From contig JAJEGY010000031.1 in NCBI GenBank assembly GCA_022819585.1, positions 1-64,000 on the forward strand: a DNA stretch of 64,000 nucleotides, read 5' to 3'. Shown one piece after another: positions 1 through 64,000 of the stretch; position 1 is the stretch's first letter; every line of letters begins with the position of its first letter. The notes under the pieces are model-generated. The model searched no databases, was not told the DNA's origin, and saw nothing but the letters and a program-made list of their open reading frames with translations. This DNA is from Dehalococcoidia bacterium (GTDB lineage: Bacteria > Chloroflexota > Dehalococcoidia > Lucifugimonadales > Lucifugimonadaceae). A program made the translations under genes and the position numbers.

Positions 1-460
1 AACGAGTCGCTGCTTCCCATCGGACCGAGGTCCTCGGGCTGTAGCCGGTCCTGTGGCGAACAGGACTCGACGTCTTCCACCGTCCACGCACGCTCTCCCG
101 ATCCCTCATCACCTACTTGCCTCCCACGGATCTCCTCCTGACCGCTACCCGACCGGGCGTCGGCGGAAGCTCTCCGCTCTCCTTCCTGCTTATGAAGGGA
201 GAGGCGTTCGGCGCTGGCCGGCACGGCGACCACTGGATAGCCTTCCTGGCCGCGACCGTGAACCAGTCCCGAGTGCGCTTCACACAATGGACCCCTTCGG
301 CCTTTCAACTCGCTCGTCAGGAGCTGCGGGGCGACGCCAAGGTCGCTGAGTTTCCTCCCGCCTCCGGCGAGTTTCTTCCAGCTTCCAACACGATCCCAGG
401 CAGCCTCCAGGGCTGGGTTTGCCGCAACCGTCGGTGCGACGCATGTCTGTCGATCAAACT
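1..460. other. GC-rich stop-poor block without a recognised gene
   Basis: This stretch is GC-rich and open in more than one frame. On the minus strand one frame has no stop from about position 464 to the window edge (about 154 codons), but it has no early ATG and no Shine-Dalgarno site. A plus-strand frame from 117 to 788 is also open. Neither translation resembles a family I know. Openness in several frames is typical of structured RNA or of degenerate mobile DNA (for example the RNA part of a group II intron), but I could not find a domain V hairpin, a reverse transcriptase or rRNA motifs. The block directly abuts a dispersed repeat, as does the similar block at 31.1-32.1 kb. It may continue off the left edge. 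Confidence 0.4.
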
Positions 461-925
461 GTTGTTAATGCTACAGGTGTTTCGGAGTGTTGTCAAGCTG
501 TTCTGGCAGATTTGTTCGGATTTGCGGAGTCGGGTTGGTGGTGAACGACGTTGCGATGGGATTCGTTTGTTTCAGGATCGATGGCGTCGGATTCCGTCGG
601 TTTCGGGTGTGCCGGCGTTTTTGTCTGAATCGGGATTCTTGGGATTGGAGGGGGATTCTGGGGATTCTGTTGCTGCGCTGTCGGGGGATTGCGCTGGGTT
701 GCGTTGGTGGTTGTTTGGGGTGCACCTCCCCTTGCCCTCACCCTGGCCCTCTCCCGCCCAGCGGGAGAGGGGATGTGTTCTTAGTTGATGGCGGTTTTAG
801 TTGATGTTTGGAGGGTGTGAGAGTAGTGGTAGTTTTGGGGTGAGTCCGTCGCTCTGCGAAGGTTCGCTTCGCTTTCCTTCGCAGCCCCATCCCCGGGCCG
901 TTCTCGAACGGCCCCTACGATTCCC
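460..925 (+). repeat. dispersed composite intergenic repeat, copy A (full length)
   Basis: This segment shares an ordered set of short conserved modules with 32112-32460, and partly with 2044-2150 and 30975-31105. The modules are GTGTTGTCAAG (487-497), GGGATTCTTGGGATT (632-646), a GTTGGTTGTTTG-like run near 705, the hairpin CTCTCCCGC/GCGGGAGAG (749-769), CTTCGCAGCCCC (near 878) and the palindromic GGGCCGTTC/GAACGGCCC hairpin (895-914). Spacing between modules varies, so copies are diverged but colinear. No convincing ORF crosses it. The bases from 926 to 1007 show nothing further. Confidence 0.8.
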
Positions 926-1007
926 CCTCCGTGTCATTCACGGACGGTTGTTATGATGTGCGCCTGTGTTGTACATGGATGGTTGTTGGGATGCGTGGGA
1001 GGGTTGT

Positions 1008-1334
1008 TTAATCGTTGCTGGTTTTGGGGTTTAGGTTTAGGACTTTTTGGAGGTTGGCGTAGTAATCGGCGAAGGCTTTTCGACCGGTGTCGGTGGCTTC
1101 GATCCATGTTCGTGGTTTGTTGTTGTGGAACTCTTTTGTGATTTGTAGGTAGTTGGCGTCTTCGAGTTTTCGGAGGTGGGTTGTGAGGTTTCCGCCGGTG
1201 AGGCTGAGGTTGTCTTGGATGAATCCGTAAGTCAGGCGCGCGGGACCGGGTTGTGAAACGAGGAGCGTCATGATTCGGAGACGGGTTGGTTGATGGATCG
1301 TCTCGTTGAGGACGACTGGTTGGGTGTTGGTCAT
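1008..1334 (-). CDS. winged-helix transcriptional regulator (ArsR/MarR-like)
   Basis: A 108-residue protein made almost only of a winged-helix DNA-binding domain. Residues 10-95 carry the typical helix-turn-helix pattern: an N-terminal helix with PTRLRIMTLL, a recognition helix around 'LTGGNLTTHLRKLEDANYL', and a wing ending 'PRTWIEATDTGRKAF'. The length and layout match the small single-domain regulators of the Pfam 'winged helix DNA-binding domain' (HTH_27) type. Its start overlaps the stop of the upstream membrane protein (1331-1954), so the two are translationally coupled. A promoter overlapped by direct repeats lies in front of the pair and is the obvious candidate target for autoregulation. 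The ligand or signal is unknown. Confidence 0.8.
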   Translation of the reverse strand: MTNTQPVVLNETIHQPTRLRIMTLLVSQPGPARLTYGFIQDNLSLTGGNLTTHLRKLEDANYLQITKEFHNNKPRTWIEATDTGRKAFADYYANLQKVLNLNPKTSND

Positions 1335-1954
1335 TGGATGCCGTTCTTTTTAAGCCATAGGGCACCAGCAGCGATCAGGATAAGGATCAGGACGGCGGTC
1401 GCTGGATAGGCGGCTTCTCCGGCGAAGTAAAAGGGGATGTAGTAGGCGAGGGCGATTCCAATGCCGAGTATGGATATGACGATTCGCGTGAAGAGTCCGA
1501 AGAGGATGTAGCCGAGAGCGACGATGCCGATAGCAACGCCGGCGATGTGTTGACCGGGGTCCGTGAGCGTCCAGAGACCGGATAATCCCGGAATGGTCCA
1601 CGCGGCGGTGCCGACGGTTACCCAAAAGGTGAAGACCCTGATTCCGAGTCGGCGGGCAGTAGATGGATCTGTGAGCTGTTTGGAGGCACGCGATCCGATG
1701 ACGCTGCTGGCGATCATTCCGATGATAATGATGCCTGCCCAAACCGGGGCGCGGAACCATGGATATTCGCTGGCGAAGTCGGGGGCGAGATTTGTGATGG
1801 CGAAATCGACGAGGTAACCGATAGCGGTCAGGGATCCCCACATTAATAGGATGGTGGCGGTACCAGCCAGGTAGATGGAGGTTTGCGCCTGGCTGATGGT
1901 GCTGTGTATGGTGTTGAGTGAGGCTTCGGGGGAGAGGTTTTCTTGATTGGTCAT
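1331..1954 (-). CDS. multi-spanning membrane protein coupled to winged-helix regulator
   Basis: A protein of 207 residues with about five or six hydrophobic helices and no soluble domain. I place the start at 1954 (MTNQENLSPE) because AGGA lies about nine bases upstream; a longer frame to 2002 would run through the promoter. The first membrane helix follows a 15-20 residue polar segment, and the C-terminus ends in a short Lys tail. I do not recognise a named family. Such membrane-plus-HTH pairs are common in bacteria, and the membrane member is often a sensor or stress-response protein. The ATGA overlap with the regulator gene supports co-expression. Function is not known. Confidence 0.7.
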   Translation of the reverse strand: MTNQENLSPEASLNTIHSTISQAQTSIYLAGTATILLMWGSLTAIGYLVDFAITNLAPDFASEYPWFRAPVWAGIIIIGMIASSVIGSRASKQLTDPSTARRLGIRVFTFWVTVGTAAWTIPGLSGLWTLTDPGQHIAGVAIGIVALGYILFGLFTRIVISILGIGIALAYYIPFYFAGEAAYPATAVLILILIAAGALWLKKNGIQ

Positions 1955-1985
1955 GGGGTAGTTCCTGTGGTGGGGGAAGTGGTGT

Positions 1986-2020
1986 TTTGTATTGTAATGC
2001 AAAATAGTTTGTATTGCAAA
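1986..2020 (-). promoter_or_regulatory. sigma70-type promoter overlapped by direct-repeat operator
   Basis: On the minus strand TTGCAA (2019-2014) and TACAAT (1996-1991) are separated by exactly 17 bp, which gives a good -35/-10 pair with a leader of about 30 bases before the start at 1954. Read on the plus strand, TTTGTATTG occurs twice (1986-1994 and 2008-2016), 22 bp apart, or two helical turns on one face. Each copy is followed by a CAAA-containing half. The repeats cover both promoter elements, as expected for a repressor site, most simply for the winged-helix protein of this operon. Confidence 0.6.
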
Positions 2021-2043
2021 TCATGAAAATGAGAATGTATTGG

Positions 2044-2150
2044 TTTGGCGTGCCCCGCCCCTTTGTCCGCCCGGTCACCCTCACCCTGACCCTCTCCCGC
2101 TGTTGACGGGTGTTTGGGGGAGAGGGGATTCCCCCTCCCAGCCCGCCTAA
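2044..2150 (+). repeat. dispersed composite repeat, copy B (partial)
   Basis: Contains the CCCCGCCCCTTTGTCCGCCC lead-in and the CCCTCACCCTGACCCTCTCCCGC module followed, after a short interruption, by GGGAGAGGGGATTCC. The same modules occur in the same order at 31021-31090 and 32225-32290. The hairpin partner is interrupted by an inserted TGTTGACGGGTGTTT-like segment, so this copy is degenerate. Confidence 0.75.
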
Positions 2151-2253
2151 CGGCCGGAGATTGTCTGATGTCGGGTTTGTTTATCAATGTCAGGGAATCG
2201 CATGGTCATGCGTGGAATTGGTGGATGTTAGTTGTCTAGACTCATGTTGATGG

Positions 2254-5200
2254 TTGCTGTTCGAGGTTGAGAAGGGCGATATTTGCCAGTTGAATTGGTT
2301 GGCGTCAGAGTTGGTTGATCGGACTGCGCGGGGTTACCGCGCAGTTCGGTTGTTTGTTGGTGTCGCTGTTGTGTTGTTGATGGTTTCGGTTGTGCTGATC
2401 GGGTGTGCCGAAGATGAGGAGCCGACGCCGGAGCCGTTTGTTACTCGGACACCTACGCCAGTGCCGCCTACGGAAGTGCCTGCTACGGCTACTCCGGTAC
2501 CTCCGACGAATACTCCGGTGCCCCCAACGGCTACTTCGGTACCTCCGACGAAGACTCCAGTTCCCCCAACGGCTACTTCGGTACCAGCGACGAATACGCC
2601 AGTTCCTCCAACGGCTACCCCGGTACCTCCTACTGCCACTGCGGTACCTCCTACAGCTACTCCTGTACCGCCAACACCGACACCTGTACCTCCCACGCCT
2701 ACAGCAACTCCGGCTCCAGCGTCTTACAGCATAGAGGCTTTGGATTGGGATGTTCGGGGTGCTGAGGGCGACAAGATTGCGGTGCGGTTTACTTTGAAGG
2801 TGTCGAATGAGGGTGAAGCCAGTCGGACTGAAGGGACTCCGGTAATGGCTACGGTGAATGGTGTGGAGGTTGATCCTGTGGCGGAGATTCCGCCTTTGTC
2901 TGGTGGTGAGGAGGCGACGTTGGTGTTTGATGTGCGGTTGGACTCAGGAGAGCAGCAGGTAAAGCTGAGGGTGGATGATTCGGACTCGTTGGTTGTTTTG
3001 GATCTTCTGGTTTCGGATGTTTCGATATCACCTATTTCGTATCAGGTGTTGGCGGACAAGGTTGTCGCAGTGCGGGTGACGTTGACGAATCATGGGACAT
3101 TGCCGTCGCGTCCGGTGCAGCTTATTGCGTTGAACGACGTAGTTGCGACGGTGCAACCACTGGATCCAGGTGCTTCTGAGGATGTGACATTCAATATCGA
3201 GTTGGAGAAGGGTATACACACGTTAGAGGTGACGGCGTCGGCGGATGAACGAGAGGCCAATCTGTCGAATAACACGGCGGAGTTTGATATCGAGATCGAC
3301 TTTGTCACGCTGAATGTGCGCGCCGAGAGTGCTAGTGTGCGTGGCTTTATCCGTGGAGGGACTGCGGAGATCGATGTGAATTACACGGTGAGGAATGTGG
3401 GGGTTGCGAACAGTGGGTCGTTTATCGTTGCGGTTGCGTGTCCTGACGCGGATATCGGGTCTTGCGCGGGTGAGAATGTGGTGGAGAATGTACCGCCGGG
3501 CGGCGAGGTATCGGGAACGATAGAGGCGGTTGTGCCACAGGGGATCTCGTCGGTTGTGTTGTTTGCGGGCGAGTTGGAGTATGGGTATCTGTGGGGCGAC
3601 CAGAATGCGGTCCCGTTGACTCTCGAAGTTCCGTTGCAGCCGGATATTCAGCCGGTGTTTGCGGCAGGAGCATTGTTGAGCGGGTACTACAGGGACGGCG
3701 AAGCGTCGGTGACGGTGGATGTTTCGTTAAGGAACGACGGTGCTGAGCCGATTCCGGGGGATTACCCGATCGCGGTTTCGTGCTATGAGGATGGTGAAGC
3801 GATATCGGGATGCGGTGATGTTGTGACGCTGGGATTGCGGGATGGGTATGGTCCAGTGGAAGGGACGCTTGAGATTAGGGCACCGGCAGGGGAGATCGAG
3901 TTGCGGTTGGAAGGTCCTGAGGTTGCGGGTGTTAATGAGGTTTTGGCGACGTCGATTGACATTTCGGTTCCGGCGAAGATTGCGAATGTGGATCGTGAAC
4001 TTTGGGGATGTTTCACGGAGACGCGGCAGAGCGAAGAGTTCCCGCGCGGGAATTGCAGCGGCAGGGATGGTGAAGTGATTCGTAAGTGGTCGCAGGACCG
4101 TCCAGTGACGGTTTGGATCAATGGTCTGTCGGCTTATTCCGAGCGTTTCCAAGACATGCTTCAGGAGCTGGCGTCGGAGTTGAATTTCTCATATCAGCTT
4201 GTGGCAGAGGAGCGTCGGGCGGATATTGCGGCGTATGTGGGTATCAGTGATGAGGAAGCGCGTGCGCTGGGGTTCATCAGGTGCGAGGGTTTTTGGGGCT
4301 GTGCGGATTACGAACTGAACGAGGAGGGGGAGATTTTCGCGGCGGAGGTCGTGTTGTTCCGTGTTGAGGACTCGGAACTGCGTCAGCTCGGGGTGATTAA
4401 CGAGACGGTGGAGTATGCGATGCTGCACGGGTTGCTGCAGATCTTGGTGCCGATGGGCTATCGGGATGTGCCGGACAGCGTAATGAGCATTGACAAGGGG
4501 TTCCGAATCCCGGAGATGAGTGCGTCGGATCGTGAGATTGTGCGGTTGTTGACGCATCCGTTGGTTGAGACGGGATTCACAACGGCGGATGTTGAAGGTT
4601 TGGTGGTGTTTGCGGACGAAGTGTTAGACCCGGAGGAGCCTGCAGGGTTATCGAATTTGGGGATCGTCGAGAAGGCTTGGTTGCAGTTGCACAGCGAGGG
4701 TTCTGCGCTATACAACATGAGCGGAGGTTGGTCTGGCGGGACTTGCATCGACAACTTTGGTCCGTCTCAGGTGACGGTGGCAGAGTTCAGCTCTCATCGA
4801 GGGTTGCATTACCGGATCACAGATGCGTCGGAGCGGTTGTACGCGTTCTGGAGGTCGGAAGGTGGTCGTGCGGAGTTCTGGGATGGGAGCACGCGGTCTT
4901 GGAGACGGTTCGCGGCGGCGAACGAGCAGGATTTGGCGGAGGAGACGGCGTGGGCGCCCCAGTATTCGGACCCGTTGGCTCTGCTTGCGTCGGTGTTGTA
5001 TTTCGGGACGGATACGTTAGTTGAGTTGAACCGTGGCGAGGATGAGATTGAGTTCCGGATCGAGCGGATCAGAGGATATGCGGCTCCGGATTGGGCGGAT
5101 GAGGCGCTATTGTCAGCGACATTCAAGGTGGATTTGACGAATTACGAGGTGACGACGTTTGCGATGGAGTGGTTGTTCGGGGTTCGTGGCTTGGCCTGCG

Positions 5201-5295
5201 ACGAGTATGAGGTCGAGGCGAATCTGATTGAGTATGGTGCAAGCTTGGTTGTGCCGTCTGAGGTGCGAGGCGGATCGCGGGTGATCGGCAACTGA
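2254..5295 (+). CDS. large CARDB-repeat surface lipoprotein, protease-like domain inactive
   Basis: A protein of up to 1013 residues. The start at a TTG (2254) is uncertain. A hydrophobic segment ends in the lipobox VLIGC (Cys51), so it should be exported and lipid-anchored. Residues about 57-155 are a Thr/Pro spacer of repeated 'PVPPTATP' units. Residues about 160-560 contain several beta-rich CARDB-like adhesion modules ('VSNEGEA', '[11 protein letters not shown]', '[10 protein letters not shown]'). The last 440 residues are homologous to the C-terminal half of the next gene, but the zinc motif there (HELIH) is HGLLQ here (around residue 725), while the SVMS and 'HPLVE' landmarks remain. 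It therefore looks like a non-catalytic paralogue. The next gene begins about 45 bp downstream on the same strand, suggesting an operon. Binding partners are unknown. Confidence 0.75.
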
Positions 5296-5339
5296 GGCGT
5301 TCGCCGGTTTGTTGACATCGTCGAATTAGGATGGTCCGT

Positions 5340-8012
5340 ATGAGGTCGCGGATCGTCAGTTCGGTTTTGGTAGGTGTTGTGTCAGGTGTGTTGGTTGCTT
5401 TGGGTTGGACGAGTGTGGTGGCAGCCCAAGGTTCAGACGACTTGATTCGTGTGACAGATGTGGTTATAATGGAGGTTGGTGAGGAAAAATCGGTTGTGTT
5501 GTATGAGGCGTTGGTGACGGTTGGGAATGCAGGTGATGTGGATTTTGTGGGAACTCAACGGATCGATCTTCAGGTGGATGGCGGTGATCGGGAGTTGGTT
5601 TATGTGGTGAGTGGACTGGATGCAGGAGGGCAGAAACAGTTCAAGTTCAGGTTTGAACTGGAGCCGGGAGAGCGGATAGTGGGGTTGTTGGTAGGAGATG
5701 TGGCGCATGAGACAAGGGTGAATGTGTCAGCGGCGGATTTGTCGGTTAGGGTCAATGCGCAGCATGTGGTCAGAGGAGGGTTTGTGGAGTTCGATGTCGG
5801 TGTCGACAACGAGGGTGAGCGCGTGGCGCGTGAAGTGGAACTGAGTGGCAGTTGGGAAAGGATTGAGGATGGCGAGGTCGGCGAGGTCGATTTTGGGTTG
5901 TTCGCGGAGTCGATTGATGTTGGCGGAAGTGCGGGTAAGTTGGTGAGTTTTGAGGTGGAACCAGGGACATACCGGTTTGAGTTGAGGGCTACGACGGCAT
6001 CGACGGAAGCGGCGTTGGAGAATAATGTGTTGGCTGTAGAGCGTGAGGTGGAGTACGTGGAGTTTGACGTAGTGGTGGAGTCCTCAGAGGTGTTGCGGTG
6101 GCACGCGGAGGGCAGGGGTTTGGTGGCGGTGACTGTTGGGATCAGCAACGTGGGTGTGAATGACAGTGTGCAGTTTTTGGTTGGGATCGAGTGTGTTGAA
6201 GAGGAGTGTTCGGGATCGGAGTTTGCGAGGCCGGTCGTGGCTGGTGGATCGACGTCGGTGACGTTGGAGGTCTGGGTGCCTGTTGGGAGCGTGATGGTAA
6301 CGGCGTATGCGGGAGCGAATGAGGATGGTTTCAGATGGGGTGATGGCAATGTTGCAGGCACCACCTTGGATGTGCCGGATTCACCACCGTTTGAGTGGAC
6401 GTTGTCGGCGGTTTCGGATGCTCAGGAGTTGCAGTACTGGAGCGATGGGTCGGCGAATGCGGTGTTTGAGACGAGGCTTGAGAATGTGGGGAGCGGAATG
6501 GTGAGTGGTAAAGTGCAGGTTGTGGTGTCGTGTTTGCAGGATGGTGAGGTCATTGAGGAATGTGGAGGAGAGTATGTGGTTGCGGTTGATGGGGAGGATG
6601 AAAGCAGTGTGACGCGGCATACGTTCAGGGTGCCGTCGGGAGAAACGGAGTTACATTTTGCGGTTGGTGAAGAGGATGTTTTGATGGCCGATGCTGTCGT
6701 GCCGCAGCGGATTTTGGGTGTCGATCGGGAGGTCTGGGAGTGTCTCAGCGATACGTCGAATCTTCGGCGTCATTCGAGCAGGGATTCGGGTGTGGGTTGC
6801 GGAGGTTGGCGGAATGATTTTGTCGTGAAGTGGCCGGTCGGGGAACCTGTAAGAGTGTGGACTAGCGGTGGTGATGAATACCAATCGATATTCAATGAGG
6901 TGTTGGATGACATAGGTCCGCTATTGAACCTCGAATTCATGCCGGTAGATGCGAAATCTAGCGCCCAACTGTCGGCCTATCTAGGGTTGCCGCGCCGGGA
7001 TACAAGGCTTGAGAATCTCAATTGCAATAGCGCTGCCGGATGCGCGTGGTTTGAGATCGCTTCGGACCGCACGATTCAAGAAGCGGAGCTGGTTGTGTGG
7101 CCGCCGTTGACCAGCCACGACCAAGTCAGTCGCAGACATCTGATCTACAGCATTGCGTTGCATGAGCTGATCCATGTTTTGACCGGGATGTTGCACAGGC
7201 ACGATGATCGAACCAGCGTGATGAGTTACGACGCGTTGGACTACAACACGCTGGGCGAAACGGATTCGGAGCTGATTAGGATCGCCTCTCATCCGCTGGT
7301 TCGTCCGGGAATGAGTTTTGATGAGATCGGGGAGTTGCTGGTGTTTGAGGATGAGTTGGTGGATCCGCCAGTGGCGGGTGAGATGTCGGTAAGGGGGATA
7401 CTCCGGTGGGCGCACGCGCGGCTGATGGATGAGGGTTCAGCTATCTTCGAAATCAAGGGCGGATGGCCGAGTTGCGGTTCAGGTTTCGATTGGGCGGAGT
7501 ACCAGATAGGTGGGATTCGTCCGCGGACGCCGAGATGGGTCCACTTCAAGAACAAGTCGGTCAACTATTACATGATCAGGACGCCGGCTCCGATGAGTTC
7601 TTTACGGTATTGGTTCGAGGTTGCGGGTGAATGGCATGAGGTGTCGGTCGCAACTGTTCCAAGGCTGACGAGTTTCAGAGATTCTTTCAGCAACCCGCTT
7701 GTGCTGCTGTCTAGCATCAACATCTACGGTGAAGATTTGGAGATGAAGGTGGTCTCGCGGGAAGGTGATCTGATGACGTTGGAGACGTTGTTGGACGGTG
7801 GGGACGTGCGTGTCGGCTGGAGCAAAAACAAGACGGTCTACGTCAAGATGGAGGTTGACACGTCGGAGTTCAAAATCATGAACTACGAGATGTATTGGAC
7901 GTTTGATCCCTACGATTTGGGGGTGTGCGGAGACTACAGGGTAGAGGCGCGGCACGTTGACTACGGCTCGGAATTTATCTTCCCAGAGGCGATTCGCGGC
8001 GAAGCGCAATAA
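5340..8012 (+). CDS. CARDB-repeat secreted protein with metzincin-like zinc protease domain
   Basis: About 890 residues. I choose the ATG at 5340 because AGGA lies nine bases upstream; an ATG three codons earlier is possible. The N-terminus is a signal peptide ending near 'SVVAAQG' with no lipobox. Residues about 35-460 are CARDB-like beta modules ('VGNAGDVDF', 'VDNEGERVA', 'ISNVGVND'). The C-terminal domain carries HELIHVLTGMLHRHDD (from about residue 608) followed by SVMSYD, the arrangement of a metzincin HExxH zinc site with a Met-turn. The spacing to the Gly and third His is one residue longer than the classical HExxHxxGxxH. It shares its architecture with the upstream lipoprotein, which lacks the zinc motif. 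It is likely an extracellular or cell-surface protease; the substrate is unknown. Confidence 0.75.
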   Translation: MRSRIVSSVLVGVVSGVLVALGWTSVVAAQGSDDLIRVTDVVIMEVGEEKSVVLYEALVTVGNAGDVDFVGTQRIDLQVDGGDRELVYVVSGLDAGGQKQFKFRFELEPGERIVGLLVGDVAHETRVNVSAADLSVRVNAQHVVRGGFVEFDVGVDNEGERVAREVELSGSWERIEDGEVGEVDFGLFAESIDVGGSAGKLVSFEVEPGTYRFELRATTASTEAALENNVLAVEREVEYVEFDVVVESSEVLRWHAEGRGLVAVTVGISNVGVNDSVQFLVGIECVEEECSGSEFARPVVAGGSTSVTLEVWVPVGSVMVTAYAGANEDGFRWGDGNVAGTTLDVPDSPPFEWTLSAVSDAQELQYWSDGSANAVFETRLENVGSGMVSGKVQVVVSCLQDGEVIEECGGEYVVAVDGEDESSVTRHTFRVPSGETELHFAVGEEDVLMADAVVPQRILGVDREVWECLSDTSNLRRHSSRDSGVGCGGWRNDFVVKWPVGEPVRVWTSGGDEYQSIFNEVLDDIGPLLNLEFMPVDAKSSAQLSAYLGLPRRDTRLENLNCNSAAGCAWFEIASDRTIQEAELVVWPPLTSHDQVSRRHLIYSIALHELIHVLTGMLHRHDDRTSVMSYDALDYNTLGETDSELIRIASHPLVRPGMSFDEIGELLVFEDELVDPPVAGEMSVRGILRWAHARLMDEGSAIFEIKGGWPSCGSGFDWAEYQIGGIRPRTPRWVHFKNKSVNYYMIRTPAPMSSLRYWFEVAGEWHEVSVATVPRLTSFRDSFSNPLVLLSSINIYGEDLEMKVVSREGDLMTLETLLDGGDVRVGWSKNKTVYVKMEVDTSEFKIMNYEMYWTFDPYDLGVCGDYRVEARHVDYGSEFIFPEAIRGEAQ

Positions 8013-8075
8013 CGGGTCAACTGATCTGCTACGTGAACTATGAGTTGGCCGTCTGCGTTGAACGACGGTGAGGGG

Positions 8076-9248
8076 TTAGGAGATCAAGGCCGCCCACTGG
8101 GTGTCTAGGTGAGCTTCGATGTAGTCGCGGTCTAGCTCGTAGCCAAGCCCGGGTTTGTCGGAGAGGTGTAGGTGGCCGTCTCGGATGTCGAGGGGCTCGG
8201 TCAAGCACGCGTTGTAGGCAGGGACCGAGTGGTGGCTCATTTCGAGACGGTAGATGTTGGGGACGTTCATCAGGACTTGGGCACCGGCGATGACGTTGAA
8301 TGAACCGGACGCGTCGTGTGGCGAGATGGGGATGTAGAAGGTCTCGGCGAGATGAGCGATCTTCTTCATCTCGGAGATTCCGCCGGTCCAGCAGATGTCG
8401 GGCATGATGTAGTTGACGAGGCCTTCGGTCAGGTATGGGAGGAAGTCCCATCGGGTGAATTTGCGTTCGCCTATGCAGAGGTTGATGTCAGTGTTTCGTC
8501 GGAGTTGTCGGTGGGCTTCGATGCTCTCGGGTTGCAAAGGTTCTTCGAACCATGTGAGGTTGTAGGGCATCATGCGATTGCAGAGGTCGGTGGCAGTGGA
8601 GACGTCGAAGTTTCCGTGTGCATCGATCATGAGTTCGATGTCGGGGCCGAGGCTTTCTCGGAGCGCGGCCATGAGGTCTTCGGCGTGGGCTGCTGCTGCT
8701 GCGGAGATTTTGCCGTCGATGTATCCGCGATGTTTGGCTCCCATTTCTGGAGAGAAGGGGTCGAGTTTGAGGGCTTGGTATCCGAGTGCGACTTGTGCTT
8801 TGGCGTCGGCTACGCATGCGTCGATGTCGTCGGCAGGGCCGCAATGGGAGTAGAGAGGTACTGAGTCTCGCATGGGGCCGCCTAGGAGGTCGTAGACGGG
8901 GCGTCCGAGGGCTTTTCCTTTGATGTCCCAGAGTGCCATGTCGACGCCGCTGGCGAGGGTTGTTGCGAAACCTCGAGACCCTAGAGTGCCAAAGCGTCGG
9001 TAGATCTGGTGCCAAATGCGATCGATGTGGTTGGGGTCTTGTCCGACTAGGCCGTCGGAGAAATCTTGTCCGACGAGGTCGTTTTTGAGGAGTGCGTAGG
9101 TCTGTGCGATGACGATTGCACCGCCACCGCCGACGTTTGTGGATTCGCCGTATCCGGTGATGCCTTCGTCGGTATCGATTTCGACGAACATCCATGGTCG
9201 GGATTCTTGTGCGCGGACTACGTATGCTCGGAGGTCGGTGATCTTCAT
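8076..9248 (-). CDS. enolase-superfamily sugar-acid dehydratase (galactonate dehydratase-like)
   Basis: 390 residues, the normal length for the mandelate racemase / muconate lactonising enzyme family. The N-terminal capping domain covers roughly residues 1-125 and the barrel 130-390. Metal ligands are D209 (in IDAHGNF), E235/E236 (FEEP) and E261 (GER). The catalytic D-x-H pattern (D209, H211) and the SPHD base at H311 follow the D-galactonate dehydratase subgroup. Family knowledge says such enzymes dehydrate aldonic acids to 2-keto-3-deoxy acids in the cytoplasm with Mg2+. The exact substrate cannot be read from the sequence. It stands alone on the minus strand, facing the CARDB protease gene and divergent from higBA. 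Confidence 0.85.
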   Translation of the reverse strand: MKITDLRAYVVRAQESRPWMFVEIDTDEGITGYGESTNVGGGGAIVIAQTYALLKNDLVGQDFSDGLVGQDPNHIDRIWHQIYRRFGTLGSRGFATTLASGVDMALWDIKGKALGRPVYDLLGGPMRDSVPLYSHCGPADDIDACVADAKAQVALGYQALKLDPFSPEMGAKHRGYIDGKISAAAAAHAEDLMAALRESLGPDIELMIDAHGNFDVSTATDLCNRMMPYNLTWFEEPLQPESIEAHRQLRRNTDINLCIGERKFTRWDFLPYLTEGLVNYIMPDICWTGGISEMKKIAHLAETFYIPISPHDASGSFNVIAGAQVLMNVPNIYRLEMSHHSVPAYNACLTEPLDIRDGHLHLSDKPGLGYELDRDYIEAHLDTQWAALIS

Positions 9249-9363
9249 GGTGGTTGTTTCCTAGGGTGTTGGCATGTGGTTTGCCAAAGTGTCTGGAGGT
9301 AGTGACGGGTTCATGGTACACAGAGATTTGAGGCGGTGTGATGTCATGAATATGTACAAGTGT

Positions 9364-9384
9364 TAGAATGAGAAGGGTATTCTA
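9364..9384 (+). promoter_or_regulatory. inverted repeat at the higBA start, likely operator
   Basis: TAGAAT (9364-9369) and ATTCTA (9379-9384) form a perfect inverted repeat with a 9-base centre. It contains a -10-like TAGAAT and runs into the ATG of the toxin gene. The purine-rich centre (GAGAAGGG) also supplies the ribosome-binding site. HigA-type antitoxins normally repress their own operon from such palindromes, so binding here would block both transcription and translation. A related GTAGAATGATCGGG stretch precedes higA. Confidence 0.5.
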
Positions 9385-9665
9385 TGCCAATAGAGAGTTT
9401 CCGCGACCGGGATGCGGAGCGCCTGTTCGCCGGGTATTCGGTTCGGCGATACCAAGCATTTGCATCGCAAGCGACCCGTCGGCTCAACTTGTTGCACCAA
9501 GCGGGATCGTTGAATGAGTTGACAAGATTCCCGGGTTCACGATTGGAACGGCTTCGAGGTGACCGTCGGGGTCAATACTCAATCCGGATCAATCGTCAGT
9601 GGAGGATATGTTTCCAGTGGGTAAACGGTAGTGCTTACGATGTTGAGATTGTTGATTACCACTAA
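9384..9665 (+). CDS. higB: HigB-type mRNA endonuclease toxin (RelE/ParE superfamily)
   Basis: 93 residues, the usual length of the HigB/plasmid-maintenance killer family. The sequence shows the family landmarks: an N-terminal 'FRDRDAERLF' segment, a central helix with 'RRLNLLHQA', 'LTRFPGSRLERLRGDRRGQYSIRINRQWRICF', and a C-terminal 'VEIVDYH' with the conserved terminal His. HigB toxins cut mRNA on the translating ribosome. The toxin gene precedes its antitoxin by 22 bp, the inverted order characteristic of higBA. Confidence 0.9.
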   Translation: MPIESFRDRDAERLFAGYSVRRYQAFASQATRRLNLLHQAGSLNELTRFPGSRLERLRGDRRGQYSIRINRQWRICFQWVNGSAYDVEIVDYH

Positions 9666-9687
9666 ACGTAGAATGATCGGGTAAATC

Positions 9688-10014
9688 ATGCCGATTGAGA
9701 ACAAAATGAGGCCGGTGCATCCTGGCGAGTACCTGGCCGAGGAGATCGAGGGTTCTGACCTGACGGTCGAATCGTTAGCCGCGACGTTGGGAATTAGCTC
9801 CGACGAGTTGCGCGAGGTTGTCAATGGGGAACGAGGGGTTGATGCCGAATTGGCGTTAAGGTTGTCGCGTTATTTCGGCACGTCAGCGAAGATTTGGATG
9901 GATCTGCAGAGTCTGTATTCGTTGAAGGTGGCTGAGCGAGATTTGGGTGAGAGGATCGAGCGTGAGGTTGAGCCGCGAGTTGAGGAATCATCGGAGGTAG
10001 TTGAGGCGGCTTGA
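9688..10014 (+). CDS. higA: HigA-type antitoxin, XRE helix-turn-helix
   Basis: 108 residues. The N-terminus 'RPVHPGEYLAEEIE' is a family signature of HigA. Residues 25-75 form the XRE-type helix-turn-helix ('LTVESLAATLGISSDELREVVNGERGVDAELALRLSRYFG'-type layout), and 'SAKIWMDLQSLYSLKVAE' is the usual segment behind it. The acidic Glu/Val-rich C-terminal tail is a little longer than in most HigA proteins. It should neutralise HigB and repress the operon through the palindrome at 9364-9384. Confidence 0.9.
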   Translation: MPIENKMRPVHPGEYLAEEIEGSDLTVESLAATLGISSDELREVVNGERGVDAELALRLSRYFGTSAKIWMDLQSLYSLKVAERDLGERIEREVEPRVEESSEVVEAA

Positions 10015-10116
10015 TGTCGTTTCGGTGGTGATGGGGTGTTAAACTGCGAACGCAGTGAATGAGATGTGTCGCGGTTGTCGGCACGACCTTAAGAATGAAG
10101 GGAATCTAGGCACGCC

Positions 10117-11040
10117 ATGCGCTTCTGCTATGCCCACCGACGTTTCACGTTGTATCCGAATTCCATTGACTCTTGGAATTTGCATCCTGATGACTACACT
10201 CCGGAGTTTTTGGACAAGGCGAAAGATACGGGTTTCGACGCCCTCGAGTGCGGGTTTGAGGTGCTGGATAAGTTGGGGGATGCGAAGTCGATCTCCGAAT
10301 TTGGCGAACGCGTGCGTTCTCATGGGTTGAAGGTGGGAGCGATTCGTGCGGGAGGAACATTGACGGAAGCGAGGCATGGACCGCAGAACCGTGAGAAGTT
10401 GATGCGTGCGGCCGAGTACGCGGGTCACGTTGGTGCGGAGGTCGTTAATGGCGCGTTGAGCGCGCCGGCACGATATCCGGGTCATCCTCCGGGGTCGATT
10501 CCAGGCAGCGTGAGTGGTTGGCCGAAGTCGCAGGACGCGAGCAAGGATGCGGAGACGTGGGTTTACGACGAGTTGGCGTCGGTCTTCCAAGGTGTCTGCG
10601 ACTCTAACGGTGAGATCGATGTGACGGTTGAGGTGCATCAGAATTCTCCGGTCGACAACTCGTGGTCGGCGGTCTATCTGCATGATCAGATCGACCGAGA
10701 GAATTTCGGGATTAATCCTGACATTGGGAACATTGTGTGGACGTACGACGTTCCGGAGGAAGACTACGACGACGCGATCGATGCTCTTGCGCCGATTTCG
10801 AAGTATTGGCATTGCAAGAATATGCATCGCGTCTATCATCCCGAGAACCAGCGGACAGTGTTCGTGCGTGTGCCTTTGCAAGACGGGGAGATCGATTACC
10901 GGTACGCGATCTCGGCGATGGCGAATGCCGGGTACAGCGGTTACATGGCGATTGAGGGAACGCAGTTGGGAGACCAATGGCACAAGGACGGCGGTTCGTT
11001 GGAGTACGCGAGGTCGATCTGGGCTGAGTTTGAGGATTGA
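10117..11040 (+). CDS. xylose isomerase-like TIM-barrel sugar isomerase/epimerase
   Basis: 307 residues of the AP endonuclease family 2 / xylose isomerase-like barrel. Likely metal-binding residues are seen at the ends of strands: the Glu in 'VTVEVHQNSP', the Asp in 'INPDIGN', the His residues in 'WHCKNMHRVYH' and the Glu in 'MAIEG'. The loops are aromatic-rich and the protein ends cleanly at 'WAEFED'. Family members isomerise or epimerise keto-sugars or remove water from inositol derivatives; the substrate is not determined. It lies just downstream of higBA in the same direction and upstream of a small membrane protein. Confidence 0.75.
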   Translation: MRFCYAHRRFTLYPNSIDSWNLHPDDYTPEFLDKAKDTGFDALECGFEVLDKLGDAKSISEFGERVRSHGLKVGAIRAGGTLTEARHGPQNREKLMRAAEYAGHVGAEVVNGALSAPARYPGHPPGSIPGSVSGWPKSQDASKDAETWVYDELASVFQGVCDSNGEIDVTVEVHQNSPVDNSWSAVYLHDQIDRENFGINPDIGNIVWTYDVPEEDYDDAIDALAPISKYWHCKNMHRVYHPENQRTVFVRVPLQDGEIDYRYAISAMANAGYSGYMAIEGTQLGDQWHKDGGSLEYARSIWAEFED

Positions 11041-11080
11041 TCAGGTGCCTTGCTGATCAATCAATTGATCGGGTTAGCCT

Positions 11081-11467
11081 ATGCGAGAGACCGAGAGCGA
11101 AAATCCAGAAACATCCGCGCTGGACGACGAGTTGGAAGAAGAGGAGGATGTCTTCTTCCGAGACGTGTCTGAGGATTTGGACGACGATGAAAGGACCTCG
11201 TACGCGGTCCTGCTGATCTTGGCTGTCGGCGGGTTCGCTCACGGCGCTCTGCTGGTGAGTATCACGCTGTCGTCCGCGATAGCGTTACAGGATTACGTCG
11301 GAGAGACGGGGTGGGTTTTCGCTCCAGCGCCGATGTTGCTGTTTGGTCTTGCCTCGATCTGGCAGTATGAGGCGACTTGGTTGCAAAGATTAGGCGCGGC
11401 GGCGTTGGGTTTCGCGTTGGCGCAGTACATCATGTTGGCGATCAGCTTCGCTACGTTGGATATATGA
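11081..11467 (+). CDS. small membrane protein with acidic N-terminus
   Basis: 128 residues. The first 40 are strongly acidic ('DDELEEEEDVFF', 'EDLDDDE'), followed by three hydrophobic helices (about 42-62, 73-93 and 103-125). No family is recognised. It is 40 bp downstream of the isomerase gene and may be co-transcribed with it. The acidic tail probably faces the cytoplasm. Function unknown. Confidence 0.6.
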   Translation: MRETESENPETSALDDELEEEEDVFFRDVSEDLDDDERTSYAVLLILAVGGFAHGALLVSITLSSAIALQDYVGETGWVFAPAPMLLFGLASIWQYEATWLQRLGAAALGFALAQYIMLAISFATLDI

Positions 11468-11479
11468 GATGAGTCTGAG

Positions 11480-11529
11480 TTTGCCCGCTACAGGTGTCAA
11501 TAGCACAGGACGGTAGTGATGTGGGCAAA
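11480..11529 (+). promoter_or_regulatory. long hairpin in the leader of the NCS2 permease gene
   Basis: TTTGCCC (11480-11486) pairs with GGGCAAA (11523-11529), and inside it GCTAC (11487-11491) can pair with GTAGT (11513-11517). The structure sits in the 174-bp gap before the permease gene. It is not followed by a T-run, so it is not a simple terminator. It does not match the purine riboswitch core as I know it. A regulatory leader is possible but unproven. Confidence 0.3.
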
Positions 11530-11641
11530 CGCGGTTCGAAGTGCGAGGCGTGCGGTCGCGGTAAACTCGGTTGTGGGCACTATAGCGATCATTCTTTTGT
11601 AGATACGCAGAAGGTTATCGCTTTGAGAGATTGGCCAACCA

Positions 11642-13381
11642 TTGACCACGGGGAGCACCGACCAGCCTATACGTTTTGAGCCCGAGGAGGCTTGTCCTCC
11701 GCTGACCGCGTTGGTGGTCGGGTTTCAGGGCGCTGCGCTCATACTTGCGCCGACGGTCCTTAATGTGGCGATCGCCGTTCGTTCTTCCGGACTCGATGAC
11801 ACGTACCTGAATTGGAGCGTATTTGCAGCGTTGGTTATCAGCGCCGCGATCACAGCGTTCCAAGCGATTCAACTTTGGCGGTTCGGCGCAGGTCATATCG
11901 TGCTCACCTGTCCCGCGGCGCTGTTTATCGGGATCATGGTAGCGACCGTGACGTCAGCAGGACCATCGACCTTCGCGAGCCTGGTGGTCGCGTGTTGCGT
12001 TGTCCAGATCGCGCTCGCCTGGTGGTTGCCAACGCTCCGACGAATCTTCACTCCGGTCGTAACAGGGACCGTAACCATGCTGATCGCTGTCAGCGTGCTA
12101 CCGATCGCGTTCAACAGTGTTCAGGATTTGCCGGACGATGCGCCCGCAATCTCCGGCCCGTTGATCGCAGGAACGACGCTTCTCGTCTCGGTCATCATGA
12201 TCCTGCGCGCCAGCGGTCCATGGCGTCTTGCAGGACCGTTCATCAGTATTCTGGCTGGTTGCGTAGTCGCAGTTGCGTTCGGTTTGGTCGACGCGGACCG
12301 GATAGCTAGCTCCGGCTGGTTTGGTGTACCCGAACTGCCAGCGTTGAGCTTCGATCTTACGCCCGGCAAGGAGTTCTGGGCGCTTCTACCCACGTTCGCC
12401 ATACTCACTCTAGTGATCGGTATCAAGACCATCAGCGACGGCGTCGCGATCCAGCAGGGATCAAGGCGACGGCCGCGATCGATCGATTTCCGACAGATCC
12501 AAGGCATGGTGAAGGTCAACGGGATCGGAATGTTCCTCGCCGGTATTGCGGGGACACTGCCGCCCATGTCCTATTCCTCGTTCAGTCTCTCGCTGATCAA
12601 CCTCACCGGAGTCGCCGCCCGTCGGGTCGGCATAGGCGTGGCGATCGTCTTTCTGGTGATGGCCTTCTTTTCAAAACTTGCCGCCGTCTTGCTGACGATT
12701 CCCGGACCCGTGTTGGGAGCGTACCTGATGCTCGCGATGGGGATGCTTTTTGTGAGCGGTTGGCAGACGATTCTGCGTGACGGCCTTGACCCTAGGCGTG
12801 TACTGGTGGTCGCGCTCGCCAGCGCGCTGGGTTTAGGTCTCCACAATCACCCCATCATGGGAGACCTGTTTGGCGATGATGTGGGTAGTCTACTTGGCAA
12901 TGGAGTCACGATCGGTGCGGTAGTCGCGATTGGCATGACGTTCCTGCTTGAAGCGACCAACGCGCGCCGCTCGCGTCTTGAGGTCACATTGGATATGGCC
13001 TCACTTCCCGTGATCGATGAGTTTCTTACTCAGCTGGCAACCAGACTGAAATGGAACGAGACGTCCACGCTACGGCTGCGCGCTGCCGGTGAAGAAACGC
13101 TTGTCAGCATACAGGCGCAGGAGAACGATGCTGATAGCTCAGAGCATCCGCGCCTGATCGTCAACGCACGGCCGCAGGGGACAATGCTGGAGTTGGAGTT
13201 CGTCGCGACGACGCGACAGGAGAACGTTGAGGACCAGCTGGCGTATCTGAGCAACGAGGCCAGCCTGCCGACATTCGATGATCTTTCGCTCCGGCTGTTG
13301 AGACACCATACTTCTGCTGTGCGACACCAGAAGTTCCACGGTGTGGACATCGTAACGGTCCAGGTCGAGGGCAGCACCTGA
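11642..13381 (+). CDS. NCS2-family nucleobase permease fused to a degenerate anti-sigma-like ATPase domain
   Basis: 579 residues, starting at a TTG without a strong ribosome-binding site, so the start is tentative. Residues about 20-440 have the 12-14 membrane helices of uracil/xanthine permeases ('FRQIQGMVKVNGIGMFLAGIAG' region, 'MSYSSFSLSLINLTGVAARRVG'), which import nucleobases with protons or sodium. Residues about 445-579 are soluble and resemble the RsbW/HATPase_c_2 fold: 'LRLRAAGEETLVSI' stands where the N-box (EExLxNI) is expected, and 'DDLSLRLLRHHTSAVRHQKFHGVDIVTVQV' matches the last motif. The N-box Asn is replaced by Ser and no Gly-rich ATP lid is evident, so ATP binding is doubtful. 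The substrate is unknown. Confidence 0.75.
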   Translation: MTTGSTDQPIRFEPEEACPPLTALVVGFQGAALILAPTVLNVAIAVRSSGLDDTYLNWSVFAALVISAAITAFQAIQLWRFGAGHIVLTCPAALFIGIMVATVTSAGPSTFASLVVACCVVQIALAWWLPTLRRIFTPVVTGTVTMLIAVSVLPIAFNSVQDLPDDAPAISGPLIAGTTLLVSVIMILRASGPWRLAGPFISILAGCVVAVAFGLVDADRIASSGWFGVPELPALSFDLTPGKEFWALLPTFAILTLVIGIKTISDGVAIQQGSRRRPRSIDFRQIQGMVKVNGIGMFLAGIAGTLPPMSYSSFSLSLINLTGVAARRVGIGVAIVFLVMAFFSKLAAVLLTIPGPVLGAYLMLAMGMLFVSGWQTILRDGLDPRRVLVVALASALGLGLHNHPIMGDLFGDDVGSLLGNGVTIGAVVAIGMTFLLEATNARRSRLEVTLDMASLPVIDEFLTQLATRLKWNETSTLRLRAAGEETLVSIQAQENDADSSEHPRLIVNARPQGTMLELEFVATTRQENVEDQLAYLSNEASLPTFDDLSLRLLRHHTSAVRHQKFHGVDIVTVQVEGST

Positions 13382-13403
13382 TTCAACGCCTAGACGCAGA
13401 CAA

Positions 13404-14309
13404 TCAGGCCCGCGGGTGTGCGGCGTCGTATTCGCGTCGGACGTGTTCGGTGGTGAGGTGCGTGTAGATCTGTGTAGTTGCGATATTTTCGTGACCAAGG
13501 AGTTCTTGTACGTGGCGGAGGGATGCGCCACCGTTCAACAGATGCGAAGCGAAGCTGTGGCGGAGCATGTGTGGAGTGATGTATCGGGTTATGCCAGCGG
13601 CCGTCGCGATCTTTTTTAGTTGCAGCCACAGGCCTTGTCTGGTGATGCGTGAGCCGCGTGCGTTGAGGAACATGGCATGTTCATCTTGGAACTTTCCGAG
13701 CTTGGGCCGTCCGATGATGAGGTATTCGGCGATGGCTTCCATTGCCGGCTCGTAAATGGGGACGATGCGTTCCTTTGAGCCTTTGCCAAAGACGCGGATG
13801 GTTGAGTTGTCGAAGTTGACGTTGTTTATATCGAGGTCGGTTACTTCGGAGATTCTGAGGCCGCCCGCGTAGAGAAGTTCGATCACGGCACGGTCGCGAA
13901 GTTCAGTCGGTGTTGAAGCGTCGGCGACGTGGTCTAAGAGATTTCCCACCTCGTCAATGGTTAAAGACTTGGGGAGAGGTTTACCTCCGCGCGGCGATTT
14001 CAGTCGACGAGTAGGGAGATCACTGGTGATGCCTTCTTCTCTGAGGAAGCGCATGAAGGAGCGTAGGGATGCGACTTTTCGTGACTTTGTGGCGTTGGAG
14101 TATCCGCGCGTGTCTAGATCCTGCACGTACTCAACGACGGCTTTCTCGTCGATGTCATCCCAATCGATGGTGTTCGGGTCTGTCCCGAAAGCATCTTCGA
14201 TGAATGCGGTTAATCCTGCCAGGTCGTTGCGGTACGCGTTGACGGTGTGTTGGGAAAGTCCGCGTTCGCCGCCGAGGTGTTCCAGGAACGCTGTGACTTG
14301 GAGATCCAT
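13404..14309 (-). CDS. xerD: tyrosine recombinase XerC/XerD
   Basis: 301 residues from the ATG at 14309 (MDLQVTAFLEHLGG), which fits the family length; an upstream extension to 14360 is unlikely. The N-terminal core-binding (SAM-like) domain covers residues 1-100 and the catalytic domain 110-300. The full catalytic set is present: R152 (GGLRISE), K177 (GKGSKER), H247 and R250 (HMLRHS), H273 (LGHENI) and Y282 (TQIYTH). Such proteins resolve chromosome dimers at dif sites, usually as an XerC/XerD pair. The sequence alone does not settle which of the two it is. It ends close to, and converges with, the permease gene. Confidence 0.9.
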   Translation of the reverse strand: MDLQVTAFLEHLGGERGLSQHTVNAYRNDLAGLTAFIEDAFGTDPNTIDWDDIDEKAVVEYVQDLDTRGYSNATKSRKVASLRSFMRFLREEGITSDLPTRRLKSPRGGKPLPKSLTIDEVGNLLDHVADASTPTELRDRAVIELLYAGGLRISEVTDLDINNVNFDNSTIRVFGKGSKERIVPIYEPAMEAIAEYLIIGRPKLGKFQDEHAMFLNARGSRITRQGLWLQLKKIATAAGITRYITPHMLRHSFASHLLNGGASLRHVQELLGHENIATTQIYTHLTTEHVRREYDAAHPRA

Positions 14310-14426
14310 GACTGGAATCGTAGAAAAACGACGGATGCGGAAAGGTTCATGGCGGTGCAATCGATGTCCTGAGGCGACGGTTTGGTGCCCGGATGCGATT
14401 TCGGGATTGAAGTCGTGCGCGATAGA

Positions 14427-14450
14427 ATCGGTTGCTAGCTAGCAACCGAT
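14427..14450. promoter_or_regulatory. perfect 24-bp palindrome upstream of lgt
   Basis: The half-site ATCGGTTGCTAG is followed directly by its exact reverse complement, giving a 24-bp palindrome with no spacer. A -10-like TAGAAT (14423-14428) overlaps its left edge. It lies in the 146-bp gap between the divergent xerD and lgt genes. A dimeric repressor site is the simplest reading; a cruciform or 5' leader hairpin is the alternative. Confidence 0.6.
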
Positions 14451-14455
14451 GCTTG

Positions 14456-15388
14456 ATGGAGACCAGATGCTGCGTGTTTGAAGCGATCAAGATACCGTTT
14501 GACCCGTACATATTCGGCGGCACGACGACTGCGTTTTCGTGGCACGGGTTCCTCACGTTTATTGCCGTGGGTACGGCGATTTGGATGTCGGGTAGGGCGG
14601 CGATCCGTGAGCGTTTGGATCAGGAGCAGGTCTACAACACGGCTTTGTGGGGAGTGTTAGGTGGTATCGTGGGTGCTCGGATTGTGCACGTGTTGGATAA
14701 TTGGTCGATCTACGGAGACGATCCGCTGTCGATTTTTGCGGTTTGGAACGGCGGGATAGGCCTTTGGGGCGGAATCTTAGGTGGTTGGATCGCGGGATTG
14801 ATCTATGCGTATTTCGCGAAAGCGCCTATTGGTCGTTTCATGGATATAGCTGCGGCTCCGCTATTGGTCGCGCAGACTATCGGACGGATCGGGGACATCA
14901 TCAATGGCGAGCACTGGTCGCGTCCGTTGGAGATGTTTTGGGCGTGGTATTTCACCGATATCGACAGCCCGGCTAGGTCAGTGATCGATCAGTATCCCGA
15001 GTTGTTCGGGACCGATGTTGAGCGGCCTGTTCATCCGGCGGTGGTCTACGAGATGATCACGAACATCATCATTTTGGGTGTGATCTTCTTGCTGCGAGGC
15101 AAGGTGCGGCCCGCGGGTAGCATCTTCATGATCTATCTGGCGCTGTATGCGACGGCGAGGTTCGGGATTCAGTTTGTCAGGCTCGACGACGTTAAGTTCT
15201 GGGGATTGCAGGAAGCGCATTTGATCGCGATCTTGGTTTGGATCGTGACGATTCCTTGGATCATCTGGAAGGTCAGGTGGATCGGCGGAGGTGGTGCTCC
15301 TCGCCGACGGATGCGTGAAGTGGTGGATGTTGATCGGGTTACCGCGGGTCGTTCTCGACGTGAGAGGCGTCGGGAGTTGGCGCGGTGA
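14456..15388 (+). CDS. lgt: prolipoprotein diacylglyceryl transferase Lgt
   Basis: About 310 residues of a seven-helix inner-membrane enzyme. The signature 'GRIGDIINGEHW' (family GRxGNFxNxE), the early 'FSWHGFL' (the catalytic-region His) and 'HPAVVYEM' are present. Lgt transfers diacylglycerol from phosphatidylglycerol to the lipobox cysteine of prelipoproteins, which fits the number of lipobox proteins in this window. The start is uncertain: the ATG at 14456 has no clear Shine-Dalgarno site and a GTG at 14474 is possible. The C-terminus carries a basic Arg-rich tail of about 30 residues beyond the last helix. A 24-bp palindrome lies immediately upstream. Confidence 0.9.
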   Translation: METRCCVFEAIKIPFDPYIFGGTTTAFSWHGFLTFIAVGTAIWMSGRAAIRERLDQEQVYNTALWGVLGGIVGARIVHVLDNWSIYGDDPLSIFAVWNGGIGLWGGILGGWIAGLIYAYFAKAPIGRFMDIAAAPLLVAQTIGRIGDIINGEHWSRPLEMFWAWYFTDIDSPARSVIDQYPELFGTDVERPVHPAVVYEMITNIIILGVIFLLRGKVRPAGSIFMIYLALYATARFGIQFVRLDDVKFWGLQEAHLIAILVWIVTIPWIIWKVRWIGGGGAPRRRMREVVDVDRVTAGRSRRERRRELAR

Positions 15389-15474
15389 CATACAAGCGAT
15401 CGCCTGTTTTCCAACCGAAAAGCAGAAATAGCGATGTTGGTAGAATCGCTTTCAATTGAGTTAGGTAGATCGAA

Positions 15475-15681
15475 ATGGACGTAAAAGAAGCAGTCCGAAA
15501 AGCGAAAGAGTATCTAACCGACCTTTACGCTGAAGAGGAGATCGTGAACGTTGGGTTGGAGGAGGTGCGATACGACGACAATGACGACAAGTGGTATGTC
15601 ACGATTGGATTTTCTCGGCCGTGGGATCAACGCGTCCCAATGACAGTTAGATCGCACCAAGCTGGTTTGGTGGAACGTTGA
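15475..15681 (+). CDS. small acidic protein, possible partner of the PIN toxin
   Basis: 68 residues ('MDVKEAVRKAKEYLTDLYAEE', 'VGLEEVRYDDNDDKWYVTIGFSRPWD'). The N-terminal helix and the beta strand 'WYVTIGFSRPW' look like a conserved small protein fold, whereas the last 15 residues look unrelated. A different frame across 15671-15700 encodes 'NVDIKKCAS', which would be a plausible strand continuation, so a frameshift may have shortened the gene. It is 86 bp upstream of a PIN-domain gene in the same direction, the usual place for an antitoxin, but it has no DNA-binding motif I can see. Confidence 0.55.
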   Translation: MDVKEAVRKAKEYLTDLYAEEEIVNVGLEEVRYDDNDDKWYVTIGFSRPWDQRVPMTVRSHQAGLVER

Positions 15682-15767
15682 TATAAAGAAATGTGCATCG
15701 ATGATGTTACCGAGGAGGTCGAATCGCTTGTAACTCGCATACTCGGTCCTCCTCAAACAGTGGGATC

Positions 15768-16223
15768 GTGAGTTCGAGTTTTTTCATTGATGCCAACCTA
15801 TTGGTGTTGTTCATCGTCGGAAATGTGCGCCGAAGCTTGGTGAATAGACACCCTCGATTGAAGGCGTATTCGGTTGTGGACTATGACCTGTTGTTGAGCC
15901 AGTTAAGGCCTCGGAGCAAGATCTACGTGACCCCGAATACGCTGACCGAAACATCCAACCTTTTGCCGTTTGGTCCGGAATCCATCAATACTGATCTGTT
16001 TGAAGAGTTGAGGTCGATGATCGAAGACAGCGAAGAGATTGTCGTAGTGAGCAGAAAAGCATCTGTAAAACCCGAGTTTCGGTGGCTTGGTTTGACGGAT
16101 ACGGTGCTGTTGGAACTGGCTACTCGTGAAACACCACTAATGACCACAGACTTGAGGCTGTGGAGCGAGGTGATCAGTCTCAAGCCAGAAGCAGCGGTGA
16201 ATTTCCATCATTTGCGTCGTTAA
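15768..16223 (+). CDS. PIN-domain ribonuclease, toxin-like
   Basis: 151 residues starting at a GTG. PIN-domain acidic residues are visible: Asp in 'FFIDANLLVLF' at the N-terminus, Glu in 'TLTETSNLL', Asp in 'LGLTDTVLLELA' and Asp in 'LMTTDLRLW'. This is the fold of VapC-type toxins, which cut tRNA or rRNA with Mg2+. It is preceded by a small ORF in the same direction. The gap between the two can form alternative stems (ACCGAG 15709-15714 with CTCGGT 15742-15747, or GAGGAGG 15712-15718 with CCTCCTC 15748-15754), which could control translation. Confidence 0.75.
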   Translation: MSSSFFIDANLLVLFIVGNVRRSLVNRHPRLKAYSVVDYDLLLSQLRPRSKIYVTPNTLTETSNLLPFGPESINTDLFEELRSMIEDSEEIVVVSRKASVKPEFRWLGLTDTVLLELATRETPLMTTDLRLWSEVISLKPEAAVNFHHLRR

Positions 16224-16289
16224 CGATTCTTCGAAAGTGCGTGAGCATCCAAGCGTAAGATGCGCATCACCGAGGATCAGGTACTACAA

Positions 16290-18080
16290 TCATTGGGTCG
16301 CCGTGATGTCATGCAGCCTGAGTTCGTGGCGACGGACGCCTCGGTAGTAGTCGGTCTTGAGGCTCACTACGGCGTCGACGATGCGAGTTGGTGGGAGGTC
16401 GTCGGCCATGCCGAAGCCTACGGCGCGGAATGATCGGCCGGTATCGTCTTTGAGATTGAGCCGCACGTGGTTCTGGTTTCGACCCATGTAGTTGATGTTG
16501 GCGGTTTCGGCGTTTCGAATGAGGAAACGGGGTTCCGGGTTGCCAGGTCCGAACGGTGCCATCATGTTGATAAATTCCCAGAGGGAATGTCCGAGTTGGT
16601 GGAGGTCAATTTCGGCGTCGGCAGTTTTGACGACGCGTTCGTCGGCTGTTGAACTGAGGTTCGACCACGACATCTGGGTTTCTAGATGCGCTGTGATTTC
16701 GGGTATCAGATTGGAGTCGACCGCGAAACCAGCGGCTGCGGCATGGCCGCCGAAGCGTTGGAGTTTGTTGGCGATGCCTTCGAGAGCTTGGTGGATATCG
16801 AAACCGGGAACGCTGCGCGCGCTGGCCCGTGCGGTGCCGTCTACGATCTGGTAGGCGAATGCCGGAGACGCGGAGTAGTCTGAGGCGTTTCCCGCGAGAG
16901 GTCCCAAAACGCCCATTGGCAGAGTGGCATCTACTTCGATGGCCATGACGTTGTTGCCTTCACTCAGCGCAGAGTCGATTTTGGGTTGAGCGGCACGCCA
17001 CGCTTTGTCAGCCATGCTCCGGCGCTTGCGGTTTGCGTCATCGAGCAGGTTGGCGAGTTGCATCGCTTGATAGATGTCCGTTGCGATGAGTAGTTTCAGA
17101 CTCGGTTCGGCGGAGTCGATTCGACCGGGGGCATTGAGGCGGGGTGCCAGTTGGAAGGTAATGAATTCCGCGTCGAATGGGCCATTGTGACGGATCTGGT
17201 TGGATACGAGGCGGGTAAGTTCGATTAGTCCGGGAGGTGCGGAGCTGTCTAGCATCTTCAGACCTTCGCGGACGATTATTCGGTTGTCGCCCGAAAGTTC
17301 TGTCTGGTCTGCGAGAGTGCCAACGGCGGCAAGCGGTATCAACTCGGGCGCGGCAGGGACGTCCGCTTCTGCGAGGAGTGCGACTGCCAACTTGAATGCC
17401 GTTGCTGCGCCGCAGAAGTCGGCGAGTCGGGTATCGTCGGATAGGTGGCGATTGACGATAGCGGCTGCTTTAGGCAGTTTGCCGCCTTGGGGTAGATGGT
17501 GGTCGGTGATGACAGTGCGGATGCCTAGGACCTTGTCGGCGTATTCGACTTCGTCGAAGGCGGTGATTCCAGTGTCGACGGTGATGACGACCGATACGCC
17601 TTGCTTTTGGAACCGATCAAGGGCCTCTAGGGAAATGCCGTGGCCCTCGATTTCCCTGTGTGGGAGGTGATATTTGGGTTCGACGCCGAGTTTGCGGAGA
17701 GTCAGAACGATGATTGCGGTGGCGGTGATACCGTCGGCATCGAAGTCACCAAGAATGCCAATTCCTTCGTTGTTGCGAACGGCTTCGAGGATTACTTCTA
17801 CCGCGCGCTCCATTCCGGGTAGGACTTGCGGCGAGTGCATTGCGTCGAGGCCGTCATTGAAGAACGATTGGGCATCGGCGTCGGTTCGGATGTTCCGGTT
17901 GTAAAGGAGGGAAGATGCTAACGCAAGCGAATTGCTAGGTGCGATGTTCTCTAGATCGAGATAGAACCCGTCTGGTGGAGGGTCGACGATGCGCCAGCGA
18001 GTGTCGATGGGTTGTAGTGAAGCCGGCGTTTCGGTGGTGCGATGGTGACGTTGGGACGCGGCTGTTGGCCGCGATATCAA
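16290..18080 (-). CDS. recJ: single-stranded-DNA-specific exonuclease RecJ
   Basis: Up to 596 residues, the usual RecJ size. The DHH phosphoesterase motifs are all present: DFDADG (112-117), VDTG, TDHH, GTLAD, and the DHHA1 motif GGH followed by AAAGFAV. RecJ degrades single-stranded DNA 5' to 3' in recombination and mismatch and base-excision repair. The start codon at 18080 is a TTG that overlaps the stop of fabF (TTGA), suggesting translational coupling. The first 25 residues are polar and poorly conserved in style, so a later start is possible. Confidence 0.9.
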   Translation of the reverse strand: MISRPTAASQRHHRTTETPASLQPIDTRWRIVDPPPDGFYLDLENIAPSNSLALASSLLYNRNIRTDADAQSFFNDGLDAMHSPQVLPGMERAVEVILEAVRNNEGIGILGDFDADGITATAIIVLTLRKLGVEPKYHLPHREIEGHGISLEALDRFQKQGVSVVITVDTGITAFDEVEYADKVLGIRTVITDHHLPQGGKLPKAAAIVNRHLSDDTRLADFCGAATAFKLAVALLAEADVPAAPELIPLAAVGTLADQTELSGDNRIIVREGLKMLDSSAPPGLIELTRLVSNQIRHNGPFDAEFITFQLAPRLNAPGRIDSAEPSLKLLIATDIYQAMQLANLLDDANRKRRSMADKAWRAAQPKIDSALSEGNNVMAIEVDATLPMGVLGPLAGNASDYSASPAFAYQIVDGTARASARSVPGFDIHQALEGIANKLQRFGGHAAAAGFAVDSNLIPEITAHLETQMSWSNLSSTADERVVKTADAEIDLHQLGHSLWEFINMMAPFGPGNPEPRFLIRNAETANINYMGRNQNHVRLNLKDDTGRSFRAVGFGMADDLPPTRIVDAVVSLKTDYYRGVRRHELRLHDITATQ

Positions 18081-19318
18081 CTGTCGAATTCCTTGAAGAG
18101 CACGGAGGCGTTGTGTCCGCCGAAGCCGAGGGAGTTTGACATGGTGACCGGAACGCGGCCTCGTTTGGCGAGATTGGGGACGTAATCGAGGTCGCAGTCA
18201 GGGTCTGGATTTTCGAGGTTTATTGTGGGCGGGACGACTGATTCAGAGATTGCGAGGACGCTGAATGCGGCTTCGATGCCACCGGCAGCACCTAGGAGAT
18301 GGCCGGTCATCGACTTTGTGCTGCTCATTAGAAGGTCGTTCGCATGGTCGCCAAAGGCTTTTTTGACGGCGATGGTCTCGAATTTGTCGTTCAGAGGCGT
18401 AGAAGTACCGTGGGCATTGATGTAGGCGACCTCTTCAGGTTCGAGGCCGGATTGTTTGACAGCGATCTTCATCGCTTGGGCTGCGCCTTCGCCTTCGGGA
18501 TGGGGCTGAGTGACGTGATGGGCGTCGCTGGTTGCGCCGTATCCTGCCAGTTCGCATAGGACGTTGGCGCCGCGTTTTTCTGCGTGTTCGAGGGACTCGA
18601 TCACGATCACTCCGGCACCTTCGCCGAGAACGAATCCGTCTCGTTCGGCGTCGAATGGACGTGACGCGCCTTGCGGGTCGTCGTTGCGGGTTGAAAGTGC
18701 TTTGCAGGCGTTGAATCCGGAGACGCCGATAGGGCAGATTGCGGCTTCGGTGCCGCCGGCGATGGCGACGTCAACCACTCCGCGTTTGATCATTTCGGCG
18801 GCTTCGCCGATGGAATCGGTACCCGTCGCGCAGGCTGAGACGACGGAGAAGTTGGGGCCTTTAGCGCCGATCATCATAGAGACTTGACCGCTGGCCAAGT
18901 CGCCCAACATCATTGGAATGAGGAACGGGTTGACTCTGCGGGGACCTCGATCATTGAGGACTTCGAGCTGTTCTGAGATCGTGATAATGCCGCCGACACC
19001 GCTGCCGATGAGGATTGCGACGCGGTTGGCGTCTTCGTTTTCCATCTCGATACCGGCGTGTTCGAGGGCTTCAAGACTTGCTACACATGCAAATTGGGTG
19101 AAGCGGTCCATGCGTCGGGCCTGGCGTCGACCCAAGATGGTATTGGCGTCGAAGTCGGTTACTTCGCCTGCGATGCGGGACTCGAATCCTTCGGGGTCGA
19201 ATGCTCCGATGTAGTCGATGCCTGATTCGCCGTTGATCAGGTTTTTCCAAGTCGTTTCGCGGTCGGAACCAAGGGGTGTTACGAGCCCGATTCCGGTGAC
19301 GACTACCCGGTCATTCAT
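18077..19318 (-). CDS. fabF: beta-ketoacyl-ACP synthase II
   Basis: 413 residues from the ATG at 19318 (MNDRVVVTGIG), with AGGGA upstream. The catalytic triad of KAS II is present: Cys163 (SACATGTD), the His in 'NAHGTSTPLND' and the His in 'TGHLLGAAG'. The C-terminal 'SNSLGFGGHNASV' is also typical. FabF condenses malonyl-ACP with acyl-ACP in fatty-acid elongation. It forms an overlapping two-gene unit with recJ and is divergent from mtaB. No acpP or other fab gene lies beside it, which is unusual but not rare. Confidence 0.95.
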   Translation of the reverse strand: MNDRVVVTGIGLVTPLGSDRETTWKNLINGESGIDYIGAFDPEGFESRIAGEVTDFDANTILGRRQARRMDRFTQFACVASLEALEHAGIEMENEDANRVAILIGSGVGGIITISEQLEVLNDRGPRRVNPFLIPMMLGDLASGQVSMMIGAKGPNFSVVSACATGTDSIGEAAEMIKRGVVDVAIAGGTEAAICPIGVSGFNACKALSTRNDDPQGASRPFDAERDGFVLGEGAGVIVIESLEHAEKRGANVLCELAGYGATSDAHHVTQPHPEGEGAAQAMKIAVKQSGLEPEEVAYINAHGTSTPLNDKFETIAVKKAFGDHANDLLMSSTKSMTGHLLGAAGGIEAAFSVLAISESVVPPTINLENPDPDCDLDYVPNLAKRGRVPVTMSNSLGFGGHNASVLFKEFDS

Positions 19319-19442
19319 GTATTTTGGTTCCCTGTTGAGTAGGTGCAAACGAGGCGCTGATGCGCTGAATGAAGTATATATCTGGGGCGGATTTCCCCTT
19401 GGGATAGTTACGGTTTGGCAACTTCGTAGAATCTTGTTGGTG

Positions 19443-20735
19443 ATGGTTACGGTTGAGATCGAGACTCATGGTTGCAAGCTGAACACCGCCGATTCACAGC
19501 AATTGGCGGCGGAGTTTTTACGCGCTGGTTTTGCAGTGAGAGGACGGGATGATGAAGCCATGCCGGACGTTTTCGTGTTGAATTCGTGCACGGTCACGCA
19601 TGTTGCGGACAAGAAGGCGCGGCAATCGATTTCGGCAGCGAAACGGCGTTATCCGAATGCGTTGACGGTGATGACAGGGTGTTATCCGGAAAGGGCACAG
19701 GAGGAGATTGCGAACCTCAACAGTGTTGACTTGGTGTTGGGAAATCGTGATAAGCACGATCTAGTTACGACGGTTGCGGAACGGTTGAGTGTTGCGTTGA
19801 CGCCTTGTGCGGATGGGAGGGACGTGATCCCCGCTGGCGCGCTTTTAGGTAGGACGCGGGCGTCGGTGAAGATACAGGAGGGGTGTGATCAGGTCTGCGC
19901 CTATTGCATCGTGCCCAAGGTGAGGGGACGGGAACGGAGCGTTTCAGTTGAGGAGATCGTGGCGACGGTCCGTGGGTTGGAAGATGCAGGTTGCCGCGAG
20001 GTCGTTTTCACTGGCACTCAGTTAGGACACTACGGGTTTGATTTGGATGATGGCGTGGGCTTGGCGTTTATGCTGCGTACCGTGCTGGCTCAGACTACGA
20101 TGCCGCGGATTCGGGTTTCGTCGTTACAACCGCCGGAGATCAATGATGAGTTGTTGGATGTTTGGGTGAACGAAGGAGAGGGTCGGTTGTGTCCACATTT
20201 CCACATGCCTTTGCAGAGCGGGAGCGATGGGATACTGAGCCGGATGCATCGGACGTATTCTTCGGATGAGTTTTTGCGGAAGGTTGAGTTGGTCCGAGAG
20301 CGTGTTGATGGTTGCGGGGTCACTACCGATGTGATTGCAGGTTTTCCTGGTGAGACGGAGGAGGACCATGAAGCGTCGGTAACTGTGATGCGAACAGCCG
20401 AGTTCTCGGACGCGCATGTGTTTCCGTATTCGGCGCGGCCTGGGACGAGTGCGAATCACTTTGCTGAGCACGTTGACGCGTCTGTCAAGACTGAGCGCGC
20501 CGGGCAGTTGCGGGAGGTTTCGACCGCAAGCGCTGAGCGCTTCCGGGATTCGATGCTAGGAGCGGTTCGACCAGTGTTGTGGGAAGGGCGCCGCGGTAAG
20601 TCTGGGCTTACCGATAACTACATCAAAGTACGGATGCAGAATGGAGGTCAGCGCGCGGGTGGTGATGGACTGATCGAGGTTGTCGAGTTGGATCGGCTCG
20701 ATCGTGATGGGACAGTGATCGTGAAGGCGCTTTGA
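19443..20735 (+). CDS. mtaB: tRNA t6A37 methylthiotransferase MtaB
   Basis: 430 residues from the ATG at 19443; the longer upstream frame lies antisense to fabF and is rejected. The UPF0004 domain carries cysteines C11 (THGCKLN), C49 (LNSC) and C80 (TGC) for one 4Fe-4S cluster. The radical-SAM motif CDQVCAYC gives C148, C152 and C155. A short C-terminal TRAM-like region ('DNYIKVRM') follows. 'ETHGCKLN' is diagnostic of the MtaB branch as opposed to MiaB or RimO. The enzyme adds a methylthio group to N6-threonylcarbamoyladenosine 37 in tRNAs that read ANN codons. Confidence 0.9.
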   Translation: MVTVEIETHGCKLNTADSQQLAAEFLRAGFAVRGRDDEAMPDVFVLNSCTVTHVADKKARQSISAAKRRYPNALTVMTGCYPERAQEEIANLNSVDLVLGNRDKHDLVTTVAERLSVALTPCADGRDVIPAGALLGRTRASVKIQEGCDQVCAYCIVPKVRGRERSVSVEEIVATVRGLEDAGCREVVFTGTQLGHYGFDLDDGVGLAFMLRTVLAQTTMPRIRVSSLQPPEINDELLDVWVNEGEGRLCPHFHMPLQSGSDGILSRMHRTYSSDEFLRKVELVRERVDGCGVTTDVIAGFPGETEEDHEASVTVMRTAEFSDAHVFPYSARPGTSANHFAEHVDASVKTERAGQLREVSTASAERFRDSMLGAVRPVLWEGRRGKSGLTDNYIKVRMQNGGQRAGGDGLIEVVELDRLDRDGTVIVKAL

Positions 20736-20769
20736 TGGTAGCGCCTTCACGATAGGCAAACTGCTTGGG

Positions 20770-21660
20770 TCAGTTGACGAACGGGTCCAGCTGGGACAGG
20801 ATGTCGCAGGGGAACCCGACTTGGTTGCCGTTCCGGTCGCGGTCGATGTAGACGGCTCGACGAAGCGGGTCCATCGGGAAGAAAACGCATTGGCGTTCGC
20901 GTTCGGCCTTCTCGAGTAAGCGGTGTTTTTGGTCGTAGGCCAGTGCCTGGTTCATGCTGAAGCCGAACTGTACGGCAGGGTCGATGTGGAACGGTGTGGG
21001 GAAGAGCAGTGGAGAGACCATGATCTTTTCTGATCCACATGCGATAGTGACGGTGGAGTTTGCAGGTGTGACACCGCCACAGCGCTCCATCGTGATGCCT
21101 GGACCGACTTCGGCTTCAAGATCGTTGACCAGTGTGATGTTCGCATCGAGCTTCTGTAGCATTTTGAGATCAGCGCGTACCTCGCGGTATGCCGCTTGAT
21201 GGAAAGGATGCTCGCCCATTGCTGTGTCCCATTCTTCGCGTGGGATGATGTACTCGGCATTGGGGCAGACTGGTTCAGCATCGCCTCTATTGTTGTAGGA
21301 GATCAAGTAGCCGGCGTGCAGAAAATGGAGGCTCGGAAGGATAACGCGGGTTACCAGCTTGGGGGAAAGGGTCCTCAAAAGTTGATTGGTCTTGGCGCCC
21401 AATGTTTCGCGTGTGAATATGGGGTCGTGCATGCCGATACCGGTGCCGATAAGAGAGATGTCATAAACGCCGTCTTCGACTGTCGGGACGTTAATCTGCA
21501 CCGCGTAGTTTCCGAATGTGACGCGGTTTTGGCGGTCAGTAGGGCTTTTACCGTCGTTGAGATTGAAGTCGCGCCAGAGAGCTTTTTCTACGTTGTAGGC
21601 GTAGGTAACGTCGAGTTTGACGGGACTTGTGTCGATTGGTTTGATCTGCACTCGGGCCAT
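20770..21660 (-). CDS. metallo-beta-lactamase-fold protein lacking most metal ligands
   Basis: 296 residues with the layout of lactonase-type metallo-beta-lactamase proteins: beta strands 'YAVQINVPTVEDGVYDISLIGTG', then 'VILPSLHFLHAG' (104-117) in the place of THxHxDH, and 'GGVTPAN' (195-201) in the place of GHTPGH. The first motif His is Ser110 and the Asp is Leu114; only H112 and H115 remain. The later His is Asn201 and the GD aspartate is gone ('VSPLLFPTPFHI'). A two-zinc centre therefore looks impossible. It has a good ribosome-binding site (GGAG, seven bases before the ATG). The upstream small gene at 21784-21984 encodes a homologue of its N-terminal strands. A binding or regulatory role is an inference. 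Confidence 0.7.
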   Translation of the reverse strand: MARVQIKPIDTSPVKLDVTYAYNVEKALWRDFNLNDGKSPTDRQNRVTFGNYAVQINVPTVEDGVYDISLIGTGIGMHDPIFTRETLGAKTNQLLRTLSPKLVTRVILPSLHFLHAGYLISYNNRGDAEPVCPNAEYIIPREEWDTAMGEHPFHQAAYREVRADLKMLQKLDANITLVNDLEAEVGPGITMERCGGVTPANSTVTIACGSEKIMVSPLLFPTPFHIDPAVQFGFSMNQALAYDQKHRLLEKAERERQCVFFPMDPLRRAVYIDRDRNGNQVGFPCDILSQLDPFVN

Positions 21661-21773
21661 TTTGCGCTCCGTTTAGGAAGATAGGGTGTTGCACCAAGAT
21701 TCGATGCGACGTTCTACTGATGCGGCAGCAAAGTTGCTTGGGATCCCATGTGGGCAATTAGATCCCTTCTCGA

Positions 21774-21798
21774 CGCGAAACCCTCAGGCGGTTTCGCG
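21774..21798 (-). promoter_or_regulatory. hairpin spanning the stop codon of the 66-residue gene
   Basis: CGCGAAACC and GGTTTCGCG form a perfect 9-bp stem around a 7-base loop that contains the TGA stop codon of the small gene. No T-run follows. Translation of the small gene would melt it, so it could serve as an attenuator or coupling element for the downstream metallo-beta-lactamase-like gene, or it may pause ribosomes at the UGA. Confidence 0.45.
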
Positions 21799-21984
21799 AG
21801 TGAAGATGGGTTCCATCGGATGCGTGCCCGTGTTGATGACCGTCAAAGAGTTGCGACCACCAGCGATCTCGGGGAGCGTAATGAGGAGGACAGACTTCGC
21901 GAGTTGGATGCGATGCTGCATCGATGAGCTGTCTTCGCTCAAGGTCTGCTGCTCCTTCCGGAAAGTGTCACCTTGGCTAAGCAT
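21784..21984 (-). CDS. 66-residue paralogue of the N-terminus of the downstream MBL-like protein
   Basis: The start is strongly supported: GGAGG lies six bases before the ATG, and a promoter lies about 90 bases upstream. Residues about 30-65 ('VLLITLPEIAGG', 'VINTGTHPMEPIFTRET') align with residues 53-86 of the MBL-like protein encoded next ('AVQINVPTVEDG', 'LIGTGIGMHDPIFTRET'). The protein stops right after this motif. The same frame stays open for 35 further codons beyond the TGA and ends in a TAA only four bases before the ribosome-binding site of the next gene. It may be a truncated duplicate, a genuine mini-protein, or a gene with UGA readthrough. Function unknown. Confidence 0.55.
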   Translation of the reverse strand: MLSQGDTFRKEQQTLSEDSSSMQHRIQLAKSVLLITLPEIAGGRNSLTVINTGTHPMEPIFTRETA

Positions 21985-22072
21985 TACAAGCCTCCTTTTT
22001 TGGACTAACGAGGAGAGCGTGTCTCAATTGGTTCGGCTGTCTTGAGACTGTGTTTCTCCGCGTCGTGACTCT

Positions 22073-22101
22073 AGTTTAGACTCAAATCACGATAACATCA
22101 A
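22073..22101 (-). promoter_or_regulatory. promoter for the 66-residue gene and MBL-like gene
   Basis: On the minus strand TTGATG (22101-22096) and TAAACT (22078-22073) are 17 bp apart. The predicted leader of about 80 bases contains the inverted repeat GTCTCAA / TTGAGAC (22021-22048), a possible attenuator or operator. The leader ends with the strong GGAGG site of the small gene. Confidence 0.5.
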
Positions 22102-22254
22102 GTCTTTTACGAAATTTATTTTGAATTAGTTGTATTTTCTGATGCAGAGCATTTTCGCGCTCATTGCTTCACTGTCAAACTCAATGAATCGTGCTTGAAA
22201 GCAAGCATTTTGGGTGAATTCGCGCGAAACCGCGCATGAAATCGAGGGGTAAGC

Positions 22255-23850
22255 GTGGTTGAACCGATTTGGCTAAAATTGACAAACGACGTTGAAGAGG
22301 GGAATTTTGGACTAGGAAACGCGGAAATGACCTTGACATTGCACACCATGCGCGGCAACATTGCGCAGATCGCGTCCGACGCTGCGATAGTGAACCTTTT
22401 TGAGGGAGTTCAGCGCCCTGGCGGCGCGACCGGAGCGGTCGATCGTGCCCTGGGAGGTTTGATCAGCGAGTTGATCGAAGATAGGGAGATAACCGGGAAG
22501 CGGGGCAACAACGTGTTGATCCATACACCTGCCGGACGCTACGGCGATTTTGCGCCAAAGCGGGTGTTGGTTATGGGCCTTGGCAAACCAACAGGTTTCG
22601 GATACGGAGATGTGCGTGAAGTATCAGCGGTGGCGGTTAACAGGTTAAGAGGCATCTCCAAGACGGCTACTACGATCATCCACGGAGCCGGGATCGGTGG
22701 ACTAGATACTGCTAAGGCATCGCAGGCGATAGCTGAGGGATCGACAGTCGGATCCTATTCTTTTAACAAGTACAAAAAAACATCGAAAGATTCGGCTGAT
22801 CGGCTCGAGCTTTTGAACGTGGTGGAGTTCGACGATGACAAGATGCCGGAGGTACGTGTCGGCGTCGGTGTCGGGATCACGGCGGGAGAGGCGCAGAACT
22901 TCGCTCGTGACTTGGTTAACGAACCAGCCAACGTATTGTCACCTGAGGCGATGTTGGATGCGGCTCGAAAAGTAGCCGAGGATCATGGATTGGGAATCAG
23001 GGTGTTGGATTTGGCAGAGTGCCGTTCGATGGGTATGAACGCCTACGTTGGAGTAGCCCAAGGTTCGCATCGTCCGGCGCAATTTGTGCATTTGACGTAC
23101 GAGGGCGATCCGTCGAATACCAGCAACAATATTTGGTTGGTGGGTAAGAGCATCACGTTCGATTCCGGTGGTCTGTCGCTGAAGCCTTCCCGTGGCATGG
23201 TTACGATGAAGGGAGACATGGGTGGAGGTGCTGCGGTTTTGGGTGCGATGAAGATCGTTGGGACGCAGAAGCCTCGTATCAATGTTCATGCGGTGCTACC
23301 GATGACGGAGAACATGCCGGGTGGCGGTGCCCAGAGACCAGGCGATGTCGTGCAGGCGATGAACGGCAAGTACATAGAGATAGACAACACGGACGCGGAA
23401 GGTCGATTGACCTTAGCTGATGCTCTCGGATATGCACGAGAAAACGGCGCGGCGCGAATCATTGATGTTGCAACGTTGACAGGTGCCGCACGAGTCGCGC
23501 TGGGGACTGGTAATGCTGCGGTGTTCGGGAATGACGATGGTCTGGTGAAGTCGGTTTTGGATGCTGCGGAGACGTCCGGCGATGGTATGTGGCGTCTGCC
23601 ATTGGATTCGACATCGAAGCGTCAAAACCGCTCGAACATCGCGGATGTGAAGAACAGCGGCGGCGCTCCAGCGGGATCTATTACGGCGGCGCACTTCATT
23701 TCTGAGTTCGCAGAGGATACCCCGTGGGTCCACATCGATATCGCTTCAGTCTCGATGGTTACGGGAAACCGTGGGATGTTCCGAACCAGTGGGGCCACAG
23801 GTGCCCCGACACGCACGCTTGCCAATCTGGTAGCGTCGCTGGCCAATTGA
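22255..23850 (+). CDS. pepA: leucyl aminopeptidase (M17 family)
   Basis: 531 residues from a GTG with GAGGGG five bases upstream; an ATG at 22327 with AGGA upstream would give 507 residues and is an alternative. The C-terminal catalytic domain contains 'VGKSITFDSGGLSLKP' (metal-binding Lys and Asp), 'MKGDMGGGAA' and the M17 signature NTDAEGRLTLADAL, then 'ATLTGAARVALG'. These are the two-metal ligands and catalytic Lys and Arg of leucine aminopeptidases. It works in the cytoplasm to release N-terminal residues from peptides, which suits a cell that imports peptides through the ABC system at 55-61 kb. A lipoprotein gene follows after one base. Confidence 0.9.
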   Translation: MVEPIWLKLTNDVEEGNFGLGNAEMTLTLHTMRGNIAQIASDAAIVNLFEGVQRPGGATGAVDRALGGLISELIEDREITGKRGNNVLIHTPAGRYGDFAPKRVLVMGLGKPTGFGYGDVREVSAVAVNRLRGISKTATTIIHGAGIGGLDTAKASQAIAEGSTVGSYSFNKYKKTSKDSADRLELLNVVEFDDDKMPEVRVGVGVGITAGEAQNFARDLVNEPANVLSPEAMLDAARKVAEDHGLGIRVLDLAECRSMGMNAYVGVAQGSHRPAQFVHLTYEGDPSNTSNNIWLVGKSITFDSGGLSLKPSRGMVTMKGDMGGGAAVLGAMKIVGTQKPRINVHAVLPMTENMPGGGAQRPGDVVQAMNGKYIEIDNTDAEGRLTLADALGYARENGAARIIDVATLTGAARVALGTGNAAVFGNDDGLVKSVLDAAETSGDGMWRLPLDSTSKRQNRSNIADVKNSGGAPAGSITAAHFISEFAEDTPWVHIDIASVSMVTGNRGMFRTSGATGAPTRTLANLVASLAN

Positions 23851-23851
23851 A

Positions 23852-24508
23852 TTGATCAGATTGCTTAAATTGATGCCCGCCTTTGTGTTGGCGGGTCTGC
23901 TGTCCTTAGGGGTGTTGGCGTGTGGGTCGATTAGCGACAACGTAGACCCTACACCTGAGACCAGGGGACCGTACGCGGTCGCCACCGATTTCACGGTCGT
24001 GACGCCGACCTCTGTGGAATTGCCGGAGGGGTGGTGGAATCCGATAGGAGAGAGGGAGCTGCGCCTGCTGGATAACACGCTGACGGGCATTCGAATGTGG
24101 GGTAACTGCGTGTGGTACAACGACGATCCATCGCCAGCGACCGAAGCGGCGGTGCGCGAGTCGCTCTCGGACGTGATCGGATCGCCGGTCGCGGCTGAGA
24201 TAGGGATTGTCGAAAGCGCGGATCTGAGCTTGATTTGCGATAGGTTCTTCGCGTCCGTTTCCGATTTTGAGATCGAGGTCACGGATGGTCGCAGAGCGGC
24301 GATAGCGTCAGAAATGATGATCGATCTGATGGATTCCTGCGTGACGTTTTACGAGACGCCGGACCCCGCGTTGGGTTACCGGATCGCGATCATGTTTATC
24401 GACATGCTTTGGATGTTGGAACAGGATGCTCCAAGATGGCCGCGCCGGGATTTTTGGGGGGTGCGAGAGTGGTGCGACGGGATTGTTGAAGGAGCCGTCG
24501 CGAGTTAG
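23852..24508 (+). CDS. hypothetical lipoprotein
   Basis: 218 residues from a TTG at 23852, or 211 from the ATG at 23873. A signal segment 'MPAFVLAGLLSLGVLAC' ends in a lipobox, so it should be lipid-anchored. The mature part begins with a short Pro/Thr linker ('DPTPETRGP') and is helical, with four Cys residues that could form disulfides ('WGNCVWYN', 'LSLICDRFF', 'MDSCVTFY', 'VREWCDG'). No family is recognised. It starts one base after the stop of the aminopeptidase gene, so the two are probably co-translated. Confidence 0.6.
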   Translation: MIRLLKLMPAFVLAGLLSLGVLACGSISDNVDPTPETRGPYAVATDFTVVTPTSVELPEGWWNPIGERELRLLDNTLTGIRMWGNCVWYNDDPSPATEAAVRESLSDVIGSPVAAEIGIVESADLSLICDRFFASVSDFEIEVTDGRRAAIASEMMIDLMDSCVTFYETPDPALGYRIAIMFIDMLWMLEQDAPRWPRRDFWGVREWCDGIVEGAVAS

Positions 24509-24557
24509 ACGGCCACGCAATTGAGTCCGGTAGCACTATCGACTACGGACAAGTTGC

Positions 24558-25316
24558 TCAGAATGGCATGATCGTGGTGTCGAGGGTGATTTCGGCGATG
24601 AGGATTGCGCCGACGGCTATGCTCAATCCACCTGCTGCCAAGACGATGTACCGATTGAGCGTCTGCTTTGCGGATGTGACTTTGAATGGAAGGGCGAGTA
24701 ACAGTGTCAAGGCAGCCATAGCGATCATGGTGCCGACGCTGAATAGCAAGATGTAGCCGATTCCGACCCATACGGCGTCGATGGTGGGCACCAGAGCAAC
24801 CATTACTGCTGCGCTCCCGGCGAGCCCGTGAACGATGCCGATGGCGAAGGATTTGACGCGGAAGACTGGTTTGCCAAGGATGAAGAAGCTGTTATGGTTT
24901 TCGTGGCCGGTTTGATGTCGCGCGGAGGGTTCGTGAGAGGCGTGGACGTGGACGTGTGGCTGTTTGCCGTGACTATGTTTGTGGATGTGGAGGTTGCCCC
25001 GGAGCACGTTCCAAGCGGCGCTGACACCGAGGTAGATGAGCATGACTCCGACGCCTAGTTCAAGGTACGGAGCCACACTTTCGTATCGGTCGAGGGCAAC
25101 GCCTTTGACGATAAGAATGACGGTGCCTAGGACGAGAAGCGGGAGCGAGTGCCCTGCACCCCAGGATGCCCCAATCCAGATCGACTGCCAGAGGTTTCGT
25201 TCTTTGTCGACTATGTTGGCTACCGCCACGACGTGGTCGGCGTCGGTGGCGTGTTTGAGCCCGAGGAGGAACCCGAATGCGAGGACGGCCAGAATGCCTG
25301 GGGCGATGTCAAACAT
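24558..25316 (-). CDS. nickel/cobalt transporter, NiCoT/UreH-type
   Basis: 252 residues with six to seven membrane helices. The metal-recognition motif HATDADH (residues 22-28, in helix 1) and a second 'GAGHSLPL' motif are those of the NiCoT and UreH-like permeases. A His-rich loop follows ('HIHKHSHGKQPHVHVHASH', about residues 110-130), which should bind metal ions. It sits in the inner membrane and imports Ni2+ or Co2+. No nickel enzyme is encoded nearby. Two tRNA genes lie upstream on the same strand. Confidence 0.8.
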   Translation of the reverse strand: MFDIAPGILAVLAFGFLLGLKHATDADHVVAVANIVDKERNLWQSIWIGASWGAGHSLPLLVLGTVILIVKGVALDRYESVAPYLELGVGVMLIYLGVSAAWNVLRGNLHIHKHSHGKQPHVHVHASHEPSARHQTGHENHNSFFILGKPVFRVKSFAIGIVHGLAGSAAVMVALVPTIDAVWVGIGYILLFSVGTMIAMAALTLLLALPFKVTSAKQTLNRYIVLAAGGLSIAVGAILIAEITLDTTIMPF

Positions 25317-25392
25317 TTCTATTCAGCAGACGTAAACGTAGAGGTGTCTGATCAGAAGGGAGTGGAGAGGCTTTGATGATGATGGTTTAGGA

Positions 25393-25469
25393 GTGGCACG
25401 CCCGGAGGGATTCGAACCCCCGACCCTCTGGTTCGAAGCCAGATGCTCTGTCCCCTGAGCTACGGGCGC
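25393..25469 (-). tRNA. tRNA-Arg (anticodon TCG)
   Basis: The minus strand folds into a complete cloverleaf: acceptor GCGCCCG with CGGGCGT, D arm with AGCTCAGGGGACAGAGC, anticodon arm TCTGG-CTTCGAA-CCAGA, and T arm with GGTTCGAATC. The loop places TCG at positions 34-36. The CCA end is encoded (plus-strand TGG at 25393-25395). Confidence 0.95.
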
Positions 25470-25497
25470 ACTGATGCCTCGGTGATGCAATGTGGAG

Positions 25498-25574
25498 TGG
25501 GGTGGACGGAGGGAGTCGAACCCTCGATCTTCAGGGCCACAACCTGACGTGTTAACCGCTACACTACGCCCACC
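25498..25574 (-). tRNA. tRNA-His (anticodon GTG)
   Basis: Cloverleaf with acceptor GTGGGCG/CGTCCAC, anticodon arm TCAGG-TTGTGGC-CCTGA (anticodon GTG) and T loop GGTTCGACTC. The extra G at position -1 is encoded and can pair with C73, the identity element of tRNA-His. CCA is encoded. It is transcribed ahead of tRNA-Arg with a 28-bp gap, so the two probably form one transcript. Confidence 0.95.
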
Positions 25575-25735
25575 ACGAGATTGCGTTCGCGAGGTTTGCG
25601 TCTATTCGATTCTAATTCAGATCGTCGTACCGTTTCTTTCCAGACGCGCAGTCACGGTTTCAGACTGCGGAAGAAACAGCGGATGGTTTTCGGATTGCTA
25701 GAATTGCCGCAGCTACAAGCGAGAGGAAGTTTGAT

Positions 25736-26884
25736 ATGAAGATCGTCGATGTCAAGCCGATGATTGTCGAGAATGATCCGCCGTATATCGGTGGCAAGCA
25801 CTTGGCGTTCGTTCAAGTGATCACTGACGAGGGCATCGTAGGACTCGGCGAGCGAGTCACCGGTAGCGGTTATTCGGGCAATCCAGCGGATTTGGGGTCG
25901 ATCATTTCGTTGATGGGAGAGTTCGGGAGGTATGTTCTGATAGGGGAGAACCCCTTCAATATCGAGTTGCTGTGGCAGAGGATGTATGCGGAACGGCATG
26001 ATTTTCGGCATCCCAGCCTGTACGCCACGCCGGTCATCAGCGCGCTGGAGATGGCGCTGTGGGACATCGTGGGTAAGGCGACTAATCAACCTATCTATAA
26101 CCTGCTTGGCGGGAAGTTCCACGAGAAGCTGAGAGCCTATGCGTACATGCCGCAGCCTGAGGGTGGGTTCATGGCGAACCCGGAAGCGGCGGGACCGATC
26201 GCCGAGAAGCTGCTAGAAGAAGGCAACACGGCCTGCAAAATCGATCCCTTCACGCCGCTGTTCCCCGGACCCCGAGACATCGGTTTACCTGAGATCACGC
26301 AGGCGGCAAAGATATGGAAGGCTATCCGGGATGCGGTTGGGAACGAGTTGGAGGTAGGTATCGGAACCCATGGACAGTTGACCACTTACAGCGCGATTCG
26401 AGTTGCCGATTTCCTAGAGGAATATCATCCGTTCTGGTTCGAGGAGCCAGTGCCACCAGAAAACATAGAGGAGATGGCACGGGTCGCGGCGCACACGTCG
26501 ATACCCATTGCCACAGGTGAGCGGTTGGTGACGAAGTTTGAGTTTTCTAACCTGTTGGAGAAGCAGGCGGCGCAGATCATTCAGCTGGATCTCGGCCAGT
26601 GCGGCGGGATCATGGAGTCTAAGAAGATAGCCGCGATCGCAGAAGCGCACTACGCGGTGATCGCTCCGCACATGTATTGCGGTCCGATTGCAGCCGCGGC
26701 AGCGATACAACTGGACACCTGCTCGCCGAACTTCATGATTGCAGAGGCGAACCAAGGCCCGCTTCACAAGACCATCTTCAAAGAGCCGCTAGTGTTCGAG
26801 GACGGTTACTACATCCCGCCGACAGGACCAGGGCTAGGCGTGGAGTTGGATATGGATGTGGTTAAGGGGAGGTTGGTGGGGTGA
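25736..26884 (+). CDS. enolase-superfamily protein with an altered metal site
   Basis: 382 residues of the mandelate racemase family, preceded by GAGAGGAAG and a -10-like TAGAAT near 25697. The barrel motifs are E236/E237 (FEEPVPPEN), E262 (TGER), D285 (QLDLGQCGG) and the base H312 (APHMYCGP). At the first metal position, where the paralogue at 8.1-9.2 kb has IDAHG, this protein has IGTHG: Gly210 replaces the Asp ligand while His212 is kept. Either the metal is held differently or catalysis has changed. The rest resembles galactonate-type dehydratases. The gene stands alone, downstream of and divergent from the tRNA pair. Confidence 0.8.
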   Translation: MKIVDVKPMIVENDPPYIGGKHLAFVQVITDEGIVGLGERVTGSGYSGNPADLGSIISLMGEFGRYVLIGENPFNIELLWQRMYAERHDFRHPSLYATPVISALEMALWDIVGKATNQPIYNLLGGKFHEKLRAYAYMPQPEGGFMANPEAAGPIAEKLLEEGNTACKIDPFTPLFPGPRDIGLPEITQAAKIWKAIRDAVGNELEVGIGTHGQLTTYSAIRVADFLEEYHPFWFEEPVPPENIEEMARVAAHTSIPIATGERLVTKFEFSNLLEKQAAQIIQLDLGQCGGIMESKKIAAIAEAHYAVIAPHMYCGPIAAAAAIQLDTCSPNFMIAEANQGPLHKTIFKEPLVFEDGYYIPPTGPGLGVELDMDVVKGRLVG

Positions 26885-26885
26885 G

Positions 26886-27164
26886 TTAGTTCTCGTCTTT
26901 GCCGTTGCGGTTGTCCCCGTTACGACGTTCGGCTTGTTGCTCGCGTTCGAGTTTTCTGCCTTTTTCGATTCCGATGTCAATACCTTTGTCAAGGCCCCGT
27001 TCGTAAGCATCGTTGATGTGCTGTTCATATCCATCGCTGACACCCCGTTCGTATGCCTCTCGGATGTGCTGTCCATACGCGCGTTGGATTCCCCATTCGA
27101 TCTCTTCAGCCTTTTCGCGTTCTTTTCTCGCCGCGCGGTCGCGGTACCACTCTCTTAGAACCAC
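26886..27164 (-). CDS. charged coiled-coil protein, partial duplicate of upstream membrane protein
   Basis: 92 residues, almost all charged helix. It begins 'MVLREWYRDRAARKEREK' and ends 'IEKGRKLEREQQAERRNG', which match 'MVLRHLLIKREARKEREK' and 'IEKGRQLEREQQAERRNG' in the protein encoded just upstream (27202-27624). Between these it has an expanded repeat, 'AYGQHIREAYERG' then 'GYEQHINDAYERG'. It has no membrane segment. It is 37 bp downstream of its paralogue in the same direction. Function unknown. Confidence 0.6.
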   Translation of the reverse strand: MVLREWYRDRAARKEREKAEEIEWGIQRAYGQHIREAYERGVSDGYEQHINDAYERGLDKGIDIGIEKGRKLEREQQAERRNGDNRNGKDEN

Positions 27165-27201
27165 CGGGGCCTCCTATGCGATGATGGTCGTGGACGGCAG
27201 G

Positions 27202-27624
27202 TTATTGCTCTTGGTTGCCGTTGCGACGTTCGGCTTGTTGCTCGCGTTCCAGTTGTCGACCTTTTTCAATACCTCGTTCAAACTCGGCACGTAGTTTTTC
27301 GCGTTCTTTCCTAGCTTCGCGCTTTATCAGAAGATGTCTTAGAACCATTGCTGCCTCCAATTCGATGATCGATACGATGGCGGCTACAAATATGAGAGAC
27401 GCTGAGCCGCCGACTACTGCAGTTATCGTGCTTGCTATGTTATCGTGCACACCGCTTTGGTTTTCGGACCACCACAGCGTACCGATCAGAGGTGCGGCTT
27501 GCAGCGCGAACAACAGGTAGAACCAACCGATCCATTCCGGCCGGATCGTCCAGATCGAGAGCCTCGAGTCATCGGTTTGGATAACCTTTTCAGCGAGTTG
27601 TGTCTCGCGCTCCTGTTCACGCAT
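27202..27624 (-). CDS. membrane protein with C-terminal coiled coil
   Basis: 140 residues with two hydrophobic helices (about 32-50 and 75-97) and a highly charged C-terminal helix ending in 'GRQLEREQQAERRNG'. Both termini should be cytoplasmic. The C-terminal third is shared with the next gene, so the two form a membrane-bound and soluble pair likely to interact through coiled coils. The start at 27624 is only about nine bases from a -10 element, so the mRNA may be leaderless. No family recognised. Confidence 0.6.
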   Translation of the reverse strand: MREQERETQLAEKVIQTDDSRLSIWTIRPEWIGWFYLLFALQAAPLIGTLWWSENQSGVHDNIASTITAVVGGSASLIFVAAIVSIIELEAAMVLRHLLIKREARKEREKLRAEFERGIEKGRQLEREQQAERRNGNQEQ

Positions 27625-27625
27625 G

Positions 27626-27660
27626 ACTCCACGTTATAGCACATTCGTGGAGTTCCTCAA
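27626..27660 (-). promoter_or_regulatory. promoter with inverted-repeat operator, near-leaderless
   Basis: On the minus strand TTGAGG (27660-27655) and TATAAC (27638-27633) are 16 bp apart. ACTCCACG (27626-27633) and CGTGGAGT (27646-27653) form a perfect 8-bp inverted repeat that brackets the -10 element and spacer. The ATG at 27624 lies too close for a normal leader, so initiation is probably leaderless or nearly so. Confidence 0.5.
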
Positions 27661-27700
27661 GCCAGAGTGTCACAAAACAACAAACAAAGCTAAGAAGGGT

Positions 27701-28858
27701 TTAGCGTAACGACGGAATGAAGATCGAGTATTCGGAGACGGGGACTTGCTCCCCGTTGATTTCTGCCCAGAGAACGACGGTGTAAACGCCGTCACCGTAT
27801 GCGTCAAGCAATCGAGCGATCTCGGCAGTCATGGTGAAATCGTCCCCGTCGATCACCCATTCGCCTGCCGTTATCCATGGGAAGGTGAGTTGACGACTGA
27901 TGTCGGTTTGGCTGGAATCGCGTGCTTGTTGCCAATTGCTATGGGCTTCGTCAGATGATTTCGGTGGTGGAGCGTCTGAGGGAATGTCGTATGGATTTGG
28001 ACACTGCTTTGAAGAGATTTCTATCGTGATTTCATCGGTGGTGTAAGACGATCTGGGTTCCAACGGAGGACGTAGACGGGCTATGGGTTTCCCGTTGCCG
28101 TAACAGTAGGTCCGAGATAGCTGACCTTGGGTCAGGGGTTCGGGAGGTGGATCGTGGTAAATGGTGAGGGTCGGCGATCCGTCGGGGAAGTGTGCACCGT
28201 TTTTGAGTTGGGCGCTGAGGCTGAGGATTCCGGAGTCGATGATCGGTTTGCTCTCGTATTCGATGTAGTCCCCGACAAAGAGTTGCACAAACCAGATCGT
28301 CGGAGGCCGGTATGTGAGACCGATGCCGACTTTGCGGTGGTGCGGATTAAGCATGTTTTGGCGATGACCCGGGCTTTTGAGGAAGCGGTCCATCGCGAAG
28401 TCGATTTGTTCCCTTGGCGTTTCTAAGGTGTATCGATCCAAGTCATCTGGGCAGAAGTCGATGGCGAAGACGTTTTCAGAGGAGTATTGCTCCCCGCCGG
28501 CGAGCGTATAGCGCATGTAGGGCTTCATGCCGTCGCTGCCCCAATGTCCACGGATGCAGTGCGCCAGTGATTGTTCGGCATGAGATTGAGCGGCAGGGTT
28601 GTCGTCGAGAACCAGTTCGTTCAAGTCGGCTTCGGCTCGAGCTTGGTTGATGAAGTTGAGCGCGTATTGCCGTAGAGTATCGGCTTCGGATTGAGTGAGA
28701 GCGAGTAGTGGCTTGGGCTCTGGGGTGGGGGATAGCGATAGTGTCGACTCTTCGGTTTGGACGCAGGCCACCAAACTCGACAGCGCGATCGCCGCGATCA
28801 TCAGGCCAATCGATCGTGCGATGCTGAGATATTTCGGCATGACCTCGCCCCGGATCAA
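27701..28858 (-). CDS. CAP/SCP-domain lipoprotein
   Basis: 385 residues from a TTG, or 379 from the ATG at 28840. The signal sequence ends in the lipobox SLVAC. After a short Thr/Pro linker, residues about 55-215 form a CAP (SCP/PR-1, CAP-superfamily) domain: 'LNFINQARAEADLNELVLDD', 'SENVF', 'FLKSPGHRQNMLNPHHRKVGIG' and 'FVQLFVGDY' are its conserved blocks. The C-terminal 170 residues are a beta-rich domain with a disulfide candidate pair. Bacterial CAP proteins are extracellular and mostly of unknown activity. It follows corA on the same strand with a gap of about 50 bp. Confidence 0.8.
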   Translation of the reverse strand: MIRGEVMPKYLSIARSIGLMIAAIALSSLVACVQTEESTLSLSPTPEPKPLLALTQSEADTLRQYALNFINQARAEADLNELVLDDNPAAQSHAEQSLAHCIRGHWGSDGMKPYMRYTLAGGEQYSSENVFAIDFCPDDLDRYTLETPREQIDFAMDRFLKSPGHRQNMLNPHHRKVGIGLTYRPPTIWFVQLFVGDYIEYESKPIIDSGILSLSAQLKNGAHFPDGSPTLTIYHDPPPEPLTQGQLSRTYCYGNGKPIARLRPPLEPRSSYTTDEITIEISSKQCPNPYDIPSDAPPPKSSDEAHSNWQQARDSSQTDISRQLTFPWITAGEWVIDGDDFTMTAEIARLLDAYGDGVYTVVLWAEINGEQVPVSEYSIFIPSLR

Positions 28859-28906
28859 CCATCTTCTTTTGCACCGGACTACGACTGGAGTGGTCCGGCG
28901 TAGCGA

Positions 28907-30106
28907 TCAATCCGAATCTGACTGCCGTTCGCCAGTTTCGCGACGGAGGTTAACCGGGTTGATGCGCTGGAAGATCGATGGAACCCATCGGGCGGTCGAG
29001 GTGATGTCTGATTCAGCACGACGCAGACTGCGAACCGTTGTCTGAGTCAGGAATCCAGTGAGTTGCACCGGGTCGACGGCTGATGGAACGAAGCGAGTAA
29101 GGCGGCGTGGTCGGAAGAGTCCGGCACCCGCGATCACCCACCGCTTGAGCCAGAACATCCAGATGACAAGGGCTAACGCGATGAGCGATGCTGCGACAAC
29201 GATGTGGTATCCCCATCGGAAGCCAAGGCCCGGCATGTTTACAAAGTTCATTCCGAATAGTCCCGCTATCAGGCCCAACGGCAGGAATATGGTCGCAACG
29301 ATCGACAGCACCTTCATGATCTCGTTCTGCCGGTTTGAGACCACAGAGAGGTAAGTCGCGAGCGAGGTGTCGGCGCGTTCGCGAATGACATCGTTGGCCG
29401 TTTGCACCCGAAGCAGGTCGTCTATCAGGTCTCGGAAATAGATATCCACTCCGCTGCCGAGGAGATCGAATTCACGTCTTCCCAACCGGCTCAGGACTTC
29501 ACGTTGCGGGATCAGCGCTCGATTCAGGCTCAGACAGGACCGTTTTATGGCCATCAGGGCGATCAGAGCCGAGTTGTCAGGGTTCACCAGGACCTGCTCT
29601 TCGATGGCGTCGGCATGGTCTTCCATCCGGTCGAGTGTCGGAAGAATGGCTTGGATCAGGGAGTCGAACAGCGCGTGCGCGAAGAAGCCGGAGCCTTTCA
29701 TCATCGGACGTCCGTCGATCTCGACAAGTTGCTTGACCGCCTCCACGCTCGGCATCTCTTCATTGTGGACAGTCACGACAAAGTTCTGGCCGATGAACAT
29801 CCCCAAGTCGGTAGTTTGGACGACTTCGGTCTCCGCGGCGTAGTCAACGCTTCTGGCGTTTACAAAGATGTAATCGCCGAAGTCTTCCACACGAGCGGGA
29901 CGAACATCGGTATTTATGGCACCGTCGACGACTAGAGGATGAAACTTGAACTCATCCAGCAGCAGCTCGCGCTCGTCGTCTCCCGCTCCGGTAAGGTCTA
30001 GCCACAGCAAGCCGGATCTAGACTTGCGGGCAGTTAGCACAGCCTCCAAGTCGATGTCGCTGTGGATCTGGTTGTCGGCATCGAGGTAGTGGGCGATCAA
30101 TGACAT
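28907..30106 (-). CDS. corA: CorA-family magnesium/divalent cation transporter
   Basis: 399 residues with a strong GGAGGT site six bases before the ATG. The N-terminal cytoplasmic domain (about 1-280) ends in the long stalk helix. Two membrane helices follow, with the pore signature GMN in 'LFGMNFVNMPG'. The protein continues for about 60 residues after the second helix ('RPRRLTRFVPSAVDP' and a basic tail), longer than typical CorA, where the chain ends almost at once. The family imports Mg2+ (or Co2+/Ni2+) as a pentamer. It is upstream of the CAP lipoprotein gene. Confidence 0.85.
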   Translation of the reverse strand: MSLIAHYLDADNQIHSDIDLEAVLTARKSRSGLLWLDLTGAGDDERELLLDEFKFHPLVVDGAINTDVRPARVEDFGDYIFVNARSVDYAAETEVVQTTDLGMFIGQNFVVTVHNEEMPSVEAVKQLVEIDGRPMMKGSGFFAHALFDSLIQAILPTLDRMEDHADAIEEQVLVNPDNSALIALMAIKRSCLSLNRALIPQREVLSRLGRREFDLLGSGVDIYFRDLIDDLLRVQTANDVIRERADTSLATYLSVVSNRQNEIMKVLSIVATIFLPLGLIAGLFGMNFVNMPGLGFRWGYHIVVAASLIALALVIWMFWLKRWVIAGAGLFRPRRLTRFVPSAVDPVQLTGFLTQTTVRSLRRAESDITSTARWVPSIFQRINPVNLRRETGERQSDSD

Positions 30107-30174
30107 TGATTGACCTCCGTTGTGTCCCGCCTTACTGATTGGTTATGTGCTTTCTATTCTAGGATTGCGAGAAC

Positions 30175-30906
30175 CTACTTCAGCGAGTCCAAATACTCCT
30201 GCATCATCGCATCCGTCGGAGGGTAGTACCTACCAGGCCGGACGTTTTCGTTGAGGATCTTCTCTTTGACGTAGCCTTCGACGCCTTCGTGCTCTTCGAC
30301 CCATACGACGGCTTCTTCGGCGAACCATGATGGGACTACCACGCAGCCGTCATCGTCGCCTACGATGACATCGCCGGGACGTACGAGCGCGCCGCCGCAT
30401 TGGATGTCGCAGTTTTCGTATGCAGGGTCGGCCCAGGGGCGTCCGCCGTAGGGGCTGCGCTCTTGGGCGTAGACCGCGAAGCCGTAGTCTTCGTCTTCTA
30501 GGACGCCGAGGTCGCGGATCGCGCCGTCGGTTACCAGGCCGTCTGCCTTGTTCATCTTGAGTTGCATGAGCTTGACATCGCCGGCTACCGCGGCCCACTG
30601 CTTGCCCATGAGGTCGGCGACGAGGACATCGCCGGGTCCGCATCGTGCCATGGCCTGGTATTCAGGAGAGTTTTCGCCGCGTTTGGCCTCGGCGTCTAGG
30701 TCTGGTCGGGGTGGGAGAAAGCGGAGAGTTCGTGCTCTAGCGGCGAGTCGTTTGCCGGGGGTGAAGTTTCGGACGCCTTCCATGAACGGCAGGGGAACAC
30801 CAGCGACGTTTGCGACGGCGGCCCACGTCGTGGCGACTGGTAGCTTTCGGAAACGGTCGAGGATGTCGTCGGATACGTCGACGGGAGCGAATGATCGGTC
30901 TGCCAT
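30175..30906 (-). CDS. RraA-family aldolase/decarboxylase
   Basis: 243 residues. The RraA-like blocks are clear: '[12 protein letters not shown]', '[11 protein letters not shown]' with the substrate-binding Arg and metal Asp, and '[18 protein letters not shown]'. Members of this family include 4-hydroxy-4-methyl-2-oxoglutarate aldolase and oxaloacetate decarboxylase, and others without known activity (often misnamed as menaquinone methyltransferases). AAGG lies about ten bases before the ATG. The product fits the catabolic theme of the window, releasing pyruvate from keto acids; the actual substrate is uncertain. Confidence 0.85.
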
Positions 30907-30974
30907 TTGAGTAGGAACCTTTCGATTTTGTGTTGAGTAGCTCTGTTGTTGGCGTTGATGATGATACTTCAGGG

Positions 30975-31105
30975 TTTTGGATTGGGATTCTTGGGATTTG
31001 GTGTTGGTTGTTTGGGGTACCCCGCCCGTTTGTCCGCCCCGGTCACCCTCACCCTAGCCCTCTCCCGCCGAGCGGGAGAGGGGATCCCGCTTTCGCGGGA
31101 ATGAC
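30975..31105 (+). repeat. dispersed composite repeat, copy C
   Basis: Contains GGGATTCTTGGGATT (30984-30998), GTTGGTTGTTTGGGG, CCCGCCCGTTTGTCCGCCCC, the CTCTCCCGC/GCGGGAGAG hairpin (31060-31080) and a second small hairpin CCCGCTTTCGCGGG. It lacks the left module GTGTTGTCAAG and the right module with the GGGCCGTTC palindrome that copies A and D have. It marks the left side of the gene-free island 30.9-32.5 kb. Confidence 0.8.
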
Positions 31106-32111
31106 GCAACTGGGCGTGTTTAAACGCCTCGCGTGGTGTTCGGGAGGCGTTGGGAGGGCGATTTGGGTTTTGCCCTCTTGCTGGTCGGTCTTGTTTTTTG
31201 TTTGGTCTAGGTTTTTCTCATGCGGTTGCTGTGGTTTGGTGCTTGCCCGGCACGAGGGCGACTGCGAGAGTCGCCCGTTCGGGTCCCTTTCGGGCGGTTT
31301 CGAGGCATCGCCGCGGTCCTGGGGATCGTTGGACTTTGGTCCTTTGGGCGATAACTTCTTATTTCTTCAAAAAGTTCGAGCGTCGCCGTCGTCGCCAGAC
31401 CGACGGCCCGGCGTGCGGATTCGGTTTGCACCCCGCACGCCATCACTTGGTTCTTGCCCCTCGTTGGCGCTCTGGCCGTCCCGCACGACGAAGCGGAATC
31501 GGCTTGTGTGGATAAGAGAAGACCTCGTCCAGGCCTTGAACTTCGGTTTTCATCACATGCTCGACGTTTCGTCGGGGGTCGTTCCACGTCTCTTCGCACT
31601 CGGCGAAAGCGGCGGGCTGCGCCACCTGTTCTTCACCTTTGCACCCTCCCCGCGTCATCGTCCCTGTCTCTCCGCGTCTGCGCCTTCCCGTGCGCATCCC
31701 TTGTGCGCCGTCTCTGCGCTGAATGGAAGAGGCGGTCCTGACCTTCCGCGTCGCGTCTCGCATCGTGATTATGCCGTCGTCTGGCTCGTGTTGGGGCTTA
31801 AGCAGTACATCGCCCCGCCTGAACCGTGCAGCTACATCCTTCTCCTTAACCGTTGTCACCGCGTCGCTCCATGCAACAAGAGACGTCGACGGGCACCGTC
31901 GCGATAGGCGCGCAGCGCGACATCGGGCCTTGCGCCTCGGGGTTCTACACCTCCGGCCTCGGGGCTCTCTGCCTGCTTTCACGCTTCTCATGTGTTCTCC
32001 GTCCGCGGTTTCATGTCACTTCAATCGACGATAGCTTCCACTAAGGGCGCGACCCCTGGTTGCGGCGATCCTCTGGGCGTTTCGACCGATGGCCGTCGGC
32101 TTGAACGCTTG
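31106..32111. other. gene-free GC-rich stop-poor block between repeat copies
   Basis: About 1 kb without a recognisable gene. Overlapping frames are open on both strands, the longest being 182 codons on the minus strand (31443-31991), Arg-rich, preceded by GGAG six bases before its ATG, and one on plus of over 300 codons crossing the repeat. Such multi-frame openness argues for non-coding or structured sequence. Local hairpins are obvious, for example GGGCGACT...AGTCGCCC near 31258-31280 and GTGCGG...CCGCAC-type pairing near 31415-31437. No rRNA, RNase P, tmRNA or group II intron core could be identified. It is bounded by repeat copies C and D. Confidence 0.4.
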
Positions 32112-32460
32112 TTGTTTATTGAAACATGTGTTGGGCGTGTTGTCAAGTTGTTTTTTGAACGGGGATTGTTGGGGTTTTTGTGGGATTCTTGGGATTTGGG
32201 GTGCGTTGTTGGTTGTTTGCCTTGCCCCGCCCGTTTGTCCGCCCCGGTTGCCCTCACCCTGGCCCTCTCCCGCCTAGCGGGAGAGGGGACACAGTACTGC
32301 GTGAGAGGAGGAACGTGCGTGGTTGATGGAGGTTTTAGTCGGGGTTTTGGAGGTGCGGGAAGGAAGATGTGGTTTTTGGGTGAGTCCATCATTCTGCGAA
32401 GGGCGCTTCGCTTCCTTCGCAGCCCCTCCCCGGGCCGTTCTCGAACGGCCCCAACGTAGT
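32112..32460 (+). repeat. dispersed composite repeat, copy D (full length)
   Basis: Colinear with copy A: GTGTTGTCAAG (32137-32147), GGGATTCTTGGGATT (32182-32196), GTTGGTTGTTTG, the CTCTCCCGC/GCGGGAGAG hairpin (32265-32285), GGTTGATGGAGGTTTTAG-like text, CTTCGCAGCCCC and the GGGCCGTTC/GAACGGCCC hairpin (32432-32451). As with copy A, a GC-rich stop-poor block lies directly to its left, so block and repeat may form one unit. Confidence 0.8.
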
Positions 32461-32503
32461 TGCCGTTCCCCTTGTTGTTTACGAACGGGTGATGGGATGC
32501 TGA

Positions 32504-32983
32504 TCAGCGTTTTTCGCGGGATTTGATGGCGGTGATTACTTCGTCCACGTGCATTCGACCCACCGGTCCGGACGCGTAGATAGAACCGAAGATTATGCCG
32601 CCTCGGGAGATTAGGAGTTCGGCGGGTTGCATGTAGCGCCCGTGGTGGTCGGTTGTCCACCATGCGCCAACGTCTGCGAACTCGGTTTCGTTGACGTTGT
32701 ATGCGACCGGGAATGTGAGGCCGAGGTCGTCGCGCATCGCTTTGACCTCTTCTTGTGTTCCGCCAGTCGCGGCTATGACTTGTGCGCCTAGTTCATTGAG
32801 TTCTTCGAGGTTTTCCTGGTAGCTGCCTAGCTGCCTGCGGCAGTAGCTTCACCACGCGCCTCGGAAGAAGAGAAGTGCGATGTAGCGGGATGTCATGCCT
32901 CGTGGCAAAGAGAGTTCCTCGCCATCGACTAGTTTGAGGTTGAGTTTTGGCAGGCGGTCGCCTTGTTGGAGTTTTTCGGACAT
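32504..32983 (-). CDS. peroxiredoxin-like selenoprotein with in-frame UGA (UxxC motif)
   Basis: A 159-codon AhpC/TSA-type thioredoxin-fold protein interrupted once by TGA at codon 45 (32851-32849). Reading the TGA as selenocysteine gives FFRGAW-U-SYCRRQL, exactly the FYRGxWCPYC active-site motif of this family, with Sec in place of the first Cys and Cys48 as the resolving residue. Both sides continue the same domain: before it 'GDRLPKLNLKLVDGEELSLP', after it 'LEELNELGAQVIAATGGTQEEVKAMRDDLGLTFPV' and 'PAELLISRGGIIFG'. The ATG at 32983 has no Shine-Dalgarno site, but TAAAAT lies six bases upstream, so it may be leaderless. It follows the SulP gene by 33 bp. The alternative, a nonsense mutation, is less likely because the UGA falls precisely on the catalytic Cys. 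It should reduce peroxides. Confidence 0.8.
32818..32835 (-). promoter_or_regulatory. candidate bacterial SECIS hairpin
   Basis: Starting 13 bases after the UGA codon, GG-AGCU pairs with AGCU-CC with one mismatch, closing a four-base AGGC loop that begins about 20 bases after the UGA. The loop has G in its second position, as in known bacterial SECIS elements bound by SelB. An overlapping alternative stem (CTGCC with GGCAG) is also possible, so the exact fold is not certain. Confidence 0.5.
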
Positions 32984-33016
32984 GGGGTGATTTTAGTTGA
33001 GGGTAAGGGTAGTGGT

Positions 33017-34915
33017 TTATCGTGCTGGGTTGGTTTCTTGACCGAGTATCGCGGATGCTTGGTTGCCTGCGGTTTCGGGTGTGGTGTCGAAGCCGAGCAT
33101 TTCCAGGGCTAGTAGTTTTGCATCTTCGATAGTGTCGACGATGTGATCTTCAGGCACTTCGTCGATGGCGTTCATGGCTCGTAGAGCGGTTTCGGGGACA
33201 CCGCTTAGACCGACGAGGAGACATTCGGAGTGTTCAGTTTTGGCGACGTCGATCATTTGCTCGACGACTAGGGCAGCGGAGTCGTCGATGTAGACGGTGT
33301 CGGTGAAGTCGAGGATGACGATTTCGTGTTGTTGAATGTCTTCGCCGATTATGGTGATGAGTCGACTAGAGGATGAAACGGTGAAGCTTCCTCTGAGGGA
33401 TACCAGTCCGACACGCGCGGCGAATATATCCATGGTTCTCGCGGCGCGGTATCCGGCGAAGAAGACTTGGTCGATGATGGGAACAGAGATGATGCTGTCG
33501 AGTTCGAGACGCTCAAGTTGTCTCGCAGTCGCCATGCCCGCGGCGATCAGACCGATCGCGACCGCGGTGACGAGGTCGAGGAAGATGGTCAGGAACATGG
33601 TGATGACCATGACAATGAGGTGTTCACGTTGGACGCGATGGATGCGAGTGATGAATCGCCAATCGATGATGTCCCACCCGACTTTAAGGAGGATCCCGGC
33701 GAGCGCGGCGAGAGGGATGCTTTCAACGTATTGTCCGAGTCCAAGCACGAGAGCGAGGAGTATCCCAGCTCTTATAGCACCGGATACTGGTGTACTTCCG
33801 CCAGCGCGGAGATTGACGACCGTTCCGAGCGTAGCGCCAGCACCGGGCAGTCCACCGATGAATCCGGCGATGGTGTTGCCGATGCCTTGTCCGACGAGTT
33901 CCTTGTTGGGATTGTGTCTGGTGCGCGTCATCGAGTCGGCGATGAGCGACGTGAGGAGGGAGTCGATGGAGCCGAGGAGGGCGATGATGAGAGCGGGTTG
34001 TACGGCCTTCACGAGGAATGCGCCGGAGATTTCGGGGAGCTGAATGGATGGGAGACCGGTGGGAACTTCGCTGATGACTGGTGCGTGTGTGAGCCATAGG
34101 ACTCCGAGCAGCGTGCCGGTGACGAGTGCGGCGAGAGTTGATGGGAAGAAGCGATGGAGTTTCTGCGGCCATAGGATGCCGACGGCTAGAGTTGCGGCGG
34201 CGATGATGAATGCGTCGAAGTCGATGTTTGGAATGGCTTCGGGCAATGCTCGGATAGCGCCGACCGGCCCGCCTGATACTCCTTCCTGTCCGATGAATGG
34301 GAGGATCTGAAGGATGATGATGATGACACCGATGCCGGACATGAATCCGGAGATGACGGAGTAAGGGGTGTAGGCGACGAAGCGTCCGATTTTTAGAACG
34401 CCGAGGAGGATTTGGATGATGCCGGCGAGGATGACGATGGCGAAAGCCTCGCCCAGATTGTCGGGTCCGGCGAGGGTTACGACCGCGGCCATAGCTACGG
34501 ACATAGGCCCGGTGGGTCCTGAGATCTGGGATCTGGTTCCACCGAACACGGCGGCGAAGAAACCGACTGCGATTGCGCCGTATATTCCTGCAACGGCACC
34601 TAGTCCGGACGCGACGCCGAAAGCGAGCGCAACGGGGAGGCCGACGACAGTGGCAGTCAGTCCGCCAAAGATGTCGCCTTTCAGGGTTTCCAGATCATAG
34701 CTGAACTGAAACTTTTCGACGATATTTTGCAACTGGATTTTGTTTGGATACGCTGTATCGTTTAGTTTGTAGTGAGGACATTTTACGGGGATTTTGTCAA
34801 TTCTGTTAGGGAATATTGAGGAATCCTCGGGATGCGACGTGCAGGATGGCGTCAGAATGAGCGGATTTGGCGGAATCGGTGTGGTATATTGCAAGTAAGA
34901 CGATGCGACCCGCAA
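33017..34915 (-). CDS. SulP-family anion transporter with STAS domain
   Basis: Up to 632 residues, but the first 60-65 look non-coding in style and the true start is probably a TTG near residue 63. The transport domain ('ISGPTGPMSVAMAAV', 'SGFMSGIGVIIIILQ', 'GLPGAGATLGTVVNLRAGG') has the 14-helix SulP pattern. The last 130 residues are a STAS domain with 'DFTDTVYIDDSAALVV'. SulP proteins move sulfate or bicarbonate; the substrate here is not determined. The putative selenoprotein peroxiredoxin gene lies 33 bp downstream, so they may share a transcript. The gene is divergent from dxs. Confidence 0.85.
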   Translation of the reverse strand: MRVASSYLQYTTPIPPNPLILTPSCTSHPEDSSIFPNRIDKIPVKCPHYKLNDTAYPNKIQLQNIVEKFQFSYDLETLKGDIFGGLTATVVGLPVALAFGVASGLGAVAGIYGAIAVGFFAAVFGGTRSQISGPTGPMSVAMAAVVTLAGPDNLGEAFAIVILAGIIQILLGVLKIGRFVAYTPYSVISGFMSGIGVIIIILQILPFIGQEGVSGGPVGAIRALPEAIPNIDFDAFIIAAATLAVGILWPQKLHRFFPSTLAALVTGTLLGVLWLTHAPVISEVPTGLPSIQLPEISGAFLVKAVQPALIIALLGSIDSLLTSLIADSMTRTRHNPNKELVGQGIGNTIAGFIGGLPGAGATLGTVVNLRAGGSTPVSGAIRAGILLALVLGLGQYVESIPLAALAGILLKVGWDIIDWRFITRIHRVQREHLIVMVITMFLTIFLDLVTAVAIGLIAAGMATARQLERLELDSIISVPIIDQVFFAGYRAARTMDIFAARVGLVSLRGSFTVSSSSRLITIIGEDIQQHEIVILDFTDTVYIDDSAALVVEQMIDVAKTEHSECLLVGLSGVPETALRAMNAIDEVPEDHIVDTIEDAKLLALEMLGFDTTPETAGNQASAILGQETNPAR

Positions 34916-34970
34916 TTCGGTGATGGGTTGTGGGGTTTCAGCTGATCAGAAGCTGCAAGACAGGAAGCCA

Positions 34971-36887
34971 ATGACAGAGCGGATTTTGGATCGAATAGAC
35001 GCCCCTCAGGACCTTAAGGGACTGACGCTTGAGGAGGCTGAGCAGGTGGCGGATGAGGTACGCGAGACGATCATCTCGGTGATAACGGAGCGCGGGGGTC
35101 ATCTGGCGTCGAATCTGGGTGTCGTTGAGTTGACGCTGGCTCTGCATCGGGTATTCGACAGCCCGAATGACAGTCTGGTTTGGGACACGACGAACCAGTT
35201 GTACACGCACAAACTGGTGACGGGTCGTCGTGACGAGTTTCAGGACATCCGGTTGGCCGGAGGCCTGTCAGGCTTTGGTGAGCCGATGGAGAGCGAGCAT
35301 GACACGCTTTGCGCGGGCCATGCCGGGACGGGTCTATCGATCGCGCTGGGCATTGCACAGAGCGCGGTGAACCGAGGGAGTGAGGAATGGACGGTCGCGG
35401 TGGTGGGTGATGGTGCGATGACGTCGGGTTCTAGCTTCGAGGCGCTGAACAACATCGTTCATCTGAATCCCGAGCGGATGATAGTTATCTTGAATGACAA
35501 CGGGATGTCGATCTCGGAGAACATCGGCTTTTTGACGAACTGGCGGAAGCGCCTGATCACTCATCCCGAGTTTCAGTCGATGATCGAGCGGATGAAGTCG
35601 ATATCGCAGAGGGTGCCGACTGGCGAGTTGATGTATCGGATCGTGAAGCGGTTCAATACTGGTCTGGCCGGATTGATCGTACCGACGATGTTCTGGACGG
35701 AGATGGGTTTCCAGTACCTTGGGCCGATCGATGGTCATGACTTGAAGGCGTTGGAACAGACGCTAGGGCAGGCGATGGATTCTCGCGGTGCAGTTCCCTT
35801 GGTGCATGTGGTTACGCACAAAGGGCACGGTTACGAGTTGGCGGAAGAGGACCCGGTGAAGTTCCACCAGCCGAGTTCGCCGCTGGGTTCAGGGTCAGGT
35901 GCTCCGACATATTCGAAGGTGTTTTCGGAGACGCTGTCCGAGATAATGCGAGAGGACGAGTCCGTAGTAGGCATCAGCGCGGCGATGCTTGAGGGCACGG
36001 GTCTGGTGGATGTGATGAATGAGTTCCCGGAGAGGGTGTTTGACGTCGGGATTGCAGAGCAGCACGCGGTGAGCATGGCGGCCGGAATGTCGTCGAATGG
36101 GATGAAGCCGTTCGTGTCGATCTATTCGACCTTCATGCAGAGGGCGTTCGATCAGATATTGCACGACATCTGCCTGCAGAACTTGGATGTGACACTGATC
36201 GCGGACCGAGCAGGGATTGTGGGCGAGGACGGCAAGACGCACCACGGAGCGTTTGACATCACGTATTTGAGGTGTCTGCCGAACGCTATCGTTACTGCGC
36301 CTCGTGACGAGAATCATTTGCAGCACTTGATTTACACGGCGTACAAGTACGACGGCCCGTTTGCGATACGGATCGCCAGAGGCGAGGCGGTCGGAGTACC
36401 GCGCGATGCGGAGCTGCGTGAGTTGCCGATTGGCAAGGGCGAGGTGATTATGGAGGGAGAGGACGTGGCGATATTCGCGCTTGGCAAGTCGAACAGCGCG
36501 GCTGTAGAGGCGGCGGATCAACTGGCGGAGTACGGGATTTCGTGCGCCGTCGTTGACCCGGTGTATGCGAAGCCGTTAGATGCGGACTTGATTTTCGAAG
36601 TCGCGCGCAAAGCTGGTCAAATCGTGACGGTAGAGGAGAACGTGCTTGCTGGTGGGTTCGGTTCGGCGGTGCTGGAAGTCTTGAAGGACGCGGGACTCGA
36701 TGATGTGGCGGTGCACCGGATCGGGATGCCGGATGCGTTTATCGAGCATGGGACTGCTGCGGATCAGCGTCAGCAGTTGCGGCTGGACGCGCAGGGCATC
36801 GTGGATCAGATACTCGGCACGTACTTCCCGGACGTTGCGGCGCGAGTCCAACGCGGAGAGGATCCGCGGTTGGCGGCGACGGCATAG
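34971..36887 (+). CDS. dxs: 1-deoxy-D-xylulose-5-phosphate synthase
   Basis: 638 residues from the ATG at 34971, chosen because AGGAAG lies just upstream and MTERILDRIDAPQDLKGL matches the family N-terminus. The thiamine-diphosphate motif GDGAMTSG...NN is present, as are the catalytic 'GHAGTGLSIALG' His, 'FDVGIAEQHAVSMAAG' with the cofactor-activating Glu, and 'DRAGIVGEDGKTHHGAFD'. DXS condenses pyruvate and glyceraldehyde-3-phosphate and is the entry step of the MEP isoprenoid pathway. The gene is monocistronic and ends at a bidirectional terminator. Confidence 0.97.
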   Translation: MTERILDRIDAPQDLKGLTLEEAEQVADEVRETIISVITERGGHLASNLGVVELTLALHRVFDSPNDSLVWDTTNQLYTHKLVTGRRDEFQDIRLAGGLSGFGEPMESEHDTLCAGHAGTGLSIALGIAQSAVNRGSEEWTVAVVGDGAMTSGSSFEALNNIVHLNPERMIVILNDNGMSISENIGFLTNWRKRLITHPEFQSMIERMKSISQRVPTGELMYRIVKRFNTGLAGLIVPTMFWTEMGFQYLGPIDGHDLKALEQTLGQAMDSRGAVPLVHVVTHKGHGYELAEEDPVKFHQPSSPLGSGSGAPTYSKVFSETLSEIMREDESVVGISAAMLEGTGLVDVMNEFPERVFDVGIAEQHAVSMAAGMSSNGMKPFVSIYSTFMQRAFDQILHDICLQNLDVTLIADRAGIVGEDGKTHHGAFDITYLRCLPNAIVTAPRDENHLQHLIYTAYKYDGPFAIRIARGEAVGVPRDAELRELPIGKGEVIMEGEDVAIFALGKSNSAAVEAADQLAEYGISCAVVDPVYAKPLDADLIFEVARKAGQIVTVEENVLAGGFGSAVLEVLKDAGLDDVAVHRIGMPDAFIEHGTAADQRQQLRLDAQGIVDQILGTYFPDVAARVQRGEDPRLAATA

Positions 36888-36908
36888 TTTTCTAAACCCC
36901 CTTGTATT

Positions 36909-36929
36909 CCCCCTTGAGCATCAAGGGGG
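36909..36929. terminator. bidirectional terminator between dxs and hyi
   Basis: CCCCCTTG (36909-36916) and CAAGGGGG (36922-36929) form a perfect 8-bp stem with an AGCAT loop between two convergent genes. There is no long T-run on either side, so termination may be weak or factor-assisted. Confidence 0.65.
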
Positions 36930-36955
36930 AGGTGAGAGATGTCAAGGGGAAGGTT

Positions 36956-37735
36956 TCACAGATAGGGTTTGACCCAATCCAGCCCGGATTCGGTGTCACC
37001 AGCAGGCATGTATTCGGCACCGATCCAACCGTCGTAACCACTGTTGGCGATGTGATCTAAGACGAATGGGTAGTTGATTTCACCCGATCCGGGTTCGTGA
37101 CGTCCAGGGTTGTCGGCGATCTGGACGTGTCCGATGGAAGGCAGGAGGTCGGTGAATTTGGTTGCGAGGTCGCCTTCCATAATCTGAGTGTGATACACGT
37201 CGAATTGGAGGCGCACGTTATCACGATCCGCGGCGCGGACCAGTTCTGCGCCGTGGGCAGAGTCTGATACGTGGGTACCGGGGACATCGCGCGTGTTCAG
37301 GGGTTCGACCAGGACGACAGCGCCGATTTCGGATGAAGCGTCCGCTGCGAAGCGGAGGTTATCGACAAGAGTCTGATCAGCAAGCTCAGGATCGGTTCCG
37401 GCGTCCGGAATGCCGGCGAGACAGGTTAACCGTTGACAACCGAGGGTCTTGGCATATTCGATAGCGAGGCCCACGCCGTCTTGGAATTCCCCTTTGCGAC
37501 TGGGTTGGACAGCGATGCCGCGGTCACCATTTGCCCAATCGCCTGCCGGGAAGTCGAAGAGGACCTGTTGAAGGTTGTGTTTATCGAGTTGCTCAGCGAT
37601 CGCGTCGGCAGGAAAGTCGTACGGGAAGAGGTATTCGACGCCTTTGAAGCCATTGCGCGCCGCGGCGGAGAATCGGTCCATGAAGTCGTGTTCGTTGTAC
37701 ATCATGGTTAGATTGGCGGCGATTTTGAGGGGCAA
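36956..37735 (-). CDS. hyi: hydroxypyruvate isomerase-like TIM barrel
   Basis: 259 residues, the length of hydroxypyruvate isomerases. The start 'MPLKIAANLTMMYNEHDFMDRF' and 'GVEYLFPYD' are typical. Metal and active-site residues: Glu in 'VVLVEPLNTRD', Asp and His in 'LQFDVYHTQ', His in 'GHVQIAD' and Glu in 'WIGAEYMP'. The enzyme converts hydroxypyruvate to tartronate semialdehyde, a step of glyoxylate and glycerate metabolism. Some close relatives act on other keto-sugars. Confidence 0.85.
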   Translation of the reverse strand: MPLKIAANLTMMYNEHDFMDRFSAAARNGFKGVEYLFPYDFPADAIAEQLDKHNLQQVLFDFPAGDWANGDRGIAVQPSRKGEFQDGVGLAIEYAKTLGCQRLTCLAGIPDAGTDPELADQTLVDNLRFAADASSEIGAVVLVEPLNTRDVPGTHVSDSAHGAELVRAADRDNVRLQFDVYHTQIMEGDLATKFTDLLPSIGHVQIADNPGRHEPGSGEINYPFVLDHIANSGYDGWIGAEYMPAGDTESGLDWVKPYL

Positions 37736-37948
37736 GGGAAATACTCCTAGTGATCGATTTACGCTAGTCGTGATCAGCGCGACACTCCATGTTAAGAGAT
37801 TTTGGAAAATGATCGGATAGCGGTTTGGTCGATGAGTCCCGAAGATAATGACTTAGACATGGGGCGTTAGTCATGCGAGAATTGACTCACGCTCGTGATC
37901 GAGTGATTGCTCGTGGCTCAGTTAAGTGGATGAAGGTTTCCGCAATTG

Positions 37949-39733
37949 ATGGATGAGTTAATCGTTTTCGGAGTTCTCGCCGCTTCGCTTGTCCTGTTTG
38001 TGCTGAACAAGTGGCGGTACGATGTTGTGGCGTTGCTGGCGTTGTCGGTACTTGCGCTAGCGGGTATCGTGCCAGCGTCGGAGGCGTATCGCGGTTTCGG
38101 GCATCCGGCAGTGGTGACGGTTGCGGCGGTTTTGGTATTGAGTCGTGCCCTCCAGAATTCGGGGGTTGTCGATGTCATGGCCAATTGTTATGCACGGATT
38201 CCAAGCGTTCCGGTGTTGCGGATGTTGAGCTTGTCAGGTATGACAGCGTTCTTTTCGGCGTTCATGAACAATGTAGGAGCGGTGAGTCTGTTAATGCCTG
38301 TTGCGATCAGGGTAGCGAACAGAAGCAGGCAACTACCATCGCGTTACCTTATGCCGCTGGCGTTTGCGTCGCTGCTTGGCGGCCTGACGACGCTGATCGG
38401 CACTCCGCCCAACATCATCATCTCGAATTTTCGGAGAGAGGAATCGGGGGTTCCATTTCAGATGTTTGATTTTGCTCCGGTCGGGATAGGAGTCGCCTTG
38501 GTAGGTATCGTTTTCATCGCGTTGGTCGGTTGGCGGTTTATCCCGACGAGGAAAGCGCCGTTGGCACTATCCGATACGTTGCATATCGAGGACTATATGA
38601 CTGAGGTGCGAGTGCCTCGGGATTCGCGGTTCGTGGGGAAGCTGGTTCGTGATCTTGAGGAGCTTGCTGAAGAGGATGTGGCAATAGTTGGTATGCTGCA
38701 TGGCGGCACGATATACGGCGCACCGTCGAGTTACGAGGTGATCGATGGCGATGACATCTTCATCGTCGAGGCTGACCCGGAGGACTTACGATCCTTCGTC
38801 GATTCAACAGGCTTCGTGTTGGAAGGTTCGAGAGATGTGCGGGAGGATTTCAACCAATCTGTAAGTTCGGATGAAGTCACGGTTGTAGAAGCGATAGTTG
38901 AACCGGAGAGTACGGCGCGCGGAAGAACGGCTCGGGGCCTACACCTCCATGCAACGTACGGAGTCAACTTGCTCGGAGTGTCGCGAAGGGGAACACGGTT
39001 TGCCCGTCGTTTGGGGCATGTGGCGTTTCGTGCTGGAGATGTGCTTCTTCTGCAAGGGAGGACGGAGCTGGTTCAAGCAGCGATGCCACGATTGGGTCTG
39101 TTGCCTCTCGCTGAGCGCGAATTGCGCATCGGTCAACGCCGGCGACTTTTCTTCCCGTTGGCGGTGTTTGCCGGGGCTGTTTTGTTGGCGGCGTTCAATG
39201 TTGTACCGATCCAGATCTCATTTCTGGCGGCAGCGGTGGTGCTGCTTTTGACGCGATTTCTGACGCTCCACGCGGCGTATCAGGCGATCGATTGGCCGGT
39301 GAATATTCTTCTGGGAGCGATGATTCCGGTTGGGGAGGCATTGGAGTCGACGGGTGGAGCAGCGCGGATCGCAATGGTGATTGTGGAGGTTGGTGAATTG
39401 TTCCCAGCGTGGGCGATGTTAGGGATCATGCTGGTGACGACGATGTTGTTGTCTGCGGTGATCAACAATGCGGCGGCGGTGATTCTGATGGCTCCTATCG
39501 GGATCGGAGTTGCGGCGACTCTGGGTGCGCACTCGGATCCGTTTTTGATGGCGGTTGCCATCGGTGCATCATCCGCGTTCCTTACGCCGATCGGTCACCA
39601 GTCGAACACCATCGTGATGGGTCCTGCCGGTTACCAGTTCGGGGACTATTTACGGCTCGGAATGCCGTTGGTTGTGGTTATCGTTTTAGTGGCTATTCCA
39701 TTGATTATGTGGGTTTGGCCAATGGGCATATGA
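37949..39733 (+). CDS. SLC13/DASS-type permease with two central RCK-C domains
   Basis: 594 residues from the ATG at 37949. Four to six membrane helices at the N-terminus include 'SAFMNNVGAVSLLMPVA' and 'GTPPNIIISNF', the ion-transporter hairpins of the CitM/DASS group. Residues about 205-385 form a cytoplasmic loop with two TrkA-C (RCK_C) modules ('MTEVRVPRDSRFVGK' and 'HATYGVNLLGVSRRG'). The second membrane half follows, with 'INNAAAVILMAPIG' and 'LTPIGHQSNTIVMGPAGY'. These proteins carry dicarboxylates, sulfate or other anions with sodium or protons. The substrate is unknown. Confidence 0.85.
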   Translation: MDELIVFGVLAASLVLFVLNKWRYDVVALLALSVLALAGIVPASEAYRGFGHPAVVTVAAVLVLSRALQNSGVVDVMANCYARIPSVPVLRMLSLSGMTAFFSAFMNNVGAVSLLMPVAIRVANRSRQLPSRYLMPLAFASLLGGLTTLIGTPPNIIISNFRREESGVPFQMFDFAPVGIGVALVGIVFIALVGWRFIPTRKAPLALSDTLHIEDYMTEVRVPRDSRFVGKLVRDLEELAEEDVAIVGMLHGGTIYGAPSSYEVIDGDDIFIVEADPEDLRSFVDSTGFVLEGSRDVREDFNQSVSSDEVTVVEAIVEPESTARGRTARGLHLHATYGVNLLGVSRRGTRFARRLGHVAFRAGDVLLLQGRTELVQAAMPRLGLLPLAERELRIGQRRRLFFPLAVFAGAVLLAAFNVVPIQISFLAAAVVLLLTRFLTLHAAYQAIDWPVNILLGAMIPVGEALESTGGAARIAMVIVEVGELFPAWAMLGIMLVTTMLLSAVINNAAAVILMAPIGIGVAATLGAHSDPFLMAVAIGASSAFLTPIGHQSNTIVMGPAGYQFGDYLRLGMPLVVVIVLVAIPLIMWVWPMGI

Positions 39734-39751
39734 CCACCGTGGGCCGGCACA

Positions 39752-41158
39752 TCAATGCATTGTCCAGCTCGGGAGCAGCAGTTCGTGAGAGACGGTCACT
39801 GGGAAACGGACAGGGTTTTCGAGGAGGCGGATCGAATCAGGGAGTAGCTGAATGTTTGAGGTGATGCGATTTTTGATTGTTGCGGTCGGTTCTCTGGTTT
39901 GCAGCCGTCTGCCGGATTCGATCGCTGGTTGCAGCAATTCGTGTTGGAGTTCTGGTATATCGAGTGGCGGGTGTTTAGTGATCGTGTCTCCAGTGATTTC
40001 ACCTTCGCGGATCTGTCGGTAAACCTGTTTTGCATAGGGGAGAGTACGTTTGCCTTCGCTGCGTTTGATGATGGGCTTGCCGTCCAGTTCGACTAGTTTG
40101 TAGACAGAATCGATGTACGGTGCGTCGGCGGAAGTTCCGAATCGGGTGCCTACTCCGAAGGCGTCGATAGGGGCGTTCGATGCAATGAGGTCTTGGATGG
40201 AGTGTTCGTCGAGTCCACCGCTTGCCATGATGCGGATCTCGGGAAAGCCGGCTTGATTGAGGAGGGATCGTGCGTCTTTGGCGAGTTGGGCTAGGTCGCC
40301 GCTGTCTAAGCGGATGGCGTTGATGGATTTACCGTTTTTCCGAGCGGTCTGGGCTACGCGGATGGCGTTTCTTACTCCTTCAAGGGTGTCGTAGGTGTCG
40401 ACCAGTAAGGTTGTCGAGTCGGGGAACTCGATTGCGTAGGCTTCGAAGGCGTCGTGCTCGTCTCCGAAGGCTTGGATAAAGGAGTGGGCCATTGTGCCGA
40501 AGGCGGGGATGTTGTAGAGCGCGGCAGCTTTGAGGTTGCTGGTTCCGGCGAAACCGGCGAGATATCCGGCGCGTGCGGCTTCCATTGCCGATTCTTCGCT
40601 GTGGGTTCGACGTGATCCGAAGTCGACGACGGGTCGTCCTGCAGCGGCTTGGACGATGCGGGATGCTTTGGTCGCGAAGAGAGTTGCGCTGGTGACGATG
40701 TTTAAGAGCATCGTCTCGACGATCTGGGCTTCGATTAAGGGCGCAGTGACTTCGAGAAGGGGTTCGTCGGCAAAGACGATGGTTCCTTCGGAGACTGCGC
40801 GGACATCTCCGGTGAATTGGATGTTGGCTAGGTAGGTGAGGAAATCTTCTGACAGGGGAGATGTTGAACGTAGGGATTCGATGTCTTCGTAAGAGAAGTG
40901 AAAGTCTTGGAGGAAGTCGAGAGCGGCGTCTATACCGCTGGCAATGTAGTAGCTGCGATTTTTGGGATAGCCGCGGAAGAAGAGACTGAAGGTGGCGGTG
41001 TTGTCCATGCCGCGTCGCCAGAAGACCTGAGACATGGTGAGTTCGTAGAGGTCTACGCTGAGTTCTTTTCGGTACGTGGGCACGGAGGCATGTGGATCTG
41101 GCGCGTTGGTGCATACTTTAATGCTGACTGTCGGGGATAGACATGTACAAGCAGGCAA
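39752..41158 (-). CDS. pncB: nicotinate phosphoribosyltransferase
   Basis: Up to 468 residues. The listed TTG start overlaps the next gene; a GTG at 41083 ('VPTYRKELSVDLYELTMSQVF') is more likely. Family motifs are 'DLYELTMSQ', 'DFGSRRTH' with the phosphorylatable His, 'GTSNLKAA', 'GTMAHSFIQAFG' and 'IRLDSGDLAQLAK'. The enzyme joins nicotinate to PRPP with ATP in NAD salvage. Together with the nicotinamidase at 51.2 kb it gives a complete nicotinamide-to-nicotinate-mononucleotide route. It is divergent from the transhydrogenase gene. Confidence 0.9.
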   Translation of the reverse strand: MPACTCLSPTVSIKVCTNAPDPHASVPTYRKELSVDLYELTMSQVFWRRGMDNTATFSLFFRGYPKNRSYYIASGIDAALDFLQDFHFSYEDIESLRSTSPLSEDFLTYLANIQFTGDVRAVSEGTIVFADEPLLEVTAPLIEAQIVETMLLNIVTSATLFATKASRIVQAAAGRPVVDFGSRRTHSEESAMEAARAGYLAGFAGTSNLKAAALYNIPAFGTMAHSFIQAFGDEHDAFEAYAIEFPDSTTLLVDTYDTLEGVRNAIRVAQTARKNGKSINAIRLDSGDLAQLAKDARSLLNQAGFPEIRIMASGGLDEHSIQDLIASNAPIDAFGVGTRFGTSADAPYIDSVYKLVELDGKPIIKRSEGKRTLPYAKQVYRQIREGEITGDTITKHPPLDIPELQHELLQPAIESGRRLQTREPTATIKNRITSNIQLLPDSIRLLENPVRFPVTVSHELLLPSWTMH

Positions 41159-41175
41159 TCGACGGGAGAAACGGG

Positions 41176-42459
41176 ATGTCTCAGGCTTTGGAAACGGCGT
41201 TTGCGATGGATGCTGCGAGCATCAAGTTCGGGTTTGGGATTACTGGTGAGTTGGGTTTTGAGATGAAGCGGCTGGGGGTTGAAAAGGCGATGGTTCTGAC
41301 GGATCAGTCGTTGTTGGAGACCACGGCGGTTACGACATCGTTGCAGTCGTTGAGGGATGAGGGAATCGAGTGTGTGGTTTATGCGGATGTGAGTGTTGAG
41401 CCTACGGATGCGTCGTTTGCAGATGCGATCCGGTTTGCAGAGCAGGGAGAGTTTGATGGCTATGTGGCGGTCGGCGGGGGATCGGTGATGGATACGGCTA
41501 AGGCTGCGAATCTATACGACACTTATCCGGCTGAGTTCTTGGAGTATGTGAATGCGCCGATAGGGAAGGGGACTCCGGTGCCCGGTGCTTTGAAGCCGTT
41601 GATCGCGGTGCCGACAACGGCTGGGACGGGCAGCGAGACATCGGGTGTGTCGATCTTCGACATGAAGGATCTTCATGCGAAGACGGGGATCGCCAACCGG
41701 GCGTTGAAGCCGAGCATGGGGCTGGTGGATCCGGAGAACACGAGGTCGATGCCTAGGAATGTAGCGGCGTTCAGCGGATTTGATGTGCTGTGTCATGGAT
41801 TGGAGTCCTATACCGCTTTGCCGTACACGCGGCGTGAAGCTCCGATCGATCCGGCGCATCGGCCGGCGTACCAGGGATCGAACCCGATGAGCGATGTTTG
41901 GGCGGCGAAGGCGGTTGAGATTGTGTCCGCGAATATACGGCGCGCGGTGAATGATCCTGAGGATGATGAGGCGCGGGCGAATATGTGTTTGGCGGCGACA
42001 GCGGCGGGAGTGGGATTTGGGACCGCGGGTGTGCATCTGCCGCACGGGATGTCGTATCCGGTAGCGGGTAATGCAAGGGATTTTCAGCCTGAGGGCTATC
42101 CGGATGAGCATCCGATCATCCCGCATGGATTGTCGGTGATTCTGAACGCGCCGGCCGTGTTTAGATACACGGCATCAGCAAATCCGGCACGGCACTTAGA
42201 GGCGGCGCGGTTGATGGGTGCGGATGTTGAGGGCGCGTATGAGAGTGATGCCGGGGAGATTCTGGCCCAGCAGATCATTCAACTGCTGCAAGACTTGGAG
42301 ATGCCAAACGGGTTATCAGGGGTGGGTTACGGCGAATCAGATATCGATGCATTCGTTCAAGGGACATTGCCGCAGCACCGAGTTACGAAGCTGGCGCCGA
42401 GGCCCACAGGAGCGGAAGAGTTGCGAAAGTTGTTTGAGGATTCGATGGTGCTCTGGTAG
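41176..42459 (+). CDS. iron-containing alcohol dehydrogenase, hydroxyacid-oxoacid transhydrogenase type
   Basis: 427 residues from the ATG at 41176, which has GGGAG seven bases upstream. The NAD-binding motif 'GGGSVMDTAK' and the metal-binding His residues in 'LCHGLESY' and 'HLPHGMSYPVAG' are of group III iron-dependent dehydrogenases. The segment 'IPHGLSVILNAPAVFRYT' and overall length match the hydroxyacid-oxoacid transhydrogenase (ADHFE1) branch, which oxidises 4-hydroxybutyrate while reducing 2-oxoglutarate. The substrate assignment is by family only. Confidence 0.85.
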   Translation: MSQALETAFAMDAASIKFGFGITGELGFEMKRLGVEKAMVLTDQSLLETTAVTTSLQSLRDEGIECVVYADVSVEPTDASFADAIRFAEQGEFDGYVAVGGGSVMDTAKAANLYDTYPAEFLEYVNAPIGKGTPVPGALKPLIAVPTTAGTGSETSGVSIFDMKDLHAKTGIANRALKPSMGLVDPENTRSMPRNVAAFSGFDVLCHGLESYTALPYTRREAPIDPAHRPAYQGSNPMSDVWAAKAVEIVSANIRRAVNDPEDDEARANMCLAATAAGVGFGTAGVHLPHGMSYPVAGNARDFQPEGYPDEHPIIPHGLSVILNAPAVFRYTASANPARHLEAARLMGADVEGAYESDAGEILAQQIIQLLQDLEMPNGLSGVGYGESDIDAFVQGTLPQHRVTKLAPRPTGAEELRKLFEDSMVLW

Positions 42460-42556
42460 ATCAGGGCCCGCTGTATGTCGGAGGTGTGGTTTATTTCTTA
42501 CGCCAACGGATATGGCGTGGGATAATGCGTTTCAAGCTAGTCAAGGAGGGTTGAAA

Positions 42557-42979
42557 ATGGATATCTTGCGGAAGATTGTTGCGGTTTACTTGGTTGTGAC
42601 GGGGATTGTTGTAGCTGTGCATTTGGCTGTGACGCCGCTGTATCACGATGGTTCACCAGACTATCCGGTGTGGGAGATCGTGAACTACTTCATGGCGGTC
42701 GGGGCAGTAATCGTCTTGCTTGTCGGCATCGCGCGTAAACGTGCGATAAATGGGCAGGAGGTAGATACGCTGACGTACCTTCGGACGTCGTTCGTTTTCT
42801 ACGGAGGGATCGTATTGGCGAGTCTGTTTTTCTGGCAATGGTTCTGGCAGCTGAATCCGGACAGCGAAACCGGGTTGGCGGTCAACTCGCACATCATCTA
42901 TTTCCCGGCGATGGATATGCTGTATTCGGTGCTGACGTTGATTGTCGGACGGCGGATGTGGAACGCTGACGGGACCTAG
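42557..42979 (+). CDS. small four-helix membrane protein
   Basis: 140 residues. AGGAGG lies seven bases before the ATG at 42557, which fixes the start; the frame extends upstream without meaning. Four hydrophobic helices are seen (about 5-25, 38-60, 75-95 and 113-132), separated by short polar loops ('ARKRAINGQEVDTL'). No family is recognised. It is 97 bp downstream of the transhydrogenase gene. Confidence 0.7.
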   Translation: MDILRKIVAVYLVVTGIVVAVHLAVTPLYHDGSPDYPVWEIVNYFMAVGAVIVLLVGIARKRAINGQEVDTLTYLRTSFVFYGGIVLASLFFWQWFWQLNPDSETGLAVNSHIIYFPAMDMLYSVLTLIVGRRMWNADGT

Positions 42980-43066
42980 TCAGCAGCAATTGTTGGCACT
43001 TGGTCTGGATTGTGCCGTTTTGATCTGAGCAGGCTCGCGCTTAAACTAGTACTGATGGTGTGAATC

Positions 43067-46000
43067 ATGATGCGAGCCGTTCCAACAGAGACCAAGGTTT
43101 CGGATCTGTTCAGCGCGCCTGTCGCTAGGTGGTTCGACGAGCGGCATGAGACCGCGACTGAACCGCAGGTCGAGGCGTGGCCGTTGATCAAGCAGGGCGA
43201 GAACGTTTTGATCCACTCGCCCACAGGTTCTGGAAAGACATTGGCGGCGTTTCTATCGGCGTTGGATGGGTTGTATTCGGATGTTCGGTTGTCGAAGCGC
43301 AAGGGAGTGAGGACGCTTTACATATCACCGCTGAAGGCTCTGGGCTATGACGTTGAGCGGAACTTGGAAGAGCCTATGCGGGGGATAGAGGAGGCAGCAC
43401 GGGAGTTGGGAGTTGAGATTCCCGAGGTGAGGGCCGACGTGCGGACCGGGGATACGCCATCGTCGGCGAGGGCTCGGATGTTGAGAAACCCGCCGCACGT
43501 ATTGATCACGACGCCCGAATCGTTGTACCTGATTTTGACGTCGCCGCGCGCTCGGGATATGTTGCAGACGGTTGAGACGGTGATAGTTGATGAGATCCAC
43601 ACGTTGTGTGCGAACAAGCGAGGGGTGCATCTGAGTATCACATTGGAGCGGTTGGAGCAGGTTGCACCGGGATTTCAACGGATCGGACTTTCGGCGACGC
43701 AGCGTCCGTTGAGCGAGGTGGCGAGGTTGTTGGGAGGACAGTCAGCCGATCAAGTTGACTGTGGCAGTGAGGAGTTACGGGTGACGGCGCGCCCCGTTTC
43801 GATCGTGGACTGTCCGGGTTCGAAGCAGATCGAGGTGAGCGTGCACGGGATGATGGAGGCTGCTGGGGCAGATCCGGGTTCGATCTGGCCGAAGCTGATA
43901 CCTCAAGTGTTGGATGACATCGAGGAGCACGATACGACGCTGGTGTTTGCGAATAGCCGGAGACAGGCGGAGAACACGGCGGAACGATTGAATGCGTCGT
44001 GGCAAGCGAGGCAAAGCGGGGAGAACGAGGGCGAAGTTGTGAGTGGTGGTAATTACAGTTCAGATGGAGTTGATGGTCCGTTCATGGCACACCACGGCAG
44101 TCTGTCAGATTCTCTGCGCCGGGAGATCGAAGCCGAGTTGAAGGCAGGGAATCTGCCTGCACTCGTGGGCACGAGTTCGCTGGAACTGGGGATCGATATC
44201 GGGAGCATCGACTTGGTGGTGCAGTTGCAGTCGCCGAAGACCGTTACTCAGGGGCTGCAGCGTATCGGGAGGGCAGGTCACAGCGTCGGAGCGGTTAGTT
44301 GGGGGAAGATCTATGCGACGCATCCCGAGGACTTGATAGAGGCGGTTGTCGTGGCGAGGGGGATGCAGGATCGACGGGTCGAGGAAGTGTCGGTGCCTCG
44401 TAATTCGCTGGATGTTTTGGCGCAGCAGATAGTGGCTGCGGTGTCGGTTCAAGACTGGTCGGTGGAGGATGTGTATCGATTGGTCAAAGGTGCATACCCG
44501 TATGTGGAGTTGAGTTACGAGAATTTCTTGGGGGTTGTGAGATTGATTTCGGGGTACTACCCTCGCGAATTGTTTTCGTCGTTGAGAGCGCGAGTGCATT
44601 GGGATCGGACTCGAGACGTGTTGCAGCAACTGCCCGGGACACGTATGACGGCGATCAGCAATGGCGGGGCGATCGTGGACCGAGGAGCGTTTCCGGTGCT
44701 ATTGCCGGACCGCAAGACCCGAATCGGGGAACTGGACGAGGAGTTCGTGTACGAATCGGGCGAGGGCGATGCCTTCATGTTGGGGAGTCAGGTATGGCGA
44801 GTGGCCAAGATCGAGGATGATCGGTTGATCGCGGAACCGGCACCTGGAGCAGCCCCGAGGATGCCGTTTTGGCGCGGAGATTTTCCGTGGCGACCATTGG
44901 ATCTGTCGTATTCGTTGGCTAGGTTCAGGTCAGAAATTGCTGAAAGGGTGAGGTCGTACATTCATGAAGAGGTCGGTCCGCTAGAGGTGGTTGAATGGTT
45001 GCAGTCGGAATATCCGGTCGATGAGGTTGGCGCTAGGCAGATCGTCGACTACGTCAGGAGACAGCTGAGGTGGGCCGGTGAGATTTCTTCTGAGAAGACG
45101 GTGATAGTTGAGACGTATCAGGATGGTATTGGGGATCTGCGGATAGTTGTTCATTCACCGTTCGGAGGGCGGATCAATGGTCCGTGGTCAGTTGCGATAT
45201 CTCGTGAGTTGATGCGGAGGAAGAAGATCGAGCCCGAAGTGCAGGTCTCCGACGATGGGATGATGTTTCGTTTGCCACAGTCAGACGATACAGCGCCCGT
45301 GGATTTCATCGCGGAGATGACGAGCGAGGAGGCGAAGGAGCTCATTCTCGACGGTATGATCGATTCGCCGCTTTTCGGCGCGGTCTTCAGGCAGAACGCG
45401 TATCGGGCGCTGCTGTTGCCGAGCCCCGGGCAGTTTCGTCGGACGCCGTTTTGGTTGCAGCGGTTGAGATCAAAGGATCTTCTGGCCATCGCCAAGTCGT
45501 TCCCGGATTTCCCGATTGTGCTGGAGACGTACCGGGACGCTTTGGAAGATTTCATGGATATGCCGGGCTTGGAGCAGGTCTTGGATGGCGTTGAGTCGGG
45601 TTCTATTTCGGTGAGGTTCGTGGATTCGGATGTTCCTTCGCCGGTGGCGCGGGCTTTGGAGTTCAACTTTGACGCGTTTTGGATGTATCAGTGGGACACG
45701 CCGAAGGCCGAACGTGGTTTGCAGGCGTTGGATATTGATCGGGACGCGCTGGCTCTTCTGTTCCGACATCCTGAGGCTGCGGGTTTGTTGAGACCGGAGG
45801 CGATTGAAGACGTATCGTCGATGGTGGCAAGGTCGGCGTCAGGGATGCAGATCAGGACCGCCACGGAGTTGGCGCAACTGTTGGTCGAGGTCGGCGATCT
45901 GAGCGATGAAGAGATTGGCGAAAGGAGCGAAGATGGGTGGCGGCAATGGATTGGACTGTTGGCTTCGCAGGGGAGGGCGGAACTGATCGAGTTCGCAGTG

Positions 46001-47671
46001 GATGGACGGGTTGAGGAGCGATGGATCGCGTCAGAGTTGGCTGATGAGTATCGCGGTGCGACGAGTGAGCATTGCGACTTTGCGTCTGCCCGTCGGGTCG
46101 TGGCGCGCTACCTCGCGAGAAGCGGGCCGGTGCCGCTGGGAGTGATCGAGGCCCGGTATCCGATAGATCGAGAGGTGTTGCAGGATGTTTTGGATGAGTT
46201 GATGGCGGATGCGCGGGCCGCTAGAGGATTCTTCACAGAAGCAGGGGTTGAGGAGTGGCTGGATCTGTCGACGTTGGCGCGGATACAGGAGCGGACGTTG
46301 TCGATCTTGCGGTCGGAGGTGCAGCCGTCGGACCCGATGGACTACCAGGCGGCGTTGCTGCAGAGGCATGGGATTGGCACTCCGGAAGTTGATGATGATG
46401 TTTATCGGCTGATTTGCGATGCGTTGGCTATGTTGCAGGGGGTGCCGATTGTTGTGGATCAGTGGGTCAGAGATGTTCTGCCGTCGAGGGTGGAAGGATT
46501 TTCCAGCAACGTGTTGAACGATGTTTTGGCGGATGGAGAGTTTAGGTGGGTGATCTGTCGAGCCGATTCGGGGTCCGCCGTTCAGGCGGCATTTGTACGG
46601 ACCGGTGAGGGAAGAAGTGTTTTGCCTTCAATGGTTGTGGATGCTGTCTTGACGCGCGATGGAGAGTTGGATGATCGGGCCAGAGAAATCTATGAGTTCA
46701 TATCGAGTGAAGGGGTAGTGGGTTCTGAGACGCTGGTTGCCGCGTTGGGTGGTTCGGCATCGCATGAACTGGCTGAGGTGGTGAAGGGATTGGTGCTGAG
46801 GGGATTGGTGACCGCTGATTCTTGGGCGGTGGCAATGGCGATTGTGCGCTCTTTGACGACAACGACATCGAACGAGAGAACGATGTCATCAAATCAAAGA
46901 AGGTCGCGTCGAATGGCTCACAGACGTTCGGTGCGTCGTCAGTTCTATCAACGTCGATTGCAGACGAGCGGTATTTTGGAGCCGGGCGTCAATTGGTCGG
47001 CAACTTCTCGATTTTCGTTCATGGGATCGTCGATATCCGAGGAACAGTTGGCGGAGCAACGGGCGGAACTACTGTTGGCCCGACATGGCGTGGTTACCAA
47101 GCGCGCAATAGAAATTGATCGACTGGGATGGGATTGGCGACCGATCTACTCGGCGTTGAGCTTGATGGAGCTGAGAGGGAAGGTGCGGAGGGGGTACTTC
47201 GTAAACGGGTTGCCGGGAGTGCAGTTTGCGGACAGTGAGTTTGTCGACTTGATGCGTCAGAGAACAGAGGATGACGCGATTGCGGTAGTTTCCGCGGCAG
47301 ACCCGGCGTACGTGTTTGATCGCCGATTGGCGTCGATATCCCGTGAAGCAGGGGCAGAAATGCTCGAACTGAACCGCAACTCGAGTACTCGGGTTATGTT
47401 TTTCGATGGTCGCCCCACGCTGGTCGCTTACTCCAACGGGGCCCGTATCGATGCAGGTCAAGCTACGGAAGACGTGATGGAGCTGGCCATGAGAGCGTTA
47501 ATCGGACGAATTTCGGACTCTGCTTCTGATCGTCGCGTGGTCGTCGCAGAGTGGGACGGTGATCCAGTGCTGTCGTCGGGAGGTGCGGATATGCTCGCCC
47601 GGATCGGTTTCAGGCGCGACTACCCGAACATGGTGTTTGACGCGCTGAGCATGGCGGTTGCACGGCGTTGA
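43067..47671 (+). CDS. lhr: Lhr-type large ATP-dependent helicase
   Basis: 1534 residues, in the range of the long Lhr helicases (about 1500). The superfamily 2 motifs are present: Walker A 'SPTGSGKT' (51-58), 'VIVDEIHTLC' (motif II, DEIH), 'GLSATQRPL' (motif III), 'LGTSSLELGID' and 'QRIGRAGHS' (motif VI). A winged helix and Lhr-core beta-barrel follow to about residue 850. The C-terminal half (about 850-1534) is the Lhr-CTD with further winged-helix-like segments. Family knowledge: Lhr is a 3'-5' single-stranded-DNA translocase in DNA repair. No partner nuclease gene lies beside it here. Confidence 0.9.
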   Translation: MMRAVPTETKVSDLFSAPVARWFDERHETATEPQVEAWPLIKQGENVLIHSPTGSGKTLAAFLSALDGLYSDVRLSKRKGVRTLYISPLKALGYDVERNLEEPMRGIEEAARELGVEIPEVRADVRTGDTPSSARARMLRNPPHVLITTPESLYLILTSPRARDMLQTVETVIVDEIHTLCANKRGVHLSITLERLEQVAPGFQRIGLSATQRPLSEVARLLGGQSADQVDCGSEELRVTARPVSIVDCPGSKQIEVSVHGMMEAAGADPGSIWPKLIPQVLDDIEEHDTTLVFANSRRQAENTAERLNASWQARQSGENEGEVVSGGNYSSDGVDGPFMAHHGSLSDSLRREIEAELKAGNLPALVGTSSLELGIDIGSIDLVVQLQSPKTVTQGLQRIGRAGHSVGAVSWGKIYATHPEDLIEAVVVARGMQDRRVEEVSVPRNSLDVLAQQIVAAVSVQDWSVEDVYRLVKGAYPYVELSYENFLGVVRLISGYYPRELFSSLRARVHWDRTRDVLQQLPGTRMTAISNGGAIVDRGAFPVLLPDRKTRIGELDEEFVYESGEGDAFMLGSQVWRVAKIEDDRLIAEPAPGAAPRMPFWRGDFPWRPLDLSYSLARFRSEIAERVRSYIHEEVGPLEVVEWLQSEYPVDEVGARQIVDYVRRQLRWAGEISSEKTVIVETYQDGIGDLRIVVHSPFGGRINGPWSVAISRELMRRKKIEPEVQVSDDGMMFRLPQSDDTAPVDFIAEMTSEEAKELILDGMIDSPLFGAVFRQNAYRALLLPSPGQFRRTPFWLQRLRSKDLLAIAKSFPDFPIVLETYRDALEDFMDMPGLEQVLDGVESGSISVRFVDSDVPSPVARALEFNFDAFWMYQWDTPKAERGLQALDIDRDALALLFRHPEAAGLLRPEAIEDVSSMVARSASGMQIRTATELAQLLVEVGDLSDEEIGERSEDGWRQWIGLLASQGRAELIEFAVDGRVEERWIASELADEYRGATSEHCDFASARRVVARYLARSGPVPLGVIEARYPIDREVLQDVLDELMADARAARGFFTEAGVEEWLDLSTLARIQERTLSILRSEVQPSDPMDYQAALLQRHGIGTPEVDDDVYRLICDALAMLQGVPIVVDQWVRDVLPSRVEGFSSNVLNDVLADGEFRWVICRADSGSAVQAAFVRTGEGRSVLPSMVVDAVLTRDGELDDRAREIYEFISSEGVVGSETLVAALGGSASHELAEVVKGLVLRGLVTADSWAVAMAIVRSLTTTTSNERTMSSNQRRSRRMAHRRSVRRQFYQRRLQTSGILEPGVNWSATSRFSFMGSSISEEQLAEQRAELLLARHGVVTKRAIEIDRLGWDWRPIYSALSLMELRGKVRRGYFVNGLPGVQFADSEFVDLMRQRTEDDAIAVVSAADPAYVFDRRLASISREAGAEMLELNRNSSTRVMFFDGRPTLVAYSNGARIDAGQATEDVMELAMRALIGRISDSASDRRVVVAEWDGDPVLSSGGADMLARIGFRRDYPNMVFDALSMAVARR

Positions 47672-47811
47672 TGCGTGTCGGGCGAACCCGCCTGCATCGT
47701 GGCTGTCATCGAGACGAATTCGGCGGATTAACGCAGAACATTTCAGCGGTGAGTTACGTAGAGCGTTTTATAAGGGTACGAGTGAGCCAATGAACAATGG
47801 AGAGTTCGACA

Positions 47812-48573
47812 ATGCAACACACCAACGAGGCGACCGCGGTAGCCAACGCGGGCGATTTCCAGTATCGGATCATCGGCGACGATTTGCAGATGCTTGAGAT
47901 CAGATTGGGCCCCGGCGAAGAGATCATCGGGGAGGCGGGTGCGATGATGTACATGGAACCGGGCATCGAGTTCGAGTCGAAGATGGGCAAGCGACCAGGT
48001 GGCGGCGGAGGCGGACTCCTCGGCGGTTTGATGAACGCTGGAGCTCGGATGTTGGCTGGCGAGAGCATCTTCGTTACGCATTTCAAGAACGTGGCGAACC
48101 AAGGTCAGATCGTGGCCTTCTCATCGGAGGCGCCAGGCAAGATAGTCACGGTCGATCTGGGAGGATTGGGTGGCACTGTGTTGGCGCAGCGTGACGCGTT
48201 TCTGTGCGGTTCGCCAGACACTGGGATCACGATCGCGTTTCAGCGGAACTTGGGAGCCGGGTTCTTCGGTGGCGAAGGATTCATCCTGCAAAAGGTTCAG
48301 GGGAGCGGACACATCTTCATGTCAGCAGGCGGCACGATCATCGAGCGAGACTTACAGGGCGAGCAGTTGAGGGTCGACTCCGGATGTATTGTGGCGTTCC
48401 AAGAGGGGATCAACTACGACATCCAACGGGCCGGGAATCTCAAGTCGATGCTGGCTGGCGGAGAGGGATTGTTTTTGGCTACGCTGCAAGGGCACGGCAA
48501 AGTGTGGCTGCAGTCGATGCCGATCGGACGTTTGGCGCACCACATCTACTCGAAGATGCCAAGCAGCCAATAG
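47812..48573 (+). CDS. AIM24/TIGR00266 family protein
   Basis: 253 residues from the ATG at 47812 (GGAGA eight bases upstream); an ATG five codons earlier is possible. The protein is all-beta with 'IIGEAGAMMYMEPGIEF', a Gly-rich stretch ('GGGGGGLLGG'), 'GLGGTVLAQRDAFLC', 'FILQKVQGSGHIFMSAGG' and 'SGCIVAFQEGINYDI', the usual order of the Aim24 (tryptophan RNA-binding attenuator-like) fold. Its bacterial role is unknown. It ends at a strong terminator. Confidence 0.85.
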   Translation: MQHTNEATAVANAGDFQYRIIGDDLQMLEIRLGPGEEIIGEAGAMMYMEPGIEFESKMGKRPGGGGGGLLGGLMNAGARMLAGESIFVTHFKNVANQGQIVAFSSEAPGKIVTVDLGGLGGTVLAQRDAFLCGSPDTGITIAFQRNLGAGFFGGEGFILQKVQGSGHIFMSAGGTIIERDLQGEQLRVDSGCIVAFQEGINYDIQRAGNLKSMLAGGEGLFLATLQGHGKVWLQSMPIGRLAHHIYSKMPSSQ

Positions 48574-48589
48574 CCGACCAATTAGACAA

Positions 48590-48627
48590 GCGCCCCATCC
48601 ACGACGTCGGTGGATGGGGCGCGTTTT
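48590..48627 (+). terminator. rho-independent terminator
   Basis: GCGCCCCATCCAC (48590-48602) and GTGGATGGGGCGC (48610-48622) form a perfect 13-bp stem with a 7-base loop, followed by GTTTTG. It ends the AIM24 gene and may also serve the convergent fic gene, although the A-run on that side is weak. Confidence 0.9.
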
Positions 48628-48653
48628 GATTCAGGGGCCGGACGACGCTGGTT

Positions 48654-49778
48654 TCAGAACGATCCATCGTTCACCAACGCGTAACTCGTGCTCCGACCGC
48701 CTGCGGTTCCTTTTTCAAGGACACCTTTACCTATGAGGTCGGTGATGTCCCTCAAGGCGGTGTCCTGGGAGCATCGGGTAATTCTTGCCCACCTCATGGT
48801 GGTCATTTTCCCATCGAAGCCGTTGACCAAACGTCTCAAGATCTTGCGTTGCCGGTCGTTTATCTCGACTTCTCTCAGGCCGTCCCAGAACCGGACCCTC
48901 GCGATGCTCGCCGAGACGGTGTCATGTGCGGCTTCAATAGCGCGCCCAAGACAGTCCAGGAACCATACCATCCAGTTGGTGATGTCCATCGACCCTTTCT
49001 GGCTCAGTTGCAGGATCTCGTAGTAATCGTTTCGCTCTTTGCGGATCTGGGCCGACATGCTATAGAAACGTTGCGAAACGCCGTCGGATCTGGCCAGCGC
49101 CAAATCGGCGATCGCTCGGGCGATTCGGCCGTTGCCGTCGTCGAATGGGTGGATCGTCACGAACCACAGATGGGCAAGCGCCGCTTTGAGGATGTTGTCC
49201 GATCTCCGAAGGGCGTTGAACCACGTGATGAATGCCTGCATTTCGTGTTCGAGCCGGTCTTCCGATGGCGCAACGAAGTGCACGCGTTCACGCCTGGGCC
49301 GCCCGGAAACCACCCGCATCGGGCCTTTTCCCGGCTTGCGCCACTCGCCAACGGTGATGTGTCCTGCGTTGCCCCAGCCATACGGGAACAATTGCGCGTG
49401 CCAGCTCAACAACCGCTCTTTTGTGAGAGGTGCATAGCAGTTTTCGGCGGCATCGATCATTAAATCGACGATGCCATCGATATTTCGGTTTTCTGAAGGC
49501 GGTGGTCCGCCGATATCGACACCCAAGCGAGAAGCAACAGATGACCGCACTTCGTCAGTCGTCAGTACCTCACCCTCGATTTCGCTGGTTTTGACGACGG
49601 TGTCAGTGAGCGCGTTTAACTCCGCCTCGGTTTTGAGGTCGAATCCTATAGCCTCCATGCGCCCTAGGAGCAGGCCTTGTTGGTATCTGATCTCAGCGAG
49701 CTGATCGATGAGTTCTTCTTGGCGCCATGTGAAGTTCGGCCAGTCGGGAAGTTCGTGGATGTAGATAACGCGGAGCAT
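48654..49778 (-). CDS. fic: Fic-domain AMP transferase with C-terminal winged helix
   Basis: 374 residues. The N-terminal DUF4172-type segment is recognised by 'PDWPNFTWRQEELIDQLAEIRYQQG'. The inhibitory motif TSEIEGE (64-70) with its Glu marks a class II (self-inhibited) Fic. The catalytic motif is HPFDDGNGR (H210). Residues about 310-370 form a winged helix ('MTTMRWARITRCSQDTALRDITDLIGKG'), suited to binding the palindromes in its own promoter. Fic enzymes transfer AMP to target proteins; no separate antitoxin gene is needed in this class. The ATG lies within two or three bases of the expected transcription start, so the mRNA should be leaderless. Confidence 0.9.
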   Translation of the reverse strand: MLRVIYIHELPDWPNFTWRQEELIDQLAEIRYQQGLLLGRMEAIGFDLKTEAELNALTDTVVKTSEIEGEVLTTDEVRSSVASRLGVDIGGPPPSENRNIDGIVDLMIDAAENCYAPLTKERLLSWHAQLFPYGWGNAGHITVGEWRKPGKGPMRVVSGRPRRERVHFVAPSEDRLEHEMQAFITWFNALRRSDNILKAALAHLWFVTIHPFDDGNGRIARAIADLALARSDGVSQRFYSMSAQIRKERNDYYEILQLSQKGSMDITNWMVWFLDCLGRAIEAAHDTVSASIARVRFWDGLREVEINDRQRKILRRLVNGFDGKMTTMRWARITRCSQDTALRDITDLIGKGVLEKGTAGGRSTSYALVNDGSF

Positions 49779-49860
49779 ATGCGGAGATTATACAACATAT
49801 TCTCCGCATTCCAAGATAAACACCGCAAATATGCGGAAATTAAGCTGGTTATTCTCCGCA
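49779..49860 (-). promoter_or_regulatory. fic promoter with two palindromic operators
   Basis: On the minus strand TTGGAA (49814-49809) and a perfect TATAAT (49792-49787) are 16 bp apart. ATGCGGAGA (49779-49787) and TCTCCGCAT (49801-49809) form a perfect inverted repeat covering the -10 and spacer. A second, slightly degenerate pair, ATGCGGA (49831-49837) and TTCTCCGCA (49852-49860), lies just upstream. The layout suits repression by a dimeric winged-helix protein, possibly Fic itself. Confidence 0.65.
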
Positions 49861-49897
49861 ACAACCGCGAACCAAACTTGTCGCCATTACGCGACGG

Positions 49898-51067
49898 CTA
49901 ACCGCGCGCCATCTCGTCGTGCAAGATACGCATGGCTTGGTGATGACTCACACCGTCTTGTTTGAGCTGAGTGTAGCGCGCCTCGTCAATGTTGCTGCGG
50001 TCCAGGAAACCTCGGATATCGTAACGTCCGGGTTCTTCGACGACAACCTTGCCCTCGTCGATCATGAGTTCGAGGGGGTATTCCTGCTCTTCCATCGGCA
50101 TGTAGATGACTTTGTTCTGGCGAGCCGATTCATACATCGCCATCATGATCTCGACGGTGTCACGGGCGATGTGTCCGGCGTTGCGGTGCTCGGGTCCGCC
50201 ATCGAGCCAGCGGACAAGTTCCTCGACCTGCAGGGCATTCATGTTCCCGCCGATCGCCTGGTCGCCCTCTTGTAGGTTCAGGTCAATGCTTTTCCAACCG
50301 TTGGTCTCAGCGTTGAAGAGCTTTAACACGGTCTCACGGACGTGTAGCATGCCCTCGGTTCCACGGATGAAGAACTTGCCGGCGTCGCAATCGTTGTCCC
50401 AGAGGTCGGACTGGATGAAGAACTGTAGAGGATCATCGAACATCACAAGGCCGATGCAGGCATCTTCGATCGGCGTGTTGCGTTCGTACTTATCGGTGGT
50501 TCGAGTGACTGCGCCCATGACCCAGCGAGGTTTGGGGTCGCCGAGGATGAACTTGGCGCCGTCGATGGAGTGGGTGGCCCAGTTTGCCAGACCCTCTTTG
50601 ACGCGTATATCGACGCGGAGAGGAATGCCGATCGCTCCCTGTTCGACGAGTTCCTTGGCTTTGTTCCAGCCCGGTGTAAAACGTCGTTGGTGGCTGATGA
50701 CGAGCTTGGTGTCGTTGGCGTCGCAGGCTTCAACCATGCGGTTGGCGCGTCTCATGCCGATTGCCATGGGTTTCTCGCAGATGATCGCTTTGATCGAGGG
50801 ATAGCTGGACGCTTCAACTGTCAATGGATCGTGCAACAAGTGCCAAGTGCAAACGCTGACGATGTCCGGCTCGGCGTCGTACGCGCACTCTTCGAGCGTG
50901 GCGTACGAGTTCGGGATGCCCCAATCCTCCATATACATCTGGCGCGCTTCGGGGATGGGGTCGACGCATGCCACGACATCGACCGCGTCAACCTGCGAGT
51001 AGCCTTCCATGTGGGCGTGGGCGATGCCGCCGCAACCCACTATCGCAGCTTTGTATCGACCTGTCAT
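49898..51067 (-). CDS. Gfo/Idh/MocA-family NAD(P)-dependent oxidoreductase
   Basis: 389 residues from the ATG at 51067 (MTGRYKAAIVGCGGIA); upstream codons overlap the divergent pncA gene and are rejected. The Rossmann motif GCGGIA is at 11-16. 'IICEKPMAIGMRRANRM' carries the conserved EKP Lys, and 'RRFTPGWNKAKELVEQGAIG' is typical. The C-terminal alpha/beta domain has the catalytic-region His in 'EHRNAGHIARDTVEIMMAMYESA'. These enzymes oxidise or reduce sugars, inositols and related alcohols. The last 45 residues ('RYDIRGFLDRSNIDEARYTQLKQDG') are a helical tail seen in some environmental members. The substrate is unknown. Confidence 0.85.
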   Translation of the reverse strand: MTGRYKAAIVGCGGIAHAHMEGYSQVDAVDVVACVDPIPEARQMYMEDWGIPNSYATLEECAYDAEPDIVSVCTWHLLHDPLTVEASSYPSIKAIICEKPMAIGMRRANRMVEACDANDTKLVISHQRRFTPGWNKAKELVEQGAIGIPLRVDIRVKEGLANWATHSIDGAKFILGDPKPRWVMGAVTRTTDKYERNTPIEDACIGLVMFDDPLQFFIQSDLWDNDCDAGKFFIRGTEGMLHVRETVLKLFNAETNGWKSIDLNLQEGDQAIGGNMNALQVEELVRWLDGGPEHRNAGHIARDTVEIMMAMYESARQNKVIYMPMEEQEYPLELMIDEGKVVVEEPGRYDIRGFLDRSNIDEARYTQLKQDGVSHHQAMRILHDEMARG

Positions 51068-51182
51068 CTCGGGATGCCTTTCACTCGTATCGCGTCGGAG
51101 GTCAGTGTCCACTGATCTGATCCAAATAGGATATGCGAAACTGTAGACAGGTAACGGTAGTCCGAGATTGAGCGAGGGATGT

Positions 51183-51776
51183 ATGGCGTCGAGTTCGAAA
51201 AGAGCGCTGATCGTAGTGGATGTGCAGAACGACTTCGTTGATCCTGAAGGAGGTTTGAGCATCAAGGATGCCCCATCGGTTGTTCCGAGCATCAATGCGA
51301 TGATTTCCGCGGCTCGTGACGATGACCGTTTGATCGTCTACACGCAGGACTGGCACCCAGGGGTGACACCGCATTTTGCCAAGGATGGCGGCATTTGGCC
51401 GGTACATTGCGTCGCGGATAGTTGGGGCGCTCAGTTTTACCCGGAACTCGAAGTTGTTTCGGACGCGAGGGTAGTCAAGAAGGGGACTGGTGGAGAGGAC
51501 GGTTATTCTGGGTTCTCAGTGCGCGATCCGGAGACGGAAGCCGAATCGGATACAGCGATGGAGTCGATATTGAAGCAGCACGGGATTGAGGAGGTGGAAA
51601 TTGTGGGAATAGCCACCGATTACTGTGTGAAAGAGACGGCGTTGGACGCGCGCAAGCGCGGATTCAAAACAGCGGTTTACCGTAGCTGCATGAAGGGAGT
51701 GGATCTGCAGCCGGGCGATACGGAAGCAGCGATCCACGAGATGGAGGAGGCGGGTGTCGAGGTACGCGACGATTAG
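51183..51776 (+). CDS. pncA: nicotinamidase
   Basis: 197 residues from the ATG at 51183 (GAGGGA upstream). The catalytic triad of the isochorismatase-like fold is present: D13 (VDVQNDF), K99/K100 (VVKKGTG) and C148 (ATDYCVKETA). Metal ligands are D56 and H58 (DWHPG) and H64 (TPHF), which identifies it as a nicotinamidase rather than a general isochorismatase. It deamidates nicotinamide to nicotinate, feeding PncB at 39.8-41.1 kb. Its 3' end overlaps the convergent gene at 51773 by four bases. Confidence 0.92.
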   Translation: MASSSKRALIVVDVQNDFVDPEGGLSIKDAPSVVPSINAMISAARDDDRLIVYTQDWHPGVTPHFAKDGGIWPVHCVADSWGAQFYPELEVVSDARVVKKGTGGEDGYSGFSVRDPETEAESDTAMESILKQHGIEEVEIVGIATDYCVKETALDARKRGFKTAVYRSCMKGVDLQPGDTEAAIHEMEEAGVEVRDD

Positions 51777-52489
51777 CGTCGGAAGAGTCTGAAGAACCGC
51801 TCCTGATACTCCTCGAAAACGCCCCAGCGCGTCAACTCTTCGTGAACGTCTGACGGGTCGATTTCGCGGCGTTCCGCTCTCTGAAAAAGGTCGTCGATGC
51901 GGCGTCGGGCATCACGCGGCACTCCGCCTTCGTCATCGAACATGCTGCGTTCGTTCAGTTCGTCGAAGTTCGTCTTGGCCGATTGATTGGTGAACTCGTA
52001 GATGAACTTCATCACGGAGACGTCCCAGAGCTCATCGACACCTAGGAGAACCGTGTGAAGCGGTTTATCGTCGGCTTCAAGTTCATCGCGGATCTTGGCG
52101 GCGATTTCCCGGGGCTCGCCGGATACGGTCTCGGTTGTCTGGGGTTCGTTCTTGTATTTGTAGAGCAGGCCGGCGGCGTCCGCGCCGTAGCGATTGCTGA
52201 TGTAATCGAGATATTCGGCGGCTTCTTGGCCGAAACCTTCGGACCGTGAGAGGTAGCCCGGAGTGACGATCTGGGGTCGATCAGCACGAACCATCCCGTA
52301 TCGGACTACGGTGTCTTTATGCTCATCCTCGAAGATGCCTTCGTAGACGGGCTGGGAGACGACGTGGTAGTGAATCACAGTAGATCCGAACGTCGCGAGC
52401 GAACGTCGCGGCGGTCGGATGATACGGGTCATCGCGATGGCGCGCTCGATCTGTGGATCAAGCCTGCTGGGGCGTTGGGGGCCTAACAC
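51773..52489 (-). CDS. conserved-looking hypothetical cytoplasmic protein
   Basis: 238 residues from the first possible start, or 219 from the ATG at 52432 (MTRIIRPPRRSLATFGSTVIHYHVVSQP), which reads more naturally. It is soluble, mixed alpha/beta, with a helical, highly charged C-terminal third ('DDLFQRAERREIDPSDVHEELTRWGVFEEYQERFFRLFRR'). I do not recognise the family. Its 3' end overlaps pncA, and it lies downstream of the FG-GAP lipoprotein gene on the same strand with a gap of about 30 bp, so it may be co-transcribed with that gene. Confidence 0.6.
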   Translation of the reverse strand: MLGPQRPSRLDPQIERAIAMTRIIRPPRRSLATFGSTVIHYHVVSQPVYEGIFEDEHKDTVVRYGMVRADRPQIVTPGYLSRSEGFGQEAAEYLDYISNRYGADAAGLLYKYKNEPQTTETVSGEPREIAAKIRDELEADDKPLHTVLLGVDELWDVSVMKFIYEFTNQSAKTNFDELNERSMFDDEGGVPRDARRRIDDLFQRAERREIDPSDVHEELTRWGVFEEYQERFFRLFRR

Positions 52490-52521
52490 TGAATACTCGG
52501 ATGATTAAGGGAGCGGGTCGA

Positions 52522-54798
52522 TCAGGGCAACGGTTGGCCTTCGGTGATCTCTACGCGCTGGTTGGCATCGATATCTTCGATGACCTGGTCAAGGCCGCTG
52601 GGCCATTCGATCTTTATGGAGTCAACTTTATCCGCTTTTCCGATTCCGAAAGTGAGTTCCAAACTGTTCATCGAGAGAAAAGTTGAGCTGCCCGTCAACT
52701 CTTGGACCTGTTCACCCTTAGAGCCGTCAGGGTTGGTGTATTCGATGTAGACACGGGCACCGATACCATCGGCGTTGCTTCCAGTATCGCCATCCAACAT
52801 CCCGCCGATGAGACGCATAGTGATCCAGTTGCGATCACCGCCGGCATTCATCCAAAGGAACAGAGGTCCGGGTTCCCAGTTGCACTCGTCTTGACCGACG
52901 AGGCGGCATCCGTTGCTGTTGGTGCCGATGAGGTCCACGTATCCATCACCGTTGAGGTCGCCTTTGGCGAGTCCTTTGCCGTTTTCATGGAAAGCAGGGC
53001 TAATGCGCTGCTCGCCCCGGTTGAAGTTGGAGTCGCTGGGATCGAGGACGGAGTAGTCGACGCCGAGGATGTCGAGGACACGTGCCTCGACAGTGATGTC
53101 TTGGAAATCGCCCTGCCCATTTCCTCGTAGCAGTCGTCCTGCGCCCGGGAAGAGGTGACCGGATGGGGCTTCGCCGCGGTCCGACATAGCGCCGAGCCAG
53201 TAGAGGTCTTGATCGCCGTCGTTTTCATAGTCAAAGAAGACGGTGCCGAAACCGAAATCGTAAGCTGCTAGCCCGGTTGGTACCTGCCACTCGTCGTCGA
53301 TGTTTGTGGGGTCGAGAGCCATCGGTGGCATCACTTCGTTCGGCGCAACGTAGGTCGCTCCCGCAATGTCATTGAAAACGCCGACCATGCCGACACCTTC
53401 AACTTCGCGCACTCCATCGTTGCGCAACAAGAAGTGGAAGCAGGTTCCCCATCCGTATTGGTGTCCGTAGGCACAGTCGCCGGATGGGGTTGTTGGTGCT
53501 TCGCGAGTGAGCGGATGATAGCCGATATTGGTGATGAAGATGTCGAGGTCCTGATCGCTGTCGTAATCGCCCAAGGCAAAGCCCATCCATGCGCCCATCC
53601 TGTCGATGCCCATCGCGCGGCTTATCTGACTGAACTTGACATCGTCTTTTGTCGAGTCGTTGCGGAAGATCTTTAGGCGACTGCCGTCGTCGGCAAGCCA
53701 TAGATCGGCATCACCATCGTCGTCGTGGTCGAAGAAAAGCGCAGCGAGCGTCTGACCGGTGGGATCGCCGACGTATTCGCCCGAAGCATCGATGAGATCA
53801 GGGTTGTACCCGGGCACGATTTCCCCCGTTTCGGGGTCCGGCCAACCGATGTCGTCGCCAAAGGGATCACGCATCAGGATCGGGCCGTAGATCAATCCGG
53901 CTTCTTCGGTAACGTCGGTGAATGTGAGGTCGCCATTGTTCAGGTACAGAACGTTGTAGTGACCGTGGTGGTCGGGACGATTGAACCAGAGGAAATCCTG
54001 GTCCGAACGGTTGCTGACGAAGATGTCGATCCAACCATCATTGTTCACATCTGAACATCCAACGCTGAATCCAGACCGGATGTTTGCCGCATCTCCTAAA
54101 GCCGAATCCGTTATTTCTTCGAACGTCCCGTCGCCTAAATTGCGGAAGAGTCGGTCTTTGATGATTGCCGGTAGTTCCGAGTAGTAACGAGCAGCGCGGT
54201 AGTCCAAGTTGTCACCGATGCGACCGTAAGAGGCGACGTATAGGTCTTGGTATCCGTCGTTGTCGATGTCGCACGCGGCGACTCCGGTGCTGTTCGCGAC
54301 TCGTAGGTCGACTCCTGCTTCCTTTGCGACCTCGGTATAGACGTGATCGCCATCGTTGCGGAACAGCCGGTTCGGTCCACCGGTCGTGTCCGGCAGTAGA
54401 GCATCGATCTCAGCAGAGGTGACGTAGAAGTCCATGTCGCCGTCACGGTCATAGTCGAAGATGGCGACGCCCGGATGACGGTTCTCGATCATCCAGAGTT
54501 CTTCGCCGGTTTCGGGATCTACGAGGACTAAAGGCGCTATGTTCGTGAACGGCATGATGGGTTCTTCCATCATCTGGTCCAGCGATTCGCCTGATGATGC
54601 TGACGCTGGTTGCGCTTGAGTGGCTGGTTCGGGAATAGGGGTCGCTGGCGGAGGCGTAGGTTCAGGTGTGGCGGTGGGTTCTTCGCTGGTGCACGAGAAT
54701 GCGAGCAGGGAAGCGCAGATCGCGATCGCTGAGACGATCGGTATGGCAACAGAATATGAACGCCGACAAGGCGACGTTTCAAGGTCGATTCGGATCAA
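52522..54798 (-). CDS. FG-GAP/VCBS repeat lipoprotein with ASPIC/UnbV domain
   Basis: 758 residues from a TTG start. The signal sequence ends in the lipobox LAFSC and is followed by a Thr/Pro spacer. Residues about 100-620 hold at least six FG-GAP/VCBS blades with Asp-rich calcium loops (FDYDRDGDMDFYV, CDIDNDGYQDLYV, SDVNNDGWIDIFV, FDHDDDGDADLWL, GDYDSDQDLDIFI, GDLNGDGYVDLIG). The C-terminal ASPIC/UnbV domain (about 660-750) includes 'RNWITMRLIGG', 'IGARVYIEY', 'STFLSMNSLELTFGIG' and 'VDSIKIEWPSG'. This is the CRTAC1-like architecture, a surface beta-propeller of unknown ligand. It is divergent from the ABC transporter operon. Confidence 0.88.
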   Translation of the reverse strand: MIRIDLETSPCRRSYSVAIPIVSAIAICASLLAFSCTSEEPTATPEPTPPPATPIPEPATQAQPASASSGESLDQMMEEPIMPFTNIAPLVLVDPETGEELWMIENRHPGVAIFDYDRDGDMDFYVTSAEIDALLPDTTGGPNRLFRNDGDHVYTEVAKEAGVDLRVANSTGVAACDIDNDGYQDLYVASYGRIGDNLDYRAARYYSELPAIIKDRLFRNLGDGTFEEITDSALGDAANIRSGFSVGCSDVNNDGWIDIFVSNRSDQDFLWFNRPDHHGHYNVLYLNNGDLTFTDVTEEAGLIYGPILMRDPFGDDIGWPDPETGEIVPGYNPDLIDASGEYVGDPTGQTLAALFFDHDDDGDADLWLADDGSRLKIFRNDSTKDDVKFSQISRAMGIDRMGAWMGFALGDYDSDQDLDIFITNIGYHPLTREAPTTPSGDCAYGHQYGWGTCFHFLLRNDGVREVEGVGMVGVFNDIAGATYVAPNEVMPPMALDPTNIDDEWQVPTGLAAYDFGFGTVFFDYENDGDQDLYWLGAMSDRGEAPSGHLFPGAGRLLRGNGQGDFQDITVEARVLDILGVDYSVLDPSDSNFNRGEQRISPAFHENGKGLAKGDLNGDGYVDLIGTNSNGCRLVGQDECNWEPGPLFLWMNAGGDRNWITMRLIGGMLDGDTGSNADGIGARVYIEYTNPDGSKGEQVQELTGSSTFLSMNSLELTFGIGKADKVDSIKIEWPSGLDQVIEDIDANQRVEITEGQPLP

Positions 54799-55007
54799 TT
54801 TGTATCGTGTCTTGGGTTGGTCTGGTTAAGCTTTTCAGCGTAAAACATCCGCATTCAATCAATACGTCTGTGAGCTTGGTATCGGTTTGACTCGAACTGC
54901 GAAACGCGTTAGATTTGGGAGTTACGCCTTTCTGGCGCTAAACCTAGATGCTTTGACATCAAATCGAAGCTACTTGCGTGATCCCTAGCCTTGATGGAGG
55001 ATGACAC

Positions 55008-56930
55008 TTGAAATTGAATTTGAAAAGAGCTCGGATGAGCTTGTTGCTCTTGCCTGCATTGGCGATTATCGGTTTCGCCATCGCGTGCGGAAGTTCCGAA
55101 CCTGAGACGATTATCCAGACTGTGGTCGTTGAGAAAGAGGTGGAAGTGAAGGTTGTGGAGACTGTTGAGGTCGAGAAGGAAGTCGTCGTCGAGAAGGAAG
55201 TGGTGAAAGAGGTTGAGGTAGTTAAAGAGGTAGAGGTCGAGAAGGAAGTCGAAGTCGTTAAAGAGGTCGAAGTCGTTTCGGCTGTTCCGCGCAACAAGAC
55301 CGTTGTCGTGGGCACTCGTTTCGGCGGTGGCATCGCTCTTCGTATGTGGAGTCCTTACGCACTCGGCGGTACGCACCAAAAAGGCGTCATCTTCTTCCAC
55401 GAGCCGCTCTTCTATGCCGACAGCCTGAACGGCAACAGCTATCCATGGCTCGCTGAAAGCCACGCCTACAACGACGCCGCGACCGAGTTGACTTACAACC
55501 TGCGCGATGGAGTTCTCTGGAGCGATGGTGAAGAGTTCAACGCAGAGGACGTGGCATACACGTTCAACACCCTCGCCGAACTCGGCAGCGAAGTTCGGGG
55601 CGGCGGCGTGTTCCAGACATTCATCAAGGAAGCAGAGATCGTCGATGATCTGACGGTGAAGGTCCACTTCAACTTCCCTGCTCCTAGATTCCACGCCGAA
55701 GTAGTGATCTACAAGGGCGACTCCGGCACTTACATCGTCCCGGAGCACGTGTGGAACGACAAGAACTGGGCCGAGTACGATGCCTACAACGATGGAGCGG
55801 GTCCTGTGACTACAGGCCCTTGGCGTCTGTCATACTCGGATAACTTCCGCCGCGTTCTTGACCGAGTAAAGAACTGCGAAGACTACTGGGGTTGTGCCAG
55901 CGGATTTGTGCCGTTCCAAGAGGTTGAACGCTACGTGCTCTACAACATCGACGACGACACGCAATTCGCACAGGCGATGATCACGAACCAGATCGACGAG
56001 ACCCACGACCTCCGTGTCGACACTGTCGAGACGATCCTCCGAGAGAACCCCAACACGACCACCTACACTGGACGCGACCCCGATGGTGAATACGGAATGG
56101 TCTCATGGTGGCCCATCTCGCTCCACCTCAACAACCTGCAGCCGCACCTCGAGAACGCCAACGTCCGCAAGGCGATCAACAAGTACATCGACCGCGATCG
56201 CCTCAACGCTCAGGCTTACCTGAACAAAGGCCGTATCAACGACTGGCCATGGCCGCAGTACGCTGGTCTGAAGCACGTCAACGAGGCGATGGAACCCTTG
56301 AGGCAAGAGTTTGGTGTCGGTCAGTACGACAAAGACGGTGCTGATGCTCTGATGACAGAGGCCGGTTACTCCAAGAACTCCGACGGTTTCTGGGCCAACG
56401 CCAATGGTGATGTCGTCAAGTGCAACATCATCAGTTCGGCACACTTTACGGACCTGGGTCCAGTAGTTGCCGCACTTCTTGAGCAGCACGGTATCGAGTC
56501 GTCATGGGCGCAACCGCCCGACGTCTGGGCCCGAAACGGCAAGGGTGGAGACTATGAGTGCACGTTAGTCGGACACAACGGTTCGCAGTCAGGCGACATC
56601 TATCGATCGTTGCTGATGTTCACCACCGATTCCGGAGCTAACCGATGGTCGTACTCGAATCCCGAATTCGACGCAGTCGTCGCGTCGATGGCCGAGGAAC
56701 CGGATGTAGACAAGGTGCTGGATCTTACGGAACAAGCCCTTCGAATATGGTTGGCAGACCAGCCAGACGTCCCGCTTGTGGAGTTCTTCAACCGAGTAAC
56801 TCGTAACGAGTACTACTGGGAGAACTGGCCCGGTGATGCACCTGGGTACGAGCCGTACATGAACGGAATCCACCCGCACACCGGTTTCCCGTACATCCTC
56901 AGCAAGCTGGAAGGAACCGGCAGGGAATAG
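55008..56930 (+). CDS. peptide ABC transporter substrate-binding lipoprotein (family 5)
   Basis: 640 residues from a TTG with GGAGGA six bases upstream. The lipobox FAIAC puts the lipid anchor at Cys27. Residues about 37-90 are an unusual linker of Val, Glu and Lys ('VEKEVEVKVVETVEVEKE' and repeats), seen in Chloroflexota binding proteins. The rest is the SBP_bac_5 fold: 'YNLRDGVLWSDGEEFNAEDVAYTF', 'TGPWRLSYSD', 'NANVRKAINKYIDRDRLN' and 'ALMTEAGYSKNSDGFW'. It captures peptides or other small solutes outside the cell and passes them to the two permeases. First gene of a six-gene operon. Confidence 0.93.
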   Translation: MKLNLKRARMSLLLLPALAIIGFAIACGSSEPETIIQTVVVEKEVEVKVVETVEVEKEVVVEKEVVKEVEVVKEVEVEKEVEVVKEVEVVSAVPRNKTVVVGTRFGGGIALRMWSPYALGGTHQKGVIFFHEPLFYADSLNGNSYPWLAESHAYNDAATELTYNLRDGVLWSDGEEFNAEDVAYTFNTLAELGSEVRGGGVFQTFIKEAEIVDDLTVKVHFNFPAPRFHAEVVIYKGDSGTYIVPEHVWNDKNWAEYDAYNDGAGPVTTGPWRLSYSDNFRRVLDRVKNCEDYWGCASGFVPFQEVERYVLYNIDDDTQFAQAMITNQIDETHDLRVDTVETILRENPNTTTYTGRDPDGEYGMVSWWPISLHLNNLQPHLENANVRKAINKYIDRDRLNAQAYLNKGRINDWPWPQYAGLKHVNEAMEPLRQEFGVGQYDKDGADALMTEAGYSKNSDGFWANANGDVVKCNIISSAHFTDLGPVVAALLEQHGIESSWAQPPDVWARNGKGGDYECTLVGHNGSQSGDIYRSLLMFTTDSGANRWSYSNPEFDAVVASMAEEPDVDKVLDLTEQALRIWLADQPDVPLVEFFNRVTRNEYYWENWPGDAPGYEPYMNGIHPHTGFPYILSKLEGTGRE

Positions 56931-56931
56931 T

Positions 56932-56999
56932 CCGCGTTTTAGATGAAACGCGGAATAGTTTCGGCGCCGGTTGACGGACTGAGAGATCCGTCAACCGGC
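56932..56999 (+). terminator. tandem hairpins after the binding-protein gene
   Basis: CCGCGTTT (56932-56939) pairs with AAACGCGG (56946-56953), and GCCGGTTGACGGA (56966-56978) pairs perfectly with TCCGTCAACCGGC (56987-56999) around an 8-base loop. Neither is followed by a T-run. Between a binding protein and its permeases such structures usually stabilise the upstream mRNA or partly terminate, so that the binding protein is made in excess. Confidence 0.6.
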
Positions 57000-57103
57000 G
57001 TCGTGAATTATCGGAAACTCAATCGTCGCCCAATCGCGAGATGAGCTTCTGATATCGTGGCGGGAGCGCGCTTCAGGACGCGGCGAAGCGGTATGTCCTT
57101 GAA

Positions 57104-58117
57104 ATGACGATAGATTATCTGGCGAGACGAATCGGAATGTTCGTGGCGGTTGTTTTCGTCGCCACGTCGTTCAATTTCTTTCTCCCAAGGTTCACAGGCC
57201 AAGACCCTATTGCCACTCGATTGGAACTGCTCGCGGCAGAAGGCGTCACGACGCGAGCCGAAGACTATAAGGCGCTCATCGAGACTTACAACGCCAAATT
57301 CGGATTAGACCGCCCGTTAGTCTTTCAGTACCTGACTTACCTCTCCTCTGCCGTTCGATTCGATTTTGGCGCTTCAATCACGAAATACCCGACGCGGGTT
57401 GGCGAGCTGATCAACCAAGCGATGCCATGGTCGATCGGTCTGCTGGTCACCTCCACGCTGTTAGCGTTCGTGGTTGGAACCTTGGGCGGCGCTGTCTTGG
57501 CTTGGCAGCATGGTCCGAAGGCGGCTTTTGAACTTATCCTGCCTCCCTTCTTTCTCCTCGCCGCTGTTCCGTACTACCTACTGGGCTTGATACTGATTTG
57601 GCTTTTGGCATTCCAGGCCAAGTTGCTACCGCTGGGCGGTGGCTACGCGCCCACTACGCTACCGGATTGGAGTGACTTCGGTTTTCTTTTCGAGGTATTC
57701 AAGCACTCTCTTCTGCCCGCATTGTCGATCGTCCTGGCATCGATCGGGTTTTGGGCCCTCGGCATGAGATCGATGATGATCACGATGCAGGGCGAGGACT
57801 ATATGTTGCAGGCCGAGGCGAAGGGATTAACCAAAACGAGGTCATTCTTCCGTTACGCCGTCCGTAACGCTGTCCTCCCTCAAACCACTGCATTGGCTTT
57901 AACTCTCCCTCACGTCGTTTCCGGCGCAATATTGGTCGAGAGGATTTTCGGATATCCCGGGGTAGGCCGTGTCCTTTATGAAGCGATCACTGGTTTCGAC
58001 TACTTCGTCATTCAAGGCGTCGTCTACATCATTGTCCTGGCAATCGCCTTTGCGATGCTCGTGATTGACGTCATCTACCCGTTGCTGGATCCCAGAATCA
58101 GCTACTCCTCGGCGTAA
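57104..58117 (+). CDS. peptide ABC transporter permease, DppB/OppB type
   Basis: 337 residues with six membrane helices. The N-terminus 'YLARRIGMFVAVVFVATSFNFFLPR' is the first helix of the family. The inner-membrane coupling motif is seen as 'DYMLQAEAKGLTKTRSFFRYAVRNAVLPQTTALAL', and 'VVSGAILVERIFGYPGVGRVLYEAI' is the usual EAA-region tail. It forms the membrane channel with the next permease. No clear Shine-Dalgarno site is seen before the ATG. The next gene begins six bases after its stop. Confidence 0.92.
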   Translation: MTIDYLARRIGMFVAVVFVATSFNFFLPRFTGQDPIATRLELLAAEGVTTRAEDYKALIETYNAKFGLDRPLVFQYLTYLSSAVRFDFGASITKYPTRVGELINQAMPWSIGLLVTSTLLAFVVGTLGGAVLAWQHGPKAAFELILPPFFLLAAVPYYLLGLILIWLLAFQAKLLPLGGGYAPTTLPDWSDFGFLFEVFKHSLLPALSIVLASIGFWALGMRSMMITMQGEDYMLQAEAKGLTKTRSFFRYAVRNAVLPQTTALALTLPHVVSGAILVERIFGYPGVGRVLYEAITGFDYFVIQGVVYIIVLAIAFAMLVIDVIYPLLDPRISYSSA

Positions 58118-58123
58118 CAGATC

Positions 58124-59128
58124 ATGGCGACCACAGCATCGACAGAACCGCTCGCACCCGCCAGCAACGTCGCCTCAGACACATTGAACCGCGCTTCGGG
58201 TCTGTGGGGTTACATGAAACGAAACCCCTCGATCATCGCCGGGTTCGTGTTGCTCGGCATCATCGTGCTCTTTTGGGCATTCGGCACATTGATGACGGCT
58301 CCTGAAGATGCGAAAGACCTTGCGTTTGCGCCCCCGAACAAGCGACCGTCACTCCAGAATCCCCATCCCTGTTACACGTCTGAAAATCCGCGCGAACTCT
58401 GCTTCGCATACGACAACGAAGAACGCCAACACCTCCTAGGCACCGACCGCCTAGGCAAAGACATCTTAGCCTCATTCTCACAAGGAATCCCCCAAACGGT
58501 CATGATCGGCCTCATCGCGGGATCACTGGGCACGATCGTCGGCACACTCCTAGCCTTCGCAGCAGGTTACTACGGCGGCATACTCGATGCCGCCATCAGG
58601 TTCATCGTCGATACTCTTCAGACCATCCCGGGCATATTGATCCTGATAATCATCACCATCGCGTGGAGAGAAGTAGGCGGCGGAGAGATGACATTCATTC
58701 AACTTGCCCTCATCATCGCAATGCTCGCGTGGCTTGGCCCAACCAGAGTCGTCAGATCACAAGTCTTGGTCATGAAGCAACGCTCATACGTCGAGATGGC
58801 GAGACTTTCGGGGATGAACGGTCCCGAAGTGATCCTCAAAGAGATGATGCCGAACCTCATGCCCTTCATCGTCGCAAACTTCGTCCTCGCCGTTTCATCA
58901 GCGATTTTGGCGTCGATAGGACTCGAGGCCCTAGGCCTAGGCGACTTCAGCTCCAACACCTTGGGCATGATGATCTACCACAACATCTGGTACGGATCCC
59001 TCGTCAACGGCTGGTGGTGGTGGTGGTCGCCGCCAATCGTCGTCATCGTCATCCTCTTCATCGGCCTCTTCATGCTCTCACGCGGAATGGACGAGTGGGC
59101 GAACCCGCGTCTGCGGAGGCGATTCTAG
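58124..59128 (+). CDS. peptide ABC transporter permease, DppC/OppC type
   Basis: 334 residues. The N-terminal OppC_N segment with the first helix ('PSIIAGFVLLGIIVLFWAFG') is followed by 'LLGTDRLGKDILASFSQGIPQT', the conserved entry to the permease domain. The EAA loop is 'SYVEMARLSGMNGPEVILKEMMPNLMPFIVANF'. A loop of about 60 residues between helices 1 and 2 includes 'SENPRELCFAYDNEERQH'. The gene ends in GCGATTCTAG directly before the GTG of the ATPase gene, so the operon is tightly coupled. Confidence 0.92.
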   Translation: MATTASTEPLAPASNVASDTLNRASGLWGYMKRNPSIIAGFVLLGIIVLFWAFGTLMTAPEDAKDLAFAPPNKRPSLQNPHPCYTSENPRELCFAYDNEERQHLLGTDRLGKDILASFSQGIPQTVMIGLIAGSLGTIVGTLLAFAAGYYGGILDAAIRFIVDTLQTIPGILILIIITIAWREVGGGEMTFIQLALIIAMLAWLGPTRVVRSQVLVMKQRSYVEMARLSGMNGPEVILKEMMPNLMPFIVANFVLAVSSAILASIGLEALGLGDFSSNTLGMMIYHNIWYGSLVNGWWWWWSPPIVVIVILFIGLFMLSRGMDEWANPRLRRRF

Positions 59129-60229
59129 GTGGCAGTCGATACAACCATTAACGCCCCCACGGAACGCGCACAATCTGGGCGCTTCGAGATGCCGACGACG
59201 ATCGATGAACTCCGTCGTTCGGGCATCGGTGATTCACCCTTACCCGCAATCGACGTCAACGACCTCAAGGTCTACTACGACTCCGAAGCCGGGATCGTAA
59301 AAGCGGTGGACAGCGTCAGTTTCACCCTCCAACAAGGCGAACGCCTAGCCTTGGTTGGCGAATCTGGCTGCGGAAAAACAACCCTCGGCATGGCGCTGAT
59401 GAAACTCACCAAACCGCCGGGATACATCGACGGCGGCGAAATCCTCCTCGACGGAAGAGATCTCGTTCCCCTCAACGACGAGGAGATGCGTCTGGCGCGC
59501 CTCGCTGAGATCGCATTGGTGACCCAATCAGCAATGAACGCGCTGAACCCCGTCATGCGAATCGAGGACCAGATCTTCGACGGCCTTATCGACCACGGCA
59601 TAAGAGACACGAAAGAAAACCTGAGAAACCACGTCTACGACTTGCTCCGACGTGTCGGACTGCGCGAAAACGTGGGGCGAATGTATCCCCACGAGTTGAG
59701 CGGAGGGATGAAGCAACGCGTTGCCATCGCCACCGGCACGAGCATGAATCCCAAAGTGATCGTGGCGGATGAGCCAACCAGCGCCTTGGACGTCGTAGTC
59801 CAGCGTCAGGTAATGATGACCTTGAGCCGCGTCCAACGCGACACCGGCGCAGCGGTCATCCTAATCGGTCACGACATGGGCCTAGTCGCCCAGTTCGCAG
59901 ACCGCATTGGCGTGATGTACGCCGGCAAACTCGTAGACATCGGCACCGTCCAGCAGATCATCGAGGAACCGAAGCACCCGTACACCAAACTGCTGATCAA
60001 CAGCGTGCCGGACCTCGAAGAGAAGCGTGAGCGTCTGACGGGCATCCCCGGCATCCCGCCTCCATTGGTAGACCTCCCACCCGGATGCGTCTTCGCTCCG
60101 AGGTGCCCTTCAGTCGAAGATGTCTGCAATGAACTGGAACCCAGAGACATCGACATCGGCGACAGCCGGCACGTTATGTGTCACCTATTCGACGAAGATG
60201 TGAACATGGCGGGACGTGGCGTTGGCTAA
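59129..60229 (+). CDS. peptide ABC transporter ATP-binding protein, DppD/OppD type
   Basis: 366 residues from a GTG that touches the stop of the permease gene. Motifs: Walker A 'GESGCGKT' (77-84), Q-loop '[12 protein letters not shown]', ABC signature 'LSGGMKQR', Walker B '[12 protein letters not shown]' and H-loop 'IGHDMG'. The C-terminal oligopeptide-transporter domain is seen in '[14 protein letters not shown]' and '[15 protein letters not shown]', the place of the 4Fe-4S cysteines in this subfamily. An N-terminal extension of about 38 residues precedes the domain. Confidence 0.93.
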
Positions 60230-61226
60230 CCTATTAGAGCTCCAAAACGTCACCAAGGTCTTCGGTGGCGGACTCTTCAATCGCTCCAACGTCACCGTGG
60301 CGGTCGACGACGTCACATTCGCCATTTCGGCAGATCGACCCACGATAACCGCGGTCGCAGGGGAGAGCGGAAGCGGTAAGACGACCTTGGCGAGATTGCT
60401 CCTAGGCGTGATCAAACCGACCTTCGGTAGCGTGACGTACGACGGGCAAGACGTCTCAAAAATGTCAGGCAGCGACCGCAGAAACTTCCGCCGAGAAGTC
60501 CAACCTATCTTCCAAGACCCGTTCGAGGTCTACAACCCCTTCTACAAAGCCGACCATCTCCTTCACGTCGCCATCGAAAAGTTCGGACTCGCCGGATCGC
60601 GTGAAGAGCGGATACATCTCATCAGAGAAGCCCTCGAAACCGTCGGACTACGCCCAGACGAAATGCTCGGCAGATACCCACACCAACTAAGCGGCGGCCA
60701 ACGCCAGCGAATGATGGTCGCCAGAGCCCTACTCCTAAAACCGCGCGTCATCCTCGCCGACGAACCCGTCTCCATGGTCGATGCCTCGCTCCGAGCCACG
60801 ATCCTCGAATCGATCCGAACCTTGAACCGCGACCTAGGCATTTCAGTCGTATACGTCACCCATGACCTCACCACCGCATACCAGATCTGCGACGACATTC
60901 TAGTCATGTACAAAGGCTCGGTCGTAGAGCAGGGCAGCGTCGAGCGCGTGATCCGCGACCCCAAACATCCCTATACCCGACTCCTCGTCGAGTCGATACC
61001 CCAGATGAGGGCGGACAGCGGATGGGAAGAAGGCGTCGATGAAGTCCTCTCAATAGACGAGTCAGGCGAAACAACGGGATGCAAATTCGCCGACCGTTGC
61101 CCCCAGGTCATGGATCGCTGCCACACAGAACACCCAACCGCATTCCAGATCGACGACGACCGCGTCGCAAGCTGCTACCTGTACGACGAACTCCCAACCG
61201 CCAACGCAGCCCCAGTCGCCCGATAA
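60216..61226 (+). CDS. peptide ABC transporter ATP-binding protein, DppF/OppF type
   Basis: 336 residues from a GTG that overlaps the previous gene by 14 bases. Motifs: Walker A 'GESGSGKT' (49-56), 'IFQDPFEVYNPF' Q-loop, signature 'LSGGQRQR', Walker B 'VILADEPVSMVD' and 'VTHDLTTAY'. The C-terminal domain carries 'HPYTRLLVESIPQM' and 'GCKFADRCPQVMDRC'. It pairs with the previous ATPase to form a heterodimeric motor. The usual 'SALD' after Walker B is 'SMVD', which is common in OppF members. Confidence 0.93.
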   Translation: MALANLLELQNVTKVFGGGLFNRSNVTVAVDDVTFAISADRPTITAVAGESGSGKTTLARLLLGVIKPTFGSVTYDGQDVSKMSGSDRRNFRREVQPIFQDPFEVYNPFYKADHLLHVAIEKFGLAGSREERIHLIREALETVGLRPDEMLGRYPHQLSGGQRQRMMVARALLLKPRVILADEPVSMVDASLRATILESIRTLNRDLGISVVYVTHDLTTAYQICDDILVMYKGSVVEQGSVERVIRDPKHPYTRLLVESIPQMRADSGWEEGVDEVLSIDESGETTGCKFADRCPQVMDRCHTEHPTAFQIDDDRVASCYLYDELPTANAAPVAR

Positions 61227-61234
61227 ACAAAAAC

Positions 61235-62764
61235 ATGCCAGACAACTCACGACCAAACATCATCTACATCCAGTCCGACCAGCACAACCCCGCTGTCATC
61301 GGAGCGTATGGCGACAACATCGTAGAAACCCCAAACCTAGACCGCCTAGCCGCGTCTGGTGCAATCTTCACAGGAGCCTACTGCGGCTCCCCAATCTGCG
61401 TCCCCTCGCGCACGGCCCTCGTAACTGGCCGCTACCCTTACGAGACCGAAGTCTGGACCAACGACCAGATCCTAAGCTCCGCCGTCCCAACCTACGCCCA
61501 CTCCCTCGGCGCCGCCGGCTACGACCCCGTCCAGATCGGCAGAATGCACTACAACGGCGTCGACCAGCTCCACGGCTTCTCCCGACGCTACGTTGGCGAC
61601 CACAGCCCGAACTACCCCGGCAGCCCAAGACCAGTAGATCACGGACAGTTGCACGGCACTGCCGGACCCGCACGCGTCAGCCTCGAAGCCTCTGGCAGAG
61701 GCCAAAGCGCATACGAAGTCCACGACGAATACGTCACCCAATCCGCCGTCGACTTCATCAACAACAAAGGCATCACTCAACGCTCCGGTCTCGACGACTC
61801 CCCCCTCTGCCTCTCCATCGGCCTCATGCTCCCACACCAACCCTTCGTCGCTAGAGCAGTCGACTACGACAAGTACGAAGGCCGAGTCCCGATGCCCACA
61901 GTTCCAGCCGAACCCATCGAGGACTGCCACCCCTACATCCAATGGTGGCGAGAACGCACGGGCATCGTCGAGGTAACTGACGAGGAGATCATGCGCTCTC
62001 GCATCGCCTACTGGGCACTGTGCGACCGCACCGATCAACTCATCGGCGAAATCCTCGACGCCCTCGAAGCCAACGACTTCATGGATAACACCATCATCAT
62101 CTACTCCTCCGACCACGGAGAGCAGGTAGGCGAACATGGACTCTGGTGGAAGCAGACCTTCTACGAAGACGCCGCACGCGTCCCCGCGATAGTCTCATGG
62201 CCCGGCCACCTCGCAGAAGGCCGGGTCATCGACGCCCCAATCGATCAGTTCGATCTAGCCGCAACAATGCTAGAAGCTGGAGGCGCACAATCCCTACCAC
62301 AGTCCCACGGTATGAGCGTCATCGACCTCATCAACAACCCCGACAACGCTGAGTGGAAAGACGCAGTCTTCAGCGAATATTGCATGAACGACTCCGCCGT
62401 CGGCTCAGGAATGTCTGCCAACCTCGGCGGCGCAGACATCCACGCACGACCCGGCGGCGTCCAAAACCGCATGGTCCGATCCGGCGACTGGAAACTCAAC
62501 TACTACCACGGCTTCGAACCCCAACTCTTCAACCTAGCCGAAGACCCACACGAACTAAACGACCGCGCCCAAGACCCAACCTGCAAGGGAATCCGAGACG
62601 AACTCACAGACCGCGTCCTAGACGGCTGGAACCCCGACCACATCGCCGAACGAATGCGCATCCTAAAGTCCGAACAAGAACTAATGGAAGCATGGGCCAA
62701 AAACATCGACCCGCCCGATGTCCTCAGATGGGATCTGCGTCCTGAGATGGACTATCTGGACTGA
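61235..62764 (+). CDS. sulfatase (alkaline phosphatase superfamily, choline-sulfatase-like)
   Basis: 509 residues from the ATG at 61235, nine bases after the stop of the ATPase gene. The active-site signature CVPSRTALVTGRYP has the formylglycine cysteine C55 in C-x-P-S-R, a type I sulfatase needing a formylglycine-generating enzyme not encoded here. Metal residues are seen in 'YIQSDQHNPAVIG' and 'IIYSSDHGEQVGEHGLW'. There is no signal peptide, so it should be cytoplasmic. The gene closes the ABC operon, which suggests that the imported compound is, or carries, a sulfate ester. It overlaps the convergent gene at the 3' end by 41 bases. Confidence 0.9.
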   Translation: MPDNSRPNIIYIQSDQHNPAVIGAYGDNIVETPNLDRLAASGAIFTGAYCGSPICVPSRTALVTGRYPYETEVWTNDQILSSAVPTYAHSLGAAGYDPVQIGRMHYNGVDQLHGFSRRYVGDHSPNYPGSPRPVDHGQLHGTAGPARVSLEASGRGQSAYEVHDEYVTQSAVDFINNKGITQRSGLDDSPLCLSIGLMLPHQPFVARAVDYDKYEGRVPMPTVPAEPIEDCHPYIQWWRERTGIVEVTDEEIMRSRIAYWALCDRTDQLIGEILDALEANDFMDNTIIIYSSDHGEQVGEHGLWWKQTFYEDAARVPAIVSWPGHLAEGRVIDAPIDQFDLAATMLEAGGAQSLPQSHGMSVIDLINNPDNAEWKDAVFSEYCMNDSAVGSGMSANLGGADIHARPGGVQNRMVRSGDWKLNYYHGFEPQLFNLAEDPHELNDRAQDPTCKGIRDELTDRVLDGWNPDHIAERMRILKSEQELMEAWAKNIDPPDVLRWDLRPEMDYLD

Positions 62765-63998
62765 CAATCGTCAAATCATCACCAACGTTGGCGTCGCTCT
62801 GAGCCAACCGCCTGAATCCTAAAATCGAGACCGCGAATAACGCCACAACCATCGCGGCGTACCCGATCGACGCGAACCAATAGGTCCACAACCAGTGGCG
62901 GGATAAAGTTCGTCCCGAAATATAGAGCAGCTCTTCTGTCGGGTCGCTGATGACCCCCAAAATGTCGTCGATAAACAAGAGAGTCGAGGGAAACGGGTAG
63001 TGAAACACGATGAGTAAACCCGATGCGAGCAAGACGCAAGGCAACACAAACGACGCCCAGCTCGACGCAGCATCGACATTCAGCGCCCCATCTCCTGACC
63101 CTATGCAAGGTTGAGCGACCGCTAAGACCAGGTACGTGATGCCGAAGGCGACCGACAAATCTCGGACGATGAAAACCGTTCTCGAGATTGCCAAGGCCCT
63201 GCCGTCTGACGCCAGTCCCACAGGATCGAACCATCGCACCGCAACCTGAAACCATACGTCGCTCCCGAAAACCATCGACAACCCAACGACCGTCACCAAC
63301 ACGACGCACACTTCCACTGTCCTTCTCAACGCGTCACTCAGCCGCCCCGAGGCGTCCCACAAAGCCACGGCCACGACGAACCCAATCAGTGCAAGCGTCA
63401 AGACTTGCGTCACCGAACGTAATCCGTAATCGATCGTCAATCGGTGCGTCGGCGCATTCCGATGCTGATAGTAGAGATCCAAGCAACGCTGGCCTGCGTC
63501 GATATCCACCCCCTCGGGTGGCAACGACCTCAACGTCATCACCCTCGAGTTCAACTCGTTCGCACAATTCAACGCATCGGAACGACCTTGCAACGAAATC
63601 GCCGATGCACTCTGGTAACTTCCGAATGTATCTTGCGCCAACACTCTCACGATCGGTAACGCCTCGACGACCCCAAAACGGATCACAGCTAACACCGCTA
63701 TTCCGACGACCACCGCCAACAGCCAACGTCGTCTCCCATCACTCATTGCCGAATCCGCAGAGCCGCCTCCTCCGTCGTCGTGGGTTATCCCCAGTTCGGA
63801 TCGATCCGAAACGTCCTCTGGCACCGCACCATCGTCGGTCGAATGAACCCTCACACTTTCGTCAACTCCTACAAATGACGTAGGAACCGATTCCCAAGCC
63901 GTATCGATCCTTCCCCGCAAATGACGCAAAAACCACCAAACACCAAAAAACACAAACGCGATAGGCACCAAAACCATCGCGACTGACGGACTGAACAT
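62724..63998 (-). CDS. multi-spanning membrane protein of unknown function
   Basis: At least 424 residues. The ATG at 63998 is two bases from the window end and could be internal, so the gene may be partial. A first helix (about 5-25) is followed by an acidic, Gly/Ser-rich cytoplasmic or periplasmic loop of about 65 residues ('HSTDDGAVPEDVSDRSE', 'HDDGGGGSADS') and then seven or so helices. A 60-residue loop after helix 2 contains a Cys pair ('ALNCANELNSR', 'GQRCLDLYYQ') likely to face outside. No family recognised. Its 3' end overlaps the sulfatase gene by 41 bases in the opposite direction. Confidence 0.6.
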   Translation of the reverse strand: MFSPSVAMVLVPIAFVFFGVWWFLRHLRGRIDTAWESVPTSFVGVDESVRVHSTDDGAVPEDVSDRSELGITHDDGGGGSADSAMSDGRRRWLLAVVVGIAVLAVIRFGVVEALPIVRVLAQDTFGSYQSASAISLQGRSDALNCANELNSRVMTLRSLPPEGVDIDAGQRCLDLYYQHRNAPTHRLTIDYGLRSVTQVLTLALIGFVVAVALWDASGRLSDALRRTVEVCVVLVTVVGLSMVFGSDVWFQVAVRWFDPVGLASDGRALAISRTVFIVRDLSVAFGITYLVLAVAQPCIGSGDGALNVDAASSWASFVLPCVLLASGLLIVFHYPFPSTLLFIDDILGVISDPTEELLYISGRTLSRHWLWTYWFASIGYAAMVVALFAVSILGFRRLAQSDANVGDDLTIVSPDSPSQDADPI

Positions 63999-64000
63999 GC

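Follow-up and report, generated by a model that had tools for sequence, protein, structure and literature searches.

The gene and its surroundings

The window (the whole stretch of 64,000 nucleotides that was analysed) comes from a Chloroflexota (SAR202-like) bacterium, whose genome is 2.47 Mb in size and 93% complete. On the minus strand, an AhpC/TSA-family reading frame of 159 codons (32983-32504) extends from an ATG to a TGA stop codon at 32506-32504, and contains one internal TGA. Given the frame, its Pfam match, its homologues and an AlphaFold2 model, we annotate 32504..32983 as a complete gene for a predicted peroxiredoxin-like (Prx-like) UxxC selenoprotein of 159 residues, MSEKLQQGD...FFRGAWUSYCRRQL...KSREKR. 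The internal TGA (32849..32851, minus strand) is read as selenocysteine (Sec45), and the TGC at 32840..32842 (minus strand) encodes its partner Cys48, so that the motif in this protein is USYC.

The earlier note on this DNA had described a single frame interrupted by one TGA, with a second Cys at +3 and homologous sequence continuing for 114 codons, and had regarded any two-piece gene as a mis-annotation. This description stands. The Pfam AhpC-TSA match covers residues 8-131, across the TGA (1.8e-17; 63.9 bits versus a cut-off of 26), and 114 codons run from TGA codon 45 to the stop. The gene is whole, and a standard-code ORF call recovers just a 77-aa fragment of it (32737-32504).

A gene for a SulP-type sulfate permease with a STAS domain (33017..34915, minus strand; Pfam Sulfate_transp, 4.5e-79) ends 33 nt upstream, and the two genes are probably co-transcribed. 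The permease gene adjoins the Prx-like gene in all seven members of the genus; next to the 25 homologues from outside the genus, no such gene was found in the stretches examined. On the other side, about 1.6 kb (30906-32504) lack a convincing gene and contain a 94-nt repeat, present twice, with the REP-like palindrome CCCTCTCCCGCC(G/T)AGCGGGAGAGGG. When we scanned the window for UGA-containing frames with redox-like motifs, 78 mechanical candidates resulted, among which we recognised no other known protein by eye.

Elsewhere in the same genome, three adjacent Prx-like frames (L062:222-2572, corresponding to C35:229221-231571 on the minus strand) have lipoprotein-like N-termini and look exported. 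Each has an in-frame TGA at its motif (FFUGIC, WUGFC and WUPYC, respectively), and one has a long Pro/Thr-rich linker. Judging by these motifs, the three frames are likely to be further UxxC selenoproteins.

Conservation of the TGA and the selenocysteine machinery

In a set of 149 relatives, exactly one in-frame TGA occurs in most of the closest matches. We aligned 32 homologues, which come from many genera of the order, and found the TGA at the same column in 30 of them, including all seven genus members; the remaining two have TGC. None of the 32 lacks the Cys at +3, so the UxxC motif occurs throughout the 30 Sec homologues. One Sec gene is accompanied by a tandem paralogue with TCA (Ser) at the TGA column (L042:1501-2502), possibly an intermediate in the loss of Sec. 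Distant plasmid homologues in Deinococcus, Mycobacterium and Lichenihabitans exhibit WCPYC or WCPFC at the site. Those of Deinococcus and Mycobacterium, which belong to the peroxiredoxin family, share roughly 30-33% identity with the studied protein over the full length and read YRGxWCPYC, but have Cys where it has Sec. The Deinococcus gene lies between genes for an FAD-dependent oxidoreductase and a YkgB-family protein (L059:1-862), which are a possible functional context for it.

Across the seven congeners, pN/pS is 0.27 upstream of the TGA and 0.24 downstream. Together with the conservation of the site, this similarity indicates that the part of the protein past the TGA is made and used. 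It also bears on the possibility that the gene is a pseudogene, or that a sequencing or assembly error converted TGC or TGT to TGA. TGA differs from TGC by one base only, and metagenome-assembled genomes make up the related records. Nevertheless, we rule out this possibility as highly improbable, given that 30 genomes, each assembled separately, have TGA at this codon, that purifying selection is undiminished beyond it and that the whole-chain model is well folded (pLDDT 93).

The host genome is equipped for Sec insertion. A tRNA-Sec gene, the sole match in an Rfam search, is located at C11:22924-23017 and scores 69.7 bits, as compared with a background of 52.6 bits for one tRNA-Ser of the same genome; ARAGORN also calls it SeC, with the anticodon TCA. 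Matches to selA (537 bits), selB (336 bits) and selD (375 bits) complete the set that the earlier note had named as the companions of a true selenoprotein gene. The selD gene has its own in-frame TGA near the N-terminus (ASCAGUAGK).

The presence of tRNA-Sec is also evidence against a changed genetic code in the host genome, in which TGA would stand for Trp, Gly or another standard amino acid. Such a reassignment could account for a frame that is open through the TGA, and a Trp codon does precede it. However, TGA ends the Prx-like gene itself and 21 of the 43 long non-overlapping ORFs of the window (a mechanical choice that may include some non-genes), and homologues have Cys at the site rather than Trp or Gly. 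The use of TGA as a stop codon therefore rules out a reassigned code, to which we give practically no chance.

Genomes with the Cys form of the gene provide a natural control. One of them, G116, is from the same order and 91% complete. Its best tRNA-Sec match (E = 1.7e-9) is no higher than those of tRNA-Ser genes, and a search of this genome gave no selA or selB match above the cut-off. Thus, G116 appears to have lost its Sec system (tRNA-Sec, selA and selB), yet keeps the Prx-like gene as a Cys form. By contrast, 18 of 20 sampled relatives with the UGA form have a tRNA-Sec match of more than 60 bits, a line that we set above the tRNA-Ser level. The other two of the 20, G109 and G132 (81 and 84% complete), are without a clear tRNA-Sec, and both have selB above the cut-off. 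The other Cys form occurs in G130, a genome with tRNA-Sec, selB and also a UGA-bearing paralogue that is more distantly related, which means that the Cys form does not require the machinery to be lost.

Based on these comparisons, we are highly confident that the in-frame TGA encodes Sec in a redox enzyme, a confidence that does not extend to the identity of the substrate.

The SECIS-like hairpin

A SECIS-like hairpin occurs at 32818..32835 (minus strand), with the arms GG-C-AGCU and AGCU-A-CC and the apical loop AGGC, which starts at nucleotide 21 past the TGA. All six pairs and a 4-nt loop are retained in the seven genus members. Since the pairs are invariant, no covariation is available from the genus. 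The hairpin alone is not more stable than shuffled sequences (z +0.86) and differs from the minimum-energy fold; folding energies of single sequences were uninformative regarding a SECIS.

Unusually little synonymous variation in this region supports the hairpin. In the genus, the 13 codons after the TGA have a synonymous homozygosity of 0.80, versus 0.60 elsewhere (p = 0.014). The same kind of synonymous-codon test on all 30 Sec genes was only suggestive (p = 0.08). At +6, each of the 30 Sec genes encodes Gln by CAG, while the Ser paralogue has CAA and both Cys genes have His (CAC).

The 23 Sec genes outside the genus exhibit a hairpin at alignment columns 14-19/25-30, whose loop, AGUUR, starts 17 nt past the TGA. 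Its cells are 88% paired, 16 of them compensatory as compared to 8.0 in shuffles (0 of 500 shuffles reached this number), and its covariation score is 0.306, versus at most 0.123 for slid versions. This order-level hairpin is not formed in the genus. Indeed, no single exact pairing is common to the genus and the other members of the order, and RNAalifold favours other pairings. We also considered the minimum-energy hairpin by the Cys codon (order columns 8-13/17-22), which is well paired, and rejected it as a SECIS, as it has neither compensatory changes nor an excess over shuffles.

Complementary arms also flank a GGUC or AGGU roughly 21 nt past the UGA in the three other UxxC frames of the genome, and a hairpin with the loop GGUAU lies further downstream in selD. 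This similarity between loops was spotted post hoc, and is therefore a lead rather than a test.

Overall, comparative sequence analysis supports well the existence of an element downstream of the UGA, putatively a SECIS. The hairpin proposed in the earlier note is present as sequence and gains from this comparative support, but it is not more stable than shuffles would be, and its exact pairing in the studied gene is probable rather than proven.

Active site, enzyme class and possible function

The AlphaFold2 model of the whole chain has a pLDDT of 93.1, and its best matches in the PDB are the peroxiredoxins Bcp4 (TM 0.88; Z 22.6), BcpB and AhpE. The active site of peroxiredoxins is defined by the motif PxxxT(S)xxC and a catalytic Arg. 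In an alignment to solved peroxiredoxins that is free of gaps at the site, Cys48 coincides with the peroxidatic Cys and Sec45 with the Thr of PxxxTxxC. Arg41 takes the place of the Pro, and Pro120 that of the conserved Arg. Both replacements are invariant in the family alignment (Pro120 in 33 sequences). Thus, the site reads RxxxUxxC, and the Cys equivalent to C_P is the only one of the canonical residues that is kept. Pro120 is a candidate for a cis-Pro facing the active site.

According to the earlier note, the TGA coincides exactly with the catalytic Cys of the family. This is correct with respect to Prx-like homologues with CxxC, in which the corresponding residue is the first Cys (WCPYC), but the peroxidatic Cys of canonical peroxiredoxins corresponds to the Cys at +3. 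Sec45 also aligns with the first Cys of the CxxC in ResA, which is the best NCBIfam match at 35 bits, far under its cut-off of 170. The NCBIfam model for SelL and SelL-related proteins (NF040769) scores 22.9 bits versus a cut-off of 120. With Sec45 at the Thr position and the Pro and Arg of peroxiredoxins replaced, the protein is predicted to have a peroxiredoxin fold that carries a thioredoxin-type WUxxC active site at the N-terminus of a helix. We saw no signal sequence in the protein, which is therefore probably cytosolic.

Published descriptions of the Prx-like UxxC class match the studied protein, so that its assignment as a new member is well supported. As the earlier note stated, such selenoproteins are known from marine metagenomes. 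Sargasso Sea data yielded a description of them (PMC1088965), the GOS survey included 225 sequences of 'Prx-like 1' (PF00578, UxxC) (PMC2398784), and PMC13188914 lists them as high-confidence predictions. Like the studied protein, the published family combines an AhpC/TSA domain with Sec in UxxC; its Cys homologues have CxxC, and it is common in marine microbes. We found no essential difference in a comparison with these published descriptions. A literature search on SAR202 selenoproteins found no papers.

Two other groups are similar in part. Sec-containing peroxiredoxins of the TxxU type share the fold and the Pfam family, but their Sec is the peroxidatic residue and is preceded by Thr at a distance of three, whereas the studied protein has Sec at the Thr position and Cys at the peroxidatic position. 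The ResA/TlpA thiol:disulfide oxidoreductases have a CxxC-type site that aligns with UxxC. However, they are exported, in contrast to a protein with no signal sequence seen, and its structure is closer to peroxiredoxins.

In the mechanism that we propose, the hairpin just past the UGA would recruit SelB carrying Sec-tRNA-Sec, so that Sec is inserted at position 45, as the observed machinery and conservation suggest. Because of the chemistry of such motifs, Sec45 would most likely be the nucleophile, acting on a peroxide or a disulfide, and Cys48 would be the resolving residue, forming an intramolecular selenenylsulfide with it. The enzyme could then be regenerated by thioredoxin or a comparable reductant.

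If Sec is inserted, there is about an even chance that the protein acts mainly as a thiol:disulfide oxidoreductase of the thioredoxin/ResA-like type, built on a peroxiredoxin scaffold. The alignment of WUxxC with the CxxC of ResA, the rank of ResA among NCBIfam matches in spite of its low score and the name used in the literature, Prx-like thiol:disulfide oxidoreductase (PMC13188914), point in this direction. On the other hand, the overall fold matches of this candidate disulfide reductase place peroxiredoxins first. These structural matches, together with the Pfam AhpC-TSA assignment and the alignment of Cys48 with the peroxidatic Cys, agree with an enzyme that is mainly a thiol peroxidase, in which Cys48 or Sec45 reduces hydroperoxides. 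We place the probability of the peroxidase role slightly below one half, as the change from PxxxTxxC to RxxxUxxC and the invariant Pro120 at the Arg position mean that the peroxide-activating site is not conserved. A more specific proposal, which we consider speculative and unlikely, is that the proteins form an order-wide, mostly Sec-dependent subfamily of distinct oxidoreductases, in which a peroxiredoxin scaffold gained WUxxC and lost the Pro, Thr and Arg of peroxiredoxins, and that in the genus they are coupled to the SulP anion permease and may act on a reduced sulfur or selenium species.

Regardless of the substrate, the predicted Prx-like UxxC selenoprotein has two wider implications. 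As standard gene callers cut the gene to a 77-aa fragment, Dehalococcoidia/SAR202-like genomes are likely to carry wrong annotations of it and its relatives. Moreover, the genes together amount to a clean natural experiment in Sec use. Most genes have UGA, two have a Cys form (one of them in a genome that is apparently without Sec machinery) and one is a Ser paralogue in which the frozen codon of the hairpin region is altered. The cost and benefit of Sec are therefore testable within one enzyme.
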